Below the pieces are notes generated by a model. It saw only the letters and a program-made list of their open reading frames with translations. It searched no databases and was not told where the DNA came from. From assembly GCA_905479105.1 (NCBI GenBank), contig CAJQLE010000003.1, forward strand, positions 1 to 64,000: a stretch of 64,000 nucleotides of DNA, written 5' to 3'. The stretch comes from an uncultured Flavobacteriales bacterium. Its GTDB lineage: Bacteria > Bacteroidota > Bacteroidia > Flavobacteriales_G > Salibacteraceae. Both the position numbers and the translations under genes were made by a program. Of this stretch, positions 1 through 64,000 are shown in pieces (positions within the stretch are counted from its first letter, which is position 1; each line of letters begins with the position of its first letter).

Positions 1-1726
1 CTGCACCACTCAAGTAAATCGTAGTATCGATTGCAATGGTTGTTGGAGTAATAGAATCGATTACCGTTACAACAGAACTAACCACAGAAACATTGCCATT
101 TACATCCGTCACGGTGAGCGTGATGTTATTTATTCCTACTTCCGTGCAATCAAAGGTTGAGTCAGAAAGGACACGTGTAGCAATATTACAATTGTCAGAA
201 GAAGCTGAATCGATTTGAGTAACGGTGATTGCTGCGTTCCCTGACGCATCCAAATAAATCGTTGTATCAATTGCAAAAACAATCGGAGCTAAGGTATCTA
301 GGGTTGCGCTACAACTATTGCTAATACTGTCTGATTGAGCAACCCAGTTTGAGCTATTACCGTTTAAAGCAAAATTGTTAAGCGCCCCATCATGACCATT
401 TCCCGAACTATCCCCAAGAACAATTTGGCCGGCGTTATTTTCTGAGCTTAAAGCGTTTTGGTTGTTGAAACTGTAATAAGCAAGTAAGCCACATTCGTTG
501 CCTGAAAGCTCGCAGTTGGCCTTGGCTTGAATTTCTGCGGTGCTCATTGCTTTACCCCAAAGACGCACTTCATCAATGTTCCCGTCAAATTGCTCAGAAA
601 TACTATTTCCGCGCATTCCAATTCTGAAATGGCTTGGGGTGGTTGATAGTGTTTTTGTTGCAGTGACATCTAAAACACCATCAACGTAGAGATTTGTTGT
701 GGTGCCATTATGTGTCATGGCTACATGATGCCAGGTACCATCATTGATAGTAATTGTGCCTTCTAGGTCATTGGACTGACCAACAAAATAGAGATGACTG
801 TTTACGCAGAGCAAACCGGATCTTTGATTGACGTTTACCGCACCGTATTCAAAAATTGAACCATTCCCATTCTTGGTAGTTCTGATCCAAGCTTCCATGG
901 TTCTAGCGCTGTTTCCGCTTGGGAAAGCAGCGTCAGATCCCTGTACAAAATCGTTTGTGCCGTCAAAATTCAAAGATCTTTTCTTAGTGTCAGCATATTC
1001 TTCTATCATATTGTAGATCAATTGACCAACGATGGTATCGCTCAACGCTGCTCCAGACGCCCCAGACTGAACGTAATTTCCTGCGTGACTGAACATTAAG
1101 ACATGACCTGTGCCAAAAGCGCGATATACTAAACCTGCGTTGGAGGCTTGCATCATTAAAGTTACTGCGGGATCCGTACCATAAGCTCTCATAGATCCTA
1201 TGTTGGCGCCAGTATTGGTGAGTGAAAAAGACGCAGGTATGCCGCTAAGAACGGGATGACTAGCCTGGGCAGGAACAGTAGTGTAGGTGATGTTTTGAGT
1301 TTGACCAGATGATCTCACTATTGGGATAAGATCTACCATAGTTAGCATCTCTGATTCAGAAACTTGATAGGCGTTCCATTCAAAGCCCACGTAAACTCCT
1401 CCTTCGTTTTGCACAAAATTCACTAACGCGGCTTGACCAGCAATTGGCATTTCTGTAGCGTAAGTTGAGCCGTTTAAATGAATTACTGCATGGAATCCAG
1501 TAAGTGAGGGGTTGGTGTTGTTCCAAAAAGATTCTGAAGCAGCGCTTATAGTAACCTGAAATCCTTGGTTTTGAAGAGATGTTTTTAATGCTAGTGTATT
1601 GGTATTGGTTGGTGAGTCGTCATAAATGATCAATACATTCTGCGCAATAGCAAGGGATGATGAACAAATTAGAAAGATAAGGGCGAATATCTTTTGAGTG
1701 ATATCAACTAAGTAATTTGGACGCAT
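1..1726 (-). CDS. Secreted LamG/HYR-repeat protein, N-terminal part (runs off left edge)
   Basis: The reverse strand is open from an ATG at 1726 to base 1, about 575 codons. A signal peptide comes first (hydrophobic run IFALIFLICSSSLAIAQ). Residues about 30-230 look like a ThuA/glutamine-amidotransferase-type fold (NVLIIYDDSPTN at its start, then GGVYVGFEWN and VLMFSHAGNY). Residues about 240-410 are a LamG/concanavalin-like domain (SLNFDGTNDFVQ, MEAWIRTT, GTWHHVAMTHNGTT, LYVDG, FDGNIDEVRLW). HYR-type repeats follow (DTLAPIVFAIDTTIYL, then a second DSITPTTIAIDTTIYL). The protein is probably surface-exposed or secreted; a T9SS tail would lie beyond the window. Function unknown, binding or adhesion inferred from the LamG and HYR domains. 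Confidence 0.85.
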   Translation of the reverse strand, partial: MRPNYLVDITQKIFALIFLICSSSLAIAQNVLIIYDDSPTNTNTLALKTSLQNQGFQVTISAASESFWNNTNPSLTGFHAVIHLNGSTYATEMPIAGQAALVNFVQNEGGVYVGFEWNAYQVSESEMLTMVDLIPIVRSSGQTQNITYTTVPAQASHPVLSGIPASFSLTNTGANIGSMRAYGTDPAVTLMMQASNAGLVYRAFGTGHVLMFSHAGNYVQSGASGAALSDTIVGQLIYNMIEEYADTKKRSLNFDGTNDFVQGSDAAFPSGNSARTMEAWIRTTKNGNGSIFEYGAVNVNQRSGLLCVNSHLYFVGQSNDLEGTITINDGTWHHVAMTHNGTTTNLYVDGVLDVTATKTLSTTPSHFRIGMRGNSISEQFDGNIDEVRLWGKAMSTAEIQAKANCELSGNECGLLAYYSFNNQNALSSENNAGQIVLGDSSGNGHDGALNNFALNGNSSNWVAQSDSISNSCSATLDTLAPIVFAIDTTIYLDASGNAAITVTQIDSASSDNCNIATRVLSDSTFDCTEVGINNITLTVTDVNGNVSVVSSVVTVIDSITPTTIAIDTTIYLSGA

Positions 1727-1813
1727 GTACAGTATTCTAATTTGTGCAAAATTCCATAATTTATTTAACAACAAGGCGTTTCCTCTATAATTCTGGGAAA
1801 AACCCTAAAAAAT

Positions 1814-1846
1814 AAAAGGCTACTGACATAAAATCGGTGGCCTTTT
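1814..1846 (-). terminator. Terminator of the nrdB-nrdA operon
   Basis: Inverted repeat AAAAGGCTAC / GGTGGCCTTTT with one mismatch. On the reverse strand it lies about 26 bases past the nrdA stop and is followed by a T-rich run. It also separates nrdA from the secreted-protein gene to its left. Confidence 0.7.
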
Positions 1847-1871
1847 GTATAAGTTATATAGGGAGTAAATA

Positions 1872-4265
1872 TTAACTACCGCACATTTCGCAATCGTCTG
1901 GGTTTTCCAGCGAACAAGCGATTTCAGCAAGGCGCTGTTCTTCGCTTTTTGCCTCAGACTTGGCTGCGTTTGGCTTAGCTGTTTCTAGTGCAGGCTCAGA
2001 TAATGTGCTTTTGTCTACAGTGAACTTAATTGCATCACGTGCTGCTTTCGTTCTTAAGTAATACATTCCTGTTTTCAATCCAGCCTTCCAACCGTAAAAG
2101 TGCATTGAAGTCAACTTAGCGAAATTGGCATCTTCCATGAAGATATTCAACGACTGGCTTTGATCAACATACGCTCCGCGGTCTGCAGAAAGATCAATGA
2201 TCACTTTTTGACTGATTTCCCAAGCAGTTTTGTACAATTCTTTGATGTTCTCTGGAATCTCATCGATGTTTTGAACTGATCCGTTTGAAGAGATCAACTT
2301 GTTTTTCAAGTTTTCATTCCAAATACCCAACTTAACCAAATCTCTCATCAAGTGCTTGTTTACTACTACAAACTCACCTGAAAGTGTTCTTCGGGTGTAG
2401 ATATTTGAAGTGTAAGGCTCAATGCACTCATTGTTTCCAAGGATTTGACTTGTAGATGCAGTAGGCATGGGAGCAAGCAACAATGAATTACGCACACCAT
2501 GCTTTTTCACTTCTTCTCTTAATACATCCCACTCCCAAAGATCAGTTGCTTCTACTCCCCAAAGGTCTTGTTGGAATTTACCTTCAGAAATTGGAGATCC
2601 TTTATAGCTTTCATATGTTCCGTCAATCTTCGCAAGATCTTTAGAAGCAGTTAAGGAAGCGTAATAAATGGTTTCGAAAATCTGCTTGTTGAGCAACTTA
2701 GCTTCAGGGCTGTCAAATGCATGACGCATTAAAATGAACGCATCTGCTAATCCTTGAACACCTAATCCGATTGGTCTGTGACGAAGGTTTGAATTCTTCG
2801 CTTCAGGCACGGGGTAATAATTGTTGTCAATGATCTTGTTTAAGTTTTTCGTTGCCACATAAGTGATCTCGAATAACTTGTTGAAGTCAAACTTCCCTTC
2901 TTTCACAAACATTGGAAGCGCAATAGACGCCAAGTTACATACCGCTACTTCATCAGGAGCAGTGTATTCCATGATTTCCGTACACAAGTTTGAAGACTTG
3001 ATGGTACCTAAGTTTTGCTGGTTTGATTTAGAGTTGGCAGCGTCCTTATAAAGCATGTAAGGTGTACCCGTCTCAATTTGAGACTCCATTATTTTGAACC
3101 AAAGCTCTTGGGCTTTGATGGTCTTCTTGCCCTTTCCTTCTTTTTCGTACTTCGTGTAAAGCTTCTCAAATTTTTCACCCCAAACGTCAGAAAGACCTGG
3201 ACACTCATCTGGACACATCAATGTCCAATCTCCACCTTCTTCCACGCGCTTCATGAACAAGTCTGGTGTCCACATTGCATAGAATAAATCGCGGGCACGG
3301 TTTTCTTCTTTACCGTGGTTTTTCTTCAAATCAAGAAAGTCGAAAACATCAGCATGCCATGGCTCGAGATAGATCGCAAATGAACCTTTACGCTTTCCTC
3401 CTCCTTGGTCAACATAGCGAGCAGTGTCATTGAATACTTTCAACATTGGAACGATGCCGTTGCTGGTTCCGTTTGTTCCTCTGATGTATGAGCCAGTAGC
3501 TCTAATGTTGTGAATAGACAATCCGATTCCTCCAGCAGATTGTGAAATTTTAGCACACTGTGTAAGTGTATCATAGATCCCGCTGATGCTATCATCTTTT
3601 GTAGTCAATAGGAAGCATGACGACATCTGAGGCTTTGGAGTGCCTGCATTAAATAATGTTGGTGTTGCATGCGTAAACCATTTTTGACTCATTAAGTCAT
3701 AGGTCTCAATAGCCGCATCAATATCTTCTTTGTGAATACCGATTGAAACGCGCATCAACATGTGTTGTGGACGTTCAGCCAGCTTGTTATTCATCTTCAA
3801 AAGGTATGAACGCTCTAAGGTTTTGAAACCAAAGAAGTCATATCCAAAGTCGCGATCATAGATGATGTGACTATCCAACATTTCCGCATTTTCTTGGATG
3901 ATTTTGTGCACGTCATCAGCGATCAAAGCTGCTTTTTTGTTGGTCTTCGGATCAACATAGGTATACAGTGCCTCCATCGTTGCTGAGAACGACTTTTCAG
4001 TGTTCTTGTGCAAGTTAGACACCGCTATTCTTGACGCCAACAGGGCATAATCAGGATGCGTAGTAGTTAACGAAGCTGCAGTTTCAGCAGCAAGATCATC
4101 TAATTGCGTGGTTGCAACACCTTCGAAGATTCCTTCAATCACTCTCATAGAGATTTTGACGGCATCAACACTTGGGTGAAGACCATAGCAAAGTTTTTTA
4201 ATTCGTGCAGTGATCTTGTCGAACTTCACTGCTTCAGTTCTACCATCTCTTTTGACTACGTACAT
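1872..4265 (-). CDS. nrdA: Ribonucleoside-diphosphate reductase, alpha subunit (class Ia)
   Basis: Large catalytic subunit that reduces ribonucleoside diphosphates to deoxyribonucleotides; 797 residues, normal length. An ATP-cone (residues about 1-90, starting [18 protein letters not shown]) suggests dATP/ATP allosteric control. The active site is visible: the substrate-site cysteine in SSCFLL, the N-x-C-x-E triad in [10 protein letters not shown], the partner cysteine in VCNLASI, and the paired tyrosines of the radical path in [10 protein letters not shown]. The extreme C-terminus ends CEMCGS, the redox-shuttle cysteine pair. The start at 4265 gives the ATP-cone in full. It lies 44 bases after nrdB and is presumably cotranscribed with it. 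Confidence 0.98.
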
Positions 4266-4309
4266 GGCTTTTGGTTTAATTCAGGTTATTATAAAGGGAG
4301 GAGGTTATC

Positions 4310-5281
4310 TTAAAAATCTTCATCTAATTTGAATACTTGGCCTTCTGAGCCATTTGCAACACCAGATTTCTGATATTCAGCAACGCGCTTTTCAAAGAAG
4401 TTGGTCTTGCCTTGTAGGCTGATCATTTCCATGAATTCGAATGGGTTTTCAGATTTGTAAACCTTATCGCATCCGAGTTCAGAAAGTAATCTGTCTGCTA
4501 CAAACTCAATGTATTGCTGCATCAATGTTGCATTCATTCCAATCAATGAAACTGGAATAGCATCCGTCACGAATTCTTTTTCAATTTCAACAGCATCAGT
4601 AATGATCTTGGTTACCGTTTCTTTAGGAAGCTTATTTACTACGTGCTCATTATAAAGCAAGCAAGCAAAATCACAGTGCATTCCTTCGTCACGAGAAATA
4701 AGCTCGTTAGAGAAACTCAATCCCGGCATCAAGCCGCGCTTCTTCAACCAGAAGATAGAGCAGAAAGATCCTGAGAAGAAAATACCTTCTACAGCTGCAA
4801 ATGCAATAAGGCGTTCCGCAAAAGATCCGTTTTCGATCCACTGCATTGCCCAATTTGCTTTTTCGGCAACACAAGGAATAGTATCAATGGCGTTAAGCAG
4901 TTTTGTCTTCTCTTTGCCGTCCTTAATATAGGTATCGATTAAAAGAGAGTAGGTTTCTGAATGAATGTTTTCCATTGCGATTTGAAAACCGTAGAAAAAC
5001 TTCGCCTCTGTATATTGAACTTCTGCCAGAAAGTTCTCCGCTAAATTTTCATTTACGATGCCATCGCTGGCAGCAAAAAATGCCAAAACATGTTTGATGA
5101 AGTAACGCTCATCATCGTTCAATTTATTTTCCCAATCGTGAAGGTCTGGACCCAGGTCAATTTCTTCTGCTGTCCAAAAGCTTGCCTCTGACTTTTTATA
5201 AAATGCCCAAATGTCATCATGCTTAATAGGAAACAGTACAAATCTGTTTGGATCTTCTTTTAAAATTGGTTCTTCAGTCAT
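4310..5281 (-). CDS. nrdB: Ribonucleoside-diphosphate reductase, beta subunit (class Ia)
   Basis: Small radical-generating subunit, 323 residues from the ATG at 5281. The reading frame extends to a GTG at 5320, but the ATG version ([14 protein letters not shown]) matches the family N-terminus better. Di-iron and radical residues are visible in [11 protein letters not shown] (Glu, His and the radical Tyr) and later in [10 protein letters not shown]. The sequence resembles the eukaryote-like class Ia group ([28 protein letters not shown]). It is the first gene of the nrdB-nrdA operon. A long AT-rich leader (5282-5727) precedes it. Confidence 0.97.
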
Positions 5282-5310
5282 AGTATTCTTCGTTTCTAGT
5301 GTCGTGTTTT

Positions 5311-5326
5311 GAGGAAGCACTTCCTC
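5311..5326. repeat. Perfect short inverted repeat before nrdB
   Basis: GAGGAAG / CTTCCTC, 7-base arms with a 2-base centre, 30 bases upstream of the chosen nrdB ATG. It could form a hairpin in the transcript or be an operator; it does not look like an NrdR box. Role unknown. Confidence 0.4.
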
Positions 5327-5393
5327 TATGTTAGCTTCTGTTTTTATCTTGTCTTTTTGTTCAATCTTATAAGGCCTGTTTTACTGGCGTTTC

Positions 5394-5576
5394 AGGTTTA
5401 ATTAGAGCCAAAAATTTCCAGTGCCGCTTAACAACGACATTTGTCTAACGAATTGATTTTCAGCTTATTTAGTGCAAAAACTACTCTAGGCGTAAAAGGG
5501 AGCCCTCGCCCCCTTCTTTTTTTCTGCTCAGCAAAACTTGACAAAAAAGGCTCCCCTGTCAAACCATTTTTATTGA
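5394..5576 (-). promoter_or_regulatory. nrdB upstream leader, possibly structured RNA
   Basis: The gene-free stretch 5282-5727 separates nrdB from the DUF3109 gene. Inside it, GGGAGCC (5498-5504) and GGCTCCC (5549-5555) are 7-base complementary arms, and the loop contains a second dyad around CTGCTCAG (5524-5531). Two blocks of this leader (5522-5576 and 5394-5411) recur in the same order at 22141-22220 next to a decayed DUF3109 fragment, so they belonged to one ancestral segment. A regulatory leader is inferred; I could not match it to a named riboswitch. A short open frame at 5441-5623 starts with TTG and is probably chance. Confidence 0.35.
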
Positions 5577-5727
5577 CAATTGGAGGACTTTTTGAACACT
5601 CTAAAAAATGTCAGTTTGTTTAAAAATTTAATTTCGAAACATTAACTCAGTGTTAACGCTTGGTTGAGGAATAGTGACCTGTTAATTGCCGGGCAAATTG
5701 AAAATAATGTTTGCTTTTGTCAACTAT

Positions 5728-6303
5728 CTAACCCATTTTATAGTACTCCTCTGCGGCCTCTTCTAAAGCTGCATACCACTGCTCACCGTACTTGCGGATC
5801 AAAGCGTCCTTCGTGTACTTAAAAACAGGCACTTTTAGCTCTTTTCCTAAACTGCATGCTGGACTACAAATATTCCACCTTTCATAGTTAACCGCTTCAA
5901 ATTCTGAGTAGCGTTTTGTCCGGATGGGATAGAGGTGACAAGAAATGGGTTTTCTGAAAGAAGTCTTCCCCTCTTTCCAAGCCAATTCAATGCCGCACAT
6001 CGCGGTTCCCTTTTCATCAAAAACAGTATAAGCACATTCTTTACCATCGCGCAATGGAGTAACCCACTCGCCATCGGTGTCTTTTACAGATGTACCCTTT
6101 TCAGAAACCGAGGTTTGACCTTCCGCTCTTATATATGATTTGAATTTTGGATATTCTTCTTCTATAATTTTCACTTCCTCATCTGTAAGAGGCGCACCGG
6201 CATCACCTTCCACGCAGCATGCTCCTTTGCATGCATTGAGGTCGCAAATGAAGGCCTCGTCAAGTACATCTGTAGAAATCAATTGGTCGTCTATCTGAAT
6301 CAT
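5728..6303 (-). CDS. DUF3109 family cysteine-rich protein
   Basis: 191 residues from the ATG at 6303; the frame continues to a TTG at 6345, but the family begins near MIQIDDQLIS. The family carries many conserved cysteines, seen here as CDLNACKGACC near the N-terminus, then CAYTVFD, AMCGIELAW, ISCHLYPIRTKRY and NICSPAC. They are expected to bind iron or zinc; the exact function is unknown. It is divergent from glyS with 68 bases between starts. A decayed second copy of part of this gene lies at 21815-21934. Confidence 0.9.
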   Translation of the reverse strand: MIQIDDQLISTDVLDEAFICDLNACKGACCVEGDAGAPLTDEEVKIIEEEYPKFKSYIRAEGQTSVSEKGTSVKDTDGEWVTPLRDGKECAYTVFDEKGTAMCGIELAWKEGKTSFRKPISCHLYPIRTKRYSEFEAVNYERWNICSPACSLGKELKVPVFKYTKDALIRKYGEQWYAALEEAAEEYYKMG

Positions 6304-6358
6304 TGCTGCAAATGTATTCTTAACCTCAAGTTTTTCTTTATACAATCAAAAGCCCTTC

Positions 6359-6366
6359 TACTTTTG
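6359..6366 (+). promoter_or_regulatory. Bacteroidota -7 box before glyS
   Basis: TACTTTTG is a perfect match to the TAnnTTTG -7 element and ends 5 bases before the glyS ATG. A start site about 7 bases downstream would fall on or next to the start codon, so the mRNA may be leaderless. No clear -33 TTG was found. Confidence 0.55.
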
Positions 6367-6371
6367 CCGCT

Positions 6372-7892
6372 ATGAATCAAGAGGATAAATTCAAGAATGT
6401 TGTTTCTCATGCCAAGGAGTATGGGTTTGTTTTTCCATCAAGTGAAATCTATGATGGTTTAAGTGCTGTTTATGACTATGGTCAATTGGGTGCCGAGCTT
6501 AAAAACAACATCAAGCAGTATTGGTGGAAGAGCATGGTGCAGATGCATGAAAACATCGTGGGAATTGACTCGGCTATTTTTATGCACCCCACCACATGGA
6601 AAGCATCAGGTCACGTTGATGCGTTCAACGATCCTTTGATTGATAATAAAGACAGCAAGAAACGTTACCGCGCTGATGTATTGATTGAAGACCACATTGC
6701 CAAGATTGAAGGGAAAATCAATAAGGAAGTAGAAAAGGCGGCTAAGCGATTTGGTGAGAGCTTTGATGCTGATATGTTCAAGCAAACCAATCCGCGTGTG
6801 TCTGGATATCTAGCTAAAATCGATGCCATTGAGCAACGCATGAAAAAATGCTTGGACGAAGGCGACTTAGAAGATTTCAAGCAATTGATCATTGATGAAG
6901 AAATTGCTGATCCAGTGAGCGGTTCTAGAAATTGGACCGATGTTCGTCAATTCAATTTGATGTTCAGCACAGAAATGGGTTCGGTGGCCGAAGGAGCAAA
7001 CACGATTTATTTGCGACCAGAAACGGCTCAAGGCATTTTTGTGAATTTCTTGAACGTGCAAAAAACGGGAAGAATGAAAATTCCATTTGGCATTGCCCAA
7101 ATCGGAAAAGCCTTTAGAAACGAGATCGTTGCGCGTCAGTTCATTTTCAGAATGCGTGAATTTGAGCAAATGGAGATGCAATTCTTCGTAAAGCCCGGTA
7201 CAGAAATGAAGTGGTATGAGCACTGGAAAGCCGAGCGCATGAAGTGGCATTTGTCATTAGGCATAAAAGAAACTGAATACCGTTTTCATGATCATATTAA
7301 AATGGCCCATTATGCTAATGCAGCGGCTGACATTGAATTCAACTTCCCGTTTGGCTTTAAAGAGTTGGAAGGAATCCATTCGCGAACATACTTTGATTTG
7401 AAGCAGCACGAAAAGCATAGCGGCAAAAAATTGCAATACTTCGATCCGGAAGAAAACAAGAATTATGTGCCTTATGTAGTGGAAACGAGCCTCGGCTTAG
7501 ACCGCATGTTCTTAGCCATTCTTTCAACTGCCTACGAAGAAGAAACATTGGAGGATGGCTCTTCAAGAACGGTATTGTGCCTGCCTGTAAAACTGGCTCC
7601 GTATAAAGTGGCGGTGCTTCCCTTGCTTAAAAAGGATGGATTGCCAGAGAAAGCCCGTGAGGTGCTCGATGGATTGAAGGCAGAGTTCATGTGTCAATAC
7701 GATGAAAAAGATGCGATAGGACGAAGATATAGACGTCAAGACGCCATCGGAACGCCATTTGCCGTGACTGTAGATCACCAAACCTTGGAAGACAATACCG
7801 TAACCATTCGCCATCGCGACAGCATGTCGCAAGAGCGCGTTGCGATTGAAGATGTTGAGGCGATTGTGAGAAAAGGTTTGAAGGCTATCTAA
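6372..7892 (+). CDS. glyS: Glycyl-tRNA synthetase (dimeric type)
   Basis: Class II aminoacyl-tRNA synthetase that charges tRNA-Gly; 506 residues, the single-chain alpha2 type. Motif 2 is visible around GKAFRNEIVARQFIFRMREF, and motif 3 in SLGLDRMFLAIL. The insert specific to this enzyme lies at residues about 95-175. The C-terminal anticodon-binding domain runs from about residue 395 (KLAPYKVAVLPL) to the end. The start ATG is placed directly behind a TACTTTTG box. The last 8 bases overlap the stop of the convergent gene, and a diverged copy of its final codons is found at 11039-11117. Confidence 0.97.
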   Translation: MNQEDKFKNVVSHAKEYGFVFPSSEIYDGLSAVYDYGQLGAELKNNIKQYWWKSMVQMHENIVGIDSAIFMHPTTWKASGHVDAFNDPLIDNKDSKKRYRADVLIEDHIAKIEGKINKEVEKAAKRFGESFDADMFKQTNPRVSGYLAKIDAIEQRMKKCLDEGDLEDFKQLIIDEEIADPVSGSRNWTDVRQFNLMFSTEMGSVAEGANTIYLRPETAQGIFVNFLNVQKTGRMKIPFGIAQIGKAFRNEIVARQFIFRMREFEQMEMQFFVKPGTEMKWYEHWKAERMKWHLSLGIKETEYRFHDHIKMAHYANAAADIEFNFPFGFKELEGIHSRTYFDLKQHEKHSGKKLQYFDPEENKNYVPYVVETSLGLDRMFLAILSTAYEEETLEDGSSRTVLCLPVKLAPYKVAVLPLLKKDGLPEKAREVLDGLKAEFMCQYDEKDAIGRRYRRQDAIGTPFAVTVDHQTLEDNTVTIRHRDSMSQERVAIEDVEAIVRKGLKAI

Positions 7893-10461
7893 TCACCTGA
7901 ACCGTTCCATTTTGAACGGAAGATTGTTCTGAAGCACGACTTTGATAGCGAATGGTATAAAAATACACACCAGCAGAAGCGGGAATTCCATTTACAAAGC
8001 CGTCCCAAAAGGCAAGTACCTGATTTTTAGATGAGCTCACCATGTCATTGCTCACCATCAATTGACCCCAACGGTTATAAATGGAAAGCTTGATTTTTAC
8101 TTGATCGCAGCTGGACTGGACAGTGAAAATATCATTGATGCCATCTGCATTGGGTGTGATAATATTGGGCATTGTTATTTTACAATCGGAAGTATCGCAT
8201 TCATCACTAACTACATCAGTTGAAATTATTTTGACGCATTCATTAGCGGTGATGCTCACCACATATTCACCTTCTTCTGTAACGTAAATGAAGGATGAAG
8301 TATCGTTTGTACTCCAATTGTATCGGGCACTGTCGGTAGTCACATCAAGTAAGACACTATCGTTGGCGCACAAGATGTATTGAGGCAACAGCTCGGTTTC
8401 AATCTCAGGTTGAAAGCTTACGCTAATATCATGCGTGTCTGAACCACACACATTAAAGGCGATGAGCCGATAGGTTCCAGAATCATTCACCAAACGACTG
8501 CTTAGCAACACACTGTCGTTCCATACATAGTTTACGAGCGTATCGCTTTCTAAGGTGATGAACTGAGGCGGTTGATCACAATAAGCAGTATCGAAGGGCA
8601 AGTTGATGTTTGGCGCGGAGGTAAAAAACAGGGCAATGCTGTCGCTATCGGAGCCACAAGTATTTTGGGCGAGCAGTGTAACCGTTTGGGAAGTCGTTGC
8701 TTGAAAAGTGCTGCCACTTGATCCATCATTCCAAAGTACGGTTTGTGCAAAGCTCAAGTCGGGCTTAAGCGAAACCGAATCTCCAATACATGCGATGCTG
8801 TCTGACCCGAGATCGAAGCTCAATAAACTATCAATGCGCAGTACGAACGTATCTCGAAAAACTCCACACGCATTGGTGAGTGAATAACTGAATGTATTGG
8901 TCTCCAAAAACTGAACGTTCAAATCACTCTGCCCATCAGACCATTGAATCAATCCGCCTGTGTTGCTTAAATCGACCACAAGCGTATCACCTTCGCAAAT
9001 GGCGGTATCTGGCAACAGATCATTGACTTCAATGGGTTGAGAAACACACACATGCTGGATAATGGTGTCGGTAATGCTGCCATGCGTAAGCCAAAGGTGC
9101 AGCGGATGCTCGCCTGCTTGAGTAAATACATGCTCAATGGAATCGCCACTATACACCGCAGCCGTGTCGCCCGTTTCTGGGTCAAAGAATATCCAAGTGG
9201 CCGAGTCTGCACAACTCAAAAGATCGATCTGCGAAGTGTCATTGACACAAAATGCACGTGGACTGATGAGGCCATAGCGGTTGGTTGATACTTGATTGGT
9301 GATACCGCCTCCAATTTGTTGACTGAAGTTGACGGCATTTTCCAAGATTGTGACATTGCCATTTTTATCTATGGTTATTTCATCAAGTACCAAGTTGCCT
9401 GACACGTTAGGAGCTTTGTATATCTTTCCATCTATGCCCATTCTTATGCTTTCTGAGGGGGGGCTATTATAAATTACCTCTGATGTTGCAATGGCAGAAG
9501 AGTCATAAATGCTTAGGTCAAATACTTTTAATGTAGGATTAATTCTATCTCCTACCATGAGCATGTCTCCGCAGGGTGAAAACTCAAGTTTACCAGCATT
9601 CGTTGTAATATTTGGCGACATAGGTAACACTATAGGGTCCATAAGGACACCTGTGACCCTGTCAAACTTTGCTAAGAAAATGGCATAGCCCAATTGTGCA
9701 TTTGTATATTGGGTGGAGTAATAACTGGTCACTCCAGCAATTAGCTCCCCATTGGGTGAAAATTTCAAATCCTTAAATAGAAAACGATTATAAAACAAAG
9801 GGCTTTCTACTGGACTATTGCTTATTCCTTGTTCGGTTATTAAATATGATTGAAACGATGCTGGAGGAATTTCGCGTTGCGTCACAAGCCAGAAGTCTTT
9901 GTTGTTTGCATGGTGGGCAGCGGCAATTGGATAATTTGTTTGATTAGAGTCAAAGACAATATTTTTTTGGTTGGTCATGACATCCCCTAAACCACTATTG
10001 AGGTTCATATCTACCTTAGAATACAAGAGGGAAAGTACCAACGGATTTATGGGTTGTCCAAATTCACCCACACCAAAAGTGTTGAAAATGAAGAATAGTC
10101 CCGAATCTCCCGGTTGTGGCACAGCCAAACTTGCTTGCCATATAAATGATCTGTATATTAATTCAGTTCCGTTTGGCATTAACACATCATTTCCTGCCCA
10201 CACATTGCTGTCGTTAAAATAGAAAAGTAAGTTCCCAGATTCATCAGCAATAGATGATGTGCATTCTTCCAAATGAGTTATTGAGCTTGTATTTGGATAA
10301 GTACCGTAGCAGCTAAATACCAACGAGGCGTTTGTGCCAAAAGTCCAATGGGCATTTTGAAGCGGGTAGATTTGGGCCTGTAGTGGGATGCTATTGAGGA
10401 TTAATATATATTTAATAGCATTCAATACCCACTTGTATGAAAAAGCTTTTATTCTTTTCAA
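7885..10461 (-). CDS. Secreted protein with gliding-motility-associated C-terminal domain
   Basis: About 858 residues. A hydrophobic signal sequence (IKYILILNSIPLQAQ) is followed by a region with WD/propeller-like character (residues about 30-370), then several Ig/PKD-like repeats (each with phrases such as CGVFRDTFVL or CGSDSDSIALFF). The C-terminus is a CHU_C/TIGR04131-type domain (MPNIITPNADGINDIFTV, SIYNRWGQLMV, GVYFYTIRYQ), the usual tag for export by T9SS. The start is uncertain: no ATG is available; TTG at 10461 or TTG at 10425 are candidates, and the former overlaps the divergent gene by 25 bases. The gene lies between two copies of the glyS tail. Function unknown. Confidence 0.85.
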   Translation of the reverse strand: MKRIKAFSYKWVLNAIKYILILNSIPLQAQIYPLQNAHWTFGTNASLVFSCYGTYPNTSSITHLEECTSSIADESGNLLFYFNDSNVWAGNDVLMPNGTELIYRSFIWQASLAVPQPGDSGLFFIFNTFGVGEFGQPINPLVLSLLYSKVDMNLNSGLGDVMTNQKNIVFDSNQTNYPIAAAHHANNKDFWLVTQREIPPASFQSYLITEQGISNSPVESPLFYNRFLFKDLKFSPNGELIAGVTSYYSTQYTNAQLGYAIFLAKFDRVTGVLMDPIVLPMSPNITTNAGKLEFSPCGDMLMVGDRINPTLKVFDLSIYDSSAIATSEVIYNSPPSESIRMGIDGKIYKAPNVSGNLVLDEITIDKNGNVTILENAVNFSQQIGGGITNQVSTNRYGLISPRAFCVNDTSQIDLLSCADSATWIFFDPETGDTAAVYSGDSIEHVFTQAGEHPLHLWLTHGSITDTIIQHVCVSQPIEVNDLLPDTAICEGDTLVVDLSNTGGLIQWSDGQSDLNVQFLETNTFSYSLTNACGVFRDTFVLRIDSLLSFDLGSDSIACIGDSVSLKPDLSFAQTVLWNDGSSGSTFQATTSQTVTLLAQNTCGSDSDSIALFFTSAPNINLPFDTAYCDQPPQFITLESDTLVNYVWNDSVLLSSRLVNDSGTYRLIAFNVCGSDTHDISVSFQPEIETELLPQYILCANDSVLLDVTTDSARYNWSTNDTSSFIYVTEEGEYVVSITANECVKIISTDVVSDECDTSDCKITMPNIITPNADGINDIFTVQSSCDQVKIKLSIYNRWGQLMVSNDMVSSSKNQVLAFWDGFVNGIPASAGVYFYTIRYQSRASEQSSVQNGTVQVIR

Positions 10462-10859
10462 TTTTTTCGTTTGCCTTTTTTCTTTCAGATGCTCAACCGT
10501 TTGGAGACACTATAAATATAGTAAGTAATAATAGTTCATGCACACTAGCCATAGAGTTAGAGTTAAATGATGGGACTCCTCCTCTTTGTTCTCCTAATTG
10601 TTGGGTTAATAATTCAAACACACTTATAGTTCCGCCATATTTTACTGGCTTCATAACTTTAGGGTGTCCAAGTGCAAAAGTAACGCGAATAAGATTCTCG
10701 GAAACTGTTACGCCAGGATCTATTGTTGGGATTGTATGTAATACTATGATGCCACAAACCATTTCCTTTCTCTCGGCCTGTACTGGCGGGTCAACGGTGT
10801 TTTTTGATCTCGCATTACCGGCCTCATGGCCTTCAGTGCTTGATATTTCAATCTATTAA
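10437..10859 (+). CDS. Small secreted protein of unknown function
   Basis: 140 residues starting with a convincing signal peptide (MKKLLFFSIFSFAFFLSDAQ). The mature part is rich in Ser, Thr, Asn and Pro, has about six cysteines (SSCTLAIEL, CSPNCWVN, GIVCNTMM, SACTGGST) and ends SVLDISIY. I recognise no family. It is divergent from, and overlaps the 5' end of, the T9SS-type gene on the other strand. It probably came in with that gene as part of the segment flanked by glyS tail copies. Confidence 0.6.
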   Translation: MKKLLFFSIFSFAFFLSDAQPFGDTINIVSNNSSCTLAIELELNDGTPPLCSPNCWVNNSNTLIVPPYFTGFITLGCPSAKVTRIRFSETVTPGSIVGIVCNTMMPQTISFLSACTGGSTVFFDLALPASWPSVLDISIY

Positions 10860-11038
10860 ACTGTAGATTTCTACTAGGATTTATAGTGGTTCTTATTCGA
10901 TAATTTCTCTTCACTGGGGTTTATTATCTTGACTAGCGCAGATTCTGATATAGAAGAAAGGTTACTGGGCTTGCAATCAATATTCAACAGTTGAGCTTGA
11001 ACGATAGAGATAGCTTGACCCGCTCCCGCTTCCTAGTG

Positions 11039-11117
11039 CCATCTCGACAGCATGACGCAAGAGCGCGTTGCGATTGAAGATGTAAAGGCAATTGTGAGAA
11101 AGGGGGTGAGGGGATAA
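11039..11117 (+). pseudogene. Duplicated 3' end of glyS
   Basis: Bases 11039-11101 match the glyS tail 7811-7873 at about 58 of 63 positions by eye. The same frame remains open and ends with its own TAA (DSMTQERVAIEDVKAIVRKG then stop). Most differences keep the protein similar, so it was recently coding. It is probably the tail of the resident or an incoming glyS left after a recombination event that inserted 7893-11038. The rest of 10860-11132 shows nothing recognisable. Confidence 0.8.
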
Positions 11118-11132
11118 TTGCTGCAATTAGAG

Positions 11133-11169
11133 TTTGGGGTTCTATTCAGTCAATTTCCAACTACTTTTG
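11133..11169 (+). promoter_or_regulatory. Promoter with -33 and -7 elements
   Basis: TTTG at 11133-11136 and TACTTTTG at 11162-11169, 25 bases apart, match the Bacteroidota promoter pattern. The GTG start of the next gene is 7 bases downstream, so the transcript is leaderless or nearly so. Confidence 0.6.
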
Positions 11170-11176
11170 CCTTCTT

Positions 11177-11728
11177 GTGCTAAACCGAATCATCACAACG
11201 GGCTTTTTTTCACTCTTGGTGGCATTGCTTCTGATCCAGATGCAAGGCACTTGGCTTGTTTTCAAGTTGCAACAAACCGCTATTCGATATGAGGTGAAGC
11301 AACAGATTAAAGCTGGTGTGCCGGCATCTGATTTGGTGACCTTGCACATCGCAAAGGTTTGGGAAGAAACACCCAATGCTCGTTTTGAGCGCGAACACAG
11401 CAAAGAATTTCGCTTTGATGGAGAGATGTATGACATCATTCGCAGTCGAGATGAAGGCGACACAACCGTGTATATCTGCATCCATGATGTGAAAGAAAGT
11501 GAGCTGTTTGCCGATTTAGAGCGATTGACTGTAGAAAAAATCGATCAGCCCGTCAATAAGAAAAGCCGTGAATCAATGCAACAATTGATAGCTGCTAAAT
11601 ATGTTCAGAAATCTTTTACTCTTTCCTTTGTATTGTCAGCTTCGACTAATGCGCGTTCGCCAATGAACGAACTGATGATCTCAGAGAACTTGCAGATTGA
11701 CAGTCCGCCCCCGAAAATTTTGAGTTAG
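11177..11728 (+). CDS. Small membrane-anchored protein upstream of TonB receptor
   Basis: 183 residues starting at GTG. One N-terminal membrane segment (FFSLLVALLLIQMQGTWLVF) is followed by a charged region (LQQTAIRYEVKQQIKAGV) and a periplasmic or extracellular part. Small proteins of this shape often sit directly before TonB-dependent receptor genes in Flavobacteriia; their function is not established. The start is fixed by the promoter box 7 bases upstream. The receptor gene begins 65 bases after its stop and is probably cotranscribed. Confidence 0.7.
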   Translation: MLNRIITTGFFSLLVALLLIQMQGTWLVFKLQQTAIRYEVKQQIKAGVPASDLVTLHIAKVWEETPNARFEREHSKEFRFDGEMYDIIRSRDEGDTTVYICIHDVKESELFADLERLTVEKIDQPVNKKSRESMQQLIAAKYVQKSFTLSFVLSASTNARSPMNELMISENLQIDSPPPKILS

Positions 11729-11793
11729 GATTTATGATAGTCTGAGCGCAGCAGGTGTTCAGCAAAAATCATGTTTTACTCAAAAAAATTACC

Positions 11794-14199
11794 ATGCAGA
11801 AAATTGTATTAGCGTGTCTTTTTGCGCTTTGGGGCTCGTGTTCCTTCGCGCAATTGGTCACCATTAAAGATTCGGAAACGGGTCAACCCGTGCCGTTGGT
11901 TACGCTCGTTAGCCAATCGCCAAAAACATCAGTTGTTGCCGATGCCAATGGTTCGGCAGACATCAGTTCATTCAAAGGATCAGAAGTCATCGAAATCAGG
12001 ATGATTGGCTTCGCTTTTCAAACCTTGAGTTATGATGAGCTCAACGCAATGGATTGGAAAATCACCCTTTATCCAAGCACTATTTCACTCGATCAAGTGG
12101 TGATTACATCCTCTCGTTGGAATCAATCGCAACGAGATGTTCCCGCAAAGGTTACGACCATCACACCCAAAGCAGTGGCGCTGCAAAACCCCCAAACTGC
12201 AGCCGATCTGCTGGCCGCATCGGGCGATGTGTATATTCAAAAAAGCCAGCAGGGCGGAGGAAGTCCTATGATTCGTGGGTTTTCTACCAATCGTGTGTTG
12301 CTTACCGTGGATGGTGTGCGAATGAACACGGCCATTTTCAGAAGTGGAAATGTGCAAAACGTCATTTCATTGGATCCATTCGCTATTGAGCGCACCGAAG
12401 TGTTGTTCGGCCCTGGATCAGTTATATATGGCAGCGATGCCATTGGTGGTGTGATGAGCTTTAGCACATTAACACCAACGCTTTCAGCGACCAATGAACC
12501 TGTTGTTTCGGGAAAGGCACTCGGGCGATATTCATCGGCCAATGGCGAGCAAACTGGTCACTTTGATGTGAATGTAGGATGGAAAAAATGGGCGTTTGTA
12601 TCCAGTTTCACCACAAGCAATTTTGGCGACTTGCGCATGGGCAAATACGGCCCAACTGAATACTTGAAACCATATACCATTGAGCGATCTGATTCCATCG
12701 ATCGCGTAGTTGAAAATCAGGATCCTTTGGTGCAAAGTCCATCGGCATATTCGCAGATCAACATGATGCAGAAAGTGCGGTTTAAGCCCAATAAGCATTG
12801 GGATTTCACCTATGCGTTTCATTACAGCACCACGAGTGATTATGGTCGCTATGATCGTCACCTCAGAACACGCAACGGCTTGCCGCGCTATGCTGAATGG
12901 AAGTACGGTCCGCAAGAATGGATGATGAATAATTTGACCATCGTGCACAGTGCCGATAAGGGCATTTACGATGAATTGACGGTTCGATTGGCTCAACAGC
13001 ATTTTGAGGAGAGCCGCATAGATCGCAATTTGAACTCTAATATGAGATCAAATCGCATCGAGCGTGTGGATGCTTATTCTGCCACCATTGATTTATATAA
13101 AAACATCGGTGTGCGGCAGAAGTTCTATTATGGAGTTGATGGTGTGCTGAATGATGTGACCTCGATTGGTCGTGATCAAAATGTATTTACAGGAAGTCAA
13201 GCCATTGGACCGAGTAGGTATCCACAATCTACATGGTCATCGTATGCTGCTTATGCTACCTATCAATTTAAGTTGACCGAAGACTTGATAATGCAGGCAG
13301 GTGCGCGGTACAATGCATTTGACTTAGCCGCGAAGTTTGACACCACCTTTTATCCGTTTCCATTTACTGAGGCGAACATCAATAATGTCGCACTTACGGG
13401 AAGCGTAGGCGCTGTGTATTCGCCAGGAGAAACTTGGAGTGTGCGAGCGAACATCAGCACAGGATTCCGCTCGCCCAATGTGGATGATGTAGGAAAGGTG
13501 TTTGATTCTGAGCCAGGAGCCTTAGTTGTTCCCAATCCTAACCTCAGTGCCGAATATGCTTACAATGCTGAACTCGGCATCGCCAAGGTTTTTGGTGATT
13601 ACTTGAAGTTGGACGCGACTTTCTATTACACCATTTTAGAGAATGCACTGGTGCGCAGAGACTATCAACTTAATGGCTTGGATAGCATCGATTACGATGG
13701 AGAATTGAGTCAGGTGCAGGCCATTCAAAATGCCTCCCAAGCAACTGTGTATGGAGTTCAGGCAGGCTTTGAAGCAAAGTTGCCTTCGGGCTTTGGCTTA
13801 TGGGGAAGGTTTAATTATCAAGCGGGCGAAGAAGAGTTGGATAATGGAACTACTTCACCATTGCGTCATGCGGCTCCGTGGTTTACCACCGCGCATTTGA
13901 CCTACAGCGTAAAACGCTTGAAATTTGATTTGTATGGCATATATAATGATGAAGTAAGCTTTTCAGAATTAGCTGCCGGAGAGCAAAGCAAGAATGAGAT
14001 CTACGCCATCGATGAGAATGGCGATCCTTATTCACCGGCATGGTATACGCTCAATTTTAAAGCAATGGTGCAGGTGAGTGATGACCTTGCCGTGAGTGCA
14101 GGATTAGAAAATATCACGGATGTTCGTTATCGTCCGTACAGCTCTGGTTTAGCGGGAGCAGGACGCAACTTTATTGTGTCAGCTCGTTTGCTGTTTTAA
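11794..14199 (+). CDS. TonB-dependent receptor, heme/hemoglobin-receptor-like
   Basis: Outer-membrane active importer, 801 residues from the ATG at 11794 (MQKIVLACLFALWGSCSFAQ, signal peptide); the frame extends upstream to a GTG at 11755. A carboxypeptidase-like regulatory domain covers residues about 20-95, the plug about 110-230 (QQGGGSPMIRGFSTNRVLL, GPGSVIYGSDAIGGVM), then the 22-strand barrel ending ARLLF with a terminal Phe. Barrel motifs FRSPNVDDVGKVFD and NPNLSAEYAYN correspond to the FRAP and NPNL boxes of heme/hemoglobin receptors. The substrate is inferred, not shown. Expression from the promoter at 11133 is likely. Confidence 0.9.
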   Translation: MQKIVLACLFALWGSCSFAQLVTIKDSETGQPVPLVTLVSQSPKTSVVADANGSADISSFKGSEVIEIRMIGFAFQTLSYDELNAMDWKITLYPSTISLDQVVITSSRWNQSQRDVPAKVTTITPKAVALQNPQTAADLLAASGDVYIQKSQQGGGSPMIRGFSTNRVLLTVDGVRMNTAIFRSGNVQNVISLDPFAIERTEVLFGPGSVIYGSDAIGGVMSFSTLTPTLSATNEPVVSGKALGRYSSANGEQTGHFDVNVGWKKWAFVSSFTTSNFGDLRMGKYGPTEYLKPYTIERSDSIDRVVENQDPLVQSPSAYSQINMMQKVRFKPNKHWDFTYAFHYSTTSDYGRYDRHLRTRNGLPRYAEWKYGPQEWMMNNLTIVHSADKGIYDELTVRLAQQHFEESRIDRNLNSNMRSNRIERVDAYSATIDLYKNIGVRQKFYYGVDGVLNDVTSIGRDQNVFTGSQAIGPSRYPQSTWSSYAAYATYQFKLTEDLIMQAGARYNAFDLAAKFDTTFYPFPFTEANINNVALTGSVGAVYSPGETWSVRANISTGFRSPNVDDVGKVFDSEPGALVVPNPNLSAEYAYNAELGIAKVFGDYLKLDATFYYTILENALVRRDYQLNGLDSIDYDGELSQVQAIQNASQATVYGVQAGFEAKLPSGFGLWGRFNYQAGEEELDNGTTSPLRHAAPWFTTAHLTYSVKRLKFDLYGIYNDEVSFSELAAGEQSKNEIYAIDENGDPYSPAWYTLNFKAMVQVSDDLAVSAGLENITDVRYRPYSSGLAGAGRNFIVSARLLF

Positions 14200-14205
14200 T
14201 GGAAT

Positions 14206-14240
14206 TGCCTCGAGGTCATTGATCTCGGGGCATTTTATTT
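14206..14240. terminator. Shared terminator between TonB receptor and pth
   Basis: TGCCTCGAG (14206-14214) and CTCGGGGCA (14224-14232) form a stem with one mismatch, followed by TTTTATTT on the forward strand. It sits between two convergent genes. Confidence 0.75.
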
Positions 14241-14802
14241 ATCGGTTGTTATAATCGCTCATGGTGCGAGCGAGGCCAGCGGTGCTGAAGGCCAGTAGCG
14301 CTTCTTTTGCCAAGTTGAGTCGCTCATCTAATGCGGCTACTTCATCTTGATTCCAAGGGGATAGCACATATTGTACTTGTTGTCCTTGGCCAAAATCATT
14401 TCCCACACCAAAACGCATGCGCGCATAGGCCTGAGTTCCTAGGACTTCTTCAATGTTTCGGAGTCCGTTGTGTCCACCATGACTGCCTTTGGCGCGGATT
14501 CTGATTTTTCCAAATGGCAGCGCAAGGTCATCTGTTATGACCATCATCCGTTCGAGAGGAATTTTCTCTTCTTGCAGCCAATAGTTGACCGCCTTACCGC
14601 TCAAGTTCATGAATGTGGTTGGTTTGATCAAGATCAACGTGCGGCCTTTGTGTTTCACTTCGGCCACGTCTACCAAACGGCTTGGGGTAAAAACAACATT
14701 GGATGCTCCGGCAAGAGCGTCCAATGTTTTAAATCCTATGTTATGACGGGTTTCCGAGTATTCGCTACCTGGATTACCTAAGCCAACAATGAGATACTTC
14801 AT
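14239..14802 (-). CDS. pth: Peptidyl-tRNA hydrolase
   Basis: Releases tRNA from prematurely dropped peptidyl-tRNA; 187 residues from the ATG at 14802 (MKYLIVGLGNPGSEY). Active-site motifs are RHNIGF with the catalytic His, KPTTFMNLSG, and the conserved Asp in VITDDLALPFG, then GSHGGHNGLRNIE. The open frame reaches 14943, but the extra 47 residues read through the rplY tail in another frame and are not real. It follows rplY by 10 bases in the prs-rplY-pth operon. Confidence 0.97.
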   Translation of the reverse strand: MKYLIVGLGNPGSEYSETRHNIGFKTLDALAGASNVVFTPSRLVDVAEVKHKGRTLILIKPTTFMNLSGKAVNYWLQEEKIPLERMMVITDDLALPFGKIRIRAKGSHGGHNGLRNIEEVLGTQAYARMRFGVGNDFGQGQQVQYVLSPWNQDEVAALDERLNLAKEALLAFSTAGLARTMSDYNNR

Positions 14803-14812
14803 AGAAGGGATT

Positions 14813-15460
14813 TTATCCTTCAGTAGACTCTTCAGATGCTGCATCGCCTTCAGCGGCTCCTTCAGCGGCTCCTTCAGCTCCTTCAGCAGCTTCTTCAGCT
14901 TCTTCGTCTGCAATAGCTTTACGTGAAGTCTTAACTGCAACAACTACGCGGTTTGCAGCTTCAAGCATTTCAACACCTGGAATTGATACATCACCTACTT
15001 TGATGGTGCTACCAATTTTCATTTTACTAATATCAATTGTAATTGTATCAGGAAGTGTGTCAACAACGCCCTTTACATAAAGAGCCTTGGCATTTCTTCT
15101 CAATACACCACCATTCTTAACTCCAATTGAATTTCCTGCCAATGCAACTGGAAGCTTCAAAGCAACAGCCTTACCTGGAACAACTTCTATGAAGTCCATG
15201 TGTAACGTTTTGTCGCTTACTGGGTGATACTGTGCTTCTCTAAGTACTGCTTGTACTTTCTTATCTCCTAACGTAATGTTGATAAGGAAAACATCTGGTG
15301 TGTAAACCAGCTTGTTTAAGTCGCGTTCGTCTGCGTGGAAGTGAACATTTTCTCCACCACCGTATACTACGCATGGAACGTGGCCTTCTCTGCGCAACTC
15401 CTTAGCAGACTTGCTGCCTAGAGCCTCTCGCAAATGCCCATTGATTTCGATCGTTTTCAT
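14813..15460 (-). CDS. rplY: 50S ribosomal protein L25/general stress protein Ctc
   Basis: Binds 5S rRNA in the large ribosomal subunit; 215 residues, the long Ctc type with an N-terminal L25 domain (about 1-90, MKTIEINGHLREALGSK) and a C-terminal beta domain (about 95-185). The last 30 residues are an acidic, Ala/Glu/Gly-rich tail (EEAAEGAEGAAEGAAEGD) encoded by imperfect short DNA repeats that could vary in length. It lies between prs and pth, a conserved order. Confidence 0.95.
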   Translation of the reverse strand: MKTIEINGHLREALGSKSAKELRREGHVPCVVYGGGENVHFHADERDLNKLVYTPDVFLINITLGDKKVQAVLREAQYHPVSDKTLHMDFIEVVPGKAVALKLPVALAGNSIGVKNGGVLRRNAKALYVKGVVDTLPDTITIDISKMKIGSTIKVGDVSIPGVEMLEAANRVVVAVKTSRKAIADEEAEEAAEGAEGAAEGAAEGDAASEESTEG

Positions 15461-15478
15461 TGGTCGATTCGTGATTAA

Positions 15479-16411
15479 TTAAATAATAAATTGCGAACTA
15501 ATTGATTCATGACTTACAATGCTTCGCATGGTGTTCGCAAATAAATCTGCCACACTAAGCACTTTTATCTTGTCAGACTTCTCCTTTAATGGAATAGTGT
15601 CTGTAACTACCAATTCGGTTAATCTAGAGTTGTTAATTCTATCGTATGCAGGACCGCTAAGCACTGGGTGAGTGATCAAAGCGCGCACTGAGCTTGCACC
15701 ATTGTCCAACATCATTTCAACTGCCGTAGTCAATGTGCCTGCCGTGTCGATTAAATCATCAACTAGAATCACATCTTTTCCTTCTATATCGCCAATTACG
15801 GTCATTGACTCAATTTGATTCGCCACTTTTCTTTGCTTGTAGCAAATGGCTAAATCGCAATTCATGAATTTGGCGTATGCATTCGCTCTTTTGGTTCCCC
15901 CTGTATCAGGGGCTGCCATGATCAAGTTTGGAAGGTTTAAGTCTTGAATGTATGGCAAGAAAATGCTTGATGCAAACAAGTGATCTACAGGCACCTCAAA
16001 GAAACCTTGAATTTGATCAGCGTGCAGATCCATGGTCATTACACGAGTCACGCCTGCTGCGCTGAGCAGATTAGCAACTAATTTAGATCCTATCGAAACA
16101 CGCGGCTTATCCTTTCGGTCTTGACGCGCATAACCGTAGTAAGGTAGAACGGCAATGATGTTTTCTGCTGAAGCTCTTTTAGCTGCATCTACCATTTGCA
16201 ATAGCTCCATCAAATTATCTGCTGGAGGCATTGTGCTTTGGATGATAAAAACGTCTGCACCGCGCACTGTTTCTTCAAAAGAAGGCTGGAACTCACCGTC
16301 AGAAAAGGTCAAAATGTTTACGTTCGCTAGGTTGATACCGTAGGTCTTAGCGATTTTCTCACCAAGCGCTCTAGTAGCCCTGCCGCAACATATTTTTACT
16401 TCTTTTGACAT
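15479..16411 (-). CDS. prs: Ribose-phosphate pyrophosphokinase
   Basis: Makes PRPP from ribose 5-phosphate and ATP for nucleotide, His and Trp synthesis; 310 residues, normal length. The flexible loop and ATP-site region YYGYARQDRKDKPR, the metal-site MDLHADQIQGFF, and the PRPP-binding loop VILVDDLIDTAGTL are all present. The start gives MSKEVKICCGRATRALGEKI. It is the first gene of prs-rplY-pth, with 18 bases before rplY. Confidence 0.97.
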   Translation of the reverse strand: MSKEVKICCGRATRALGEKIAKTYGINLANVNILTFSDGEFQPSFEETVRGADVFIIQSTMPPADNLMELLQMVDAAKRASAENIIAVLPYYGYARQDRKDKPRVSIGSKLVANLLSAAGVTRVMTMDLHADQIQGFFEVPVDHLFASSIFLPYIQDLNLPNLIMAAPDTGGTKRANAYAKFMNCDLAICYKQRKVANQIESMTVIGDIEGKDVILVDDLIDTAGTLTTAVEMMLDNGASSVRALITHPVLSGPAYDRINNSRLTELVVTDTIPLKEKSDKIKVLSVADLFANTMRSIVSHESISSQFII

Positions 16412-16434
16412 AATGCGTCCCGTTTTGAGGGCTG

Positions 16435-16442
16435 CAAATGTA
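16435..16442 (-). promoter_or_regulatory. -7 box of the prs operon
   Basis: Read on the reverse strand, TACATTTG is a perfect TAnnTTTG element, 23 bases before the prs ATG. No clear -33 TTG at the right distance was found. Confidence 0.45.
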
Positions 16443-16600
16443 ACTAAAGCCTTGTTGAAAACTATGTTAAAAGCAAGAAATTCAATTCAATGCAAAGTCG
16501 GCAGGCTTAAGGCTCAGAAAAGTTGTTCTCAACTCAATTTCATTTTCAATCGTTAGCGGATAATGAAACTTTCTATATTTTCGCGCCCCGTTCCAAAAAT

Positions 16601-16682
16601 GCCCGGGTGGCGGAACTGGTAGACGCGCTGGATTCAAAATCCAGTTTCTTCGGAAGTGCGGGTTCGATTCCCGCCCCGGGTA
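16601..16682 (+). tRNA. tRNA-Leu (anticodon CAA)
   Basis: Cloverleaf read by eye: acceptor GCCCGGG with CCCGGGT, anticodon stem CTGGA/TCCAG around loop TTCAAAA (anticodon CAA), a long variable arm (TTTCTTCGGAAG), and T arm GCGGG-TTCGATT-CCCGC. The discriminator is A and CCA is not encoded. The large variable arm and CAA anticodon identify leucine, codon UUG. An upstream TATATTTTCG (16574-16583) resembles a -7 element. Confidence 0.97.
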
Positions 16683-16686
16683 CTGC

Positions 16687-16720
16687 AAGGGAGGCTTTCG
16701 TAGGATTGTCTCCCTTTTTT
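16687..16720 (+). terminator. Terminator after tRNA-Leu
   Basis: Perfect 7-base arms AAGGGAG (16687-16693) and CTCCCTT (16710-16716) followed by a T run. Confidence 0.75.
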
Positions 16721-17117
16721 CTTTTAATTCTTAAATTTCTTGTTCTGACATTTTAGGCTGTGAAGGATTTTGTTCCACTTTAATCCCACCCACTAAAATT
16801 TGACTGGCTTTTTTCTTTTTTGAAATAGCTCCGATTTTAATCGGCACTGATATTACTGCGCTAAACCCTGATTATGCGCGCACTGCAGCAGCGGATACGC
16901 TAAGTCTGCGTTAGTAGACTTCAGAGGTACCATATAAGCGTGGGGGTGTTGAATTTAATAGTGAATTTGAAATATGTATTACCTGTTTCGATAATTGTAA
17001 GACGTCAGCCTAATGTTGACACCTTAAGAGAGATGAAGTCAAGTAATAGTTTATTGTCTTGAAAGACATCTTTCAAGACTTTATCAAATCTTAAAAAAGT
17101 AAACTACGCCGCAATAA
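16721..17117. other. Intergenic region without a recognisable gene
   Basis: No start-to-stop gene is visible. One forward frame around 16866-17010 reads like protein (NPDYARTAADTLSLR, two stops, then VPYKRGGVEFNSEFEI), possibly decayed coding sequence of unknown origin. Confidence 0.3.
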
Positions 17118-19259
17118 TTATTTGATAATAAATAGTTTATGAACTTCTTTGTTTTTTGTTTTCATTAAATAGGTGCCGGATTTGTAATCATTTATTGAGA
17201 AAGTATTAGAACCTTTATGTAGGTCATAACTATCAATAAAACCACCTTTCATATCGAAAATTTCGACTCTTGCATCAATTGTAGAGGATATAAATAATTC
17301 ATCAATTACTGGATTAGGATAAATTTTTATTTCGGTATCAGGGTTTTCTTTTTCATTGATACCAACAATATATGGTGCGCCAGCATAACGAGATATATCT
17401 GTTTCTTTAAGTTGATTCCCCTTAAGATACATGAAACCAGGAATAGAATTAATGACCCCTTTCCAGGCACCAACCATTAAAAGGTGCATTTCAAAATTAG
17501 CATTAGGGGGTTGTATTGTAGTTAAAGCTTGAGTATGCGCGTGATAATGATAACCGAAACCATCACCATGATCATGCCCACCAAAATCGTCTAATGAAAT
17601 ATTAAATCCGTTCATACTTGAAAAGTTTGATTCATACTTACCAAAAATGGCAATGCCATCGTAGGCTATTCCGATTACTGGCGGATGATTTTTCCCATCA
17701 TAATCACTAAGATTATAAAGGTTGAATCCATTTCCATTGAAGGCGTGTCCATCAGCATGGTAGTGGAGCTCTAGACCTCCGCCTACATGAATTCCTGAGC
17801 TGGTTACCTCGGCCGCTTCCACTGCGTATACTAAAGTATTATTCAATGCTGGGTATATAGTAACGCCATCAACGGCTATTGCACTTGATGAAGTTGATGC
17901 ATAATTGAACGTGCTTTTAGTTGTAGTGCCTGCATTCGGGTCATTTTGATCAAAATCTGAAGCTAAGTCATTATACTGGGACAGGTCATTGTCTAATAAT
18001 GATGAAACTAATCCGTAATCTTTTAGGGGGATTTTTATTAAAAATTCCCCAAACTTCCCGTTTCGAGTCACTTGAGATTCAGCATATCCTGGCCCACCAC
18101 TAGCTCCAGGTGGCCGGTTAACATCCTGAAGAAAGTTTGGTCTTGATGCTACTGCAAAACACGCAACGACCATAAACGGATGATGTACTAATTTATCGTC
18201 TAGTGCATTAGTAAAATATACTGAGTGGATATTATTTTCACCTAATCTGATATTATAGATATCAGAAGATTCGATGGTATGACTCAGCATATTTTCTCTT
18301 AAAGCTAAGTAAAAAGATTTAGGATACCTAAGAGTGGCTCCTTGGTTGGTCAAGTCAGCTTCAATTTGATCGAGCATTATTGAAGCGTTTTCAGCAGCTG
18401 AAACACCATTTCCGAGTTGAGTTACATATTTTTCCTCGAGATCCATACTGATATTATTTAGCTGGCTTGCTTCGAAGCTGGCTACTTCAGGGATTTCAGC
18501 AGTGGCATTGGGTTGATATGCCGTGCTTGACGGATTGAAATCTGATCCAGAAGCAATTTCAATATTTAACAACTTATTTGCATCAGCCAAGAAAAAATTG
18601 GACGCGTTATTAATGTCCTCACTCCAGACCAAGTTTTCGCCAGAAATTTGAAGGTATTGATCCGTAAAATTGGTTAGTTCAATTATTTCTTCTGAATTTG
18701 AATCATACTTCCACTTGCTAACGGCTTTGATAATTGATGAATTGGCTGCCCCAATGAAATCAACGATTAAATAGCCTGTATTAGTTTCTTCAAACACATA
18801 ATATGTTCCACCGTCTGTCACAATCGCTTTATCATTTGAATTGCTGTTTAGATTAAAATAACTATGCAGTAATGGACTTACTTTATATGTTTCGCTAAGC
18901 GGTGTGTATGGACCGCTTCCTGCACTAGGGTCATTTTCTAATGCTGAATTTTTATCTACAATTTGAAACACACTTCGCATTGCAGAGCCGTAACTTGCTT
19001 CCCCACCAACAATGCTGTCGATTGATTGGATTTTTAAAATGGACTTATCATTTGCCCCAATCATTATTGCTTTAGATTGGGTTTGTTCATCAAGAATCAC
19101 AACATACTTACGATTTTTAATGGCTGAGATTGCCGAAGGGGTCCAACTTGCGTCTATTTTTTGACTAAGAATGTGGTCAAAAGTGGCCGGTCCATGAAAG
19201 TCGAATTGGGCGCAAAGTATGAATGGCGTAAGAAGAAATAATAATGTAATTTTTTTCAT
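17118..19259 (-). CDS. YHYH-domain secreted protein with T9SS sorting tail
   Basis: 713 residues. A signal peptide (MKKITLLFLLTPFILCAQFD) is followed by a long N-terminal region of unknown fold (about 20-430), then a YHYH domain (about 440-610) with its signature GFGYHYHAHTQ, an upstream LHYHADGHAF, and PPVIGIAYDGIAIFG. The last 75 residues are a type-A T9SS sorting domain (IKIYPNPVIDELFI, then SGTYLMKTKNK, KLFIIK). The protein should be exported through T9SS and anchored or released. YHYH proteins are uncharacterised; His clusters suggest metal binding, which is inference. It stands alone on its strand. Confidence 0.9.
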   Translation of the reverse strand: MKKITLLFLLTPFILCAQFDFHGPATFDHILSQKIDASWTPSAISAIKNRKYVVILDEQTQSKAIMIGANDKSILKIQSIDSIVGGEASYGSAMRSVFQIVDKNSALENDPSAGSGPYTPLSETYKVSPLLHSYFNLNSNSNDKAIVTDGGTYYVFEETNTGYLIVDFIGAANSSIIKAVSKWKYDSNSEEIIELTNFTDQYLQISGENLVWSEDINNASNFFLADANKLLNIEIASGSDFNPSSTAYQPNATAEIPEVASFEASQLNNISMDLEEKYVTQLGNGVSAAENASIMLDQIEADLTNQGATLRYPKSFYLALRENMLSHTIESSDIYNIRLGENNIHSVYFTNALDDKLVHHPFMVVACFAVASRPNFLQDVNRPPGASGGPGYAESQVTRNGKFGEFLIKIPLKDYGLVSSLLDNDLSQYNDLASDFDQNDPNAGTTTKSTFNYASTSSSAIAVDGVTIYPALNNTLVYAVEAAEVTSSGIHVGGGLELHYHADGHAFNGNGFNLYNLSDYDGKNHPPVIGIAYDGIAIFGKYESNFSSMNGFNISLDDFGGHDHGDGFGYHYHAHTQALTTIQPPNANFEMHLLMVGAWKGVINSIPGFMYLKGNQLKETDISRYAGAPYIVGINEKENPDTEIKIYPNPVIDELFISSTIDARVEIFDMKGGFIDSYDLHKGSNTFSINDYKSGTYLMKTKNKEVHKLFIIK

Positions 19260-19432
19260 TCGTATAAATTATTAATTCGCAAAGATGCATAGAATGGTTG
19301 GGCATAAAATATGACATATAGAAATTATTGGCGGTCTGATTAACCTCCATTCAGATTATTTCTAACGTTCCATTTACGAAGGCCAATAAAAGCTTGAGCC
19401 CAGTCAGATCTCTGACGCTAGCCGATGACTGC

Positions 19433-19453
19433 AAACTCCTGAGTTAGGAGTTT
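19433..19453. repeat. Perfect inverted repeat
   Basis: AAACTCCT / AGGAGTTT with a 5-base loop, in the 19260-19615 gene-free stretch. No T run follows, so it is not a typical terminator. The rest of the stretch shows nothing recognisable. Confidence 0.4.
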
Positions 19454-19615
19454 CTGAATCCCCTTTGATCCTAACCTTTGCGATGATTACTAGAACCACG
19501 GCTAAAGAATTGAGCAATTATAATGTAGACGCGGTTTTATTTTATTCATTACTATAATCAATACTTATAGCTACTCAACACGTTATAAAAGATGTTGTTA
19601 AGTGATGTGTTACTC

Positions 19616-19777
19616 TTAGAAAGTGTCGAATTGAACCTCTCCTTCTTGAGCCTTGTCAACATGATTGATACACTCATCTGTATGCTCTGTGGTAGAGTGT
19701 CCCATATTCTTGGCAATTACAGATTGATTAACGCCTTTTTCAGCTTGTAACGTTCCGAATTTGTGCCTCCAAACTTT
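19616..19777 (-). pseudogene. Tyrosine recombinase, C-terminal remnant
   Basis: On the reverse strand, 53 codons encode KVWRHKFGTLQAEKGVNQ, then IAKNMGHSTTEHTDECINHV, ending at a natural TAA. These match the R-H and G-H-x boxes at the end of phage-type integrases. At the position of the catalytic tyrosine the codon is TGT (Cys). The upstream part is in other frames or absent. It marks an old mobile-element insertion in this accessory region. Confidence 0.7.
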
Positions 19778-19869
19778 TTGCCTGTATTATTAGCCATTCT
19801 ACTCTTAACTATTATAGAGAGTAATGCTTTGAGAATTGTCGTTGATAAATGGAAAAAAAAGTGTCCTGA

Positions 19870-20112
19870 AACCGATTTAGGGTCAGGGCTTATAATGTTG
19901 ATAACTGTGGTTTCGTTTCTATTGTAAACCAAAAAAGATTCAATTGTAAATGGATCTCAGATACCTCAACAATAGATGTGAAATTTCAGAAAAAAGGTAA
20001 CTATAAGACGATTCTTATTGTTCAGCATGATAAACTCGAACCTCAAACCGATGCGGAGATTATACGCAAATTCTGGAAACGCAGCATTCCAAACATGATT
20101 GAATCCCTCTAT
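19870..20112 (+). pseudogene. SRPBCC-family protein, C-terminal remnant
   Basis: The forward frame is open from 19870 but lacks a proper start. It reads KWISDTSTIDVKFQKKGNY, then KTILIVQHDKL and IIRKFWKRSIPNMIESL, the pattern of the last strands and long C-terminal helix of SRPBCC/AHSA1-like proteins. The N-terminal half is missing. It runs into the 3' end of the convergent DUF5723 gene. Confidence 0.5.
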
Positions 20113-21537
20113 TTACCAATCGGGGCACGCGGCAGGGTCATTCTCATGACGCCTAAAAATGTCCCTAAACTTAAATCCTTCCAATCCCTTTACCGGTTCT
20201 TCCCGACAACCCGGAGCTCTGTTAAATCTTATTCTAAGATGCATATATGCATTTGCTTTATAAACATCTGAACGAATGAAATAAGGAAAGAAGTGCTCTG
20301 TGCCTATCGTTAAAACCCATAACCTCAGCGCTAACCCTAAATGCGGGTCTCGGTAGTTTTCCAGTGAAAATGGCATTGCGACCATTAACCATCTTTTCTC
20401 AAAACGGGGCGTTACGGCTATAAGATTGGAGCGTTCTGAACCATAGGATGAAGGGAAGCTTAAACGTTGTGTATATAGTCCGTTTATGAAAAGTCCATTT
20501 TCAAAATTATAATCGAACTGAGCATTCACACCCATTGGTAACCACGCTGTATACTTATCTCCATCCTTAGAAACTGCGCTCATATCAAGTCCATCTGAAA
20601 TTGAATTCAAATATTGATCGGTTCCATTTGAAATTGAATTCAAATATTGATCGGCTTCTTCATCGGAATCAAAACGATTGTATAGAGCCCCACGTTTCAT
20701 TCTTATTCCACCAAGATCGACAAGCGATACACTAAACTTCCACTTATATGGCAAAGTATGGCATCTGACTCCCCTGCCATGAGGCACATAGTTGGTTACA
20801 TCATCTAGCATTCTCTTATAAGTAGCGCCAAGACTCGCACTCCATCCGCTTCCAGCCCTAAATGCTGGAGTTGTGTGTGCATACTTCCCACTACCATCCA
20901 ATAACTCTCCGACATTATTTTGTATAAGCATTTCTCCATCATCGATGAACAATGCTGCACTTTGAAGCCCGAAAAGTCGATTCACGGTCACTGCACTGGT
21001 TATCAAATGCTTGTCAAACTGATACAGAAGTCGACCATATGTGAGCCCGATTTCTCCCCAGACCAATGTCTTTATTCTCATGTTGTTGACTGTCAACACA
21101 GTTGAATCTTCATCAGACCCCTCATTTATTAGATAATCAGCATATTCAATGGGAACTTTACTCACGTTGCCTGAACCTCTTAATGAAAAATGTATACCAA
21201 TGGCCTGTTTACCAATTGATAAGCTTGCGCTTGGACCTAAAACTTGTGCATTCATTTGAGCCCAAACAGTTTTACGTTCTAGATTAATTGCGCGGTTTCC
21301 ATAGCTTTTAAAATTCAGCAGTGTTGATTGATTTAGGTAGGCGAAATTGTTCGTAGCATGAACATTAGCGCCTGCTAGATGTATGTCTAGCCATGGCTTT
21401 TGATCTACAATTGCCGATGGATTTAACAACATCGCATTTGCAGGAGTATAATTATCAATAGTTGCCCCGATCCATTCTTGTGAAAAAACAAAGCCTGAAC
21501 AAAATGATATGTAAAATATGGTTAAATACTTTTTCAA
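20113..21537 (-). CDS. DUF5723-like outer-membrane protein
   Basis: About 474 residues if translation starts at the TTG at 21537, which gives a signal peptide (KKYLTIFYISFCSGFVFSQ). The frame is open further to 21648, but that extension spoils the signal peptide. After the signal come LNPSAIVDQKPWLDIHLAG and NNFAYL, a typical DUF5723 opening, and alternating beta strands throughout, as expected of a barrel. It contains an in-frame 11-residue tandem duplication (DQYLNSISNG and DQYLNSISDG). Function unknown. It is the only intact gene in a stretch full of decayed fragments. Confidence 0.75.
   Translation of the reverse strand: MKKYLTIFYISFCSGFVFSQEWIGATIDNYTPANAMLLNPSAIVDQKPWLDIHLAGANVHATNNFAYLNQSTLLNFKSYGNRAINLERKTVWAQMNAQVLGPSASLSIGKQAIGIHFSLRGSGNVSKVPIEYADYLINEGSDEDSTVLTVNNMRIKTLVWGEIGLTYGRLLYQFDKHLITSAVTVNRLFGLQSAALFIDDGEMLIQNNVGELLDGSGKYAHTTPAFRAGSGWSASLGATYKRMLDDVTNYVPHGRGVRCHTLPYKWKFSVSLVDLGGIRMKRGALYNRFDSDEEADQYLNSISNGTDQYLNSISDGLDMSAVSKDGDKYTAWLPMGVNAQFDYNFENGLFINGLYTQRLSFPSSYGSERSNLIAVTPRFEKRWLMVAMPFSLENYRDPHLGLALRLWVLTIGTEHFFPYFIRSDVYKANAYMHLRIRFNRAPGCREEPVKGLEGFKFRDIFRRHENDPAACPDW
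20594..20654. repeat. 33-base in-frame tandem duplication
   Basis: The block containing GAAATTGAATTCAAATATTG occurs at 20597 and again at 20630, nearly identical. It duplicates 11 codons inside the DUF5723 gene. Confidence 0.85.
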
Positions 21538-21814
21538 TTCAATAAAAGACACACCAAATAAAGAGATATTCGATGAATATGCAGAAATACATACAAAGCT
21601 TGATTCAATATTCAGATATACGCGAGAAGTTGATTTAACGGTTTTCATAGGTTTTCAATATGCACTACTTATATGGGCCGTTAAATGCTTTAAAACGCTC
21701 TCTATTGATTCTGTGAATTACCTTATCCGACTGAATATTATCTCTGTAAAACTTCACTTCCTTCCAACTAACAATATTTCAATATGAAACTTTAATTTTT
21801 CGGGTGAAGAGTCG

Positions 21815-21934
21815 ACTGTTTCTGATGAAAAGGGTACGTCCATATGCGGTATCGAGTTGGCTTGAGAAGATGGAAGGCTTCTTTCAGAAAACCTATTTCT
21901 TATTCTTTTATCCAATCCTCAAAAAACGCTATTC
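21815..21934 (+). pseudogene. DUF3109 gene fragment (decayed duplicate)
   Basis: These 120 bases align with 5906-6027 (reverse strand), the middle of the intact DUF3109 gene. The encoded start (STVSDEKGTS, CGIELA) is recognisable, but a tryptophan codon has become TGA and one base is missing shortly after. The 21650-22280 stretch otherwise holds no gene except the leader copy below. Confidence 0.8.
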
Positions 21935-22140
21935 CTCAATCAAGCCATAGTGTTTAGTAAGGTTTCCATAATTGCTTTTTAACCATCTGAAAATTTTCGC
22001 ATGTTCAGAAGCTCACACCCTTGTCAAAAAATATCGGTCAACTTAGGATCTTATTCTCCCAACCTTTGTGAATGAGCTGAAAGATATATACGATGAAAAG
22101 GCTTTCTGGGTGTCTCAAACGGAATGTTAAATGATGCTGA

Positions 22141-22220
22141 TCAATAAAAATGGTTTGACAGGAGAGCCTCTTTAATAAAGTTTTGCTGAGCAGAATTTTT
22201 AGTTGGCTCTAACTAAACCT
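22141..22220 (+). repeat. Decayed copy of the nrdB leader
   Basis: Bases 22141-22196 match the reverse strand of 5522-5576 and 22204-22220 match that of 5394-5411, with the intervening leader deleted. With the DUF3109 fragment upstream it keeps the original gene order. A 24-codon frame starting at 22221 (MKGLIISAITCLLMVSSQ) looks like a truncated signal peptide and stops at once. Confidence 0.75.
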
Positions 22221-22280
22221 ATGAAAGGACTAATTATTTCAGCAATCACTTGCCTATTGATGGTATCATCTCAAAACAAT

Positions 22281-22616
22281 TCACATTGGTTCTAGGCAAA
22301 ACAACTCCACCCTGTAGTCTCCTAAACATTCCGGGAACAACTGATCAGATATCCTAAAATCGGCTTGAACTTGAGTAGAATCTCCGAGTGATGCAGTGAA
22401 ATTAAACTGAGAAATATTAGCCGGCTCATAAATCAACTTGTCGGAGATTATTATAAAAGTACAATCATTCGAGATATTCGTTCTAACAAGGACATAAGTT
22501 TCTGAACATTCAGCAACTGAATCTTTACAACCGATATTACTCAAGTTAACAAGGGTGAAACTGATGTAAAGCGCAGCTTTGATCAATTTAGATTTCTTGT
22601 TACTCAATATTTTCAT
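22281..22616 (-). CDS. Small putative lipoprotein in the chaperone/usher-like locus
   Basis: 111 residues. A hydrophobic N-terminal stretch (LIKAALYISFTLVNLSNIGC) ends in a cysteine that could be a lipidation site, although the lipobox is not ideal. Five further cysteines follow (CSETYVLV, NDCTFIII, FPECLGDY, LFCLEPM). No family recognised. Its start overlaps the preceding gene by 17 bases, so it is the last gene of the three-gene reverse-strand operon beginning at 24296. Confidence 0.6.
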   Translation of the reverse strand: MKILSNKKSKLIKAALYISFTLVNLSNIGCKDSVAECSETYVLVRTNISNDCTFIIISDKLIYEPANISQFNFTASLGDSTQVQADFRISDQLFPECLGDYRVELFCLEPM

Positions 22617-23544
22617 ATTCGATTTTATTCATTAATTCACCCTGACTATTATAGATTTTCAGATCCCCTGAAATCTTTCCATCTTTCAAAAATGCAGAGC
22701 TAACAAGGATGCCCTTATTATCAAAAACCTCCCAGTCTCCATGCTTCTTTCCGTTGATGTAGTTTCCCTTTTCCATCCATATGCCATTTTCATGATACGA
22801 GGCATAACTCCCTATTCTTTGATTCTCTATGTAATTGCACTCAGATTTGATTTGACCGCTCGGATAATAGGTCAAGTGCGGGCCATGAAGAAGATTATTT
22901 CGATAACTCAATTTTTGAGAAATAATTTTTGAGTCAATATGGTATGTAAATGATTGACCTTCGAGCAAACCAAGATGATAGTTTTCGTTTTTCAATAGAA
23001 AACCAGATTCTGAATAGAAAGAGCGCATTCCGTCTCTTAATCCAGTTTTAAACCTTGAGACCTCCTTTATTTTTCCAGATTTAAAATAGTTTATTGTAAT
23101 TCCTTCATTTACATTACGTTTATAGCTGCTTTTCTCCATCAATTCGCCAGTTTCATAATAGAAGATTACTTTGCCGTGGAGTAAATTTTTACGGTATTTA
23201 CCCGTATACCTCAGTTTTTGCGATTGCGTATAAAACCTTTCAAAAGGACCGTTTTGTTTACCCTTTTTATAGGTCAACTTCTGCTCAACAAACCCATTTT
23301 GATCCGATAGTATCCATTCCCCCGAGAGTTTGTTTTTTCTGTAACACCCCCTTTGGTCAGGGGATCCATTTCTGTAAAACGAATGATAAAAGCCGGAGCG
23401 GATTGTGTCTCCTGTTGAATTTATTTTAGCCAAATAAACTTCCCTCACTATAGCGGTCCCTGAATAATGTACAACTATGGTGTCGGGTTCCATTGGAATA
23501 ATTGAGGAAAACAATATCCCAAAATAAACGGATAAAACAGACAT
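22600..23544 (-). CDS. MORN/YwqK-type repeat protein
   Basis: 314 residues made almost entirely of about ten repeats of roughly 23 residues with the pattern YYxxGxLxxxxxYKxGxxxG, for example FYYETGELMEKSSYKRN and YYPSGQIKSECNY. An N-terminal hydrophobic segment (VLSVYFGILFSSIIPM) could be a signal. Such repeats form flat beta sheets; they occur in YwqK-family proteins with diverse or unknown roles. Its start overlaps the stop of the chaperone-like gene by one base, so the two are cotranslated. It may bind the product of that operon; that is inference. Confidence 0.8.
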   Translation of the reverse strand: MSVLSVYFGILFSSIIPMEPDTIVVHYSGTAIVREVYLAKINSTGDTIRSGFYHSFYRNGSPDQRGCYRKNKLSGEWILSDQNGFVEQKLTYKKGKQNGPFERFYTQSQKLRYTGKYRKNLLHGKVIFYYETGELMEKSSYKRNVNEGITINYFKSGKIKEVSRFKTGLRDGMRSFYSESGFLLKNENYHLGLLEGQSFTYHIDSKIISQKLSYRNNLLHGPHLTYYPSGQIKSECNYIENQRIGSYASYHENGIWMEKGNYINGKKHGDWEVFDNKGILVSSAFLKDGKISGDLKIYNSQGELMNKIEYENIE

Positions 23545-24296
23545 TAATTCAAGATGGTTTGTACCCCTTTTAAATCAGCATTTGGGCTGTAATCCATCAA
23601 AACGCTTAACATCGCTTTAGCATAGTCGTGTTCAGGAATCACAATAGAAAGAGTCTTCTCTGCCCCAGGCAATAAATTAACCACCTTTTCATCAAATTCC
23701 ATTTCCTCCCCGGTCAAAATATTTGTTAGAAGAAAAGTAACCTTTGCCTTTACTCTTGCGTCACCGGTGTTTGCAATCCTAACGTCATATCCTAAATCGG
23801 TCTTCTCAGGGGTGAAAATTTCGGCATCAGGCTGAGCCTCATCACTGTGCATATAAACCATTATCGAGATTGCAGGTTTTATTTTGACGCCCGCCCCCAA
23901 CGAAGTAACTTCTTCAAGGACCGAAACTTCGTTTTCAGCAATTACTGAGAGCTTAGCCCACTTCATCTTAGATGCGATTATAGGCTCTATAGAGAGCGTA
24001 AAATAACCTTTTTCATTTGGTTGTAATAAAATCGTTGAAGGTGAAATATTCATTTCACCTTTTAATGTGTGGGATGTCGAACCAAACTCGGCTGGCATCT
24101 TTTCCCCTCCCTCCTCTATGATAAAATCATATTCCTTGACATTAAAAATTTTCGGGGAGTCGGTATGGTTAAAAATCATAACATCTCTTACAAAACGCCC
24201 TTGGCTAGCATTAGCCTCTATCAATACGGGACTCACCTCAAAATCTTGCGCAAAAAGCGTTTGAGAAAAAAAGAAAAAAAGAAAAAAATACTTCAT
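23544..24296 (-). CDS. PapD-like periplasmic chaperone
   Basis: 250 residues with a clear signal peptide (MKYFFLFFFFSQTLFAQ). Two Ig-like domains are visible. The N-terminal one carries the FEVSPVLIEANASQGRFVRD opening, then VMIFNHTDSPKIFNVK, LQPNEKGYFTLSI and WAKLSVIAE, which resembles the first domain of pilus chaperones. The second begins near YDVRIANTGDARVKAKV. It starts a reverse operon and is divergent from the subunit-like gene at 24374, the arrangement expected of a chaperone for those proteins. A TATATTTG box precedes it. The chaperone role is inferred from fold pattern and context. Confidence 0.65.
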   Translation of the reverse strand: MKYFFLFFFFSQTLFAQDFEVSPVLIEANASQGRFVRDVMIFNHTDSPKIFNVKEYDFIIEEGGEKMPAEFGSTSHTLKGEMNISPSTILLQPNEKGYFTLSIEPIIASKMKWAKLSVIAENEVSVLEEVTSLGAGVKIKPAISIMVYMHSDEAQPDAEIFTPEKTDLGYDVRIANTGDARVKAKVTFLLTNILTGEEMEFDEKVVNLLPGAEKTLSIVIPEHDYAKAMLSVLMDYSPNADLKGVQTILN

Positions 24297-24318
24297 AGAC
24301 AGTTTTTAGCAATAAAAA

Positions 24319-24326
24319 CAAATATA
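24319..24326 (-). promoter_or_regulatory. -7 box of the chaperone-MORN-lipoprotein operon
   Basis: Read on the reverse strand, TATATTTG matches TAnnTTTG, 22 bases before the chaperone ATG. The forward promoter for 24374 must lie in the same 77-base gap; TATTTTCG at 24341-24348 is one mismatch from the consensus. Confidence 0.45.
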
Positions 24327-24373
24327 GTATGCAAAAGCACTATTTTCGTTAACTATTATATAATCAATTAACA

Positions 24374-25039
24374 ATGAAAAAAATTACTCTACTAGGTTTA
24401 TCAGCAGCTTTGATGTTTGCAGGAGTTAGCTCCCAAGCTCAAGCGGTGCGTGATCGAAATGTAATTCCGGTTGCGGTGAATCTCAATCAAGTACTCAGAA
24501 TGTCCATCTACGATGGTGGTAACATTGAGTTTGTATTTAACACCATAGATGATTACCGTGATGGTCTTTCAGGTGATGCTGCTGGAGCTGCTAATGATGC
24601 CACGTCTGCCGGGTTTTATCAGTCATCTTTTACAATTTCATCATCCACTGAATGGGATTTGATGTACGGAGCTGAAAATGCAACTTTTATTGGAGTAGAT
24701 GATGGAACAACTCCGAATACTCTAGCCTTGGATAATGTTGGATTACAGATTGTTGCAAATGGTGCCCACACTCTAGCAACAGGTGAAATCATTAGCGCCC
24801 CAACGACACTGGGTACGGTTGTGGCTGATTTAGACCTATATCCTCAAGAATTCCTTGGTTGGGATAACACTGGGGCTTCCAATGCAGGAGACGAGGCAGA
24901 TAATGATTTTACTATTCAATGGAGATGCGGTACCGCTGAAGGTGACATGAATGCTGTTTCATTAATAGAGCAAACAGGGGTTGATCCGGATAGATACGTA
25001 GTAAACGTACTTTTCGAATTACAGATTTCAGATAACTAA
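24374..25039 (+). CDS. Secreted subunit-like protein 1
   Basis: 221 residues with a signal peptide (MKKITLLGLSAALMFAGVSSQAQA). The mature part is a single beta-rich domain containing IEFVFNTIDDYRDGLS and WDLMYGAENATFIG and ending in an alternating hydrophobic strand (RYVVNVLFELQI). The protein at 25091 shares the F-x-F-x-TIDDY-x-x-G motif and the late strand, so the two are paralogous. Its cluster with a chaperone and a large barrel suggests a structural subunit. A strong terminator follows, which would let this gene be expressed more than the downstream ones, as for a major subunit. Confidence 0.65.
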   Translation: MKKITLLGLSAALMFAGVSSQAQAVRDRNVIPVAVNLNQVLRMSIYDGGNIEFVFNTIDDYRDGLSGDAAGAANDATSAGFYQSSFTISSSTEWDLMYGAENATFIGVDDGTTPNTLALDNVGLQIVANGAHTLATGEIISAPTTLGTVVADLDLYPQEFLGWDNTGASNAGDEADNDFTIQWRCGTAEGDMNAVSLIEQTGVDPDRYVVNVLFELQISDN

Positions 25040-25051
25040 ACATTTCAAAAT

Positions 25052-25085
25052 AAAGGCGAACCAATTTATTGATTCGCCTTTGTTT
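25052..25085 (+). terminator. Terminator inside the subunit/barrel gene set
   Basis: AAAGGCGAA (25052-25060) and TTCGCCTTT (25073-25081) are perfect 9-base arms, and the stem extends with CAAT/ATTG inside. GTTTTA follows. It lies just 10 bases before the next ATG. Confidence 0.8.
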
Positions 25086-25090
25086 TAACA

Positions 25091-25783
25091 ATGATTTGTC
25101 TCCGTCACTCTATTTTTGTTTTTGCACTTTTTTCGATAAACCAGGCTTTTGGTCAATGCTCTCCATGTAATGATCCTGCACCGGTTGGTATTATTGATTT
25201 TAATAGTGCCAGAATCAGTGTGCTCGCTGGTTCAAGTGTTGAATTCAATTTTCAGACCATAGATGACTATAAGAATGGAATATCAAAAACCAATAGTACA
25301 GTTATGGGTATATCGGTTTGTAATTGTAATTCAGAAGGGGGGACTTCTCTAGACCCTGTAGGTGGTTCGACCATTACGGGTTATTCAATATATTTTGACA
25401 CCGATGATGCACAATTCACAGGTTTGAGTCCTTCAAATTCACTTCCACTTTGCGCCCTTGAAGCATTAGCAAATACATCATCGGGATTTGCAGCCTCTGC
25501 GGTGACGATTTCTAATACCAAAGTGGCTTTGGGTCAAATACCAACTGTAGGGGGGGCAATCTTTAAAGAAGATAATGGAGTTAATGTGATTACTGATCGA
25601 TTTTGGACAACTGACCAAATAAGCATCGATTACTTTATGGGAGTAGCTCCGGGGATTGGTGGTTGTACTCTAGCTGTACCTTTCATAGATGCAGCGGGAG
25701 GATATGTACCTGACTCATACTATGTAACCGTCTCCTTCACTTTAGTTCCAGAATGCACAACATGCACAGACGTGTCATATTAA
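25091..25783 (+). CDS. Secreted subunit-like protein 2
   Basis: 230 residues with a signal peptide (CLRHSIFVFALFSINQAFGQ). It shares with the upstream protein the segment VEFNFQTIDDYKNGIS and a final strand SYYVTVSFTLVP, but has extra cysteines (CSPCNDPAP, VCNCNSE, PECTTCTDVSY) that could form disulfides. It starts just after the terminator at 25052 and ends 14 bases before the barrel gene. A minor or tip subunit would fit; this is inference. Confidence 0.65.
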   Translation: MICLRHSIFVFALFSINQAFGQCSPCNDPAPVGIIDFNSARISVLAGSSVEFNFQTIDDYKNGISKTNSTVMGISVCNCNSEGGTSLDPVGGSTITGYSIYFDTDDAQFTGLSPSNSLPLCALEALANTSSGFAASAVTISNTKVALGQIPTVGGAIFKEDNGVNVITDRFWTTDQISIDYFMGVAPGIGGCTLAVPFIDAAGGYVPDSYYVTVSFTLVPECTTCTDVSY

Positions 25784-25797
25784 ATAGTTATTGAAGG

Positions 25798-28700
25798 ATG
25801 CGTCTCGGTCATATCATAGCCTTGTTCATTTTATATCCGGCTGTGTTTTTTCCTGCTTTTTCGCAAGGTATTAACGACAATGTTCTTGAATTAAACGACA
25901 GCTCGTTGAATGATCTTGCAACAGACAGTTTGTTATTTATAGATAGCATTGCTAAATCTGTTGACCCATTTTTTGATCAATCGAATGGTCTAAATCCTCA
26001 AAATTCAATCAACTCATTCGATAGCATCGGGGAAGAGTTGAAATTTTCGATTTATAAACAAGATATTGACGACCAAACTTCTGTTTTTAATAGCTTGGTT
26101 TTTGTAAATAAAACGAATAAGCTCGTTTCAGGCAAGATCAATTTGCAACTACCAAGCGGCTGGATTCATTTAGTCTCCCAGCAACTGGAGTTTATGGCTA
26201 ATCCCGGTGAGACTATTTACATTCCAATGCGATTGATCGCTCCTAAAAATATGGAAGGGGGAAAATCTTACATAATAGGCGCCACTGTGAGTCTTGATGA
26301 TGATAAAAAAATAAAGGCTTATGCATACATCCAAAAAGCAGCCCGTTTTGATTTGAGTGTGATAAATCAAAATAATTCAATTCTTATCAATCCGATAGAG
26401 TTATCTGGTGAGACAGGAATACGAATCATTAATCAAGGTAATGTGAGTGAAAATATCAATCTCTCATTTAACTATCCCTTGGACTATAAGTTAATTGCAC
26501 CTGTCACAAGTTTTTCAACTTCTTTCAACTTAAAAGCAAAATCAGACACTGTGATTCTTATTAAACTTAAGCGGACAGTATTGACGGATTCATTGCGAAG
26601 TGAAAATTTACCTCAAGAAAGGTTAAAATATTCTATATATGGATCAGGCCGCCAAATAGAAGGTAGCTTTTTAATTGAAAACTATCAATCAAGTTTAATA
26701 GATGAAACCTATAAAGAGCTCTCACCTCTATACATTACTGCAGGAGTATTTAATATTGGCAATCCGGGTGGAGAGCGGTACATGTCTGCTGCAGGTGGCA
26801 AGCTTCAATTAAATGCCAAAACGGATGTTAATTATTATTTAGGAAGTTTTAACTTAGGTCAGGTTGGAATTGCATCACTTGGAGAAGGAACGACTCGAAG
26901 TATTTACCAGTATAGACTTGGAATTAGGAGGGGATTGAGCCGTGTTGACTTGAGCAGTAATTTTTACAATAAGCATATTCCTTTGAGATATCAGGGTTTG
27001 AGATATAATTATCAAGGAAAAAAAATCGTATTCGCCACGGAGGCGGGTAAAAGTTACTTACCCGACACATATGTGTCCAGCACTTCGCTAAGCATCAATT
27101 CATTTGCTTTACCCTTTAACTTAGGATATTCCACAACCTTTGGAAATAATAATTTCAATGTAAGTGCATTCGAAGCAGGCGTTAAAACCCCAGTATCTCG
27201 TTTATTAAGATTGGGTGTTGGCGCCACATATTATTTAGGAGAAATAACCTCGCCCGGTGCAGTTGCGCCAAGAAATATTAATCGGCTTGGCTATTATGCC
27301 GCAGGAGACTTTAATGCAGGAAGGCTATCAATGTCCGGACGTTGGAACTTTAGACCCACCAATGGGTTTGCTATTTCAGGTGACCGCAGTTCATTGGTGA
27401 TCTCCGGGAAAATAAAGACGGATAAGGCCTTCCATCACCGTTTTAACGCTACTGACATTCGTCAAGACTTTACTCGCGGTGATTTTTCTAATAATTTAGA
27501 AAATCGTTTTGCATCTTGGACAACAACCTACAATACTGCTTCAAACTGGATGATAAGTCTCAATCCTCAGTATCGCAGTATAGTTAGGGAGAGTGTGTTG
27601 CCATCCGTTACTACCCGATTAAGTACATTTTACTATGGATCATCCTTTGGACTAAGTAAAAGGCTAAACCCCTTAGAAGTAGTTTCTGTTTTCGCGAACC
27701 CTATGATTACGAATGCAGTTTATGATTTTGAATCAAGTCAATCTGGTAGTTACACTATGCGAACCGAGCTGAGTCCTGCATATAATTTGGGGCTTCGCTA
27801 TTCCAGAAATAATGCATTAAACATAACAGGAGACATATTTAGAGGGCCTTTCTTCATCTACAATTATTCCGTATCCACTTCCGACACTTTACTCATTCCA
27901 TTCTCCTCAGGTCTAATAAGATTATCTGCCGGATACAATAAAGACTTTAAAATTTCGAATATTAATTTAAACCTAAATTTAAGAGCCTTTTATAGCTTGG
28001 ATGTTATTACCAAAGCGGAGCAATTGAATATTGGGGCCAATGCCATTGCCTCACTTCCGCAAGGAATAAGAATAAGCAGCTATATTAACTGGTTCGCATC
28101 TTCCTACGAAAGCCGTTCAGGAGAGATTAGTAATAAAAATATCAACATCAACGCAGCTATTACAAAGTCCTTCTATTGGCAGCAACCTTACGAGAAGTTT
28201 TACAAAATGAACATTTTATGTTATGAGGACCTGAACGGAAATGGAAATAGAGAACCCCATGAACCAGCATTGCCCAGCATAAATATTAACTTAAAGGCTG
28301 AAAAAGAAGATTTTATTGACAAAAAGCATTCGCGTTCACCCAATACCGATCTAATCACAGATGTTTCGGGCAGGGTAAAATTCAACAAGATTCCTGCAGC
28401 TACCTATGATGTTAAATTCTATGAGCTTTTTAGTGTATCCGATTTGCATCCAACTTATGGATTCGTGCAGGAAATATTGCTAAATGATGATAAAACGATC
28501 GAAGTTCCGTTTATTAAGAATTATCACGTCCGAGGCAAAATATCCATTATAAAATCAAAGAGGTCGCGAGTTTCATCCTTCAATATAGAAGGTCTTATTA
28601 TCATCGCAGAGTCTGAGAAGGGTGAAGTTTATAGAACATTGACAGATGAGTTTGGAAACTATAATTTAACTATCCCTGGTGCGGGTGTTTACAAGCTGAC

Positions 28701-29280
28701 CTGCAAACATGGCTATGGAGAAATCCTAGAAACTAAAAATGATGAGACTTTAGTTGATTTTAACGGGATGAAAGAATTCAACTTCGATTTTATATACTAT
28801 GAGAAGGACCGTGTGATTAATTTCCCGGGATCTAAGCTTGAGGAAAAGCAAGTAGAGGAAAGGCAAGTAATCGATGAATTGAAAAGCGCTCCCAAATCCA
28901 ACGAAGCAGCAGATTTTTCACAGTCTTTGGCTAACGAAATACAGAGCGATAAATTAGAATCGTATGAATACCCTGAAAAAACGATTTCTCGACAAGAGGC
29001 TATTGAACAAATTGGTGCCGATTTCGAAACAAAAATTGATTATCGGGTAGTAATCGGTCGCTACAAAGACTATTTAAAAAACGAAGATTTAGAGCGAATG
29101 CTTGATGTGGTTAAAGGCAATCAAATCAAAATTGACGTCTTAAACAACTACTTAGTAGTGAACCGAGACTTTAATGACAAAGAAAATGCTGATAGATTTT
29201 CTGATAGTCTCAGAAACATTGGGATTGAAACTTCTGTAATGCTTGGGAAGTACCAAGATGTTCTCATCAACCTGGAATAG
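25798..29280 (+). CDS. Large outer-membrane barrel, usher-like
   Basis: 1160 residues. After a signal peptide (IIALFILYPAVFFPAFSQG) come two E-set/Ig-like domains (about 70-310, with LPSGWIHLVSQQLEFMANPG and IRIINQGNVSENINLSFNY). Residues about 310-800 are amphipathic beta strands typical of an outer-membrane barrel (RYMSAAGGKLQLNAKT, YRLGIRRGLSRVDLSSNFY). Next come a SdrD-B-like domain (EDLNGNGNREPHEPALP) and a carboxypeptidase-regulatory-like domain (about 930-1010). The last 80 residues resemble a SPOR fold (YRVVIGRYKDYLKNEDLE). In context it could be the export pore of a chaperone-dependent surface structure. I do not recognise a named usher family. Confidence 0.65.
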   Translation: MRLGHIIALFILYPAVFFPAFSQGINDNVLELNDSSLNDLATDSLLFIDSIAKSVDPFFDQSNGLNPQNSINSFDSIGEELKFSIYKQDIDDQTSVFNSLVFVNKTNKLVSGKINLQLPSGWIHLVSQQLEFMANPGETIYIPMRLIAPKNMEGGKSYIIGATVSLDDDKKIKAYAYIQKAARFDLSVINQNNSILINPIELSGETGIRIINQGNVSENINLSFNYPLDYKLIAPVTSFSTSFNLKAKSDTVILIKLKRTVLTDSLRSENLPQERLKYSIYGSGRQIEGSFLIENYQSSLIDETYKELSPLYITAGVFNIGNPGGERYMSAAGGKLQLNAKTDVNYYLGSFNLGQVGIASLGEGTTRSIYQYRLGIRRGLSRVDLSSNFYNKHIPLRYQGLRYNYQGKKIVFATEAGKSYLPDTYVSSTSLSINSFALPFNLGYSTTFGNNNFNVSAFEAGVKTPVSRLLRLGVGATYYLGEITSPGAVAPRNINRLGYYAAGDFNAGRLSMSGRWNFRPTNGFAISGDRSSLVISGKIKTDKAFHHRFNATDIRQDFTRGDFSNNLENRFASWTTTYNTASNWMISLNPQYRSIVRESVLPSVTTRLSTFYYGSSFGLSKRLNPLEVVSVFANPMITNAVYDFESSQSGSYTMRTELSPAYNLGLRYSRNNALNITGDIFRGPFFIYNYSVSTSDTLLIPFSSGLIRLSAGYNKDFKISNINLNLNLRAFYSLDVITKAEQLNIGANAIASLPQGIRISSYINWFASSYESRSGEISNKNININAAITKSFYWQQPYEKFYKMNILCYEDLNGNGNREPHEPALPSININLKAEKEDFIDKKHSRSPNTDLITDVSGRVKFNKIPAATYDVKFYELFSVSDLHPTYGFVQEILLNDDKTIEVPFIKNYHVRGKISIIKSKRSRVSSFNIEGLIIIAESEKGEVYRTLTDEFGNYNLTIPGAGVYKLTCKHGYGEILETKNDETLVDFNGMKEFNFDFIYYEKDRVINFPGSKLEEKQVEERQVIDELKSAPKSNEAADFSQSLANEIQSDKLESYEYPEKTISRQEAIEQIGADFETKIDYRVVIGRYKDYLKNEDLERMLDVVKGNQIKIDVLNNYLVVNRDFNDKENADRFSDSLRNIGIETSVMLGKYQDVLINLE

Positions 29281-29436
29281 TCAGGTGAGTTTAACAAAAG
29301 TTGCTAAATCCGAAGCTTTTTCTCAAATTACATAGATAGGTTAATCTAGGATTTAGGTCCACTGGGAGTGGTTTCATATTCGTGGGAGCACTGACTATCG
29401 CGCGGTATTTTCTTTTGGTTACAATTGGCCTTGATA

Positions 29437-30714
29437 CTACTTATTCACAATAGCAGTCCAAATACTCAGCTTGCCACTATCGTTTCTTGTCCAGACAGGG
29501 CGCACCACTCCATTGACTGCAGAAATGTTGTTGTAATCGCCAAAGAACACATCTTCTGAGGGCTCAAAAGGGCCTTCGCTGATTTTACAATTTTCGAATG
29601 TTTCGCCACTATCTTTTGAAATGGCGAGGTAAACATCCGTTTTGGTGTCGTTGTGGTTTCGCCTATCGTAGAAAACACAGTAAATAAAGCCAGTGCTCTG
29701 ATCGACCGTCATCCACGTAAAAAATTGATGTTTTCCAGGTGCATCATCGTTTACACGAATGTGTTTGCTCCACGTGGTACCGCCATCTGTTGATTTGATC
29801 AACCAGATATCTGTATCATCCGCGCCATTGCGCTGATCTGCCCAATTCACATAGATGTTTCCGCTGTTTTTATCAAAAACTGTAATCGGCATTCCATTGG
29901 CTCTTCCAATACCAGGGATATCAAACGCCCAGTCTGCTTTTTGGTCGACAATGACGCATTCTTTGGCTTCATAGGAAGCGGGATTTTTAAAGCGGATTTT
30001 ATTGAAAAAAAGCTTTCCATTAAGGCTCCAAGCGACTAAAATATTGCCTTCATTATCAATGGCGGGTACTGCGCCTTCTACGGTTTCACTTTCATCTAGA
30101 CAATTCCCCGGAATGCCGCTTATGGATATAGGGTCGGTCCATTTGCGGCCATTCTTTGAGGTCGACAGCATGATGTTTGATTCGCACGTTGGGCTTTCGT
30201 CTCCGTATTTATCAAACTGCGTCCACGTAACTACGAGTCGTTTATTGATGGCATCCCAAGCCGCCCATTCTTTATCTTGATCTTTTGGATGATTGAGTCC
30301 GATACCGCTGCCTTTGGTCCATTTTGTTAACTTTCTATTGCTGCGCTGACAAACGATTCTGTCTAATAGGGCATTATTTTCCCAGCCCTCGCCCGATGGA
30401 TCGCTCAAATGAAAATAGTAAAAGTGATTTTTGTCATCTGCTATGATGCACGGGTCACCATAAACGCCATGTTTTGAAGTGAGGGAATTAGTGATCCAAG
30501 TTTTTCCAGTATCCGCTGAGGTGTAGACATAATTCAATACAGACCCAGCAACTATTTCGGCTGGATTATTTGGGTTGATAGCAATACTTGGTTCACACGG
30601 AGCGTAATCGCCAGCAATAGGTTGATGAATTAGAATATTCTGTTGAGCAGAGGTGTCAAACGACATAAGACTCACTAGTGAAAGAACAAAAGCTATGTTT
30701 TTTGTTAGAGCCAT
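29437..30714 (-). CDS. Secreted Asp-box (BNR) repeat protein, sialidase-like fold
   Basis: 425 residues with a signal peptide (NIAFVLSLVSLMSFDTSAQ). At least four Asp-box motifs mark a beta-propeller: SADTGKTW, SKNGRKW, STDGGTTW and SKDSGETF. I see no full set of sialidase catalytic residues, so glycosidase activity is uncertain. Its ATG overlaps the TAA of the M1 peptidase gene (TAATG), so it is translationally coupled as the third gene of the operon 33564-29437. A 156-base gap follows, facing the barrel gene. Confidence 0.8.
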   Translation of the reverse strand: MALTKNIAFVLSLVSLMSFDTSAQQNILIHQPIAGDYAPCEPSIAINPNNPAEIVAGSVLNYVYTSADTGKTWITNSLTSKHGVYGDPCIIADDKNHFYYFHLSDPSGEGWENNALLDRIVCQRSNRKLTKWTKGSGIGLNHPKDQDKEWAAWDAINKRLVVTWTQFDKYGDESPTCESNIMLSTSKNGRKWTDPISISGIPGNCLDESETVEGAVPAIDNEGNILVAWSLNGKLFFNKIRFKNPASYEAKECVIVDQKADWAFDIPGIGRANGMPITVFDKNSGNIYVNWADQRNGADDTDIWLIKSTDGGTTWSKHIRVNDDAPGKHQFFTWMTVDQSTGFIYCVFYDRRNHNDTKTDVYLAISKDSGETFENCKISEGPFEPSEDVFFGDYNNISAVNGVVRPVWTRNDSGKLSIWTAIVNK

Positions 30715-32555
30715 TACTTCGGAGGAAAAGAAATGTTTCCGGAAGGGAATGCATCATTCTTAGAATCAAGATCAGCAATTTTTTGGAAAGGATCCAACTC
30801 AATGCGTTTTATGGATTCGAATGGAATAGTAAGCTCTACGCGGTAGAAAGGATAAGCCCAAGGCCAATCATTTTCTTGTTTCCAATCTTTAGAAATTTCA
30901 TTTGGTGCTGGTTTTGCTCCACGCATTATTTCCAATGGAATGTAGCTGTATTGAACGCCTTTTTCGCTGGTTACTTTTAGCTCTAGCGGCATCGCCAATG
31001 AGCCAATACGTTGGATTTCAATGATGGTTTTCTTTCCCGAAGAAGTGACGGTGTGTATTCCATAGTCTATGGTTTTTGTGGTTCCTATCCACGCATCAAA
31101 ATACCAATCGAGCTCCATGTTGGAAGCTTTTTCCATAATACGCTTGAAATCTAGTGGTGTTGGATGCTTGAATTTCCATTGGTTGAAATAACGCATTATG
31201 GCTTGGTCAAATGTTTCCTGTCCGACTATGCCACTCAGTTGGTCAAGAAAAACGCAGCCTTTTGAATAAGCGTTTGAGCCATAGGCTCGATTCGTTTCAT
31301 AGTAATCTGCTCCAGTTGATAAAGGTTCTTCTTTACCAGAAAGCGCATTACTTATATAGCTACGTTGACTTCGCTCTTGAGGGTTGAGGTTGTTTCTTTT
31401 AAAAAGAGAATCCAGTACTATGTTTTGGGCGAATGTGGTAAACCCTTCATCCATCCATGGGTATTTCTGTTCGTTGCTAGCAAGTACTCCGTAATACCAG
31501 TTATGAATGGCTTCGTGAACTGTGACGCTTACTAGACCGCCAAAACTTCCTGTGCCTGAAATCATTGTGCACATGGGATACTCCATGCCGCCATCGCCAC
31601 CTTGAATTACGCTGAATTGAGCATAAGGATACACTCCAAACTTGTCGTTCATGATGTTGAACAGCTGCTCGGTGAAAGGAACTAAGCGAGTCCAACTTTG
31701 GTTGATTATTGAATCGTTTCTGTGGAAGAAATGCAGCTCGGTTCCGTTTGAAAGGGTCGACTGTAAATGCGTGTATTCAGCATCAGCTGCCCAGGCAAAG
31801 TCGTGCACATTTTCGGCCTTAAATTTCCACGTTGTTTTTTCAGAAGCAGGCGTAGTTTCACTGTAACCATGGCCAACCTCATTTGGGTTTTGAACGATGC
31901 CTGTGCCTGCTAGTGTATATTTAGAATCGATGGTAATATCTACCTCAAACGTTCCGAACACTCCGTGAAATTCGCGTGATACATACGGTTCGCTGTGCCA
32001 TCCATCACGATCATATTCCGCTAATTTAGGATACCATTGTGTCAAGGTGTAATCCACGCCTTCTTCGTTGTTTCGTCCACTTCGTCTGATTTGAATCGGA
32101 ACTTGGCTGTTGAATTTCATTTCGAAGGTGGTCGACTTTCTAGGCAAAAGAGGCTGTGCCAATTGCACTTCAGCCACTGTGCCTTCCACTGAAAAGGTCA
32201 CTTTCTCTCCGTCTTGTGTGAGCTTTTCAATTTTGTGAAAACCTATTTCGTTGGGCTGTAAATTGTTGATTCTGTCTGCAATGCGCGGGTCAGGATCAGC
32301 GATAGTGCGAGAGCGCACATCCATCATACTGCCTGGCTGAAAGGCATTGAAATACAAGTGATAAAAAACATGATCAAGTGTATCTGGCGAATTATTGGTG
32401 TAGACCAAGGATTGTGCCCCTTGAAAGGTGTGATTCTCAGCATTAAAGTCAATATCCATGCAGTAATTTACGTTTTGCTGCCAATAGCCATCTTGAGCTG
32501 ATGAAGCGAAACTGGCGGCCCCAATGAAAAGGAGAAGTAAAAGTCTTTTAGTCAT
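30714..32555 (-). CDS. M1 family aminopeptidase
   Basis: 613 residues, secreted (LLLLLFIGAASFASSAQDG). The zinc site is HEAIHNWYYG with the third ligand Glu in YPWMDEGFTTFAQ, that is HExxH-x18-E of gluzincins. The substrate-side exopeptidase motif is seen as GGMEYP. The N-terminal beta domain (about 20-240) precedes the catalytic domain (about 240-490). It probably trims peptides in the periplasm or outside the cell. It overlaps the ACMSD-like gene by 8 bases and is coupled to the Asp-box gene downstream. Confidence 0.92.
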   Translation of the reverse strand: MTKRLLLLLFIGAASFASSAQDGYWQQNVNYCMDIDFNAENHTFQGAQSLVYTNNSPDTLDHVFYHLYFNAFQPGSMMDVRSRTIADPDPRIADRINNLQPNEIGFHKIEKLTQDGEKVTFSVEGTVAEVQLAQPLLPRKSTTFEMKFNSQVPIQIRRSGRNNEEGVDYTLTQWYPKLAEYDRDGWHSEPYVSREFHGVFGTFEVDITIDSKYTLAGTGIVQNPNEVGHGYSETTPASEKTTWKFKAENVHDFAWAADAEYTHLQSTLSNGTELHFFHRNDSIINQSWTRLVPFTEQLFNIMNDKFGVYPYAQFSVIQGGDGGMEYPMCTMISGTGSFGGLVSVTVHEAIHNWYYGVLASNEQKYPWMDEGFTTFAQNIVLDSLFKRNNLNPQERSQRSYISNALSGKEEPLSTGADYYETNRAYGSNAYSKGCVFLDQLSGIVGQETFDQAIMRYFNQWKFKHPTPLDFKRIMEKASNMELDWYFDAWIGTTKTIDYGIHTVTSSGKKTIIEIQRIGSLAMPLELKVTSEKGVQYSYIPLEIMRGAKPAPNEISKDWKQENDWPWAYPFYRVELTIPFESIKRIELDPFQKIADLDSKNDAFPSGNISFPPK

Positions 32556-33564
32556 TCAGAAATTGTGCTTTATCAAGATTCAACCAATCTAATGTAGAGG
32601 TGCAAAATATATCTTCAATCGCTTCGTTTGAAAGGCCCATTTCGGTGATGTATTTTCCAATTTCAAGGTCGCCCAATGGAAAAGGATAGTCAGAGCCAAG
32701 GCAAACTTTCTTGGACCCTTGATAACTGAGGATGAAATCTAGCGCCTTAGGGTCATGGGTTATACTGTCTACCCAAAACTTGCCGATATAATTTCTTGGG
32801 TTGTTCGGATTATCAATGGCAACTAAATCAGGTCGGCAATTAAAACCGTGCTCTATTCTTCCAATAGTGCCAAAAAACGAACCGCCAGCATGCGAAAAGC
32901 AAACGCGCAAGTTGGGCAACTTGTCAAATAATCCCGAAAATATCATCGAGCACACGGCTCGTGAAGTTTCGCTTGGCATTCCAACCAACCACGGAAGCCA
33001 ATATTTAGTCATGTTGGGCATGCCCATCATATTCCAAGGGTGAACCATAACAGCTAACCCCAGCTCTTCGCAGGCTTTAAAAATTGGGAAGAACTGTTCC
33101 TCGCTCAAGTTTAGGTCGTTGATATTGCTACCGATTTGGATACCCGGCAGATGCAGTTCTTCTTTAATCCGGTGCAATTCTTTGATCGCCAATTCAGTGT
33201 CTTGCATAGGCACGGTTCCGAGACCGATGTAGTGTTTCGGATTTTCTTTTGCCAACTGCGCTATGTGATCATTGAGGAATTTAGAAAGCTCCAAACAGTC
33301 TTTTCCTTTTGCCCAATAACTGAACATAACAGGAATGGTGCAAACCACTTGTACTTGAGTTTGATATTGAGCGTACTCTTCAATTCTCAGCTTTTCGTCC
33401 CAGCAGTTGGGCTGTATCGTTCTAAAAAAGGCGTCTCCTTTTATCATGTCAGCAGCGCCATCTTCTCGGGATTCCAAATAAATAAAGTCACCGTATCCAA
33501 ATTTTTCAGCGAAGCGCGGGAGCTTCGCTGGCAGTATATGGGTGTGCATGTCAATTTTTAACAT
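32548..33564 (-). CDS. Aminocarboxymuconate-semialdehyde decarboxylase (ACMSD)
   Basis: 338 residues of the amidohydrolase TIM-barrel family. ACMSD removes a carboxyl group from the 3-hydroxyanthranilate oxidation product in the kynurenine route. Metal ligands are visible in MHTHILP, MVHPWNMMGM and FSHAGGSF, and the final Asp in LGSDYPFPLGDLE. FGYGDFIYLE and CTIPVMFSYWAKG are characteristic of this enzyme rather than other amidohydrolases. No other kynurenine gene lies in the window. It leads an operon with two secreted proteins, an odd pairing. Confidence 0.88.
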   Translation of the reverse strand: MLKIDMHTHILPAKLPRFAEKFGYGDFIYLESREDGAADMIKGDAFFRTIQPNCWDEKLRIEEYAQYQTQVQVVCTIPVMFSYWAKGKDCLELSKFLNDHIAQLAKENPKHYIGLGTVPMQDTELAIKELHRIKEELHLPGIQIGSNINDLNLSEEQFFPIFKACEELGLAVMVHPWNMMGMPNMTKYWLPWLVGMPSETSRAVCSMIFSGLFDKLPNLRVCFSHAGGSFFGTIGRIEHGFNCRPDLVAIDNPNNPRNYIGKFWVDSITHDPKALDFILSYQGSKKVCLGSDYPFPLGDLEIGKYITEMGLSNEAIEDIFCTSTLDWLNLDKAQFLND

Positions 33565-33723
33565 AATAGAGCCTTTTTGATGGCCTCGAAAATAGAATTA
33601 CTCCTCGAATAGCATTGTCTTCTTATTATAAGAAGTGAATTCTGCTAAATTCGAACACGATCGTAATCGCCATGAAGAATTTCTTTGTTCATTCTTTAGT
33701 ATTCATTAGCCGCATATCAACCT

Positions 33724-33731
33724 TACATTTG
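33724..33731 (+). promoter_or_regulatory. -7 box before the dCMP deaminase gene
   Basis: TACATTTG is a perfect TAnnTTTG element and ends 4 bases before the ATG at 33736. The transcript probably starts at the start codon, as at glyS. Confidence 0.55.
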
Positions 33732-33735
33732 TCGC

Positions 33736-34185
33736 ATGCAGATTGAAAAAAGCAAAGCGGAGCTTTTGGCTAAACAGGAGCGGTATGATAAGGCTTATTT
33801 GCGGTTGGCATTGGAGTGGGCAAAATTGAGTCGTTGCAAGAGAAAGCAAGTTGGTGCGATCATCGTCAAAGACTCTACGATTATAGCGGATGGTTATAAT
33901 GGAACTCCGACAGGCTTCGAGAATGAATGTGAAAATGAAGATGGGCAAACCAAATGGTATGTTCTTCATGCCGAAGCTAATGCAATTCTTAAAGTGGCTA
34001 GAACCACCAACCAAGCAGCCGGAGCAACACTTTACTTAACCCATTCGCCTTGCAAAGACTGCAGCAAGTTGATTTTACAGTCAGGCATTGAGCGCTTGGT
34101 CTATACCGATGCCTATAAAGATGCAAGTGGATTGGAGTTTTTAGAGAAGGCAGGACTTCGAATCACTCAAATTATGAATCCTTAG
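33736..34185 (+). CDS. Cytidine/deoxycytidylate (dCMP) deaminase family protein
   Basis: 149 residues. Zinc ligands and the catalytic Glu are in HAEANAIL and SPCKDCSKL. The opening (YLRLALEWAKLSRCKRKQVG) and the GYNGTPTGFENECE segment match the dCMP deaminase/ComEB group, which makes dUMP for thymidylate synthesis. A TACATTTG box directly upstream fixes the start. The S41 protease gene follows 40 bases later. Confidence 0.92.
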   Translation: MQIEKSKAELLAKQERYDKAYLRLALEWAKLSRCKRKQVGAIIVKDSTIIADGYNGTPTGFENECENEDGQTKWYVLHAEANAILKVARTTNQAAGATLYLTHSPCKDCSKLILQSGIERLVYTDAYKDASGLEFLEKAGLRITQIMNP

Positions 34186-34225
34186 AATATGAACTCATTT
34201 AGTTAGAAACTGTTGAATCAACATT

Positions 34226-35731
34226 GTGAATAAAAGAGCATATACCCCTTTATTACTTGGAGTCTCTATGGCCATTGGTTTGTGGTTAGGCAGCGGTGTG
34301 AATCATCCATTCGAAAAGGAAACCTCAGAAAATTGGAATAAGGTTGAGCAGATCTTACAATACGTAGAGAACGACTATGTTGACAATGTATCAAGAGATA
34401 AACTGGAAAACGGGGTAATAGCCTTCCTATTGCAACGATTAGATCCTCATAGTTTATATATATCAGGAGAAAAGCTCGATGCGGCCAATGAATCGTTGGA
34501 TGGGAATTTTGAAGGAATTGGAGTTCAATTCAACCTACGGAAAGACACGGTATATATTGTCAATGTTATTGCCGGTGGACCATCTGAAAAGGCAGGATTA
34601 AAACCGGGAGATCTCATTGTAAAAGTTGATACTTCAGTTATAGCTGGAATAGGACTCAATAATGAGATGGTAATGGGCTTGCTGAAAGGACCATCAGGTA
34701 GTTCCGTTAATGTAAGCGTTCAAAGACTTGGCCAAGGGTTATTATTAGACTTTACGATTGAGCGGGGTCAAATTCCAATCAGCAGTTTTGATGCTATTTA
34801 TATGCTAAATGATTCAACCGTCTATGTGCGCCTTGCGCAGTTTTCATTGACTACCTATGATGAATTTAAAGAACGCGTTTATCCGCTCAAGACGAATGAG
34901 GTGAAGGCTTTTGTGATGGACTTGAGGGGCAATGGAGGTGGATACCTTGATGCTGCAGTTGCCTTGGCGGATGAATTCTTGGCAGGGGGGCAATTGATCA
35001 CCTATACCGAAGGAAAAAATCGCCCTAAACGAGAATATTTTGCATCAAAAAAGGGAAAGTTTGAAGAGGTGAGTTTGAGTGTGATCATTGATGGTTACAG
35101 TGCAAGTGCCTCTGAAATATTTGCCGGGGCAATGCAAGATCTTGGTAGGGCTGAAATTGTGGGCAGAAGATCTTTTGGCAAAGGCTTAGTGCAAGAACAG
35201 AATGAATGGGATGACGGCAGCGCAACGCGCTTGACAGTTGCGCGATACTTTACGCCTAAGGGAAGAAGTATTCAAAAGCCTTATGACAGCTTCTCAGATC
35301 ATGAATTGAGCGCAAATGATACGATTGAAGGTGGCATCAATCCTGACTTGTGGGTCGAGAATGACACCTCGGGTATCACATGGTTTTATGCAGAACTCGT
35401 ACATAGTGGCGCACTCAATGAATTTTCATATGCTTACAGAGATGAGCATTTTGCTGAATTGCAAGCATTAGGTTCTGAAGAATTCATAGTAGATTTCAAT
35501 GATGACGATTTGAAGACAGCTTTTCGGTTGTTTCTCACAAATAAGAAAGTGCCCTTTCTTGAATACGAATGGAATAGATCAATCGATAAGATTGCTCTGC
35601 GCTCAAAAGCTCTGATTGGCCGAAGCTTGTATTCAGATGAGGTCTATTTTAAGCTCATTAATCAAAAGGATCCTTTCGTACTCAAAGCACAGGAGGTGTT
35701 TGTAAAACCGAAGCCAAAGGCCTCTGTTTAG
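34226..35731 (+). CDS. C-terminal processing protease, S41 family
   Basis: 501 residues from a GTG. An N-terminal membrane anchor or signal (PLLLGVSMAIGLWLGSG) is followed by a PDZ domain (about 90-175, GIGVQFNLRKDTVYIV, GLKPGDLIVKVD) and the S41 catalytic core (about 200-370). The catalytic Ser is in YSASASEIFAGAM and Lys in RRSFGKGLVQEQ. It degrades or trims periplasmic proteins from the C-terminus. An in-frame ATG upstream is not available; the upstream ATG at 34189 meets a stop after five codons. Confidence 0.93.
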   Translation: MNKRAYTPLLLGVSMAIGLWLGSGVNHPFEKETSENWNKVEQILQYVENDYVDNVSRDKLENGVIAFLLQRLDPHSLYISGEKLDAANESLDGNFEGIGVQFNLRKDTVYIVNVIAGGPSEKAGLKPGDLIVKVDTSVIAGIGLNNEMVMGLLKGPSGSSVNVSVQRLGQGLLLDFTIERGQIPISSFDAIYMLNDSTVYVRLAQFSLTTYDEFKERVYPLKTNEVKAFVMDLRGNGGGYLDAAVALADEFLAGGQLITYTEGKNRPKREYFASKKGKFEEVSLSVIIDGYSASASEIFAGAMQDLGRAEIVGRRSFGKGLVQEQNEWDDGSATRLTVARYFTPKGRSIQKPYDSFSDHELSANDTIEGGINPDLWVENDTSGITWFYAELVHSGALNEFSYAYRDEHFAELQALGSEEFIVDFNDDDLKTAFRLFLTNKKVPFLEYEWNRSIDKIALRSKALIGRSLYSDEVYFKLINQKDPFVLKAQEVFVKPKPKASV

Positions 35732-35740
35732 ATTTTTGTT

Positions 35741-35977
35741 TTAATGTGAATGACCTTCTTCGCTGTGATCGTGAGCAGCTGTAGTGTCAGATATTGCAGA
35801 GTCTGCCGCTGGAGAAGCCTCTTCTGCGGACTCATTTAAAGACTCCATAATTTCACTTACTTTTTCATCAACCATTTCCTCATTTTCTTTTTGTGCAGCT
35901 TTCTTTTCTTCAGCATTTGGTCCGCATGATATGAGCGCAACACAGAGAATGGCAACAGACGATAACAGTTTTTTCAT
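35741..35977 (-). CDS. Small lipoprotein with His-rich tail
   Basis: 78 residues. The lipobox is LISC after the signal KKLLSSVAILCVA. The mature chain is highly charged (EEKKAAQKENEEMVDEKV), probably helical, and ends AAHDHSEEGHSH, which could bind metal. No family recognised. It converges with the S41 gene, 9 bases apart. Confidence 0.8.
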   Translation of the reverse strand: MKKLLSSVAILCVALISCGPNAEEKKAAQKENEEMVDEKVSEIMESLNESAEEASPAADSAISDTTAAHDHSEEGHSH

Positions 35978-36115
35978 GTTTAAATGGGGGTTAAGTCGTT
36001 TAGAATTAAAATATTTGAGCGAAATTAATTAAAATCCTACACGACTGGGTTGAAACAAAATAGAAAGATGTCGTGTTAATTTCAAACAACGTTTAACCTT
36101 TAAACAAATAACAAA

Positions 36116-36724
36116 ATGGCATTTGAATTACCATCACTCGATTATGCACATAATGCACTCGAGCCACACATTGATACTCGCACAATGGAAATCCATCACG
36201 GAAAGCATCATGCGGGTTATACCAGCAAATTAAATGATGCGATTGCGGGAACTGATTTAGATGGAAAGTCTATTGAAGATATCCTTGCCGGATTAGACAT
36301 GAATAATGGAGCCTTAAGAAATAACGGAGGGGGATTTTATAACCACAGCTTGTTTTGGAAAGTAATGTCACCGAATGGAGGAGGAACACCAACAGGTGAT
36401 TTAGCTGCTGCTATTGATGCGGCCTATGGTTCATTTGATGCATTTAAAACCGCTTTCGCTAACGCAGCTGCTACGCGTTTTGGATCTGGCTGGGCATGGT
36501 TATGTGTTCATCCTGGAGGAAAAGTTGAGGTTTGCTCAACGCCTAATCAAGATAATCCAGTGATGCCAGGTGTGTCATGCGGAGGAACTCCTGTCCTAGG
36601 ATTGGATGTTTGGGAGCATGCATATTATTTGAACTACCAAAACAGAAGACCAGATTACATTAACGCGTTTTTTAACGTGATTAACTGGACTGAAGTTTCT
36701 GCACGCTACGCAGCGGGTAAGTAA
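36116..36724 (+). CDS. Superoxide dismutase, Fe/Mn family
   Basis: 202 residues; converts superoxide to oxygen and hydrogen peroxide in the cytoplasm. Metal ligands are in [18 protein letters not shown] and [20 protein letters not shown]. The glycine in GGGFYNHS and the glutamine in TPNQDNP follow the manganese-type pattern, so Mn is more likely than Fe. Strong terminator follows at 36741. Before the element inserted, this gene would have converged with glmS across that terminator. Confidence 0.95.
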
Positions 36725-36740
36725 TGGAGTTTATAACATA

Positions 36741-36780
36741 AAAAACCCCCAAGTACATCTGTGCTTGGGGGTTTTTCTTT
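36741..36780. terminator. Strong terminator after superoxide dismutase
   Basis: Perfect 13-base arms AAAAACCCCCAAG and CTTGGGGGTTTTT, 10-base loop, T-rich end. Being symmetrical it could work in both directions and probably once served glmS too; the element at 36795 now separates it from glmS by 8 kb. Confidence 0.93.
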
Positions 36781-36794
36781 TCTAAAAGGTATGC

Positions 36795-36808
36795 TTATTC
36801 GACAGTGA
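36795..36808 (+). repeat. Left attachment site (attL)
   Basis: TTATTCGACAGTGA matches the right end TTATTCGACGGTCA at 12 of 14 bases. The first nine bases are the reverse complement of the glmS terminal codons including its stop. GGTGGGT at 36822-36828 would be the inward arm of the reconstructed attP. Confidence 0.8.
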
Positions 36809-37127
36809 AAAACATATTACAGGTGGGTACACTCCCTACCTGACTTTCAATGTTTTAATCCAATCAAATATCTTCTCAGTACATCAATACAAACGTGAAT
36901 ATCCCGAAAGGGAAATTATTAGAAAAAAGGTATGGGAACTCCACAAAGAAGGTTGGGGATACACTAAAATTCATCGATACCTGAAGAACAATGGGTTTGA
37001 GGTAGGGAATAGTAGAACTACAGTAGATTCTATGATTAAGAAGATGAAAAAGAGATATTTCGTCACCAAAAGGGAGTTTTCACTATGGAAGTATGTGGAT
37101 TTCAAAATCAAATTCTTTAGAAGGTAA
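36795..37127 (+). pseudogene. Detached C-terminal part of the large serine recombinase
   Basis: The frame is open for 110 codons to a TAA at 37125-37127 and has no usable start of its own at the left. It begins LFDSEKHITGGY, exactly the frame in which the recombinase gene reaches the same LFD codons at 44883. Residues VWELHKEGWGYTKIHRYL then SRTTVDSMIKKMKK look like a helix-turn-helix, and the chain ends basic (FKIKFFRR). In the excised circle the two pieces would form one protein of about 665 residues. Calling it a pseudogene is formal: it is probably half of a gene that is split only while integrated. Confidence 0.75.
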
Positions 37128-37713
37128 TCTCAATTTTAAATTACTCAGGTTAGGATGAGGAGGGATTAGGAATCACTCAAAAAATCTAACTTCCTTCAAT
37201 CCCTTTCTACCCGATTGAATATATCACAGAAATTATTTTGAGAAATAATGTGATTTTCTATCGTTTAAAGTTTCAGAACCATATTTATAGGTAACCTAAG
37301 TGTTCCAATCATAGGGATAAAACACTTATCACCCATGAGGGACGAAAGTTAGTTAGTGGGAAAGACATCGGATAGTAATCTGTAGGATTGAAATAATATC
37401 CGAACATAACGGATGAGGTTTCTCCGGTAGGGTTAAAAATGGTTATGGTATAAGATAGATATGGGGGATTCAAACTGACTGGTCTAATCGAAATCCAATA
37501 ACTGAAGAATGGGTTCATTCATTAACGGATACACAAATCTGTAAGGGGTTTGGTGTATCTAATTGATAATAGGTTAATGAATAATAACTGGAATGTTGAG
37601 GATTCACACTACCGTATGAATCACTCAACGATGAGATGATTCTGATGAAATCAGAACCACTCATCATACTTGATTAAATACTGAAAGATTATATAACAAA
37701 GGAGAATAACAAT
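37128..37713. other. Non-coding left region of the element with hairpin
   Basis: No convincing gene in 586 bases; a reverse 69-codon frame (37309-37518) has no family resemblance. A long hairpin lies at 37630-37665: GATGAG and CTCATC enclose perfect TTCTGAT / ATCAGAA arms with a GAA loop. It precedes the first element gene and may be a regulatory leader or a protein-binding site. Confidence 0.4.
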
Positions 37714-37965
37714 ATGAAGAAAGATACAGGTCAACTACATGGGGAGTTAATGAACTCACTCTATCAATTAACAAAGGATATTGGAATACACCTCCCCCCG
37801 GACAAAATAGAACCCACTACAACCTCTCTAATAGATGTCTTCATTAACTACGAGAGATACAGAAAGTCTATTCAGGAAGGTGGTTTGAAAGTACTGGAGA
37901 AAGGATTTGGTCAATTACCAATAGAAGTTCAGAACAAGATAAAAGAACAGTATGAGAGAAGATAA
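37714..37965 (+). CDS. Element protein of unknown function
   Basis: 83 residues, mostly helical by composition (LMNSLYQLTKDIGIHLPPDK near the start, IQEGGLKVLEKGFGQLP later). An unusual feature here is a Shine-Dalgarno GGAG at 37701-37704, nine bases before the ATG, which most genes in the window lack. Its 3' end overlaps the first possible start of the next gene. First gene of a three-gene forward operon. Confidence 0.7.
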   Translation: MKKDTGQLHGELMNSLYQLTKDIGIHLPPDKIEPTTTSLIDVFINYERYRKSIQEGGLKVLEKGFGQLPIEVQNKIKEQYERR

Positions 37966-37969
37966 ACTA

Positions 37970-38197
37970 ATGACTAAATATGAAGTGATGGATTACCTCA
38001 ACATCAGTAGAAGACATTTTGAGAAATTGGTAACTGAAGAAAACCTACCAATAATTAAAATAACTCAGAATAAGAGGTATATGAGGTTATCTGACCTCAA
38101 TAGGTATATGAATACTAAAATGGTAAATAAACCTCAGGAGGTCAACCAAGAATCACAACCTGATTTCGAATGGAACAACATATGGAGTAAGAAATGA
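37970..38197 (+). CDS. Excisionase-like helix-turn-helix protein
   Basis: 75 residues from the ATG at 37970; an in-frame ATG at 37952 would add six residues. MTKYEVMDYLNISRRHFEKL then ITQNKRYMRLSDLNRYM is the MerR/excisionase (HTH_17) winged-helix pattern. Such small proteins bind att-site DNA and steer recombinases toward excision. Its place near the left end fits a directionality factor for the serine recombinases, although those factors are diverse and this role is inferred. The stop overlaps the next ATG (ATGA). Confidence 0.75.
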   Translation: MTKYEVMDYLNISRRHFEKLVTEENLPIIKITQNKRYMRLSDLNRYMNTKMVNKPQEVNQESQPDFEWNNIWSKK

Positions 38198-38694
38198 GAT
38201 TAAATGAATTCAAATTTGAGAACGACATAGAATCTAAGATTGATGAGTTTGGAATACTATCAGATAAGATTGATAAAGTAAAGATGGAACTGAGTGAACT
38301 TTCAAACCGATACAAAGAGATTGAAGGAGAGTTACGACCCATCTTAGAACAACTCCACATTCAGAATATGAAATCCATTCAGACGAAGAAGTACTTGGTA
38401 ACCCTGAAGAGAATGGGGTACAATAGAGATAACTTCAAATACAAAGAGAGTTTTGAAGAATCACTTACCAGAGTGAATCAACAAACCAAAAAGGTATTGG
38501 AAGATATCTTACAATCCACTAAAACGGTAAGTAGAGTTGTATCTACTATTGGTGTTCAGAGAATGGATGAAATCTCTTTAAAATCAATGTTGAAGAAGTT
38601 GGTATCTCCCTTTAAGAAACTCTTCAGTAGGTTGAAGATGAATACAAAGAGTATGAATGATTTGAATGGGGTGTTGAAGAGGATGGTGGGTTAG
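38194..38694 (+). CDS. Coiled-coil element protein of unknown function
   Basis: 166 residues. The first 70 are a strong coiled coil (DEFGILSDKIDKVKMELSEL); the remainder is basic and helical, ending MNDLNGVLKRMVG. No family recognised. Coupled to the excisionase-like gene by ATGA overlap, and its last four bases overlap the convergent GIY-YIG gene. Confidence 0.65.
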   Translation: MRLNEFKFENDIESKIDEFGILSDKIDKVKMELSELSNRYKEIEGELRPILEQLHIQNMKSIQTKKYLVTLKRMGYNRDNFKYKESFEESLTRVNQQTKKVLEDILQSTKTVSRVVSTIGVQRMDEISLKSMLKKLVSPFKKLFSRLKMNTKSMNDLNGVLKRMVG

Positions 38695-39176
38695 AATGAC
38701 TTATTCCATATGGGTAATTTCTTTGAATCACTATAAATCCACTGAAGTATTTGAGACTCCAAGAATGTTGGGGATACCTCATTTTTTATTTTAAATATTG
38801 TAACCGTTATAGAATCAATACTTTCCTTTTTCATTTCAGATTTAAAAAATTCTGAAGAACTTACATCTTGACCATCTTCATCCTTCTTTCTAGAAGAAAC
38901 TAGTCTTTTACGAATATCATAACCCCCATTACCATATTCACCATTATCCAGTCTTTTAATTTGACCAGACATTCCCACATAGAGTATTTCCTTGGATTCT
39001 GTATCACTAATGATGTAGACACCATGAAAACCAATAGAAACCTTCTCTCTAATTATTGAGTTATAATTTATGGACCTACCATTTCGTCTAAAATCAGTGA
39101 TTGAAATATCAAATGAATCTTGACTTACAAACCAATTCTTACTTCTCTGAACGATTGAGTTAAGATGTATTTTCAA
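38691..39176 (-). CDS. GIY-YIG nuclease-domain protein
   Basis: 161 residues. The GIY-YIG signature appears as GFHGVYIISD and EILYVGMSGQ, followed by the catalytic Arg region GGYDIRKRLVSS, the metal-binding Glu in FLESQILQW and the terminal Asn in PIWNKSF. All key residues of the fold are present, so nuclease activity is plausible. Residues 1-50 form a short N-terminal domain of unknown type. The start overlaps the stop of the coiled-coil gene (ATGA), so both are made together, suggesting a working pair. Confidence 0.75.
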   Translation of the reverse strand: MKIHLNSIVQRSKNWFVSQDSFDISITDFRRNGRSINYNSIIREKVSIGFHGVYIISDTESKEILYVGMSGQIKRLDNGEYGNGGYDIRKRLVSSRKKDEDGQDVSSSEFFKSEMKKESIDSITVTIFKIKNEVSPTFLESQILQWIYSDSKKLPIWNKSF

Positions 39177-40165
39177 CCTCTTAAACTCTTTGTATTCTGA
39201 TTGATTTTGTACATCTGGTAGGTTTGGATACCGGTTAGAAGGTTATTGGTTTGGATTGAAGAGTTTATACTAGACAATTCCGTTGTTAAAGATTTTTCTA
39301 ATCCGTAAAAAGACTCATCTATTACAAATGATAAGTTGTCCAATTGACTAACAAGTTTTGACTCCATACTTTCTATTGACTTCAATAATCCATTCATTCC
39401 AGATTCTATTTTGGACAGATTAACGTTGACTTTTTCTATGTTATCATTTAGGTCGTTTAATTTCCCAGAAATGTCGTTCTCATAATTACTATTGAATATA
39501 TTTAATTTGTCAAACTTCTCGTACGTCTCAAAACATACAATTAAATCGTCTTCAACTATAGACGTAATCATTTTAAGAGAATGTAACAATAAAATTTGAT
39601 AGGAATAAATTTGTTTATTTAGGGTCTGTAGTCGACTATTTAATTGTTTCTCATTTTTCACCCTTCTGGTTAAGACAAAAAACTTTTGAATATTATCTCT
39701 TTTAGTTTTTAGATAGTTGGATAACTTAACAAAATCTTGAACACTTATATTATCTATATTATTTATTTTTTGTTGATGTTTCTTGACTAAATTGAGTAGG
39801 TCATCGTTAATCTCTACAATGTCAATAATTCCATTACTATCTTTGTCTAATCTTTTAAGTGTTTCGTTTTTTTCATTAAAGAACTTCTCTTTTCTTATTC
39901 TTTTTTCTTCCTTTTGTTTTTCTTCGTTTTGAATTTGTTTGACTTTCCTTAGTCTTTCTTTCTCTTTCTTCTCCTTTTGAAGTCTTTCCTCTTCTTCTTT
40001 CTGAAGTCTTTCTTTCTCTCTCTTCTCCTTTTGAAGTCTTTCCTCTTCTTCTTTCTGAAGTCTTTCTTTCTCTCTCTTCTCCTTTTGAAGTCTTTCCTCT
40101 TCTTCTTTCTGAAGTCTTTCTTTCTCTTCTTTGTTAGAACCGAACAGTGATTTGAATATCGACAT
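39173..40165 (-). CDS. Coiled-coil protein with EF-hand-like loop, partner of GIY-YIG nuclease
   Basis: 330 residues. Residues about 10-75 are a charged helix built of 18-residue repeats (KEEEERLQKEKREKERLQ). Then comes an EF-hand-like calcium loop LDKDSNGIIDIVEIND (about 112-127). The central part is helical, and the C-terminal 120 residues are a coiled coil (LNDLNDNIEKVNVNLSKIES). It lacks a signal peptide. A TAATTTTG -7 box lies at 40201-40194 upstream. As cargo of a mobile element and coupled to a nuclease, it could be a sensor or scaffold of a defence module; this is inference. Confidence 0.7.
   Translation of the reverse strand: MSIFKSLFGSNKEEKERLQKEEEERLQKEKREKERLQKEEEERLQKEKREKERLQKEEEERLQKEKKEKERLRKVKQIQNEEKQKEEKRIRKEKFFNEKNETLKRLDKDSNGIIDIVEINDDLLNLVKKHQQKINNIDNISVQDFVKLSNYLKTKRDNIQKFFVLTRRVKNEKQLNSRLQTLNKQIYSYQILLLHSLKMITSIVEDDLIVCFETYEKFDKLNIFNSNYENDISGKLNDLNDNIEKVNVNLSKIESGMNGLLKSIESMESKLVSQLDNLSFVIDESFYGLEKSLTTELSSINSSIQTNNLLTGIQTYQMYKINQNTKSLRG
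39969..40130. repeat. Three tandem 54-base repeats
   Basis: The unit beginning CTTCTCCTTTTGAAGTC occurs at 39969, 40023 and 40077, almost identical. It encodes the 18-residue charged-helix repeats of the preceding feature. Near-identity suggests recent expansion and possible length variation. Confidence 0.9.
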
Positions 40166-40284
40166 ATGTTAGTTTTTGATAATTAATTCATCTCAAAATT
40201 AGGAAAACAATGATATAATAGAAAATAAACCTTGATTCTGAGGACGAAGTTCCGTAAATTAAAAACGTTAAAATTAACTTACAT

Positions 40285-40473
40285 ATGAGTTCAAAACGAA
40301 GAAGAAAAGAAACTAAACAATTGAGAGATTCATACCCAACTGTTACACTGAAGGAATTGGAAGAAAAAGGTGAAGTCCCTAAATACTTTCACCTATCCGA
40401 TTGGGTAGACATGAAGGAGTACCAACTCGAAAACAAAACTGATTGGTGGAAGAAGATGAGTGAATCCAACTAA
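40285..40473 (+). CDS. Small element protein of unknown function
   Basis: 62 residues, very basic at the start (SSKRRRKETKQLRD) and Trp-rich at the end (HLSDWVDMKEYQL, TDWWKKM). No family recognised. It is divergent from the coiled-coil/GIY-YIG operon with 119 bases between starts, so it could be a regulator of that pair. Confidence 0.5.
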   Translation: MSSKRRRKETKQLRDSYPTVTLKELEEKGEVPKYFHLSDWVDMKEYQLENKTDWWKKMSESN

Positions 40474-40576
40474 GGGGGTGGGGGTATTTTCTTGTAATCC
40501 CATTCAAACCTTTGTATATAAGTCTGAACTTATCTCTTTTGTTGTCGAAGTCAGGTTTTTAAAGTTGGGGGAAACC

Positions 40577-41293
40577 TCAACTCCACTCTTTAAACTTATA
40601 ACCCATCTTGACTACCCAATCTTCAACCTTCTGAACACTATGGGTATCTCCTTTAAATGATTCCCAATTGGAATGGTATATCTGATACCTTGAATACGGT
40701 ACATATATTTCTCTCAGTTCTATCTTTAATCGATGAACAGAGACTTTTTCTGAACTCCAATCACCCCCTCTCAATCGTTGAATCATCTCTCGTGTCTTTT
40801 CCTCATCTCCAACGTATATATTCTTCAAATACTTCTTATCAGAACTCTCAATTCTTATATAAATCTTAGGATTAGATGTAAGTTCCTTTCTATCATATTG
40901 GGATTGAGTTCTTACTAACTCCTTGTTAAACCTTGATTGGTTCTTCACAGATTTTGATTTCCGATTTCTGAATCCAACAGAACAATAAAACTCAAACTTC
41001 TTGGATAGAAAACTGATGTTGGTATAGTTCTTCTTCATAATGGATTCCCATCCATCGTGGTAATCATCTCCTTTGATTTTACCCTTTACTATTTTGATTT
41101 CCTCTTTGAGTTTCTGAATCTGAGATTCTAACTTCTTTATTTTCTCATTTCCATCATGTATCCATCGATGGTTGTTTCTGTATGTCCTGTATGACTCTCT
41201 CTCTGATTCACTCAGATTATCAAATACCTCATCGGGGAGATAATCCATAAAGAATATATCTCCTTCACTTCTAAACTTCTTCTCTTTTTTCAT
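40577..41293 (-). CDS. Element protein of unknown function
   Basis: 238 residues, basic. A coiled coil at residues about 45-75 (KIKKLESQIQKLKEEIKIVK) is followed by a mixed region with many Lys and Tyr (SDKKYLKNIYVGDEEKTREM). The C-terminus is Trp-rich (VEDWVVKMGYKFKEWS). No family recognised. Its start is only 12 bases from the first 103-base repeat unit, so those repeats probably control it. Confidence 0.65.
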   Translation of the reverse strand: MKKEKKFRSEGDIFFMDYLPDEVFDNLSESERESYRTYRNNHRWIHDGNEKIKKLESQIQKLKEEIKIVKGKIKGDDYHDGWESIMKKNYTNISFLSKKFEFYCSVGFRNRKSKSVKNQSRFNKELVRTQSQYDRKELTSNPKIYIRIESSDKKYLKNIYVGDEEKTREMIQRLRGGDWSSEKVSVHRLKIELREIYVPYSRYQIYHSNWESFKGDTHSVQKVEDWVVKMGYKFKEWS

Positions 41294-41304
41294 AACTCTT
41301 ATAT

Positions 41305-41484
41305 GTGGTGGTTAAACACCAAATATAGCAAAATACCACCATAATTACACTATTATATTTACTATGTAATAATGAGAGATATGAATGTATTAAAAGAGAT
41401 TAAAAAAGTGGTGGTGAAAGGTTTATTGAGTGTAAATACCACCATAAATAGATGACGACCTTAGTAAGGTAATAATGAGAGATA
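41305..41484. repeat. Two 103-base-spaced repeat units between divergent genes
   Basis: Three blocks recur with exactly 103 bases between copies: GTGGTGG (41305, 41408), AAATACCACCATAA (41331, 41434) and GTAATAATGAGAGATA (41366, 41469). The sequence between blocks has diverged, so the blocks seem selected. GTGGTGG and CCACC are partly complementary, giving each unit a dyad. They look like operators or iterons. Confidence 0.75.
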
Positions 41485-41518
41485 AATTAAATAAGTAATC
41501 AATTAAAATTTAAATATT

Positions 41519-42064
41519 ATGAAAAATCAAAAATTAGAGGAGTTTGTAAACCGATTAGGTATGGAGTTAAAATTGAAACCCTCATTTGAAACAACAAATA
41601 TTGAGGGGGAATATTTTCTCAATGGGAAAGAAAAAAGTTATACAAAAAATGGAGTGTATCTTGGTAGAATTCAACATTTGAAATGGTACGTTTCTTTCAT
41701 AGAGTCAGATGATTCGAGTATCGAACTTTTCATGATAAAGGTTAATAAAAACTACCGAGGAAATGGAATAGGGATAGACTTAATCAATACCATTTTAAAT
41801 ATATCGGATGAGTTAAATATTAGTATTAAACTAATACCATATTCATTTGATACAGATTCGGATGAAGTCCAAAAGTGTTTAGATAATTTAAATTCCCCTA
41901 ATCAAGTATTAAAGATTTATAATCGGTACAAATAAAGAATAAAAAGAAATACTTATTCTCTGATTAGATGGTATGAAAGTTTTGGTTTTGAAAGAATTTA
42001 TCATTCAAATAGTCCCTACTTAATCTACCAAAGTGAGTATCAAAAATTAAAATTGGTAGGATAA
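41519..42064 (+). pseudogene. GNAT-family acetyltransferase interrupted by a stop codon
   Basis: The first 138 codons give a GNAT fold with the acetyl-CoA motif KVNKNYRGNGIGIDLINTIL. A TAA at 41933-41935 interrupts, but the same frame continues for 42 more codons with the expected last GNAT strand and helix, LIRWYESFGFERIYHS then SPYLIYQ. The final TAA overlaps the next ATG (TAATG), showing that the natural gene end is 42064. This is a single nonsense change, readthrough, or a sequencing error. Confidence 0.75.
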
Positions 42065-42516
42065 TGAAATCATACAACAACCCCCGAAACAACGGAACTC
42101 CATCAAAACGGAAATTCAAAGGATTCAACTTTTACATTCAATGTAATGGTAAGTTAAAACAATCCAATAGGGAAAGGTTATTAAAGGAATCAGAGGTTCA
42201 CCTTAATGAGGTGACCTCTTCCCTTCCTCAAACTATTGAAGAATTAATCCGAATGGGTGTAATATCCGAATTAGATTCATCCCTTACTGATTATGAATTA
42301 TTGGAACAATGGAATAAGATGTATGATGAGTACGGATATCTAATGAGTGAGTTCTCTGAACAATGGGAGAAAGAGAAGTTGGGAACCATACCACCTCAGA
42401 AAACTCCATCAATTGTTCAAACCCTATTGGACGAGATTGAATCGTTGAAGAAGAGAGTTTCTGAATTAGAGAAACTAAAATCACAACCTATCCCTTCAGG
42501 TTCAATCGACTTTTAA
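42064..42516 (+). CDS. Element protein with C-terminal coiled coil
   Basis: 150 residues. A basic start (RNNGTPSKRKFKGFNFYIQ), a middle acidic helical part (LTDYELLEQWNKMYDEYGYL) and a C-terminal coiled coil (LLDEIESLKKRVSELEKL). No family recognised. Coupled to the broken acetyltransferase gene by TAATG and 106 bases upstream of the recombinase pair. Confidence 0.65.
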   Translation: MKSYNNPRNNGTPSKRKFKGFNFYIQCNGKLKQSNRERLLKESEVHLNEVTSSLPQTIEELIRMGVISELDSSLTDYELLEQWNKMYDEYGYLMSEFSEQWEKEKLGTIPPQKTPSIVQTLLDEIESLKKRVSELEKLKSQPIPSGSIDF

Positions 42517-42622
42517 ATCAAAACTAAAACGGAAGTGATTCACACCGTTGGAAACCCCCGTAAATCCTTGATTTCCTGATAGTTTCCTGTTAATTTTAAA
42601 GTGAGATTAAAAAGGAAGTGAT

Positions 42623-43237
42623 ATGAGAGTTAAATACAATCGGGTTTCAACCCTTCAACAAAGTGGTGATAGATTCACTGTTGACCAAACAGATTACGAT
42701 TTAGTACTCTTCGATAAGGTTAGTGGTTCGATACCATTCAAACAAAGAGAAAAAGGAATTGAACTCACTAATCTTATTCAGAAGGATAAAATATCTGAGT
42801 TAGTAGTGGAAGAGTTTTCACGATTGGGTAGAAATACAGGAGATGTTATCCAAACCTTAGAGTGGTTAGAAGAGAATGAGGTGAATGTAGTGGTTCGAAA
42901 TCTTGGATTACAATCCCGACCCAACGGAAAGAAGAACCCAATTTGGAAGATGATATCATCGGTGATGAGTTCACTCTATGAAATGGAGTTAGAGAACATC
43001 AAAGAAAGAACGATGGTAGGACGACAGGTGTATGTTCAAAAAGGTGGAAAGTTGGGAAGACCAGAAGGAACATCTGAATCAATGAAACGATTTATGGAGA
43101 AACCTAAGAACAAAGAGATATTCAAACTCTTACAACGTGGTTTGAAATACTCAGAGATTCAGAAGGTAGTTGGGTGTTCACCAAAAACAATTAAGAAAGT
43201 AAAAGAACAAATGAAATATGAAGAAAATAATATTTAA
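42623..43237 (+). CDS. Small serine recombinase (resolvase/invertase type)
   Basis: 204 residues. The catalytic Ser is in YNRVSTLQQSG; the conserved arginines are in EEFSRLGRNTGDV. A long dimer helix follows (SSLYEMELENIKERTMVGR), and the C-terminus is a helix-turn-helix (LKYSEIQKVVGCSPKTIKKV). AGGAAG at 42613-42618 is a good Shine-Dalgarno. It overlaps the large recombinase gene by 20 bases, so both are cotranslated. Tandem serine recombinases recall the CcrA/CcrB pair, but this one is of the small type and may act as partner, resolvase or regulator. Confidence 0.88.
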   Translation: MRVKYNRVSTLQQSGDRFTVDQTDYDLVLFDKVSGSIPFKQREKGIELTNLIQKDKISELVVEEFSRLGRNTGDVIQTLEWLEENEVNVVVRNLGLQSRPNGKKNPIWKMISSVMSSLYEMELENIKERTMVGRQVYVQKGGKLGRPEGTSESMKRFMEKPKNKEIFKLLQRGLKYSEIQKVVGCSPKTIKKVKEQMKYEENNI

Positions 43238-44960
43238 CGATAATCCAGAGAATACTCTCTATGTGTACTGTAGAGTTTCAACTTCAGGTCAAGAGAAAGA
43301 TGGGAGTTCGTTGGATGTACAAAAGAATAGAGGTATAAAGTTTTCTGAGAAATTGGGTTTAAATCCAATCGTGATATCAGAACAAGGAAGTGGATTACAA
43401 CCTTACATACCAAAAACTAATGAGAAAGGTAAACCAGAAGGAAGACCTTTATTTACTGAACTCATTGATGGTATTGAAGATAGTTTGGTGATGAACATTT
43501 GGGTAGATGATGATACTCGATTAACAAGAAACGATACAGACCTTCAGTTTCTCCATCTTACTATGAAACAAAGAGGAGTAAAACTATTTGTTGGTAGTTC
43601 TATGGAACCTAAAAAGTGGGATTGGACAACAGATTTAGTTGATACGATTATAACTAAGGTCAACCAACAACAAATCAGAATCCAAGTTAGAAAGAGTATC
43701 CGTTCAAAACGAAAGTTATTTTCTGATGGATGTTATATGAAAGGTGACCCACCATTCGGGTATAAACTGGAGAACAAAAGATTAGTTCCTGATGAGGATA
43801 GAAAAGAATGGGTACAAAAGATTTATAGATGGTATGATGATGGAATGACCACAACCCAAATTCAAAAGATACTATTTGAAAACTCCATTTTTCCACCTAG
43901 GTATAGTATATCTAATAACAAGTGGTTCCCATTAGAAACTATCGTAAACATTCTTTCCAATCAAAATTACATTGGTATAGATGTATATGGTGACTTAACC
44001 AACCAGTGTCCACCATTGGTTGATAGAAGAATCTTTGATTCAGTACAGAAGAAAATCTCTGATAAGAAAGGTTCTAAAATTGAAGTTAAACACGATGGTT
44101 TGTTGAAGAACATATTAAAGTGTCCCGACAGAAAGATGATGACTGTATTAGGTGTTAAGAAACACAGGAAACACCCTCTATATACTTGTGGTCATAGAGA
44201 GAGGTCGTATAAAAAGAGAAGTACCAATGATTGTCCAATCAAGAAATCTCTTCAGGTGGAACTGTTAGATGAGTATATATGGAATCTATTCATTGATGTG
44301 ATGAAGGACTCCAAAACAATCAGAGAGAAGACGAAAAAGGAACTTATAGGGAATCAAAACACCTATTCCATTAGAAGTATCAACAATAGAATTAAACGAC
44401 TTCAAAAGGAGTTAAATGGTTTGAATGAGAGAAGGTTGGAGTTAGATAAGAAGTTCTACATCAATGAAATCCCCAAGAAGAACTATCAAGTTCTTTCGGA
44501 TTCTATAACTGAAAAGGAGACATCAATAGAATCTCAGATTAAAGTTGAGGAACTCAAAATCAAACAACTCAGAAGTGATGAACAATGGATTGATTGGTTG
44601 GATGTTCACTTTAACCGATGGGAAGAAAAACGAAACCGAACCGAACTGAAGGAAAAGAAGAAGGTACTCAGTGAGTACATCCACGAAATCATGGTGAAAG
44701 ATTATGATGATTCAACAAAGGAACATCACATTGAAATTCACTTCAGAATTCCTATCATAAATGACAAAATTCACATTGATAGGAACAAAGATGGTAGTAT
44801 TTCGAGGGATAAGAAGGGTCTTCGGAAATATAAAGTATTAGAGGGAGAGGGGAGTTTGAACAACCCTCTCACCCACCAGAAATTATTCGACGGTCACACT
44901 CTTCGCCAAATTTCTTGGTTGATCTACGTTGCAACCTCTCATTACAGCGATATGGTATGA
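43218..44960 (+). CDS. Large serine recombinase (integrase), C-terminus rewritten at attR
   Basis: 580 residues as read in the integrated state. Resolvase domain (about 12-160) with catalytic Ser in YCRVSTSGQEKDGSS and Arg in DDDTRLTRNDTDL. Recombinase domain (about 165-290, MKGDPPFGYKLENKRLV, SNQNYIGIDVY). A zinc-ribbon-like part has an incomplete first knuckle (ILKCPDRKM, then YTCGHRER). A coiled coil spans about 385-455. The last 25 residues after position 555 are translated antisense from glmS and cannot be the native tail. Joining 44882 to 36795 keeps the frame and adds 110 codons. It is presumably the integrase of this element. Confidence 0.9.
   Translation: MKKIIFNDNPENTLYVYCRVSTSGQEKDGSSLDVQKNRGIKFSEKLGLNPIVISEQGSGLQPYIPKTNEKGKPEGRPLFTELIDGIEDSLVMNIWVDDDTRLTRNDTDLQFLHLTMKQRGVKLFVGSSMEPKKWDWTTDLVDTIITKVNQQQIRIQVRKSIRSKRKLFSDGCYMKGDPPFGYKLENKRLVPDEDRKEWVQKIYRWYDDGMTTTQIQKILFENSIFPPRYSISNNKWFPLETIVNILSNQNYIGIDVYGDLTNQCPPLVDRRIFDSVQKKISDKKGSKIEVKHDGLLKNILKCPDRKMMTVLGVKKHRKHPLYTCGHRERSYKKRSTNDCPIKKSLQVELLDEYIWNLFIDVMKDSKTIREKTKKELIGNQNTYSIRSINNRIKRLQKELNGLNERRLELDKKFYINEIPKKNYQVLSDSITEKETSIESQIKVEELKIKQLRSDEQWIDWLDVHFNRWEEKRNRTELKEKKKVLSEYIHEIMVKDYDDSTKEHHIEIHFRIPIINDKIHIDRNKDGSISRDKKGLRKYKVLEGEGSLNNPLTHQKLFDGHTLRQISWLIYVATSHYSDMV
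44871..44896 (+). repeat. Right attachment site (attR)
   Basis: ACCCACC (44871-44877), five bases, then TTATTCGACGGTCA. Left of GT (44893-44894) is element, right is glmS. Paired with the left end, ACCCACCAGAAAT and ATTACAGGTGGGT are inverted arms (11 of 13) centred on GT. Confidence 0.75.
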
Positions 44961-46724
44961 AAGCAATTGCAGTGGTATAGATGCCACTAATGGCGAGAAT
45001 ATCTCTTCCGTTTCAGGTATTTCAATACTGTAATCGGCCATTTCGGTCACTTGAGTGTCGCCTTCGGTTACTATGGCGATAATCACGCCCTTCCTTGCCT
45101 TTACTTCTTGAATGTTACTTACTACTTTTTCATATGAAGGACCTTTTGTTGCAATTACAACTACAGGCATATCTGCATCAATCAAGGCAATTGGACCGTG
45201 CTTCATCTCTGCCGCAGGATATCCTTCAGCGTGGATATAAGAGATCTCTTTCAATTTGAGAGCTCCTTCTAAAGCGACTGGAAAACAATATCCTCTTCCG
45301 AGGTATAAGAAGTTACTGGAATCCTTGAATTTCGTTGAAATTTCTTCAACCAGTTTATCTGTTTTAAGGGCGCGTTCGATCTTTTCAGGAATAGCCTCTA
45401 GACCATAAAGCAAACGCTGATATCGGCTTCTTTCTATGGTTCCTTTTTTGCTTCCAAGCATTAAGGCCATGAGGGTTAAGACAGTTACCTGTGACGTGAA
45501 CGCTTTTGTACTTGCAACACCAATTTCTGGTCCTGCATGCGTGTACGATCCGCCATGTGTTGTTCGAGCGATGGAAGAACCAACCACATTACAAACACCT
45601 AGAATAGTCGCGCCTTTTGATTTTGCCAGTTCTAAAGCAGCTAATGTATCCGCTGTTTCTCCTGATTGAGAAATGGCGATTACAACATCATTCTCAGTAA
45701 TAATCGGATTTCTATATCTGAATTCTGAGGCGTATTCTACTTCAACAGGAATCCGAGCCAAATCTTCGATTAAGTACTCGCCAACTAATCCAGCATGCCA
45801 CGATGTTCCGCATGCCACAATGATGATGCGCTGTGCATTGATGATCTTCTGTTCGTAATCTGCAATCCCACCCAAGTGAACAAGGCCTTTAGCAACGTTT
45901 AAACGACCGCGCATACTATCATGAACACTTCTTGGCTGCTCGTATATCTCTTTAAGCATAAAATGCTCATAACCACTTTTTTCAAGCTGCTCTAAATGCA
46001 GCTCCAACTCTTGAATGTATGGCGTAACATTTTGCTTTTTAGCCGTGAAAAGCCTCAATTCTTTGCCAGGAACTATCTCCGCTATTTCGCCATCGTCCAA
46101 ATAGACAACGTTCTTCGTGAACTCAACAATGGGAGTTGCGTCTGAGGCAATATAATAGTCTCCCTCGGCACCTATTCCAATTACTAAAGGACTACTTTTT
46201 CTTGCGGCAACCAAAGTTCCGGGTTCGCTTTTAGACATAACGACAATGGCATATGCCCCGATTACCTCGTTAAGAGATTTGCGTACCGCTTCAGCTAAAC
46301 TTACATTTTCGTTCTTCTTGATCTCTTCAATCAAATTGACTAAAACCTCAGTGTCAGTTTCTGATTTGAAAACATATCCGCGCTGCATCAGCTCTTTTTT
46401 GATGCTGTCATAGTTTTCTATAATACCATTGTGAATAAGCACTAAATCTCCTGACATAGATTGATGCGGATGCGAATTCGCATCATTTGGCTCGCCATGT
46501 GTCGCCCATCGTGTATGACCAATTCCATAGTGTCCTTCTGTGTTTGCAGATCCAATATGACTCAATAAATCCGACACTTTCCCTTTGCATTTATACAGAT
46601 TCAAGGTATCACTCATGAGAGCAACTCCAGCGCTGTCATAACCCCGATACTCGAGTCTTTGAAGACCTTTAATTAGAACTGGAAAAGCTTGACCTTTTCC
46701 TGTGTAACCTACTATACCGCACAT
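44883..46724 (-). CDS. glmS: Glutamine-fructose-6-phosphate aminotransferase
   Basis: Makes glucosamine 6-phosphate for cell-wall and lipid A synthesis; 613 residues, full length. The N-terminal glutaminase has the nucleophile Cys2 (MCGIVGYTGK) and RYRGYDSAG-type contact RLEYRGYDSAG. Two SIS domains follow (GTSWHAGLVGEYL; SQSGETADTLAAL; LGRGYCFPVALEGALKLKE). The end DQPRNLAKSVTVE is the conserved glmS C-terminus, intact although the element joins at the stop codon. Loss of its original downstream terminator means glmS transcripts now run into the element, antisense to the recombinase. Confidence 0.98.
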   Translation of the reverse strand: MCGIVGYTGKGQAFPVLIKGLQRLEYRGYDSAGVALMSDTLNLYKCKGKVSDLLSHIGSANTEGHYGIGHTRWATHGEPNDANSHPHQSMSGDLVLIHNGIIENYDSIKKELMQRGYVFKSETDTEVLVNLIEEIKKNENVSLAEAVRKSLNEVIGAYAIVVMSKSEPGTLVAARKSSPLVIGIGAEGDYYIASDATPIVEFTKNVVYLDDGEIAEIVPGKELRLFTAKKQNVTPYIQELELHLEQLEKSGYEHFMLKEIYEQPRSVHDSMRGRLNVAKGLVHLGGIADYEQKIINAQRIIIVACGTSWHAGLVGEYLIEDLARIPVEVEYASEFRYRNPIITENDVVIAISQSGETADTLAALELAKSKGATILGVCNVVGSSIARTTHGGSYTHAGPEIGVASTKAFTSQVTVLTLMALMLGSKKGTIERSRYQRLLYGLEAIPEKIERALKTDKLVEEISTKFKDSSNFLYLGRGYCFPVALEGALKLKEISYIHAEGYPAAEMKHGPIALIDADMPVVVIATKGPSYEKVVSNIQEVKARKGVIIAIVTEGDTQVTEMADYSIEIPETEEIFSPLVASIPLQLLSYHIAVMRGCNVDQPRNLAKSVTVE

Positions 46725-46726
46725 AA

Positions 46727-48100
46727 TTAATCGTTTATATCAGTGTAGAATATTTCAAGCACAATATTATCAGATCCTTGCAATACAGTTTGGGTGCGTA
46801 CATTTCCGTTAAGAACAGGCACTTGTGCATTGAGCGTAAAACCTAAGTTGACGTTGCTTCCGCCTTGCGCAGATTCGATTATTTTTTGGATTTGACGAGT
46901 AACGTCAAAGCTGTATTCTGATTTATCATCAGAAAGTTCTCCGCCATGTCTAGATGTACTAAACGTATAGTCTAAATTAAGTGTCTCAAGAGTATCGCCA
47001 GTTGAAGGATCTACTTCAAAGTCTAGCAAGATCAACTCTGGTGAATAATCGAGCCCTGAAGGCTGCATATCAGATGTTTTAATTCTTAATCGTGTAAGAT
47101 TGACAGCTATATCAGTTGCCTTTGCGAAATTATTCAATGATGGAAATAACAATTCTGTTCTCACCCCAGACATTCCTTGAACGAAGAGCAATTCTTTTCC
47201 TTTTGATAAATCGTTGAGATAATTGCTCACCAATGCGGTTGATCGATCGTTGTCAAAGCGATTGATCCGAGATGTTGAAGTGGAAGTTAAGAATGTTAGG
47301 GACTCTGCTTCGTCAGCGTTAGAGCTATTTTTTGGGTGGAAGTAAAGAGTTAACCCAGTGCTGCTTCCTGAGGTGATGAAGCTGTAAATGGCGCCATTTT
47401 GAACACTATTTGAAGCGTTGGTTTCAATTAGTAGGCCTCGGAAGTATTCTTGAAGTTGAGCCGAAGTAGCATATTCCCTACCTATGCCTTGTAAGAGAAA
47501 CTCACCTAAGTCTTTGTCAAGATAGAATTGAAAGCCGTCATAGTCAGCGCTATTGAACAATTCGCCAATTTTATCTTGAGATTCAAATGAAATAGGCGCT
47601 GTGCCAACCGGCTGATCATCGGTTTGAAACGCTTTATCTGAAGTATAGTTAGAGTCACTAATGATCTCTTCATCAATCACAAAAACCTCTAAAAGTTGAA
47701 TTTCAGTAGGGTCCCCATAAGAATTGCTTGCTCTTATGTTTAGGATTAGTGAATCAACTACATATTCTTCAGGCTTAAGGTCAAGAGCAATGTTTTCAGA
47801 TTCTAAAATAAAGTTCAAGTAGAGACTAGCAGATGAACGGCCAAAGACATCGTTGTTCATCGTTCCAACGAAGTTTTGAAAATTGGTGGAAACCTGCGGT
47901 TCGTCTAACAATACAGTTTTTGCTTGTACGGTGAAGCTATCCAATTTTTGAATAGGATCTAACGAGCCCTCGGGCTGCACCTCAAGTCCAAGCAATTGGT
48001 CGCCCTTGCAAGCTCCCAAAGAAACTAAAAGCACTAAAAAAACAACGGCTCGCCATAAGGCAAACCGCTGTTTATTTGAATGTCTATGTGTTTTATTCAC
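46727..48100 (-). CDS. DUF4270 lipoprotein
   Basis: 457 residues. Signal AVVFLVLLVSLGAC with lipobox LGAC, so an outer-membrane or periplasmic lipoprotein. The DUF4270 pattern is visible: LGLEVQPEGSLDP, DEPQVSTNFQNFVGTMNND, FGRSSASLYLNF. Function unknown in the family. It lies 4 bases after the glycogen synthase gene and 2 before glmS, an order common in Flavobacteriales, so the three probably form an operon. Confidence 0.88.
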   Translation of the reverse strand: MNKTHRHSNKQRFALWRAVVFLVLLVSLGACKGDQLLGLEVQPEGSLDPIQKLDSFTVQAKTVLLDEPQVSTNFQNFVGTMNNDVFGRSSASLYLNFILESENIALDLKPEEYVVDSLILNIRASNSYGDPTEIQLLEVFVIDEEIISDSNYTSDKAFQTDDQPVGTAPISFESQDKIGELFNSADYDGFQFYLDKDLGEFLLQGIGREYATSAQLQEYFRGLLIETNASNSVQNGAIYSFITSGSSTGLTLYFHPKNSSNADEAESLTFLTSTSTSRINRFDNDRSTALVSNYLNDLSKGKELLFVQGMSGVRTELLFPSLNNFAKATDIAVNLTRLRIKTSDMQPSGLDYSPELILLDFEVDPSTGDTLETLNLDYTFSTSRHGGELSDDKSEYSFDVTRQIQKIIESAQGGSNVNLGFTLNAQVPVLNGNVRTQTVLQGSDNIVLEIFYTDIND

Positions 48101-48104
48101 GTTG

Positions 48105-48935
48105 TTATTCTGCTACCACAGTTGATTCTGCTGCTACTTGAGAGTAGAAATCATCGAATACACTCATGAGTTTTTCCTCTGGTTGCGCATCTAAAACTGG
48201 CTTTCCTAATGAGTTAACGTAGGTTTTTATTTCATCGCTGACATATTCTGAACCAAATACAATACCGTCAGAATATTTAGCCGCTAATTTAACCCAGCTA
48301 TCATACGAAGGATTTGCCATCAACTCAGCGTCTTCCAGCTCAATTCCATCATATTTTAACTTCTCAATGAATCGTGGATCCATAGTCTCCTCAAAAGATT
48401 CATCATAGATAGAGAAGACAACTTTCGCATCTCCAAATAATGGATCGTCAGCATAAAAGGTCTTTTGATAAACGGCCATTAAAGCACTGAACCAGCCATG
48501 ACAATGGATGATTTCTGGCATCCAGCCTAATTTTTTTACCGTTTCGAAAACTCCACGGCAAAAGAATATTGAACGTTCGTCATTGTCTTCGAAGAAATTG
48601 TCTTCTTCATCAAAGAAGGTAGCCTTGCGCTTGAAATACTCTTCATTGTCTATGAAGTAAACCTGCATTCTGGTCGGCTGAATAGAAGCCACTTTAATAA
48701 TCAACGGATGATCCGTGTCGTCAACAATAAGGTTCATACCTGAAAGGCGGATAACCTCATGCAACTGATGTCTTCTTTCATTCACACAACCAAATCTTGG
48801 CATGAACAGTCTGATTTCTTTTCCGAAATCTTGAGCCTCCTGTGGTAACTGTCGGCCAATGTATGACATGTAATTTTCTGGTAAATAAGGGTTGATCTCG
48901 TGAGAAACGTATAAGACGCGTTCGTAATTACTCAT
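48105..48935 (-). CDS. Glycogen/starch synthase, catalytic N-domain only
   Basis: 276 residues covering only the N-terminal Rossmann half of GT5 glycogen synthases (VLYVSHEINPYLPEN, RLFMPRFGCVNERRHQ, IIHCHGWFSAL). The C-terminal nucleotide-binding half is absent. Such short versions are normal beside panC in this phylum; whether they make glycogen is unclear. Divergent from panC, with a full promoter between. Confidence 0.85.
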   Translation of the reverse strand: MSNYERVLYVSHEINPYLPENYMSYIGRQLPQEAQDFGKEIRLFMPRFGCVNERRHQLHEVIRLSGMNLIVDDTDHPLIIKVASIQPTRMQVYFIDNEEYFKRKATFFDEEDNFFEDNDERSIFFCRGVFETVKKLGWMPEIIHCHGWFSALMAVYQKTFYADDPLFGDAKVVFSIYDESFEETMDPRFIEKLKYDGIELEDAELMANPSYDSWVKLAAKYSDGIVFGSEYVSDEIKTYVNSLGKPVLDAQPEEKLMSVFDDFYSQVAAESTVVAE

Positions 48936-48987
48936 ATATAAATCCTTGGGTTTAAGAAAAGAACTCTTTTTTTGCGAAAAAGTGTTG

Positions 48988-49018
48988 CAAATTTACGCAT
49001 TTAAGGGCTATACATCAA
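48988..49018 (-). promoter_or_regulatory. Promoter of the glycogen synthase-DUF4270-glmS operon
   Basis: On the reverse strand, TTG (49018-49016) and TAAATTTG (48995-48988) are separated by 20 bases, a good -33/-7 pair. Confidence 0.6.
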
Positions 49019-49039
49019 TATCAACAAGCTTTTGTCAAA

Positions 49040-49876
49040 ATGAAAATTGCTAAAAACCGTGAAGAACTGAGTATTTGCTTAAACTCTAAGACACAGATTG
49101 GGTTCATTCCGACTATGGGAGCGTTGCATGATGGCCATCTTTCATTGGTCAACGAGAGTAAAGTTCGAGGCCTGACCACCGTGGCAAGCATATTTGTTAA
49201 TCCCACTCAATTTAACGACCCTAAAGACTTTGAAAAGTACCCGATTGATACAGAGGCAGATTTGGAAAAATTGCAGTCTGCCGGCTGTGAAGTTGTGTTT
49301 CTACCAAATCGACAGGAAATTTATCCGGTTGGAAGTGAGGACCTTTATTTGCATGATTTTGGCGATTTAGAAACACGGTTCGAAGGAGCTTTTAGGCCTG
49401 GACATTTTAAAGGTGTTGGCCAAGTGGTTCATATACTATTTGATCTTGTAAAGCCGAACACAGCTTTTTTTGGGCAGAAGGATTTTCAGCAACTGCAAGT
49501 AATTAAGCGACTGGTTCAGCAGGAAAATATGCCGATTGAAATTGTTGGAATGCCTACGATTCGAGAAAGTGATGGCCTCGCAATGAGCTCTCGTAATAGG
49601 CGTTTAAATGAGAGCCAGCGCTTTGAATCAACCTTACTGCACAAAGTGCTCACCTACTCCAAGACAAGGTTAAAACAGCAGTCGTTCAATGATATTCGTC
49701 TAGAAGTTCAAAAAATGTTTACTGATTCAGCCGAACTTGAACTTGAGTATTTTGATATTATTTACCCGGATCAATTTATTCCAGCGGATAGGTTTCGTGA
49801 AGACAAGACATATCATGCGGTTATATCAGCATATGCCGGTGAAATAAGATTAATAGATAACATGCAGCTTGCATGA
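49040..49876 (+). CDS. panC: Pantothenate synthetase
   Basis: Joins pantoate and beta-alanine using ATP; 278 residues, normal length. The HIGH-type motif is PTMGALHDGHLSLV and the KMSKS-like motif is MSSRNRRLNESQR; FGQKDFQQLQ is also conserved. panD, its frequent neighbour, is not next to it here. The stop overlaps the upstream frame of the APS reductase gene, whose real start is 43 bases later. Confidence 0.97.
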   Translation: MKIAKNREELSICLNSKTQIGFIPTMGALHDGHLSLVNESKVRGLTTVASIFVNPTQFNDPKDFEKYPIDTEADLEKLQSAGCEVVFLPNRQEIYPVGSEDLYLHDFGDLETRFEGAFRPGHFKGVGQVVHILFDLVKPNTAFFGQKDFQQLQVIKRLVQQENMPIEIVGMPTIRESDGLAMSSRNRRLNESQRFESTLLHKVLTYSKTRLKQQSFNDIRLEVQKMFTDSAELELEYFDIIYPDQFIPADRFREDKTYHAVISAYAGEIRLIDNMQLA

Positions 49877-49919
49877 ACAGTCCAATCAACGTAACCTTTG
49901 CACTGGAAAGGCACAAAAG

Positions 49920-50600
49920 ATGAAAGAACTTACGGATGATTTGCTACAGAAAATTGAAGGGATTCGCGACCATGTGCAAGAGTTTCGCAATGAAGGCCGG
50001 ACCTTCTTTGCGAGTTCATCCTTCCAGACACACAGCTTGCCTATGCTTCACCTTTTGGGTCAAATTGCGCCAGAGATGCCCGTCTATTTCATTCAAACAG
50101 GGTTTCATTTTCCAAATACATTAAGGTTTAGAGATGAAGTAGCGAAGGCTTTTGGCATCAATGTATTGAATATTGAATCTCATGTGCCTAAAGTGCAGCA
50201 GCGTGATGCGAAGGGAAATTTCTACTTCACATCAGATCCGGACTATTGCTGCTTCCTCAACAAAACACAACCTATGCAGCCGCTACTAGAGCGATTCGAT
50301 ATTTGGGTAAATGGAGTGCGCGCTGATCAAAACGCGAATCGTAAGAACTTAAAATCATTTGAAAACACTCCTCAGGGCGGTATGCGTTTTCATCCAATGC
50401 TCGATTGGAGTAAGCAAGAAATATGGCAATACATCAGCATTATGGATTTGCCACGCCATCCGTTGGATGCACAAGGATATGTGAGTATTGGATGTGAACC
50501 CTGCACCATGAAACCAGCAATGGGCGATGAACGCGAAGGAAGATGGGTGGGGCAAAATAAAACGGAGTGCGGCCTGCACACAGAATTGATTAGTAAGTAG
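49920..50600 (+). CDS. cysH: Adenylylsulfate (APS/PAPS) reductase
   Basis: Reduces activated sulfate to sulfite in sulfur assimilation; 226 residues from the ATG at 49920. The frame extends upstream to a TTG inside panC, which is unlikely. The paired cysteines (DYCCFLNK) and later CxxC (GCEPCTMKP) are the iron-sulfur ligands that mark the APS-using group, and the catalytic Cys is in KTECGLHTE. No other sulfate-assimilation gene is in the window. Confidence 0.9.
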   Translation: MKELTDDLLQKIEGIRDHVQEFRNEGRTFFASSSFQTHSLPMLHLLGQIAPEMPVYFIQTGFHFPNTLRFRDEVAKAFGINVLNIESHVPKVQQRDAKGNFYFTSDPDYCCFLNKTQPMQPLLERFDIWVNGVRADQNANRKNLKSFENTPQGGMRFHPMLDWSKQEIWQYISIMDLPRHPLDAQGYVSIGCEPCTMKPAMGDEREGRWVGQNKTECGLHTELISK

Positions 50601-50602
50601 AT

Positions 50603-51517
50603 ATGAGAATATTAGTTACAGGAGGAGCTGGATATGTAGGCACAGCGCTATGTCATTCTTTGCTTCAATTGAAAGAAGTAGAAAGCGTTACAGTATATGA
50701 TAACTTGAGCAGGCATAACTATAACCTTTTCATTGGGATAAAGAAATTTGATGCTCGCTATCAATTCATTGAAGGAGATATTCTTGACAGCCGAAATTTG
50801 AGAAAAGCAGTCTCAAAAGCGGATGTTGTATTTCACTTGGCAGCTAAAGTAACTACACCTTTTGCTGATCAAGATGCACACCTTTTTGAGCAAGTGAATC
50901 ATTGGGGAACGGCTGAAGTGACCTATGCAGTGGAAGAAAGCAATGTGAAGCACCTAATTTATTTGAGTTCAGTTTCAGTATATGGCTCTGGAGATATGGC
51001 TAAAGGAATCGATGCTGAATTGAACCCAAAGACATTTTACGGCATTTCAAAAATGCGCGCTGAAGAGCACGTACGTAGATTGGAGGATAAAGTAAAAACT
51101 ACTATCATTCGTTGCGGAAACGTGTATGGTTATAATCGGAGTATGCGTTTTGATGCGGTGATCAATAAACTCTTATTCGAGGCTAATTTTCACAACAAGA
51201 TCAACATCCACGGCACGGGCGATCAGCACAGACCATTTGTTTTTATAGATACAGTAACTGCTGCTTTAAGCCAACTCATCAAAGAAGATTCACAAAGTGG
51301 AACGTTCAATTTAGTGGAGCACAATTACAGCATCAATGATATTGTGGAGGTTCTGCGTGAATTATATCCTGAAATGGAGATGATTTTCATCAATAACAAC
51401 ATGAAGCTGCGTGAGCTGAGAGTAGAGACTGACAAAGGAAATCTGACGACTTCTTTAGACCACTTAGATGTTCTCCGCAAACGTCTTGCAGCGTTTAAAA
51501 AGGAGTTTAGTTTCTAA
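50603..51517 (+). CDS. NAD-dependent epimerase/dehydratase (extended SDR)
   Basis: 304 residues. The NAD motif is TGGAGYVGTAL, and the catalytic pair is in STFYG-type KTFYGISKMRAEEH (Tyr-x-x-x-Lys) with the Ser in YLSSVSVYGSG. VFHLAAK and the GTGDQHRPFVFIDT region fit nucleotide-sugar epimerases. The substrate is unknown. Starts 2 bases after cysH. A 100-base diverged copy of codons for RCGNVYGYNRSMRFDAV is found at 56372-56471. Confidence 0.88.
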   Translation: MRILVTGGAGYVGTALCHSLLQLKEVESVTVYDNLSRHNYNLFIGIKKFDARYQFIEGDILDSRNLRKAVSKADVVFHLAAKVTTPFADQDAHLFEQVNHWGTAEVTYAVEESNVKHLIYLSSVSVYGSGDMAKGIDAELNPKTFYGISKMRAEEHVRRLEDKVKTTIIRCGNVYGYNRSMRFDAVINKLLFEANFHNKINIHGTGDQHRPFVFIDTVTAALSQLIKEDSQSGTFNLVEHNYSINDIVEVLRELYPEMEMIFINNNMKLRELRVETDKGNLTTSLDHLDVLRKRLAAFKKEFSF

Positions 51518-52540
51518 CTACCACTTCACCACCACTTTACCTATCGAGCCTCTTCCCTCTAGTCGCTCGTGTGCCTTGGCGATGTCTTTGGCATCAAACA
51601 CAGAATCTACCGTAGGCTTTAGAATGCCTTTTTGGTAATGCTCATAAACGGCTTCAATGGTTTGCTGCAAGTAATCGGGCTTGTTTTCTCCAATGCGCAG
51701 CATGTTGATTCCGATCACTGCTTTTGCCTTCATCAATAGGCCGATTGGATGAAGGAACCCGAAACCAAAAGCCAGTTTCAGCTTTGCCATGAGCCCACCA
51801 TTTGAATTGCTCCACTCACTGGCGCCAAACGTTACGATGCGTCCTCCAGAGCCAAGCATCTGTATAGATTTTTTGAAGTTAGAACCTCCAACGGGATCAA
51901 ATACAATATCCAATCGATCTTCTCCCAAAATGCGCTTCAATTCTTCTGAAAAATCGTGCGTTTGATAATTGATAGCATGGTCTGCACCTTGTGCTTTGAT
52001 GTATTCCAATTTTTCTGGTTTACTGGCGGTGCCGATTACTTCGCAGCCTTTCCATTTAGCAATTTGCACCAAGGCAGTTCCTACACCACCAGCAGCTGCA
52101 TGCACTAGCACCCGATCTCCTTTGTGTAAATTGATCATGTGACACGCTGAAAACCATGCGGTGCAATATTGTGTTGCCAAAGCGGTCGCTTCTTCTCTGT
52201 TTGTTCCATGAGCTAATTGCACAACTCCGCGGTAATCTGCAACAGCATATTCAGCGTATCCGCCAAATTGGGTGAATCCTAAAACTAGATCACCCACTTC
52301 ATAACGCTTAGCGTTTTCTCCCACAGCTTCAACTTCACCCACTACTTCGTATCCTAAAACGCATGGAAGAGGTGGACGGTCATTGTAAAGGCCCTTCCGC
52401 GCCATAATGTCAGCATAGTTCAATCCGAAATGACTCACCTTGATGAGCACTTGATTGGCGCTAGGACTTGGTTTGGGTATATCTTGAAATTCGAATGCTT
52501 CAGCAGCAGACCCTTCTTTGGTTACAACAATGGCTTTCAT
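51518..52540 (-). CDS. Zinc-free MDR oxidoreductase, VAT1/quinone-reductase-like
   Basis: 340 residues of the medium-chain dehydrogenase family. GroES-like part (about 1-120, NYADIMARKGLY) and NADPH-binding Rossmann part with AAAGGVGTALVQIA. Catalytic zinc ligands are missing, typical of quinone oxidoreductases, and the NSNGGLMAKLKL region resembles VAT1. Substrate unknown. Its stop abuts the stop of the convergent epimerase gene. Confidence 0.88.
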   Translation of the reverse strand: MKAIVVTKEGSAAEAFEFQDIPKPSPSANQVLIKVSHFGLNYADIMARKGLYNDRPPLPCVLGYEVVGEVEAVGENAKRYEVGDLVLGFTQFGGYAEYAVADYRGVVQLAHGTNREEATALATQYCTAWFSACHMINLHKGDRVLVHAAAGGVGTALVQIAKWKGCEVIGTASKPEKLEYIKAQGADHAINYQTHDFSEELKRILGEDRLDIVFDPVGGSNFKKSIQMLGSGGRIVTFGASEWSNSNGGLMAKLKLAFGFGFLHPIGLLMKAKAVIGINMLRIGENKPDYLQQTIEAVYEHYQKGILKPTVDSVFDAKDIAKAHERLEGRGSIGKVVVKW

Positions 52541-52589
52541 GTTGCAAAGATGGACAAGAGATCAACTAGTTCGCTAATGATCTTCTCGT

Positions 52590-53861
52590 CTAATCACTGA
52601 CCTGAAGTAAAGTCTTAATATCCAAAACATTGCCCGTTTTCATGGCAACTACAAAGCATGACACACCCCTGTGCTCTAAGCTCTGTTTTTTCAGCAGAGC
52701 TTCACGATAGGTGCTGAAGTTTGGCACAAAATATTTGTATAAACCAGCAATTGATTTTCTTTCAACGTGTTCATTTAGGCCAAGGATTTTTTCGACTTCT
52801 TGAGTTGATTTGGGAGACGATAAAGCAGCGACTTGTAAATAAAATGACACCCCTTCAAAGGTGGTGTCGTAGAGTGCCCCCTCATCTATTGTTTCATTCA
52901 CGCTTGTTCTTTCAATGGGCTTAACTTCTTTCTCTTTGCTTGCAATGTCAGTAATCGGCCTCACCTTTACTGGCGTCTCAACGTGCTGTTCTTGGAGGGG
53001 TTTATTTGGTAATACTGTCTCGCTCGAAGAGGAGTTTGAGTTGCTTTGGTTTGAAAGCACAATTGCAGAGTCTTTTTTAGTTTGAGAAGTAGTGATTTCT
53101 TCAAAAGCATTAAGCTCCAAGGTACGTTTTACGGGGTCATCCAGTTTTAAGATTTCGTAATTGTTTTCACTCTTAATTTCAGACTGTTCATTGGTTGAAT
53201 CAGCTTGATTTTGCGTCTCAGAGGGAGTTTTTTCAGCATGACTCTGCTCAGAACTTATGGCTTCTTTCTCATCTTTATTTTCAAACGAAATATTTGCCAA
53301 AAACGGAGAATGCGTTTCTACAACAATTTGTTTTGGAGCATCACTTGAAGGGCCTTCAGCACTACTTTTTTCTTTAGCAATAGTCGGGGTGTTTAGATGG
53401 GCTTTTTTACCCAAAAATGCTGCTATTTCTGAGGCTTGCTTATCGGTTTGTTCGTTGATTGCGAGTGGTGGTAATTTTGCTATCGAAGATTTTTGAATAC
53501 TTGTTAGTGGGGTTCTGTTTTTATGAATTTCTTCAGCAATTTGAACCGCTTTTTTAGATGTTGATTTGGAGATTTGAGATTGATATTTTCGGGTTATAGT
53601 CTTCTGAGAAGTAGAAGGTATGATTGGTTTGCTGAATGCAGATTGTTGCGCAACGATATTTTTTAAGTAGTTCTCAAGGGAGGTCCTGCGCAGAGTAAGC
53701 AAGGTTCCTATATCAATGGTGTTTTGTTCAATGTAGGATGCTTTTTTGACTTGGTGGCTTTGAATTATTCGAGAAGCAACGGCTTGCTGTATACCAATAG
53801 TTTGCGACAAACCATGAATGTTGCCCACAATTATGAGAAGTATCGTTGCGAGTATTCTCAC
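52590..53861 (-). CDS. SPOR-domain secreted protein
   Basis: 423 residues from a GTG (signal RILATILLIIVGNIHGLSQ). The middle 300 residues are low-complexity, rich in Ser, Glu, Lys and Thr. The last 80 form a SPOR-like domain (GVSFYLQVAALSSPKST, GLYKYFVPNFSTYREAL, GVSCFVVAMK), expected to bind denuded peptidoglycan. Division-site or cell-wall role is inferred. Upstream lies the terminator of the preceding lipoprotein gene, so it has its own promoter. Confidence 0.75.
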   Translation of the reverse strand: MRILATILLIIVGNIHGLSQTIGIQQAVASRIIQSHQVKKASYIEQNTIDIGTLLTLRRTSLENYLKNIVAQQSAFSKPIIPSTSQKTITRKYQSQISKSTSKKAVQIAEEIHKNRTPLTSIQKSSIAKLPPLAINEQTDKQASEIAAFLGKKAHLNTPTIAKEKSSAEGPSSDAPKQIVVETHSPFLANISFENKDEKEAISSEQSHAEKTPSETQNQADSTNEQSEIKSENNYEILKLDDPVKRTLELNAFEEITTSQTKKDSAIVLSNQSNSNSSSSETVLPNKPLQEQHVETPVKVRPITDIASKEKEVKPIERTSVNETIDEGALYDTTFEGVSFYLQVAALSSPKSTQEVEKILGLNEHVERKSIAGLYKYFVPNFSTYREALLKKQSLEHRGVSCFVVAMKTGNVLDIKTLLQVSD

Positions 53862-53885
53862 TGATTAATTTTACGATTGAAAAAA

Positions 53886-53932
53886 GGCTGATTACAGCGT
53901 CTCTCGTGATGAATGAGGCTCTGTAATCAGCC
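53886..53932 (-). terminator. Terminator of the lipoprotein gene at 53955
   Basis: Perfect 12-base arms GGCTGATTACAG and CTGTAATCAGCC. On the reverse strand a six-T run follows. Confidence 0.9.
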
Positions 53933-53954
53933 ATGTTATTAATAAATCAAACCT

Positions 53955-54680
53955 TTATCTGAAGATTCTTCCAATAATAGGTAACCTTCCTAATGTATTG
54001 GAAATAAAACCTCTTTTATTCTCTGAATTTTGATTGTTCATCCCCACGTTGAGATCCGTGGAACTTACAGAGCCACCTTCTGTTAGTGCCAAGAATTTTT
54101 CGAATTCATTAACTAGAGAAGTTGCGTTTTCTGATGCGTGCAGTAAGTGTGTGCTCCCAAAACTAGACCCATCCGTGTTTCCATCGCAGCAGCCAGGTCT
54201 TGTGTCAACGGCATATGAAGCTTCGGTCAAACCACCTTGAACGCCTTCTATTTTTGCAAAACGCTCTAATTGTCCAAGACGGTCAGATACCGTTGCAGAA
54301 CTTGTACCTTCCGCTCCTGCGCCGGCGATACGAGGATTTTCATATAATGCCCCAAATCCGAAAACTTTAGCGGTGCTAGTTGACCCAAAAAGCCTTTTGG
54401 TAGAGCTGACACTGTAAATAGGATCTACTAATACATGGACATTATTATCAGAGATAGCATTAAAATATGCTTCTTGTTTCGCTTGCGACTCAGATTTGTG
54501 TTGACGGGAAGTCTCTCCAGAAATAGATTTTTTGAAGTTGATATCTAAATCTGCTACATAGTTATCAGCTACCATTATACCTGAAGGCTGAACATCTTGA
54601 GTACGATACGTGTGCTTCATGCTCACGCATGACGTAAGAAATGCGGCGGATACAAGAAAGATGAGTGGATTAAATTTCAT
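53955..54680 (-). CDS. Lipoprotein of unknown function
   Basis: 241 residues from the ATG at 54680 (MKFNPLIFLVSAAFLTSC, lipobox LTSC). The frame is open 15 codons further upstream, but that start would spoil the signal. The mature part is helical and Gly/Ser-rich (VLVDPIYSVSSTKRLFGS, AKVFGFGALYENP) and ends in a basic tail (GRLPIIGRIFR). No family recognised with confidence. Confidence 0.8.
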   Translation of the reverse strand: MKFNPLIFLVSAAFLTSCVSMKHTYRTQDVQPSGIMVADNYVADLDINFKKSISGETSRQHKSESQAKQEAYFNAISDNNVHVLVDPIYSVSSTKRLFGSTSTAKVFGFGALYENPRIAGAGAEGTSSATVSDRLGQLERFAKIEGVQGGLTEASYAVDTRPGCCDGNTDGSSFGSTHLLHASENATSLVNEFEKFLALTEGGSVSSTDLNVGMNNQNSENKRGFISNTLGRLPIIGRIFR

Positions 54681-54812
54681 AAGATTAGTTTTAATTTTTA
54701 AGAATTTTGTCAAATTAATAGACAAATTGTTCTCACGGATTAATTTTTGTATGTTAATATGTGTTTACACTTATTTTTGATCTACTAAGCCAGGATATTA
54801 ATTTCTCTGATT

Positions 54813-56048
54813 ATGAAAAAATTCTTTTTGATGGGTGCCGGATTAATAATGGCTTCAACTATCCAAGCCTTTATTCCACCCAGATTAGATACGCAGTTAA
54901 TTCATCAAAAGATTGATAGCTTAATACAGGAAAAAGACATTATCCAGTTTAAAAGTGATTTTTTCACTAGTCTTATCTATTTAAATGATAGCATAGGGTA
55001 TTATAATCCCGAGGGTACATTGCATTTGTTTGAACTTAACTTTAATCGCAACCCTGTTTCTGTTAAAAAATTAAGTATTAGTAAATATCATGGGCATAAT
55101 TTTAGGCGATGTCTATTTATTTATGATTCGGAGATTTATAGCGCTGGTGGTGAAGGCTTGTTTAACACTTTCAGTGGAATACTGAAATTTGATAGAACCT
55201 TGAATGAGTGGTTATTATTGCGTTTGAGTGGTTTTCCTAAAATGTCTAGTAAGATTAATGCTGCTTGGCTTAATGGAGATTCGTTAAATGTTATTCTTAC
55301 GATACCGAGTAATAATTCAGAATCGTATCTCTATGGTAAAATCGATTTAAAAACTCGGACCTATTTGAACATAAGAAAGCTTGAAAATTTAAATAGGGCA
55401 GACGTTGAAAGAATAGGAGGCTATGTAGTGCATGAATCTCAACACTTTTTAATTCTTCAAATAAGGCTTGAAACCAAATGCAGGTATATACTTTTCAATA
55501 AAGAAACCCGTGAAGAAATATCAACTACTTTTTTTAAAGAGGTTCCATGTATTGATGGTAAATCAGCTGTTTACGCTAAGAATGATTTTATATATTATCG
55601 TGATTCAAATGGTAACTTAGATTCAGTTCAATTATCGGAAAATATTATTTACCAAAAGAAAGGGTTAATTCAGAATGAGGAAAGTTCGGATACGAAAATC
55701 AATTACTGGATGCTTAGTATTGTTCTTTTTACGATTTTAGTAATCGCGCTTTTCAAATCCCTAAAAACGAAACTATTAACAAGTCTTGCTAAATATTCCT
55801 TCCCTAATACTAGTAGTGAACACGATGAACTTATTTCTGAATTGGAGCAGCTTTTATTGGCAAGTAGAGGAGCTACTCTAGTTGGTGCTTCAATGGATGA
55901 AATACTAAAGATTTCTCAATATGCATCTGATACCATTAGAGCAAAAAGAAGTGCGTACATTAAAGCTATAAATAAGCGAGGTGTTTTGCGGATAATCAGA
56001 GTGCGTAGTGAAAAAGATAAAAGGTATTTTGAATATAAAATTGAATAG
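54813..56048 (+). CDS. Membrane protein with extracellular domain and cytoplasmic helical domain
   Basis: 411 residues. Signal peptide (FFLMGAGLIMASTIQAF), a beta-rich outer domain with kelch-like spacing (about 30-290), one membrane segment (INYWMLSIVLFTILVIALF, about 312-331), then a cytoplasmic tail. That tail (SASMDEIL-type SMDEILKISQYASDT, RAKRSAYIKAINKRG, EKDKRYFEYKI) resembles the winged-helix-like ends of several Bacteroidota membrane proteins and may bind DNA or a partner. Sensor function is inference. Confidence 0.7.
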   Translation: MKKFFLMGAGLIMASTIQAFIPPRLDTQLIHQKIDSLIQEKDIIQFKSDFFTSLIYLNDSIGYYNPEGTLHLFELNFNRNPVSVKKLSISKYHGHNFRRCLFIYDSEIYSAGGEGLFNTFSGILKFDRTLNEWLLLRLSGFPKMSSKINAAWLNGDSLNVILTIPSNNSESYLYGKIDLKTRTYLNIRKLENLNRADVERIGGYVVHESQHFLILQIRLETKCRYILFNKETREEISTTFFKEVPCIDGKSAVYAKNDFIYYRDSNGNLDSVQLSENIIYQKKGLIQNEESSDTKINYWMLSIVLFTILVIALFKSLKTKLLTSLAKYSFPNTSSEHDELISELEQLLLASRGATLVGASMDEILKISQYASDTIRAKRSAYIKAINKRGVLRIIRVRSEKDKRYFEYKIE

Positions 56049-56621
56049 TTTTTGATAATCTATTTTAGATCTTAACCTTTGATTCTTGTTTTGAGCAAAA
56101 AAAGCTGAATCTATATTCTTCTTTTACCTTAGAAAACAGCATTTCTTCTCATTCCAAGTCTATTCGTAAACGCCTTTAGGTGCGCAGGCTGGGCCATCAC
56201 CCGATTTTATTTAAAGGTCTATAATGTTTTGCTTTTTGCCATTCGGCAACGGCACGCAGTTAGTAGCGGTACTCAATGCCTTTTTAGTACCAAAACTGGA
56301 ATGTTTAAAAACCAAAAACCTCCTTAACTGCTGATATTAAAGGGTGTAAAGAGGCTTGTTAAGTGCCCGGGGCGCGAATGTCTATGGGTATAACCGCAGC
56401 ATGCGTTTTGACGCGGTGATCAATAAATTTATGTTTGACGCGAATTTTCAGAATAAAATCAACATTCACGGTAGTGCAGTTTGTATAACGTCAGCAAAAA
56501 GTGAACTATTAAGGGTTTAGATTTAAGAGAGCTATTTTTGTTGGTTTTGTTTCTGCCAATTGCATTTTGCGCATTTCAAACGCCTGATCTGCCCGGCCTT
56601 GTATTATGAGGTAAATACCTT
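56049..56621. other. Gene-free stretch with decayed fragments
   Basis: No intact gene. It contains the epimerase fragment listed separately. A 38-codon reverse frame ending near 56517 (KGIYLIIQGRADQAFEMRK) faintly recalls a TPR helix pair. Confidence 0.4.
56372..56471 (+). pseudogene. Fragment of an epimerase paralog
   Basis: 100 bases align without gaps to 51114-51213 of the intact epimerase gene at about 80 of 100 positions by hand count. The frame is open and many changes are silent (NVYGYNRSMRFDAVINK retained), so the copy was under selection before being cut down. The homology stops abruptly at both ends. Confidence 0.85.
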
Positions 56622-57320
56622 TCATTTCTTCGTTTTGAGCGATTTGATTTCAGCGCCCTCAATCACTAACACAATTTCCCCTTTGTATTTGTTTGCTTCG
56701 CCTTCCAACAGCAGTTCACTCAAGGTTCCTCGATGATACGTTTCAAACATTTTGGTCAATTCGCGCACTACACATGCCCTTCTGTCTGGACCAAAAACTT
56801 CAGACGCTTCTTTTAATGCCTTCAAGATCCGGTGCGGAGACTCGTACATGACCATTGTTCGTTGCTCTTCGGCCAAGGATAACCAAAAGGTTTGTCGGCC
56901 TTTTTTCTGAGGGGGAAAGCCGAGGTAAACGAATTTTTCGCAGGCAAATCCGCTGCCCACAATCGCTGGCACAAGGGCGGTGGCGCCCGGAAGGCACTCC
57001 ACCTGAATGTTCGCCTCAATGGATGCACGAACCAATAAATATCCTGGGTCGCTTATTCCCGGAGTGCCAGCATCGGTGATGAGGGCGAGGTGTTCGCCAG
57101 ATTCCATTTTTTGAATTAGAGAACGGGTGATTTTGTGTTCGTTGTGCTGGTGAAAGGGCTGAAGCTTATTGCTGATACCGTGATGCTGTAGGAGTTTTCC
57201 GCTGTGGCGAGTGTCTTCGCAGAGGATGGTGTTGCAATCCGTCAGGACTTTCAGCGCACGCAAGGTGATGTCGTCTAGATTACCGATGGGCGTGGGCACC
57301 AGAGTCAACTTACCCCCCAT
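56622..57320 (-). CDS. rsmI: 16S rRNA 2'-O-methyltransferase RsmI
   Basis: Methylates the 2'-OH of C1402 in 16S rRNA; 232 residues. The family opening is LVPTPIGNLDDITLRAL, then LCEDTRHSGKLL and the SAM-site region TDAGTPGISDPGYLLV. Its ATG overlaps the TGA of the KdsC-like gene by one base, making it the last gene of the 59963-56622 operon. Confidence 0.96.
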   Translation of the reverse strand: MGGKLTLVPTPIGNLDDITLRALKVLTDCNTILCEDTRHSGKLLQHHGISNKLQPFHQHNEHKITRSLIQKMESGEHLALITDAGTPGISDPGYLLVRASIEANIQVECLPGATALVPAIVGSGFACEKFVYLGFPPQKKGRQTFWLSLAEEQRTMVMYESPHRILKALKEASEVFGPDRRACVVRELTKMFETYHRGTLSELLLEGEANKYKGEIVLVIEGAEIKSLKTKK

Positions 57321-57967
57321 CAGAGAATGTTTTTCAAGTTGGGCAAGTAGCTCACAAACTCACGCACGCAGCCATGACCGCCTTTGGATTGAAGCACAAA
57401 GTCAGCCTTGCTTTTAATTCGATCTACCGCATCCGAGGGACACGCCTTGATGGCTACCTTGTCGAACATCTGCAGGTCGTTGATGTCGTCACCGATGTAA
57501 CCACATTGATTCCATGCCAAGTCTAAGTCGGTGAGCCACTTTTCAGCAATGACCAGTTTGGGGTCTGCTCCAACGTAAATGTGCTTGACGCCAAACATAT
57601 CAGCGCGATGCTGAATGATTTTTTTGTTCACTCCAGACGAGATTATTCCGAATTCCACACCATGTTTCATCGCCTCTTTGATGGCCATTCCATCCTTTGT
57701 GTCGAAGCGTTTGAATTCGTCTCCGTCATCCGTATAAAACATTCCGCCTTCTGTCATCACCCCATCTACATCCAAAAAAATGAACTTTAGGGTTTGCCAT
57801 GGAAACGTCTGCGCTTCCAAATTATGGAGCAAAATGCTCTCCACCGGGCACCCGGCGTTCTCAGCCAAATTCTCCAATTGGGAAAGGCGGGGATCGTCCC
57901 CCAAGCTTTGACTTAGCTCAGGATGTTGATCCAATAGAAAGCGAATATTTTGTTGCAAAAACCTCAT
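57320..57967 (-). CDS. HAD phosphatase, KdsC-like
   Basis: 215 residues. HAD motif I is FLDVDGVMTEGG, the Ser motif is IISSGVNKK, and the last Asp motif GYIGDDINDLQMF. This is the KDO 8-phosphate phosphatase (KdsC) type. It has about 60 extra residues at the N-terminus (MRFLQQNIRFLLDQHPELSQ) not usual in KdsC. It is coupled by ATGA to the DAHP synthase gene, so the phosphatase may act on a related sugar-acid phosphate or on KDO 8-phosphate. Confidence 0.85.
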   Translation of the reverse strand: MRFLQQNIRFLLDQHPELSQSLGDDPRLSQLENLAENAGCPVESILLHNLEAQTFPWQTLKFIFLDVDGVMTEGGMFYTDDGDEFKRFDTKDGMAIKEAMKHGVEFGIISSGVNKKIIQHRADMFGVKHIYVGADPKLVIAEKWLTDLDLAWNQCGYIGDDINDLQMFDKVAIKACPSDAVDRIKSKADFVLQSKGGHGCVREFVSYLPNLKNIL

Positions 57968-58962
57968 TTGATTGTTCTTCCTACAGCGTTCGCCACCGGT
58001 TTCAATTCCTTGAGTAATTGTTCAAACTGATCGTGATACAATTGCTGGGCAGCATCGCTTTTCGCAACCGCTGGATTTGGATGTACCTCTACTAAAAGCC
58101 CATCGATTCCCATGGCCACGCAGGCTTTAGCCAAATCAGAAATACCATACCGATAACCCAATGCGTGTGAAGGATCCAACACCACAGGTAGGTTGGTGTA
58201 TTCTTTCAACCAAGCCACCCCGCAGAGGTCGAGCGTAAATCTCGTTTTTGTTTCAAAGGTTCGTATCCCGCGTTCGCACAAAATCACATTGGGGTTTCCC
58301 CCACTTAACACAAACTCAGCCGCCTGCGCAAACTCTTGCAAGGTGGTTCCAAAACCTCGCTTGATCAACACCGTTTTTTGCGTTTTTGCACAGGCTTTCA
58401 GGATGCCGTGATCGTACATGCTTTTGGCTCCAATTTGAATCACATCTGCGTGCTCGATCACGTCATCCACATGGGTGGCATCACGCACTTCGCTTACGAT
58501 TGAAAAACCGTATTCATCGCGCATTTTGGATAGCAGTTGAAGGCCTTCTAAACCCAATCCTTGAAAGGAATAGGGAGATGTTCGCGGTTTATAGCATCCG
58601 CCTCGAAGCGCGGTGATGCCAAGCCGCTTCATCAATTCAGCACTTTGTCTAATTTGTTCTACCGATTCTACCGAACAAGGGCCTGCGATTACTAGGGTGT
58701 TTTTCGTGTTTCCACCTATCTCCGTATTTCCAATCTTCACGGTTCGGGTTTCAGTTAAGTAACTGCGACTTCCAAGTTGAAGGTCGTCTGCCATTGGCCA
58801 AGACTTCTCGACAATGCCGGCAAATTGCGAGGGCACTTCCTTCATTTTTGAAGGGGTCACCAACACGAATCGAGCGCCATCGTGAAAAATGGCAGATTTG
58901 GTGGATTGGGCAATCTTGTGCGCTTCGGCTTCAGAAACCGTTGATTTTGTGTGTATGATCAT
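57964..58962 (-). CDS. 3-deoxy-7-phosphoheptulonate (DAHP) synthase, type I beta
   Basis: Condenses PEP with erythrose 4-phosphate, first step of aromatic synthesis; 332 residues. N-terminal ferredoxin-like regulatory domain (about 1-75) and TIM barrel with IAGPCSVESVEQIRQSA, KPRTSPYSFQGLGLEGL, IQIGAKSMYDHGIL, LIKRGFGTTLQEF and LDPSHALGYRY. The KPRTSPY motif argues for DAHP rather than KDO 8-phosphate synthase, although both share the fold. Overlaps by ATGA with genes on both sides. Confidence 0.88.
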   Translation of the reverse strand: MIIHTKSTVSEAEAHKIAQSTKSAIFHDGARFVLVTPSKMKEVPSQFAGIVEKSWPMADDLQLGSRSYLTETRTVKIGNTEIGGNTKNTLVIAGPCSVESVEQIRQSAELMKRLGITALRGGCYKPRTSPYSFQGLGLEGLQLLSKMRDEYGFSIVSEVRDATHVDDVIEHADVIQIGAKSMYDHGILKACAKTQKTVLIKRGFGTTLQEFAQAAEFVLSGGNPNVILCERGIRTFETKTRFTLDLCGVAWLKEYTNLPVVLDPSHALGYRYGISDLAKACVAMGIDGLLVEVHPNPAVAKSDAAQQLYHDQFEQLLKELKPVANAVGRTIK

Positions 58963-59963
58963 AATTCTCCTTTCACCAGATTGAGGAATGAAACCACTCC
59001 TTTCACTTTTCCCTGAGCATCTACCACGGGCAGGTAATTGATGGGGAAATCGAATGTTTTTATTTTTTGCAGCATGGCCTTAACGGTGATATTTTCTTGA
59101 ATGGATATTGGATTTCGGTTGACCATGCCACCCACACTAATTTCTGAGTGCGAATCAACCGTGCGCAAAACTTCCCTTCTTAAATCGGCATTGCTAATGA
59201 TGCCTTCCAAAGAGTGATCAGTCGATTCGAGCATGGTAAACCCAAGCTTAAAATCTTCGATGCTCTGCAGCACCTCTTTCAGGCTTCGAGCATTCGGGCC
59301 AAGAAGAGGAGATTCTTCCCTCGTTCGCATAAAATCTTTCACCAAGTATTGGCTTTCGATTTCATGGGTTTTGAGGTTGAGCAATGCCGCGCCAACAGGC
59401 ATGTTTTTAAACAAATAGGAACCAACAACAGAAGATCCCACGCCCATGCTGCGAAGCACAAAACTCACCTCCGCATTTACGCCTCCATCTACATGAATCG
59501 CTTTTCCAGGAAACTGACGTTTGAATTCGCGAATCTTTCGAAAGTTGATTTTGTCAAACTGTCCGCCACTTTCACCTGGGGTTGTTGCCATGAAGAGGAC
59601 AAATTCATAATAATTTGCACCCTGTTCAAAGGCAGAAATATCGGTCGAAGAAACGAGGCTAAGTCCCATTTTGGACTGCAAACCTCCTCGGTATTGATAG
59701 CCATTCAAGTCCTCAAACTGAAGTGTGACCAACTCTACTTTCAGTGCATTTATTCGATCAAAATATTGCTCAGGATTGGAAGTAATGAGGTGAAGATCAA
59801 TCGGGGTGGAACTCCATTGCTTTATTTTTTCGATGTCGTCAAATACTCGCTCATCATCTCTGCAGTCGATGTGGAAATAATCAATTCCATGTTGGTCAAG
59901 ATCTTCAATGAGTTCTTGAAGCGGACTGTCTTTACTGGAGTATACGGATGCTGATATCTTCAT
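58959..59963 (-). CDS. RPE-like TIM barrel fused to KdsD-type CBS pair
   Basis: 334 residues. Residues 1-205 resemble ribulose-phosphate 3-epimerase (ISASVYSSKDSPLQELIED, DYFHIDCRD, MATTPGESGGQFDKIN, IHVDGGVNAEVS). Residues about 206-334 are two CBS motifs like those ending arabinose 5-phosphate isomerase (VKDFMRTREESPLLGPNA, LEGIISNADLRREVL, MVNRNPISIQENITV). The usual RPE opening with its metal His is altered. I infer a sugar-phosphate enzyme with nucleotide- or sugar-acid-sensing CBS; substrate unknown. First gene of the operon. Confidence 0.75.
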   Translation of the reverse strand: MKISASVYSSKDSPLQELIEDLDQHGIDYFHIDCRDDERVFDDIEKIKQWSSTPIDLHLITSNPEQYFDRINALKVELVTLQFEDLNGYQYRGGLQSKMGLSLVSSTDISAFEQGANYYEFVLFMATTPGESGGQFDKINFRKIREFKRQFPGKAIHVDGGVNAEVSFVLRSMGVGSSVVGSYLFKNMPVGAALLNLKTHEIESQYLVKDFMRTREESPLLGPNARSLKEVLQSIEDFKLGFTMLESTDHSLEGIISNADLRREVLRTVDSHSEISVGGMVNRNPISIQENITVKAMLQKIKTFDFPINYLPVVDAQGKVKGVVSFLNLVKGEL

Positions 59964-60156
59964 ATGAAAGTGAGACGAAGGTAGTTAGTACGGCTGAATC
60001 TAATTTATGATGAAAGAACTCTTATTCAAGTTGGGTAGTGTTCTAAAAATGAATTCTTGAGCAATAGTAACTTGATCACTAAATATTCGTGATATATTCG
60101 GTCACTCCAGACAACTATTTAACCATGAACTGCATCTTATATCAAGTTTTGCCCCA

Positions 60157-60693
60157 ATGATGACTGACGAAGAGTTGATTGAGAAGTGTTTGAAAGGAGA
60201 TCAGAGGGCACAACAAGCGTTATTTGAAAAGTTTGCGGGAAAGATGATGTCGGTTTGTATGCGTTATGCAGGAGACCGTGAAAAAGCCCAAGATTTGCTT
60301 CAAGATGGATTTGTGAAGGTGTTTATTCACCTGCATAAATTTAAAGGGGAAGGAAGTTTTGAAGGTTGGATCAGAAGAACGATGATAAATACGGCATTGG
60401 ACGAATTGCGTAAGAGAAATCGAATGCATATTGATGCTGATATATCTGAGGCTGAATATTTGGCTGGAGAAGGCGAAATGTCTACCAGTGATTTAAGGGT
60501 TGAAGAAATGATGAAAATCATTCAAGCCATGCCAACGGGATACAGAACAGTATTTAACATGTATGCCATAGAAGGCTATTCACATCAAGAAATTGCCGAT
60601 GAATTGGGGGTGTCTGAAAGCACTTCAAAAACCCAGTATCGCAAGGCCCGCACTTATTTAATGAACATAATTGTAGAACGAGAGAACATATAA
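60157..60693 (+). CDS. ECF RNA polymerase sigma factor
   Basis: 178 residues of the sigma-70 ECF group. Region 2 (about 20-90: QDLLQDGFVKVFIHLHKF, GWIRRTMINTALDELRK) and region 4 (about 118-168: YSHQEIADELGVSESTSKTQ) are complete. It directs polymerase to a regulon under extracytoplasmic control. Its TAA overlaps the next ATG (TAATG), coupling it to a membrane protein that is the likely anti-sigma factor. Confidence 0.93.
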   Translation: MMTDEELIEKCLKGDQRAQQALFEKFAGKMMSVCMRYAGDREKAQDLLQDGFVKVFIHLHKFKGEGSFEGWIRRTMINTALDELRKRNRMHIDADISEAEYLAGEGEMSTSDLRVEEMMKIIQAMPTGYRTVFNMYAIEGYSHQEIADELGVSESTSKTQYRKARTYLMNIIVERENI

Positions 60694-61643
60694 TGTCTGA
60701 TCAAAAGGAAAATATTGAAAAAATATTCAGGGAGGCACTTCAGTCTTACGAAGTACCTGTAGGTCCTGAAGTTTGGGCATCGATTCAATCTTCATTGAGC
60801 GGTGTGGGGGCGGTTTCGTCAGCAGCGGCTAGCGGAAACCTTTTCCTAGGAAAAGCAGCAGCCATTATTGGTTTTGCTGGCTTAATTACCGCAGCGACTA
60901 TTGCTGAGGTTGAATATCAAAATTCTGAAACTGCATCTCTTACTGAGGTGGAATTTTCAGAAGAGCAGCAAGCAAATACTGAAGAAACCAATACATCTTT
61001 TGAAGAAGAGCGTGTAGTTGTTGAAAGCGCAATTCAACAAAACAGCGCTGATCAAAACACAGATGCTCCTATTGTCGTAATTGACGATACTAGATCAGAG
61101 AAAACAAAAGCATCAAATAAACCAGGTATTGAAGGTTTCTCAGAGAGCCCTTCAAATAACCCAACGGAAGAAGACAACACGCTGTCAGACCACTCTGAAA
61201 GCTCTGCAAAGTTGTCTGAACCGAGAGTGGAGACATCAGAAGAAGTGAAAAGTGATGTTCAAAATGGATCTACTGTTTCTTCAACCGTGGCTAATAACCA
61301 AGCAGAAAAGGTCGAAGCGCAGGAAGAACCTGAAATTGAAAAAACAACGGCTTATTTTACGCACAATGCCGAACAAGTCATTACTCCAAACGGAGATCCA
61401 TACAACGAATATTTCGAGGTGAATGGATACGGTATAAAAGACTTTACACTTCGTATTATGACAAGAGGCGGACAGCTCGTTTTTGAATCGAATGACATTT
61501 CAGTAAGATGGAATGGATTGGATCGCTTTGGAAACGCACTTCCATCTGGGATTTACTTTTACGAGATCCAAGCAGTTGGCGATGATAACCTGCCATACTT
61601 AGAAAAGAATGCTAAGGGCAGCGTAACAATCGTTCGCAACTAA
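60693..61643 (+). CDS. Membrane protein with gliding-associated domain, putative anti-sigma factor
   Basis: 316 residues. About 48 N-terminal residues are cytoplasmic (IFREALQSYEVPVGPEVWAS, which resembles Bacteroidota anti-sigma openings), one membrane helix (AAAIIGFAGLITAATIAEV), a Ser/Glu-rich spacer (about 70-215), and a CHU_C-like domain (VITPNGDPYNEYFEVNGYG, GIYFYEIQ, KGSVTIVRN). There is no cleavable signal, so the domain stays tethered outside. Coupled to the sigma factor gene; anti-sigma role is inferred. Confidence 0.7.
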   Translation: MSDQKENIEKIFREALQSYEVPVGPEVWASIQSSLSGVGAVSSAAASGNLFLGKAAAIIGFAGLITAATIAEVEYQNSETASLTEVEFSEEQQANTEETNTSFEEERVVVESAIQQNSADQNTDAPIVVIDDTRSEKTKASNKPGIEGFSESPSNNPTEEDNTLSDHSESSAKLSEPRVETSEEVKSDVQNGSTVSSTVANNQAEKVEAQEEPEIEKTTAYFTHNAEQVITPNGDPYNEYFEVNGYGIKDFTLRIMTRGGQLVFESNDISVRWNGLDRFGNALPSGIYFYEIQAVGDDNLPYLEKNAKGSVTIVRN

Positions 61644-62899
61644 AACCCTTCTTTAACAAAGGAGGTGATCAGCTGAAATACTTCAGAGTAATTGGTTAAT
61701 GGAATGTTTTCAGGAACATCATTAACGTCATGATAGTGTTTGTAATCTCCTTCGGTGTAGATGAAAAAACTAGGCACCCCTTTTTCATAAAACGGATAAT
61801 GATCGCTGTTTGCAGCAGCTCCGCGTGCCTTCACTTGGTTAAGTAAACTTTCTCTTTCATTGATAGCATTTAGACGATCAAAAGCATCGTTGAAAATTGA
61901 TCCATTCACAACCGTGATTCCTTTTTTAGCATCTGCCATTAAATCCAGGTTGAGCAAAAATTTGATTTTATTTAAAGGGAATAAAGGATGTTCAACAAAG
62001 AATTTTGATCCTACAAGTCCAGCTTCTTCCCCTGCAAACCAAATAAATATTGTATTGTACTTTGGGGGATGCTCTACGTAATAATCAGCAAGATCTAACA
62101 GCATGGCACTTCCGCTAGCATTATCGCTGGCGCCTGCTATGTAAGTGTCTTTGCCCATTCTTCCCAAATGATCAAAGTGTGCGCTGAAAACTACCATTGA
62201 ATCAACTTGCCCAGGAATAAATGCAACAACATTTTGTGATTGATAATCGCTTATCCACTCTTGGTCAATGGCGAGGTCTACCGTTTTTATTTTTTTGTCC
62301 AACCCTTCTTTTGAAACATCAAGAATCGTTGTGTTGTAAGTTCGTCTGCTAACCCACCAAGTAAGCTTTTTGTCTTTTAAGAGAACATAACTTTTCGCAT
62401 TCAAAGGGTTTTGGTTGATGCCTTTTGAAAATTCTTCAATTATGGCATTTTCCGAAGCCTCATCAATTACAACAAATCGGTTTTGTACTTTTTTCTTCGA
62501 GGCCGTTTTTAATATTTTTTCTTGGTTCTTGACCATGTTTGGCTTCAGGTAGAGAACCTTGTATGAACCATTTATTTTCTGCGAACCAGGATTAACTTGA
62601 TAATCAACTCCCGTTTGCAATAATTCGCCATTGAACTTGACGCTCATGTCGCCAGGAAAAGTGTTTACGCCAAGCGTAAAGGATTGAGCATAAGAATTAC
62701 CAAAGGACTTGAGCCCTTTTTCTTTGCACTGCCGCTCAATAAATGATGCAGCCTTCACATCTCCTTGAAAAACATATCCTCTACCATGATAGCGAGGCGC
62801 GCAAAGCGAATCAATCATTTCTTTCGCGTACGAAGAATCTTGTGCGTTTGAAATTCCAACTAAAAAAAGGGTGAACAGAAGTAGAGCAGAGCGCAACAT
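61640..62899 (-). CDS. M28 family zinc metallopeptidase
   Basis: 419 residues, secreted (SALLLFTLFLVGISNAQ). The two-zinc site is seen as SAHFDHLG, ASDNASGSAM, FAGEEAGLVGSKF, LNLDLMAD and YKHYHDVNDVPENI. The N-terminal 200 residues include a PA-like insert. Probably an aminopeptidase or carboxypeptidase acting on exported peptides. Coupled by TAATG to the coiled-coil gene and overlaps the convergent gene end by 4 bases. Confidence 0.92.
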   Translation of the reverse strand: MLRSALLLFTLFLVGISNAQDSSYAKEMIDSLCAPRYHGRGYVFQGDVKAASFIERQCKEKGLKSFGNSYAQSFTLGVNTFPGDMSVKFNGELLQTGVDYQVNPGSQKINGSYKVLYLKPNMVKNQEKILKTASKKKVQNRFVVIDEASENAIIEEFSKGINQNPLNAKSYVLLKDKKLTWWVSRRTYNTTILDVSKEGLDKKIKTVDLAIDQEWISDYQSQNVVAFIPGQVDSMVVFSAHFDHLGRMGKDTYIAGASDNASGSAMLLDLADYYVEHPPKYNTIFIWFAGEEAGLVGSKFFVEHPLFPLNKIKFLLNLDLMADAKKGITVVNGSIFNDAFDRLNAINERESLLNQVKARGAAANSDHYPFYEKGVPSFFIYTEGDYKHYHDVNDVPENIPLTNYSEVFQLITSFVKEGF

Positions 62900-63525
62900 T
62901 ATGAGAAACGTCTTGAAACCAGTGTTTTAAATGCAACAACGGTTTCGTCTTCTTCGTTCCAATGGTATTTTGAAGAAAGCTCTTCATCCATTAATCGTAT
63001 AGCATCACTAATTGACTCAAGATGATTTAACTCCTCTACAGCTTTTGAAAACGCATTCATATCGCCATTGAATAAGACATTGGCAAATAGAAACCGTTCG
63101 TTTATTCCAATGGCTTTTTTAATGTCGTTTAGAGGCTGAATACGCACTTTGTCTGCGAGGGATACAGATTCGGATTCAGGAATCTGTTTGACTATGGATT
63201 TGCCTTGTTCTTGAGAAAACTCTTCAATAGTTCGCATGATCGCTTCGTGCTGCTGTTCTTCGTTCACTTCTAAAGAGGATGATTTTTCTTCTTTCATCAT
63301 TTCTTGAGGCTCTTCTTCTGAGACTATTGGCTCTTCAGCTTCCTCAGGTTCTTCTTGAACAAGCGATGGCGATTCATCTTTAATAGCAGGATCTCCTTCT
63401 ATTGCGGCTTCTATAGTTGCTCTCATGGCTTCTAAGTCTTCCTTTAATAAGTGAAGCTCGTTTTCCTTTTCTGCAAGTTGTTTTCCGAGGAGTTCTATTT
63501 TTTCAATCAAGTCTTTCATATTCAT
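62899..63525 (-). CDS. Coiled-coil protein of unknown function
   Basis: 208 residues. N-terminal coiled coil (KIELLGKQLAEKENELHLLK), an acidic Glu/Pro/Ser stretch (about 50-110), and a conserved helical C-terminal domain (LNDIKKAIGINERFLFANVL, FSKAVEELNHLESI, WNEEDETVVAFKTLVSRRF) common in Bacteroidota proteins of unknown role. ATG at 63525 or the next at 63519. First gene of the pair with the M28 peptidase. Confidence 0.82.
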   Translation of the reverse strand: MNMKDLIEKIELLGKQLAEKENELHLLKEDLEAMRATIEAAIEGDPAIKDESPSLVQEEPEEAEEPIVSEEEPQEMMKEEKSSSLEVNEEQQHEAIMRTIEEFSQEQGKSIVKQIPESESVSLADKVRIQPLNDIKKAIGINERFLFANVLFNGDMNAFSKAVEELNHLESISDAIRLMDEELSSKYHWNEEDETVVAFKTLVSRRFS

Positions 63526-63646
63526 GCCTTACAAACGCTGTTCAAAGATGGCAATTGTGCCTTCGATTTACTAATCTTTAAGAAATGATGGCAATCAAGT
63601 CATATTTTGCAAGCTATTCCATGATGAATATAGAAATTCGTATTTA

Positions 63647-64000
63647 ATGTTTTTAGAGTATACAGGTAATAAAAGGCATAAGTATGGCTGGATCGAAGTG
63701 GTCTGTGGCTCTATGTTTTCAGGAAAAACGGAAGAATTAATTCGAAGATTGAAGCGCGCCCAATTTGCTGGTCAGAAGATTGAAATCTTCAAACCGGATG
63801 TAGATGTGCGATATGATGATGAAGAAGTGATCTCCCATGATGAAAACGCAATAAGTTCAACGCCTGTCGAGTCTTCTGGAAATATTTTGATTTTGTCCAA
63901 TGCTGCTGAAGTTGTTGGAATAGATGAAGCTCAGTTTTTCGATGTTGAATTGGTTAATGTGTGCAATCAATTGGCGAACATGGGGAAAAGAGTAATTGTT
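63647..64000 (+). CDS. tdk: Thymidine kinase, N-terminal part (runs off right edge)
   Basis: 118 codons are visible from the ATG at 63647. The P-loop is [18 protein letters not shown] and the Walker B motif is [24 protein letters not shown] matches the family loop after the first strands. Phosphorylates thymidine for salvage. Divergent from the coiled-coil gene; the remaining C-terminal part with the zinc site lies outside the window. Confidence 0.95.

Follow-up and report, generated by a model that had tools for sequence, protein, structure and literature searches.

The window analyzed here, 64,000 nt from an uncultured Flavobacteriales bacterium of the Salibacteraceae, contains a minus-strand gene pair coding for a helical protein with an EF-hand-type loop and a GIY-YIG-like nuclease. 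The initial annotation regarded the pair as cargo of an integrative element and as a possible antiphage module, which raises the question of whether the two genes form a functional unit and, if so, what purpose this unit serves.

The gene pair and its integrative element

The partner gene (39173-40165, minus strand) is an ORF of 330 aa comprising a charged repeat helix, an EF-hand-type loop, a helical core, and the conserved C-terminal NNLLTGIQTYQMYKINQNTKSLR. The nuclease gene (38691-39176, minus strand) is an ORF of 161 aa whose frame overlaps that of the partner by 4 nt. This overlap had been described as ATGA but actually reads TTGA with the partner stop, and the nuclease was therefore assigned the TTG start at 39176, the sole start codon that its open frame offers ahead of the catalytic motif. 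The noted -7 box, TAATTTTG, starts 36 nt ahead of the partner start codon, but no TTTG was seen at the -33 distance upstream of the partner, and the promoter is thus weak evidence rather than a good one. By inspection, the partner has no signal peptide, consistent with the earlier description. A search of the window found no attC-like sites for the pair.

The pair is the cargo of an integrative element of ~8.2 kb (36725..44882) flanked by sodA and the glmS 3' end, whose bounds were inferred from two congeners (L042 and L038) with an empty junction, in which glmS is directly followed by sodA. The element genes include an HTH/excisionase-like gene (37952..38197, plus strand), a small serine resolvase (42623..43237, plus strand), and a large serine recombinase (43218..44960, plus strand) that ends in the glmS 3' end, together with a 62-aa ORF (MSSKxRRKETK...; 40285..40473, plus strand) that is a backbone gene common to sibling elements. 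The cargo slot is bordered by repeat A (38573..38693), which forms the 3' end of a 166-aa ORF and has two copies in L058 and others in G398 elements, and by repeat B (40440..40577), which is present in sibling elements. Congeneric elements have this backbone in common and hold different cargo between the two repeats, including a ParB-methyltransferase gene in G398. An Rfam search of the element gave no match.

Several observations concern the surroundings of these elements. Siblings with the same backbone genes differ in their recombinase, which is a tyrosine-type integrase in some and a large serine recombinase in others (L048, L077, and L078 versus the window and L031), and the glmS 3' end (window 44883) has been used repeatedly within the genus as the insertion site of elements of different content (G405, G395). 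In L061, the partner gene adjoins glmS. Three genomes carry truncated C-terminal halves of the partner directly at the end of an element or at an attachment site, next to glmS or a tRNA gene (G398, G395, and G826; L031:8610-9038, L032 about 7990-8105, and L112:5602-6063). In L058, the A-B unit is found twice (2619-2739, 2750-2889, 5927-6041, 6052-6144), and a remnant of the start of a PDC-S18-type effector lies between the first copy and the partner, an arrangement that resembles a decayed cassette array. Small proteins with VDYxNQSD-type repeats recur near the elements or partner genes (L032:8763-9092, L058:5681-5923, L077:9376-9708, L070:6245-6454).

The features originally described for the partner were largely recovered. 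The expandable charged helix corresponds to a tandem repeat (39951..40131, minus strand) with 3.4 copies of a 54-bp, 18-aa unit at 98%. The calcium-type loop DKDSNGIIDIVE (39812..39847, minus strand) exactly matches the 12-residue EF-hand pattern D-x-[DN]-x-[DNS]-G-x-[IV]-D-x-x-[ED], with helices on both sides in the predicted model as a single-loop EF-hand requires. This loop is kept in 13 of the 15 family members with a complete core, the last residue being A in L051, and is lost in L059 and L033. The core was predicted to be all-helical (mean pLDDT 74.6), with the loop between two helices; the helical bundle is the confidently modeled portion, and the long C-terminal coiled coil was modeled with low confidence, block pLDDT being 39-52 over the last 55 residues. 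Sequence and fold searches of the PDB with the partner returned chance helical matches only, and the core model had no significant relative there. Pfam searches with the window partner and ten relatives gave only weak coiled-coil and EF-hand models, and no PADLOC model matched the partner or the window nuclease, the best being ZorA3 at E 0.5 for the partner.

The nuclease had been credited with all the residues of an active GIY-YIG fold, and the ordered Tyr, Tyr, Arg, Glu, and Asn are indeed present in GVY (Y54), YVG (Y66), IRKRL (R89/R91), E140, and N158; they are also kept in the relative L002. Because its Pfam PF01541 score of 16.1 bits is under the gathering cutoff of 22.6, the protein was named GIY-YIG-like from its residues and profile instead of Pfam. 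In hhalign it was placed in the right register of a 16-sequence GIY-YIG profile with E 2.4e-4, at a probability of only 43% (controls, E 0.74 and 0.43), and a profile combining the window nuclease with two relatives aligned in register with T4 endonuclease II (2wsh) at an E of only 0.34. An insert separates YVG from the Arg helix. Judged from its sequence, the window nuclease is a divergent GIY-YIG-like protein with the catalytic residues kept.

Among 100 related genomes, the nuclease was found only in this one. Its relatives from 395 genomes of the phylum were mostly a sucD-linked Flavobacterium gene in which both catalytic tyrosines are replaced; of the others, one adjoins an McrBC-type pair and one lies within a type I RM operon. 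The sucD-adjacent gene (142 aa) is conserved in many Flavobacterium (L003, L005, L009, L012, L020), with F and M in place of Tyr. It gave a first impression of a housekeeping family, which was abandoned with the loss of both tyrosines, and it is possibly a retired nuclease with another role. A housekeeping identity of the window nuclease was also dropped, since the UvrC and short GIY-YIG genes of this genome are located at other sites and a PF01541 search at E 1e-6 did not retrieve the window gene. The window nuclease belongs to no known homing or DNA-repair GIY-YIG.

Coupled effectors and their exchange between loci

To place the pair in a wider setting, the partner family was collected from a scan of 84,980 species genomes, yielding 15 loci, an undercount because the scans were pattern-based; a few distant loci were added by profile searches. 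A contig under two names was counted once (G405 = L048, G398 = L060, G751 = L054, G822 = L049, and G859 = L051). Coupling was scored for the window and 14 loci with readable downstream sequence, and at 12 of these 15 the next gene begins -4 to +12 nt from the partner stop. The effectors at the 12 coupled loci comprise the GIY-YIG protein of the window; two HNH proteins (L052 and L055; weak Pfam scores, E 0.0087 and 0.041); two PD-(D/E)XK types, one of them NucS-like and matching the PADLOC candidate PDC-S18 (L060; L031:9035-9547; E 2.5e-76) and the other recognized by motif only (L050); a relative of deoxyinosine DNA glycosylase (L049; TIGR04274, E 6e-7); family X at four loci (L048, L051, L054, and L058); and other genes, non-nuclease neighbors, at two (L056 and L057). 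Six of the 12 effectors, namely the GIY-YIG, both HNH, glycosylase-like, NucS-like, and PD-(D/E)XK motif proteins, are apparently DNA-acting, with half of the effector assignments made from weak family scores or motifs. Family X has no recognized fold (AF2 pLDDT 47), and the description of the effectors as nucleases is therefore not extended to its four loci; it was found away from the partner in 0 of 287 other genomes, in a search run without a positive control. The effectors are 124-202 aa long and the partners are multidomain proteins of 330-750 aa.

The two genes were initially taken as a couple, and as a strict pair they do not hold together, for standalone homologs exist on both sides. 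In the nearest partner relative (G405), which is 65% identical and comes from a related element of the same genus, a different gene occupies the position of the GIY-YIG gene, and the nearest GIY-YIG relatives of the window nuclease come without such a partner gene. The exact combination occurred in this genome only, of nearly 500 searched, and partner relatives at L053, L061, L070, and L033 have no coupled effector. The broader idea of a partner-nuclease module carried as mobile cargo is strongly supported by the tight coupling of the family to several other effector families, some of which are apparently DNA-acting. A distant partner gene lies between nuo genes (L072:6627-8159); downstream of it come a 75-aa gene and an MNT nucleotidyltransferase that matches PDC-S09. 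Searches of phage, plasmid, and viral-contig sequences with the nuclease, the partner, and family X gave no matches. The host range is uncertain because many relatives are metagenome-assembled contigs, some doubtfully labeled, such as L049, which is named an actinobacterium.

Comparison of the loci by blastn revealed three exchangeable parts. Between L049 and L050, identity is 96.3% over the stretch that starts 35 nt before the partner and ends precisely at its stop codon, after which the two are unrelated, the former continuing with a deoxyinosine-glycosylase-like protein and the latter with a PD-(D/E)XK-like protein. Between the window and L048, a match of 72.5% begins ahead of the partner and ends at the stop codon, and a match of 78% resumes beyond the effector, whereas the effectors between these homologous stretches, GIY-YIG and family X, are non-homologous. 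Conversely, L051/L054 (90.9%) and L052/L055 (81%) have core and effector in common and differ at the N-terminus. The tree joined the window with L048 and L049 with L050 (100/99 support each), giving two well-supported sister pairs with different effectors. Cores and effectors showed omega values of 0.04-0.20, indicating purifying selection, and the dN/dS of the window partner against L048 was 0.095. The core protein is thus translationally coupled to the adjacent effector gene, and effector and N-terminal domain are exchanged independently between loci.

The carriers also differ. Five pairs are located within or next to attC-like sites of the integron type. The L054 pair sits exactly between attC-like hairpins at 4228-4361 and 5927-5984; hairpins of this kind adjoin the pairs of L051 and L052, those of L052 being upstream and next-cassette sites; and L049 and L050 have weaker candidates. 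An IntI-type integrase is encoded upstream in L049, its best model being TIGR02249 at E 1.3e-64, below the cutoff of that model. The marks of an integron gene cassette, attC-like sites on both sides and an integrase nearby, were found among the relatives and not in the window. The hairpins and integrase at these relatives therefore demonstrate that the same module uses both integrons and integrative elements, traveling in integron cassettes as well as in elements with site-specific recombinases.

Proposed function of the module and rival explanations

The best explanation of the pair is that it represents one form of an effector module that is built of two genes with exchangeable parts and is most probably directed against phages or other mobile elements; this reading has a probability of about one half. 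Swapped effectors in the same backbone, swapped N-termini, the coupling, the apparently DNA-acting effectors, and purifying selection were counted in favor of such a module; relatives without a coupled effector or with a non-nuclease neighbor, and the single occurrence of the window combination, were counted against it. A defensive role is suggested by the GIY-YIG relatives that adjoin an McrBC-type pair or are embedded in a type I RM operon, and by carriage in integron cassettes, which have been reported to hold many anti-phage systems in work cited in PMC13064858. The lack of a PADLOC match to the partner or the window nuclease weighs on the other side. The antiphage guess of the initial annotation has gained partial support: several coupled effectors are apparently DNA-acting, but no defense library matches the partner.

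In the proposed mechanism, the variable N-terminal domain, a charged and expandable helix in the window, would sense the trigger or localize the protein; the EF-hand loop may bind Ca2+ and thereby stabilize or gate the fold; and the C-terminal region would bind and control whichever effector the coupled gene encodes. Upon triggering, the GIY-YIG nuclease would nick or cut the DNA of the invader or, in an abortive response, of the host. A bolder and only tentative proposal is that of an undescribed Bacteroidota immune family, in which an EF-hand/helical-bundle adaptor, possibly Ca2+-gated, links exchangeable N-terminal sensors to any of several DNA-damaging effectors (GIY-YIG, HNH, PD-(D/E)XK, base-excising glycosylase, and family X) and is itself shuffled via integron cassettes and integrative elements. 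If true, this would represent a plug-and-play effector system and bring a protein with a Ca2+ loop into bacterial immunity. The natural partners that are nearly identical but have different enzymes would then serve as existing swap experiments for finding the docking surface, a question that L049/L050 and window/L048 make directly testable. In the open literature, neither an EF-hand protein in phage defense nor a description of this gene pair was found.

The main rival of the defense reading is a toxin-antitoxin or addiction module with a promiscuous antitoxin as in Panacea, in which the conserved partner core would neutralize many unrelated toxic nucleases and the pair would stabilize the element or integron array, with phage protection as a possible by-product. 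Toxin-antitoxin pairs are common in integron arrays and integrative elements, their usual layout places the partner first, with a small gene overlapping it downstream, and the effectors here are short (124-202 aa). One antitoxin domain with many toxins is also a described pattern (PMC10440598). The multidomain partner of 330-750 aa is, however, large for an antitoxin, and GIY-YIG relatives and the PDC-S18 type exist without the partner, as do partner genes without an effector, although these are distant relatives and the point is weak. The addiction module is considered rather unlikely, though more probable than the remaining alternatives; most of its predictions are common to the defense reading, and the two are not exclusive.

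Improbable, in turn, is mere hitch-hiking, in which the conserved 3' end of the partner would act solely as a hot spot of recombination or as a point where unrelated cargo genes dock, with no joint function. The break of homology at the partner stop codon and the truncated C-terminal pieces at element ends in G398, G395, and G826 would fit this explanation, but the repeated overlap or near-overlap of reading frames, the bias of the second gene toward DNA-acting proteins, the purifying selection on both genes, and the restriction of family X to the partner (0/287 other genomes, in the search lacking a positive control) argue otherwise. GIY-YIG enzymes are classic homing nucleases, and the pair resides in an integrative element, so that the nuclease might be a homing-type endonuclease or a helper of cassette or element transfer. 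This is very improbable: the corresponding position in relatives is taken by HNH, PD-(D/E)XK, or glycosylase-like genes, and some of these are in integron cassettes, which need only IntI. A homing identity was dropped, as the surroundings of the nuclease showed no intron, intein, or interrupted gene and the element carries its own recombinases.

Comparison with known systems

The proposed effector module resembles several described systems in part. CoCoNuTs, the coiled-coil nuclease tandems, are a branch of McrBC systems (PMC11090510) and likewise place a coiled-coil-rich protein in tandem with a nuclease; the window element lacks the McrB GTPase and McrC, for which reason a CoCoNuT identity was dropped, and PMC11090510 makes no mention of EF-hands or of GIY-YIG. 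The N-terminal 165 aa of PDC-S18 are matched (E 2.5e-76) by the partner-adjacent effector of G398 (L031:9035-9547), whereas the PADLOC model is longer (302 positions) and the G398 effector is shorter and partner-coupled. The window nuclease, whose profile with two relatives aligns in register with T4 endonuclease II (E 0.34 only), keeps the catalytic residues and differs from the GIY-YIG superfamily in its divergence, with the insert between YVG and the Arg helix and a score below the Pfam cutoff. An analogy in organization is provided by Panacea (PanA), a combinatorial toxin-antitoxin network linked to phage defense in which one antitoxin domain is combined with many toxins (PMC10440598), since here too a conserved partner domain occurs in two-gene operons with many unrelated effectors. 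Pfam searches gave no PanA-type domain in the window partner or ten relatives, and the effectors of the present family lean toward DNA-acting enzymes.
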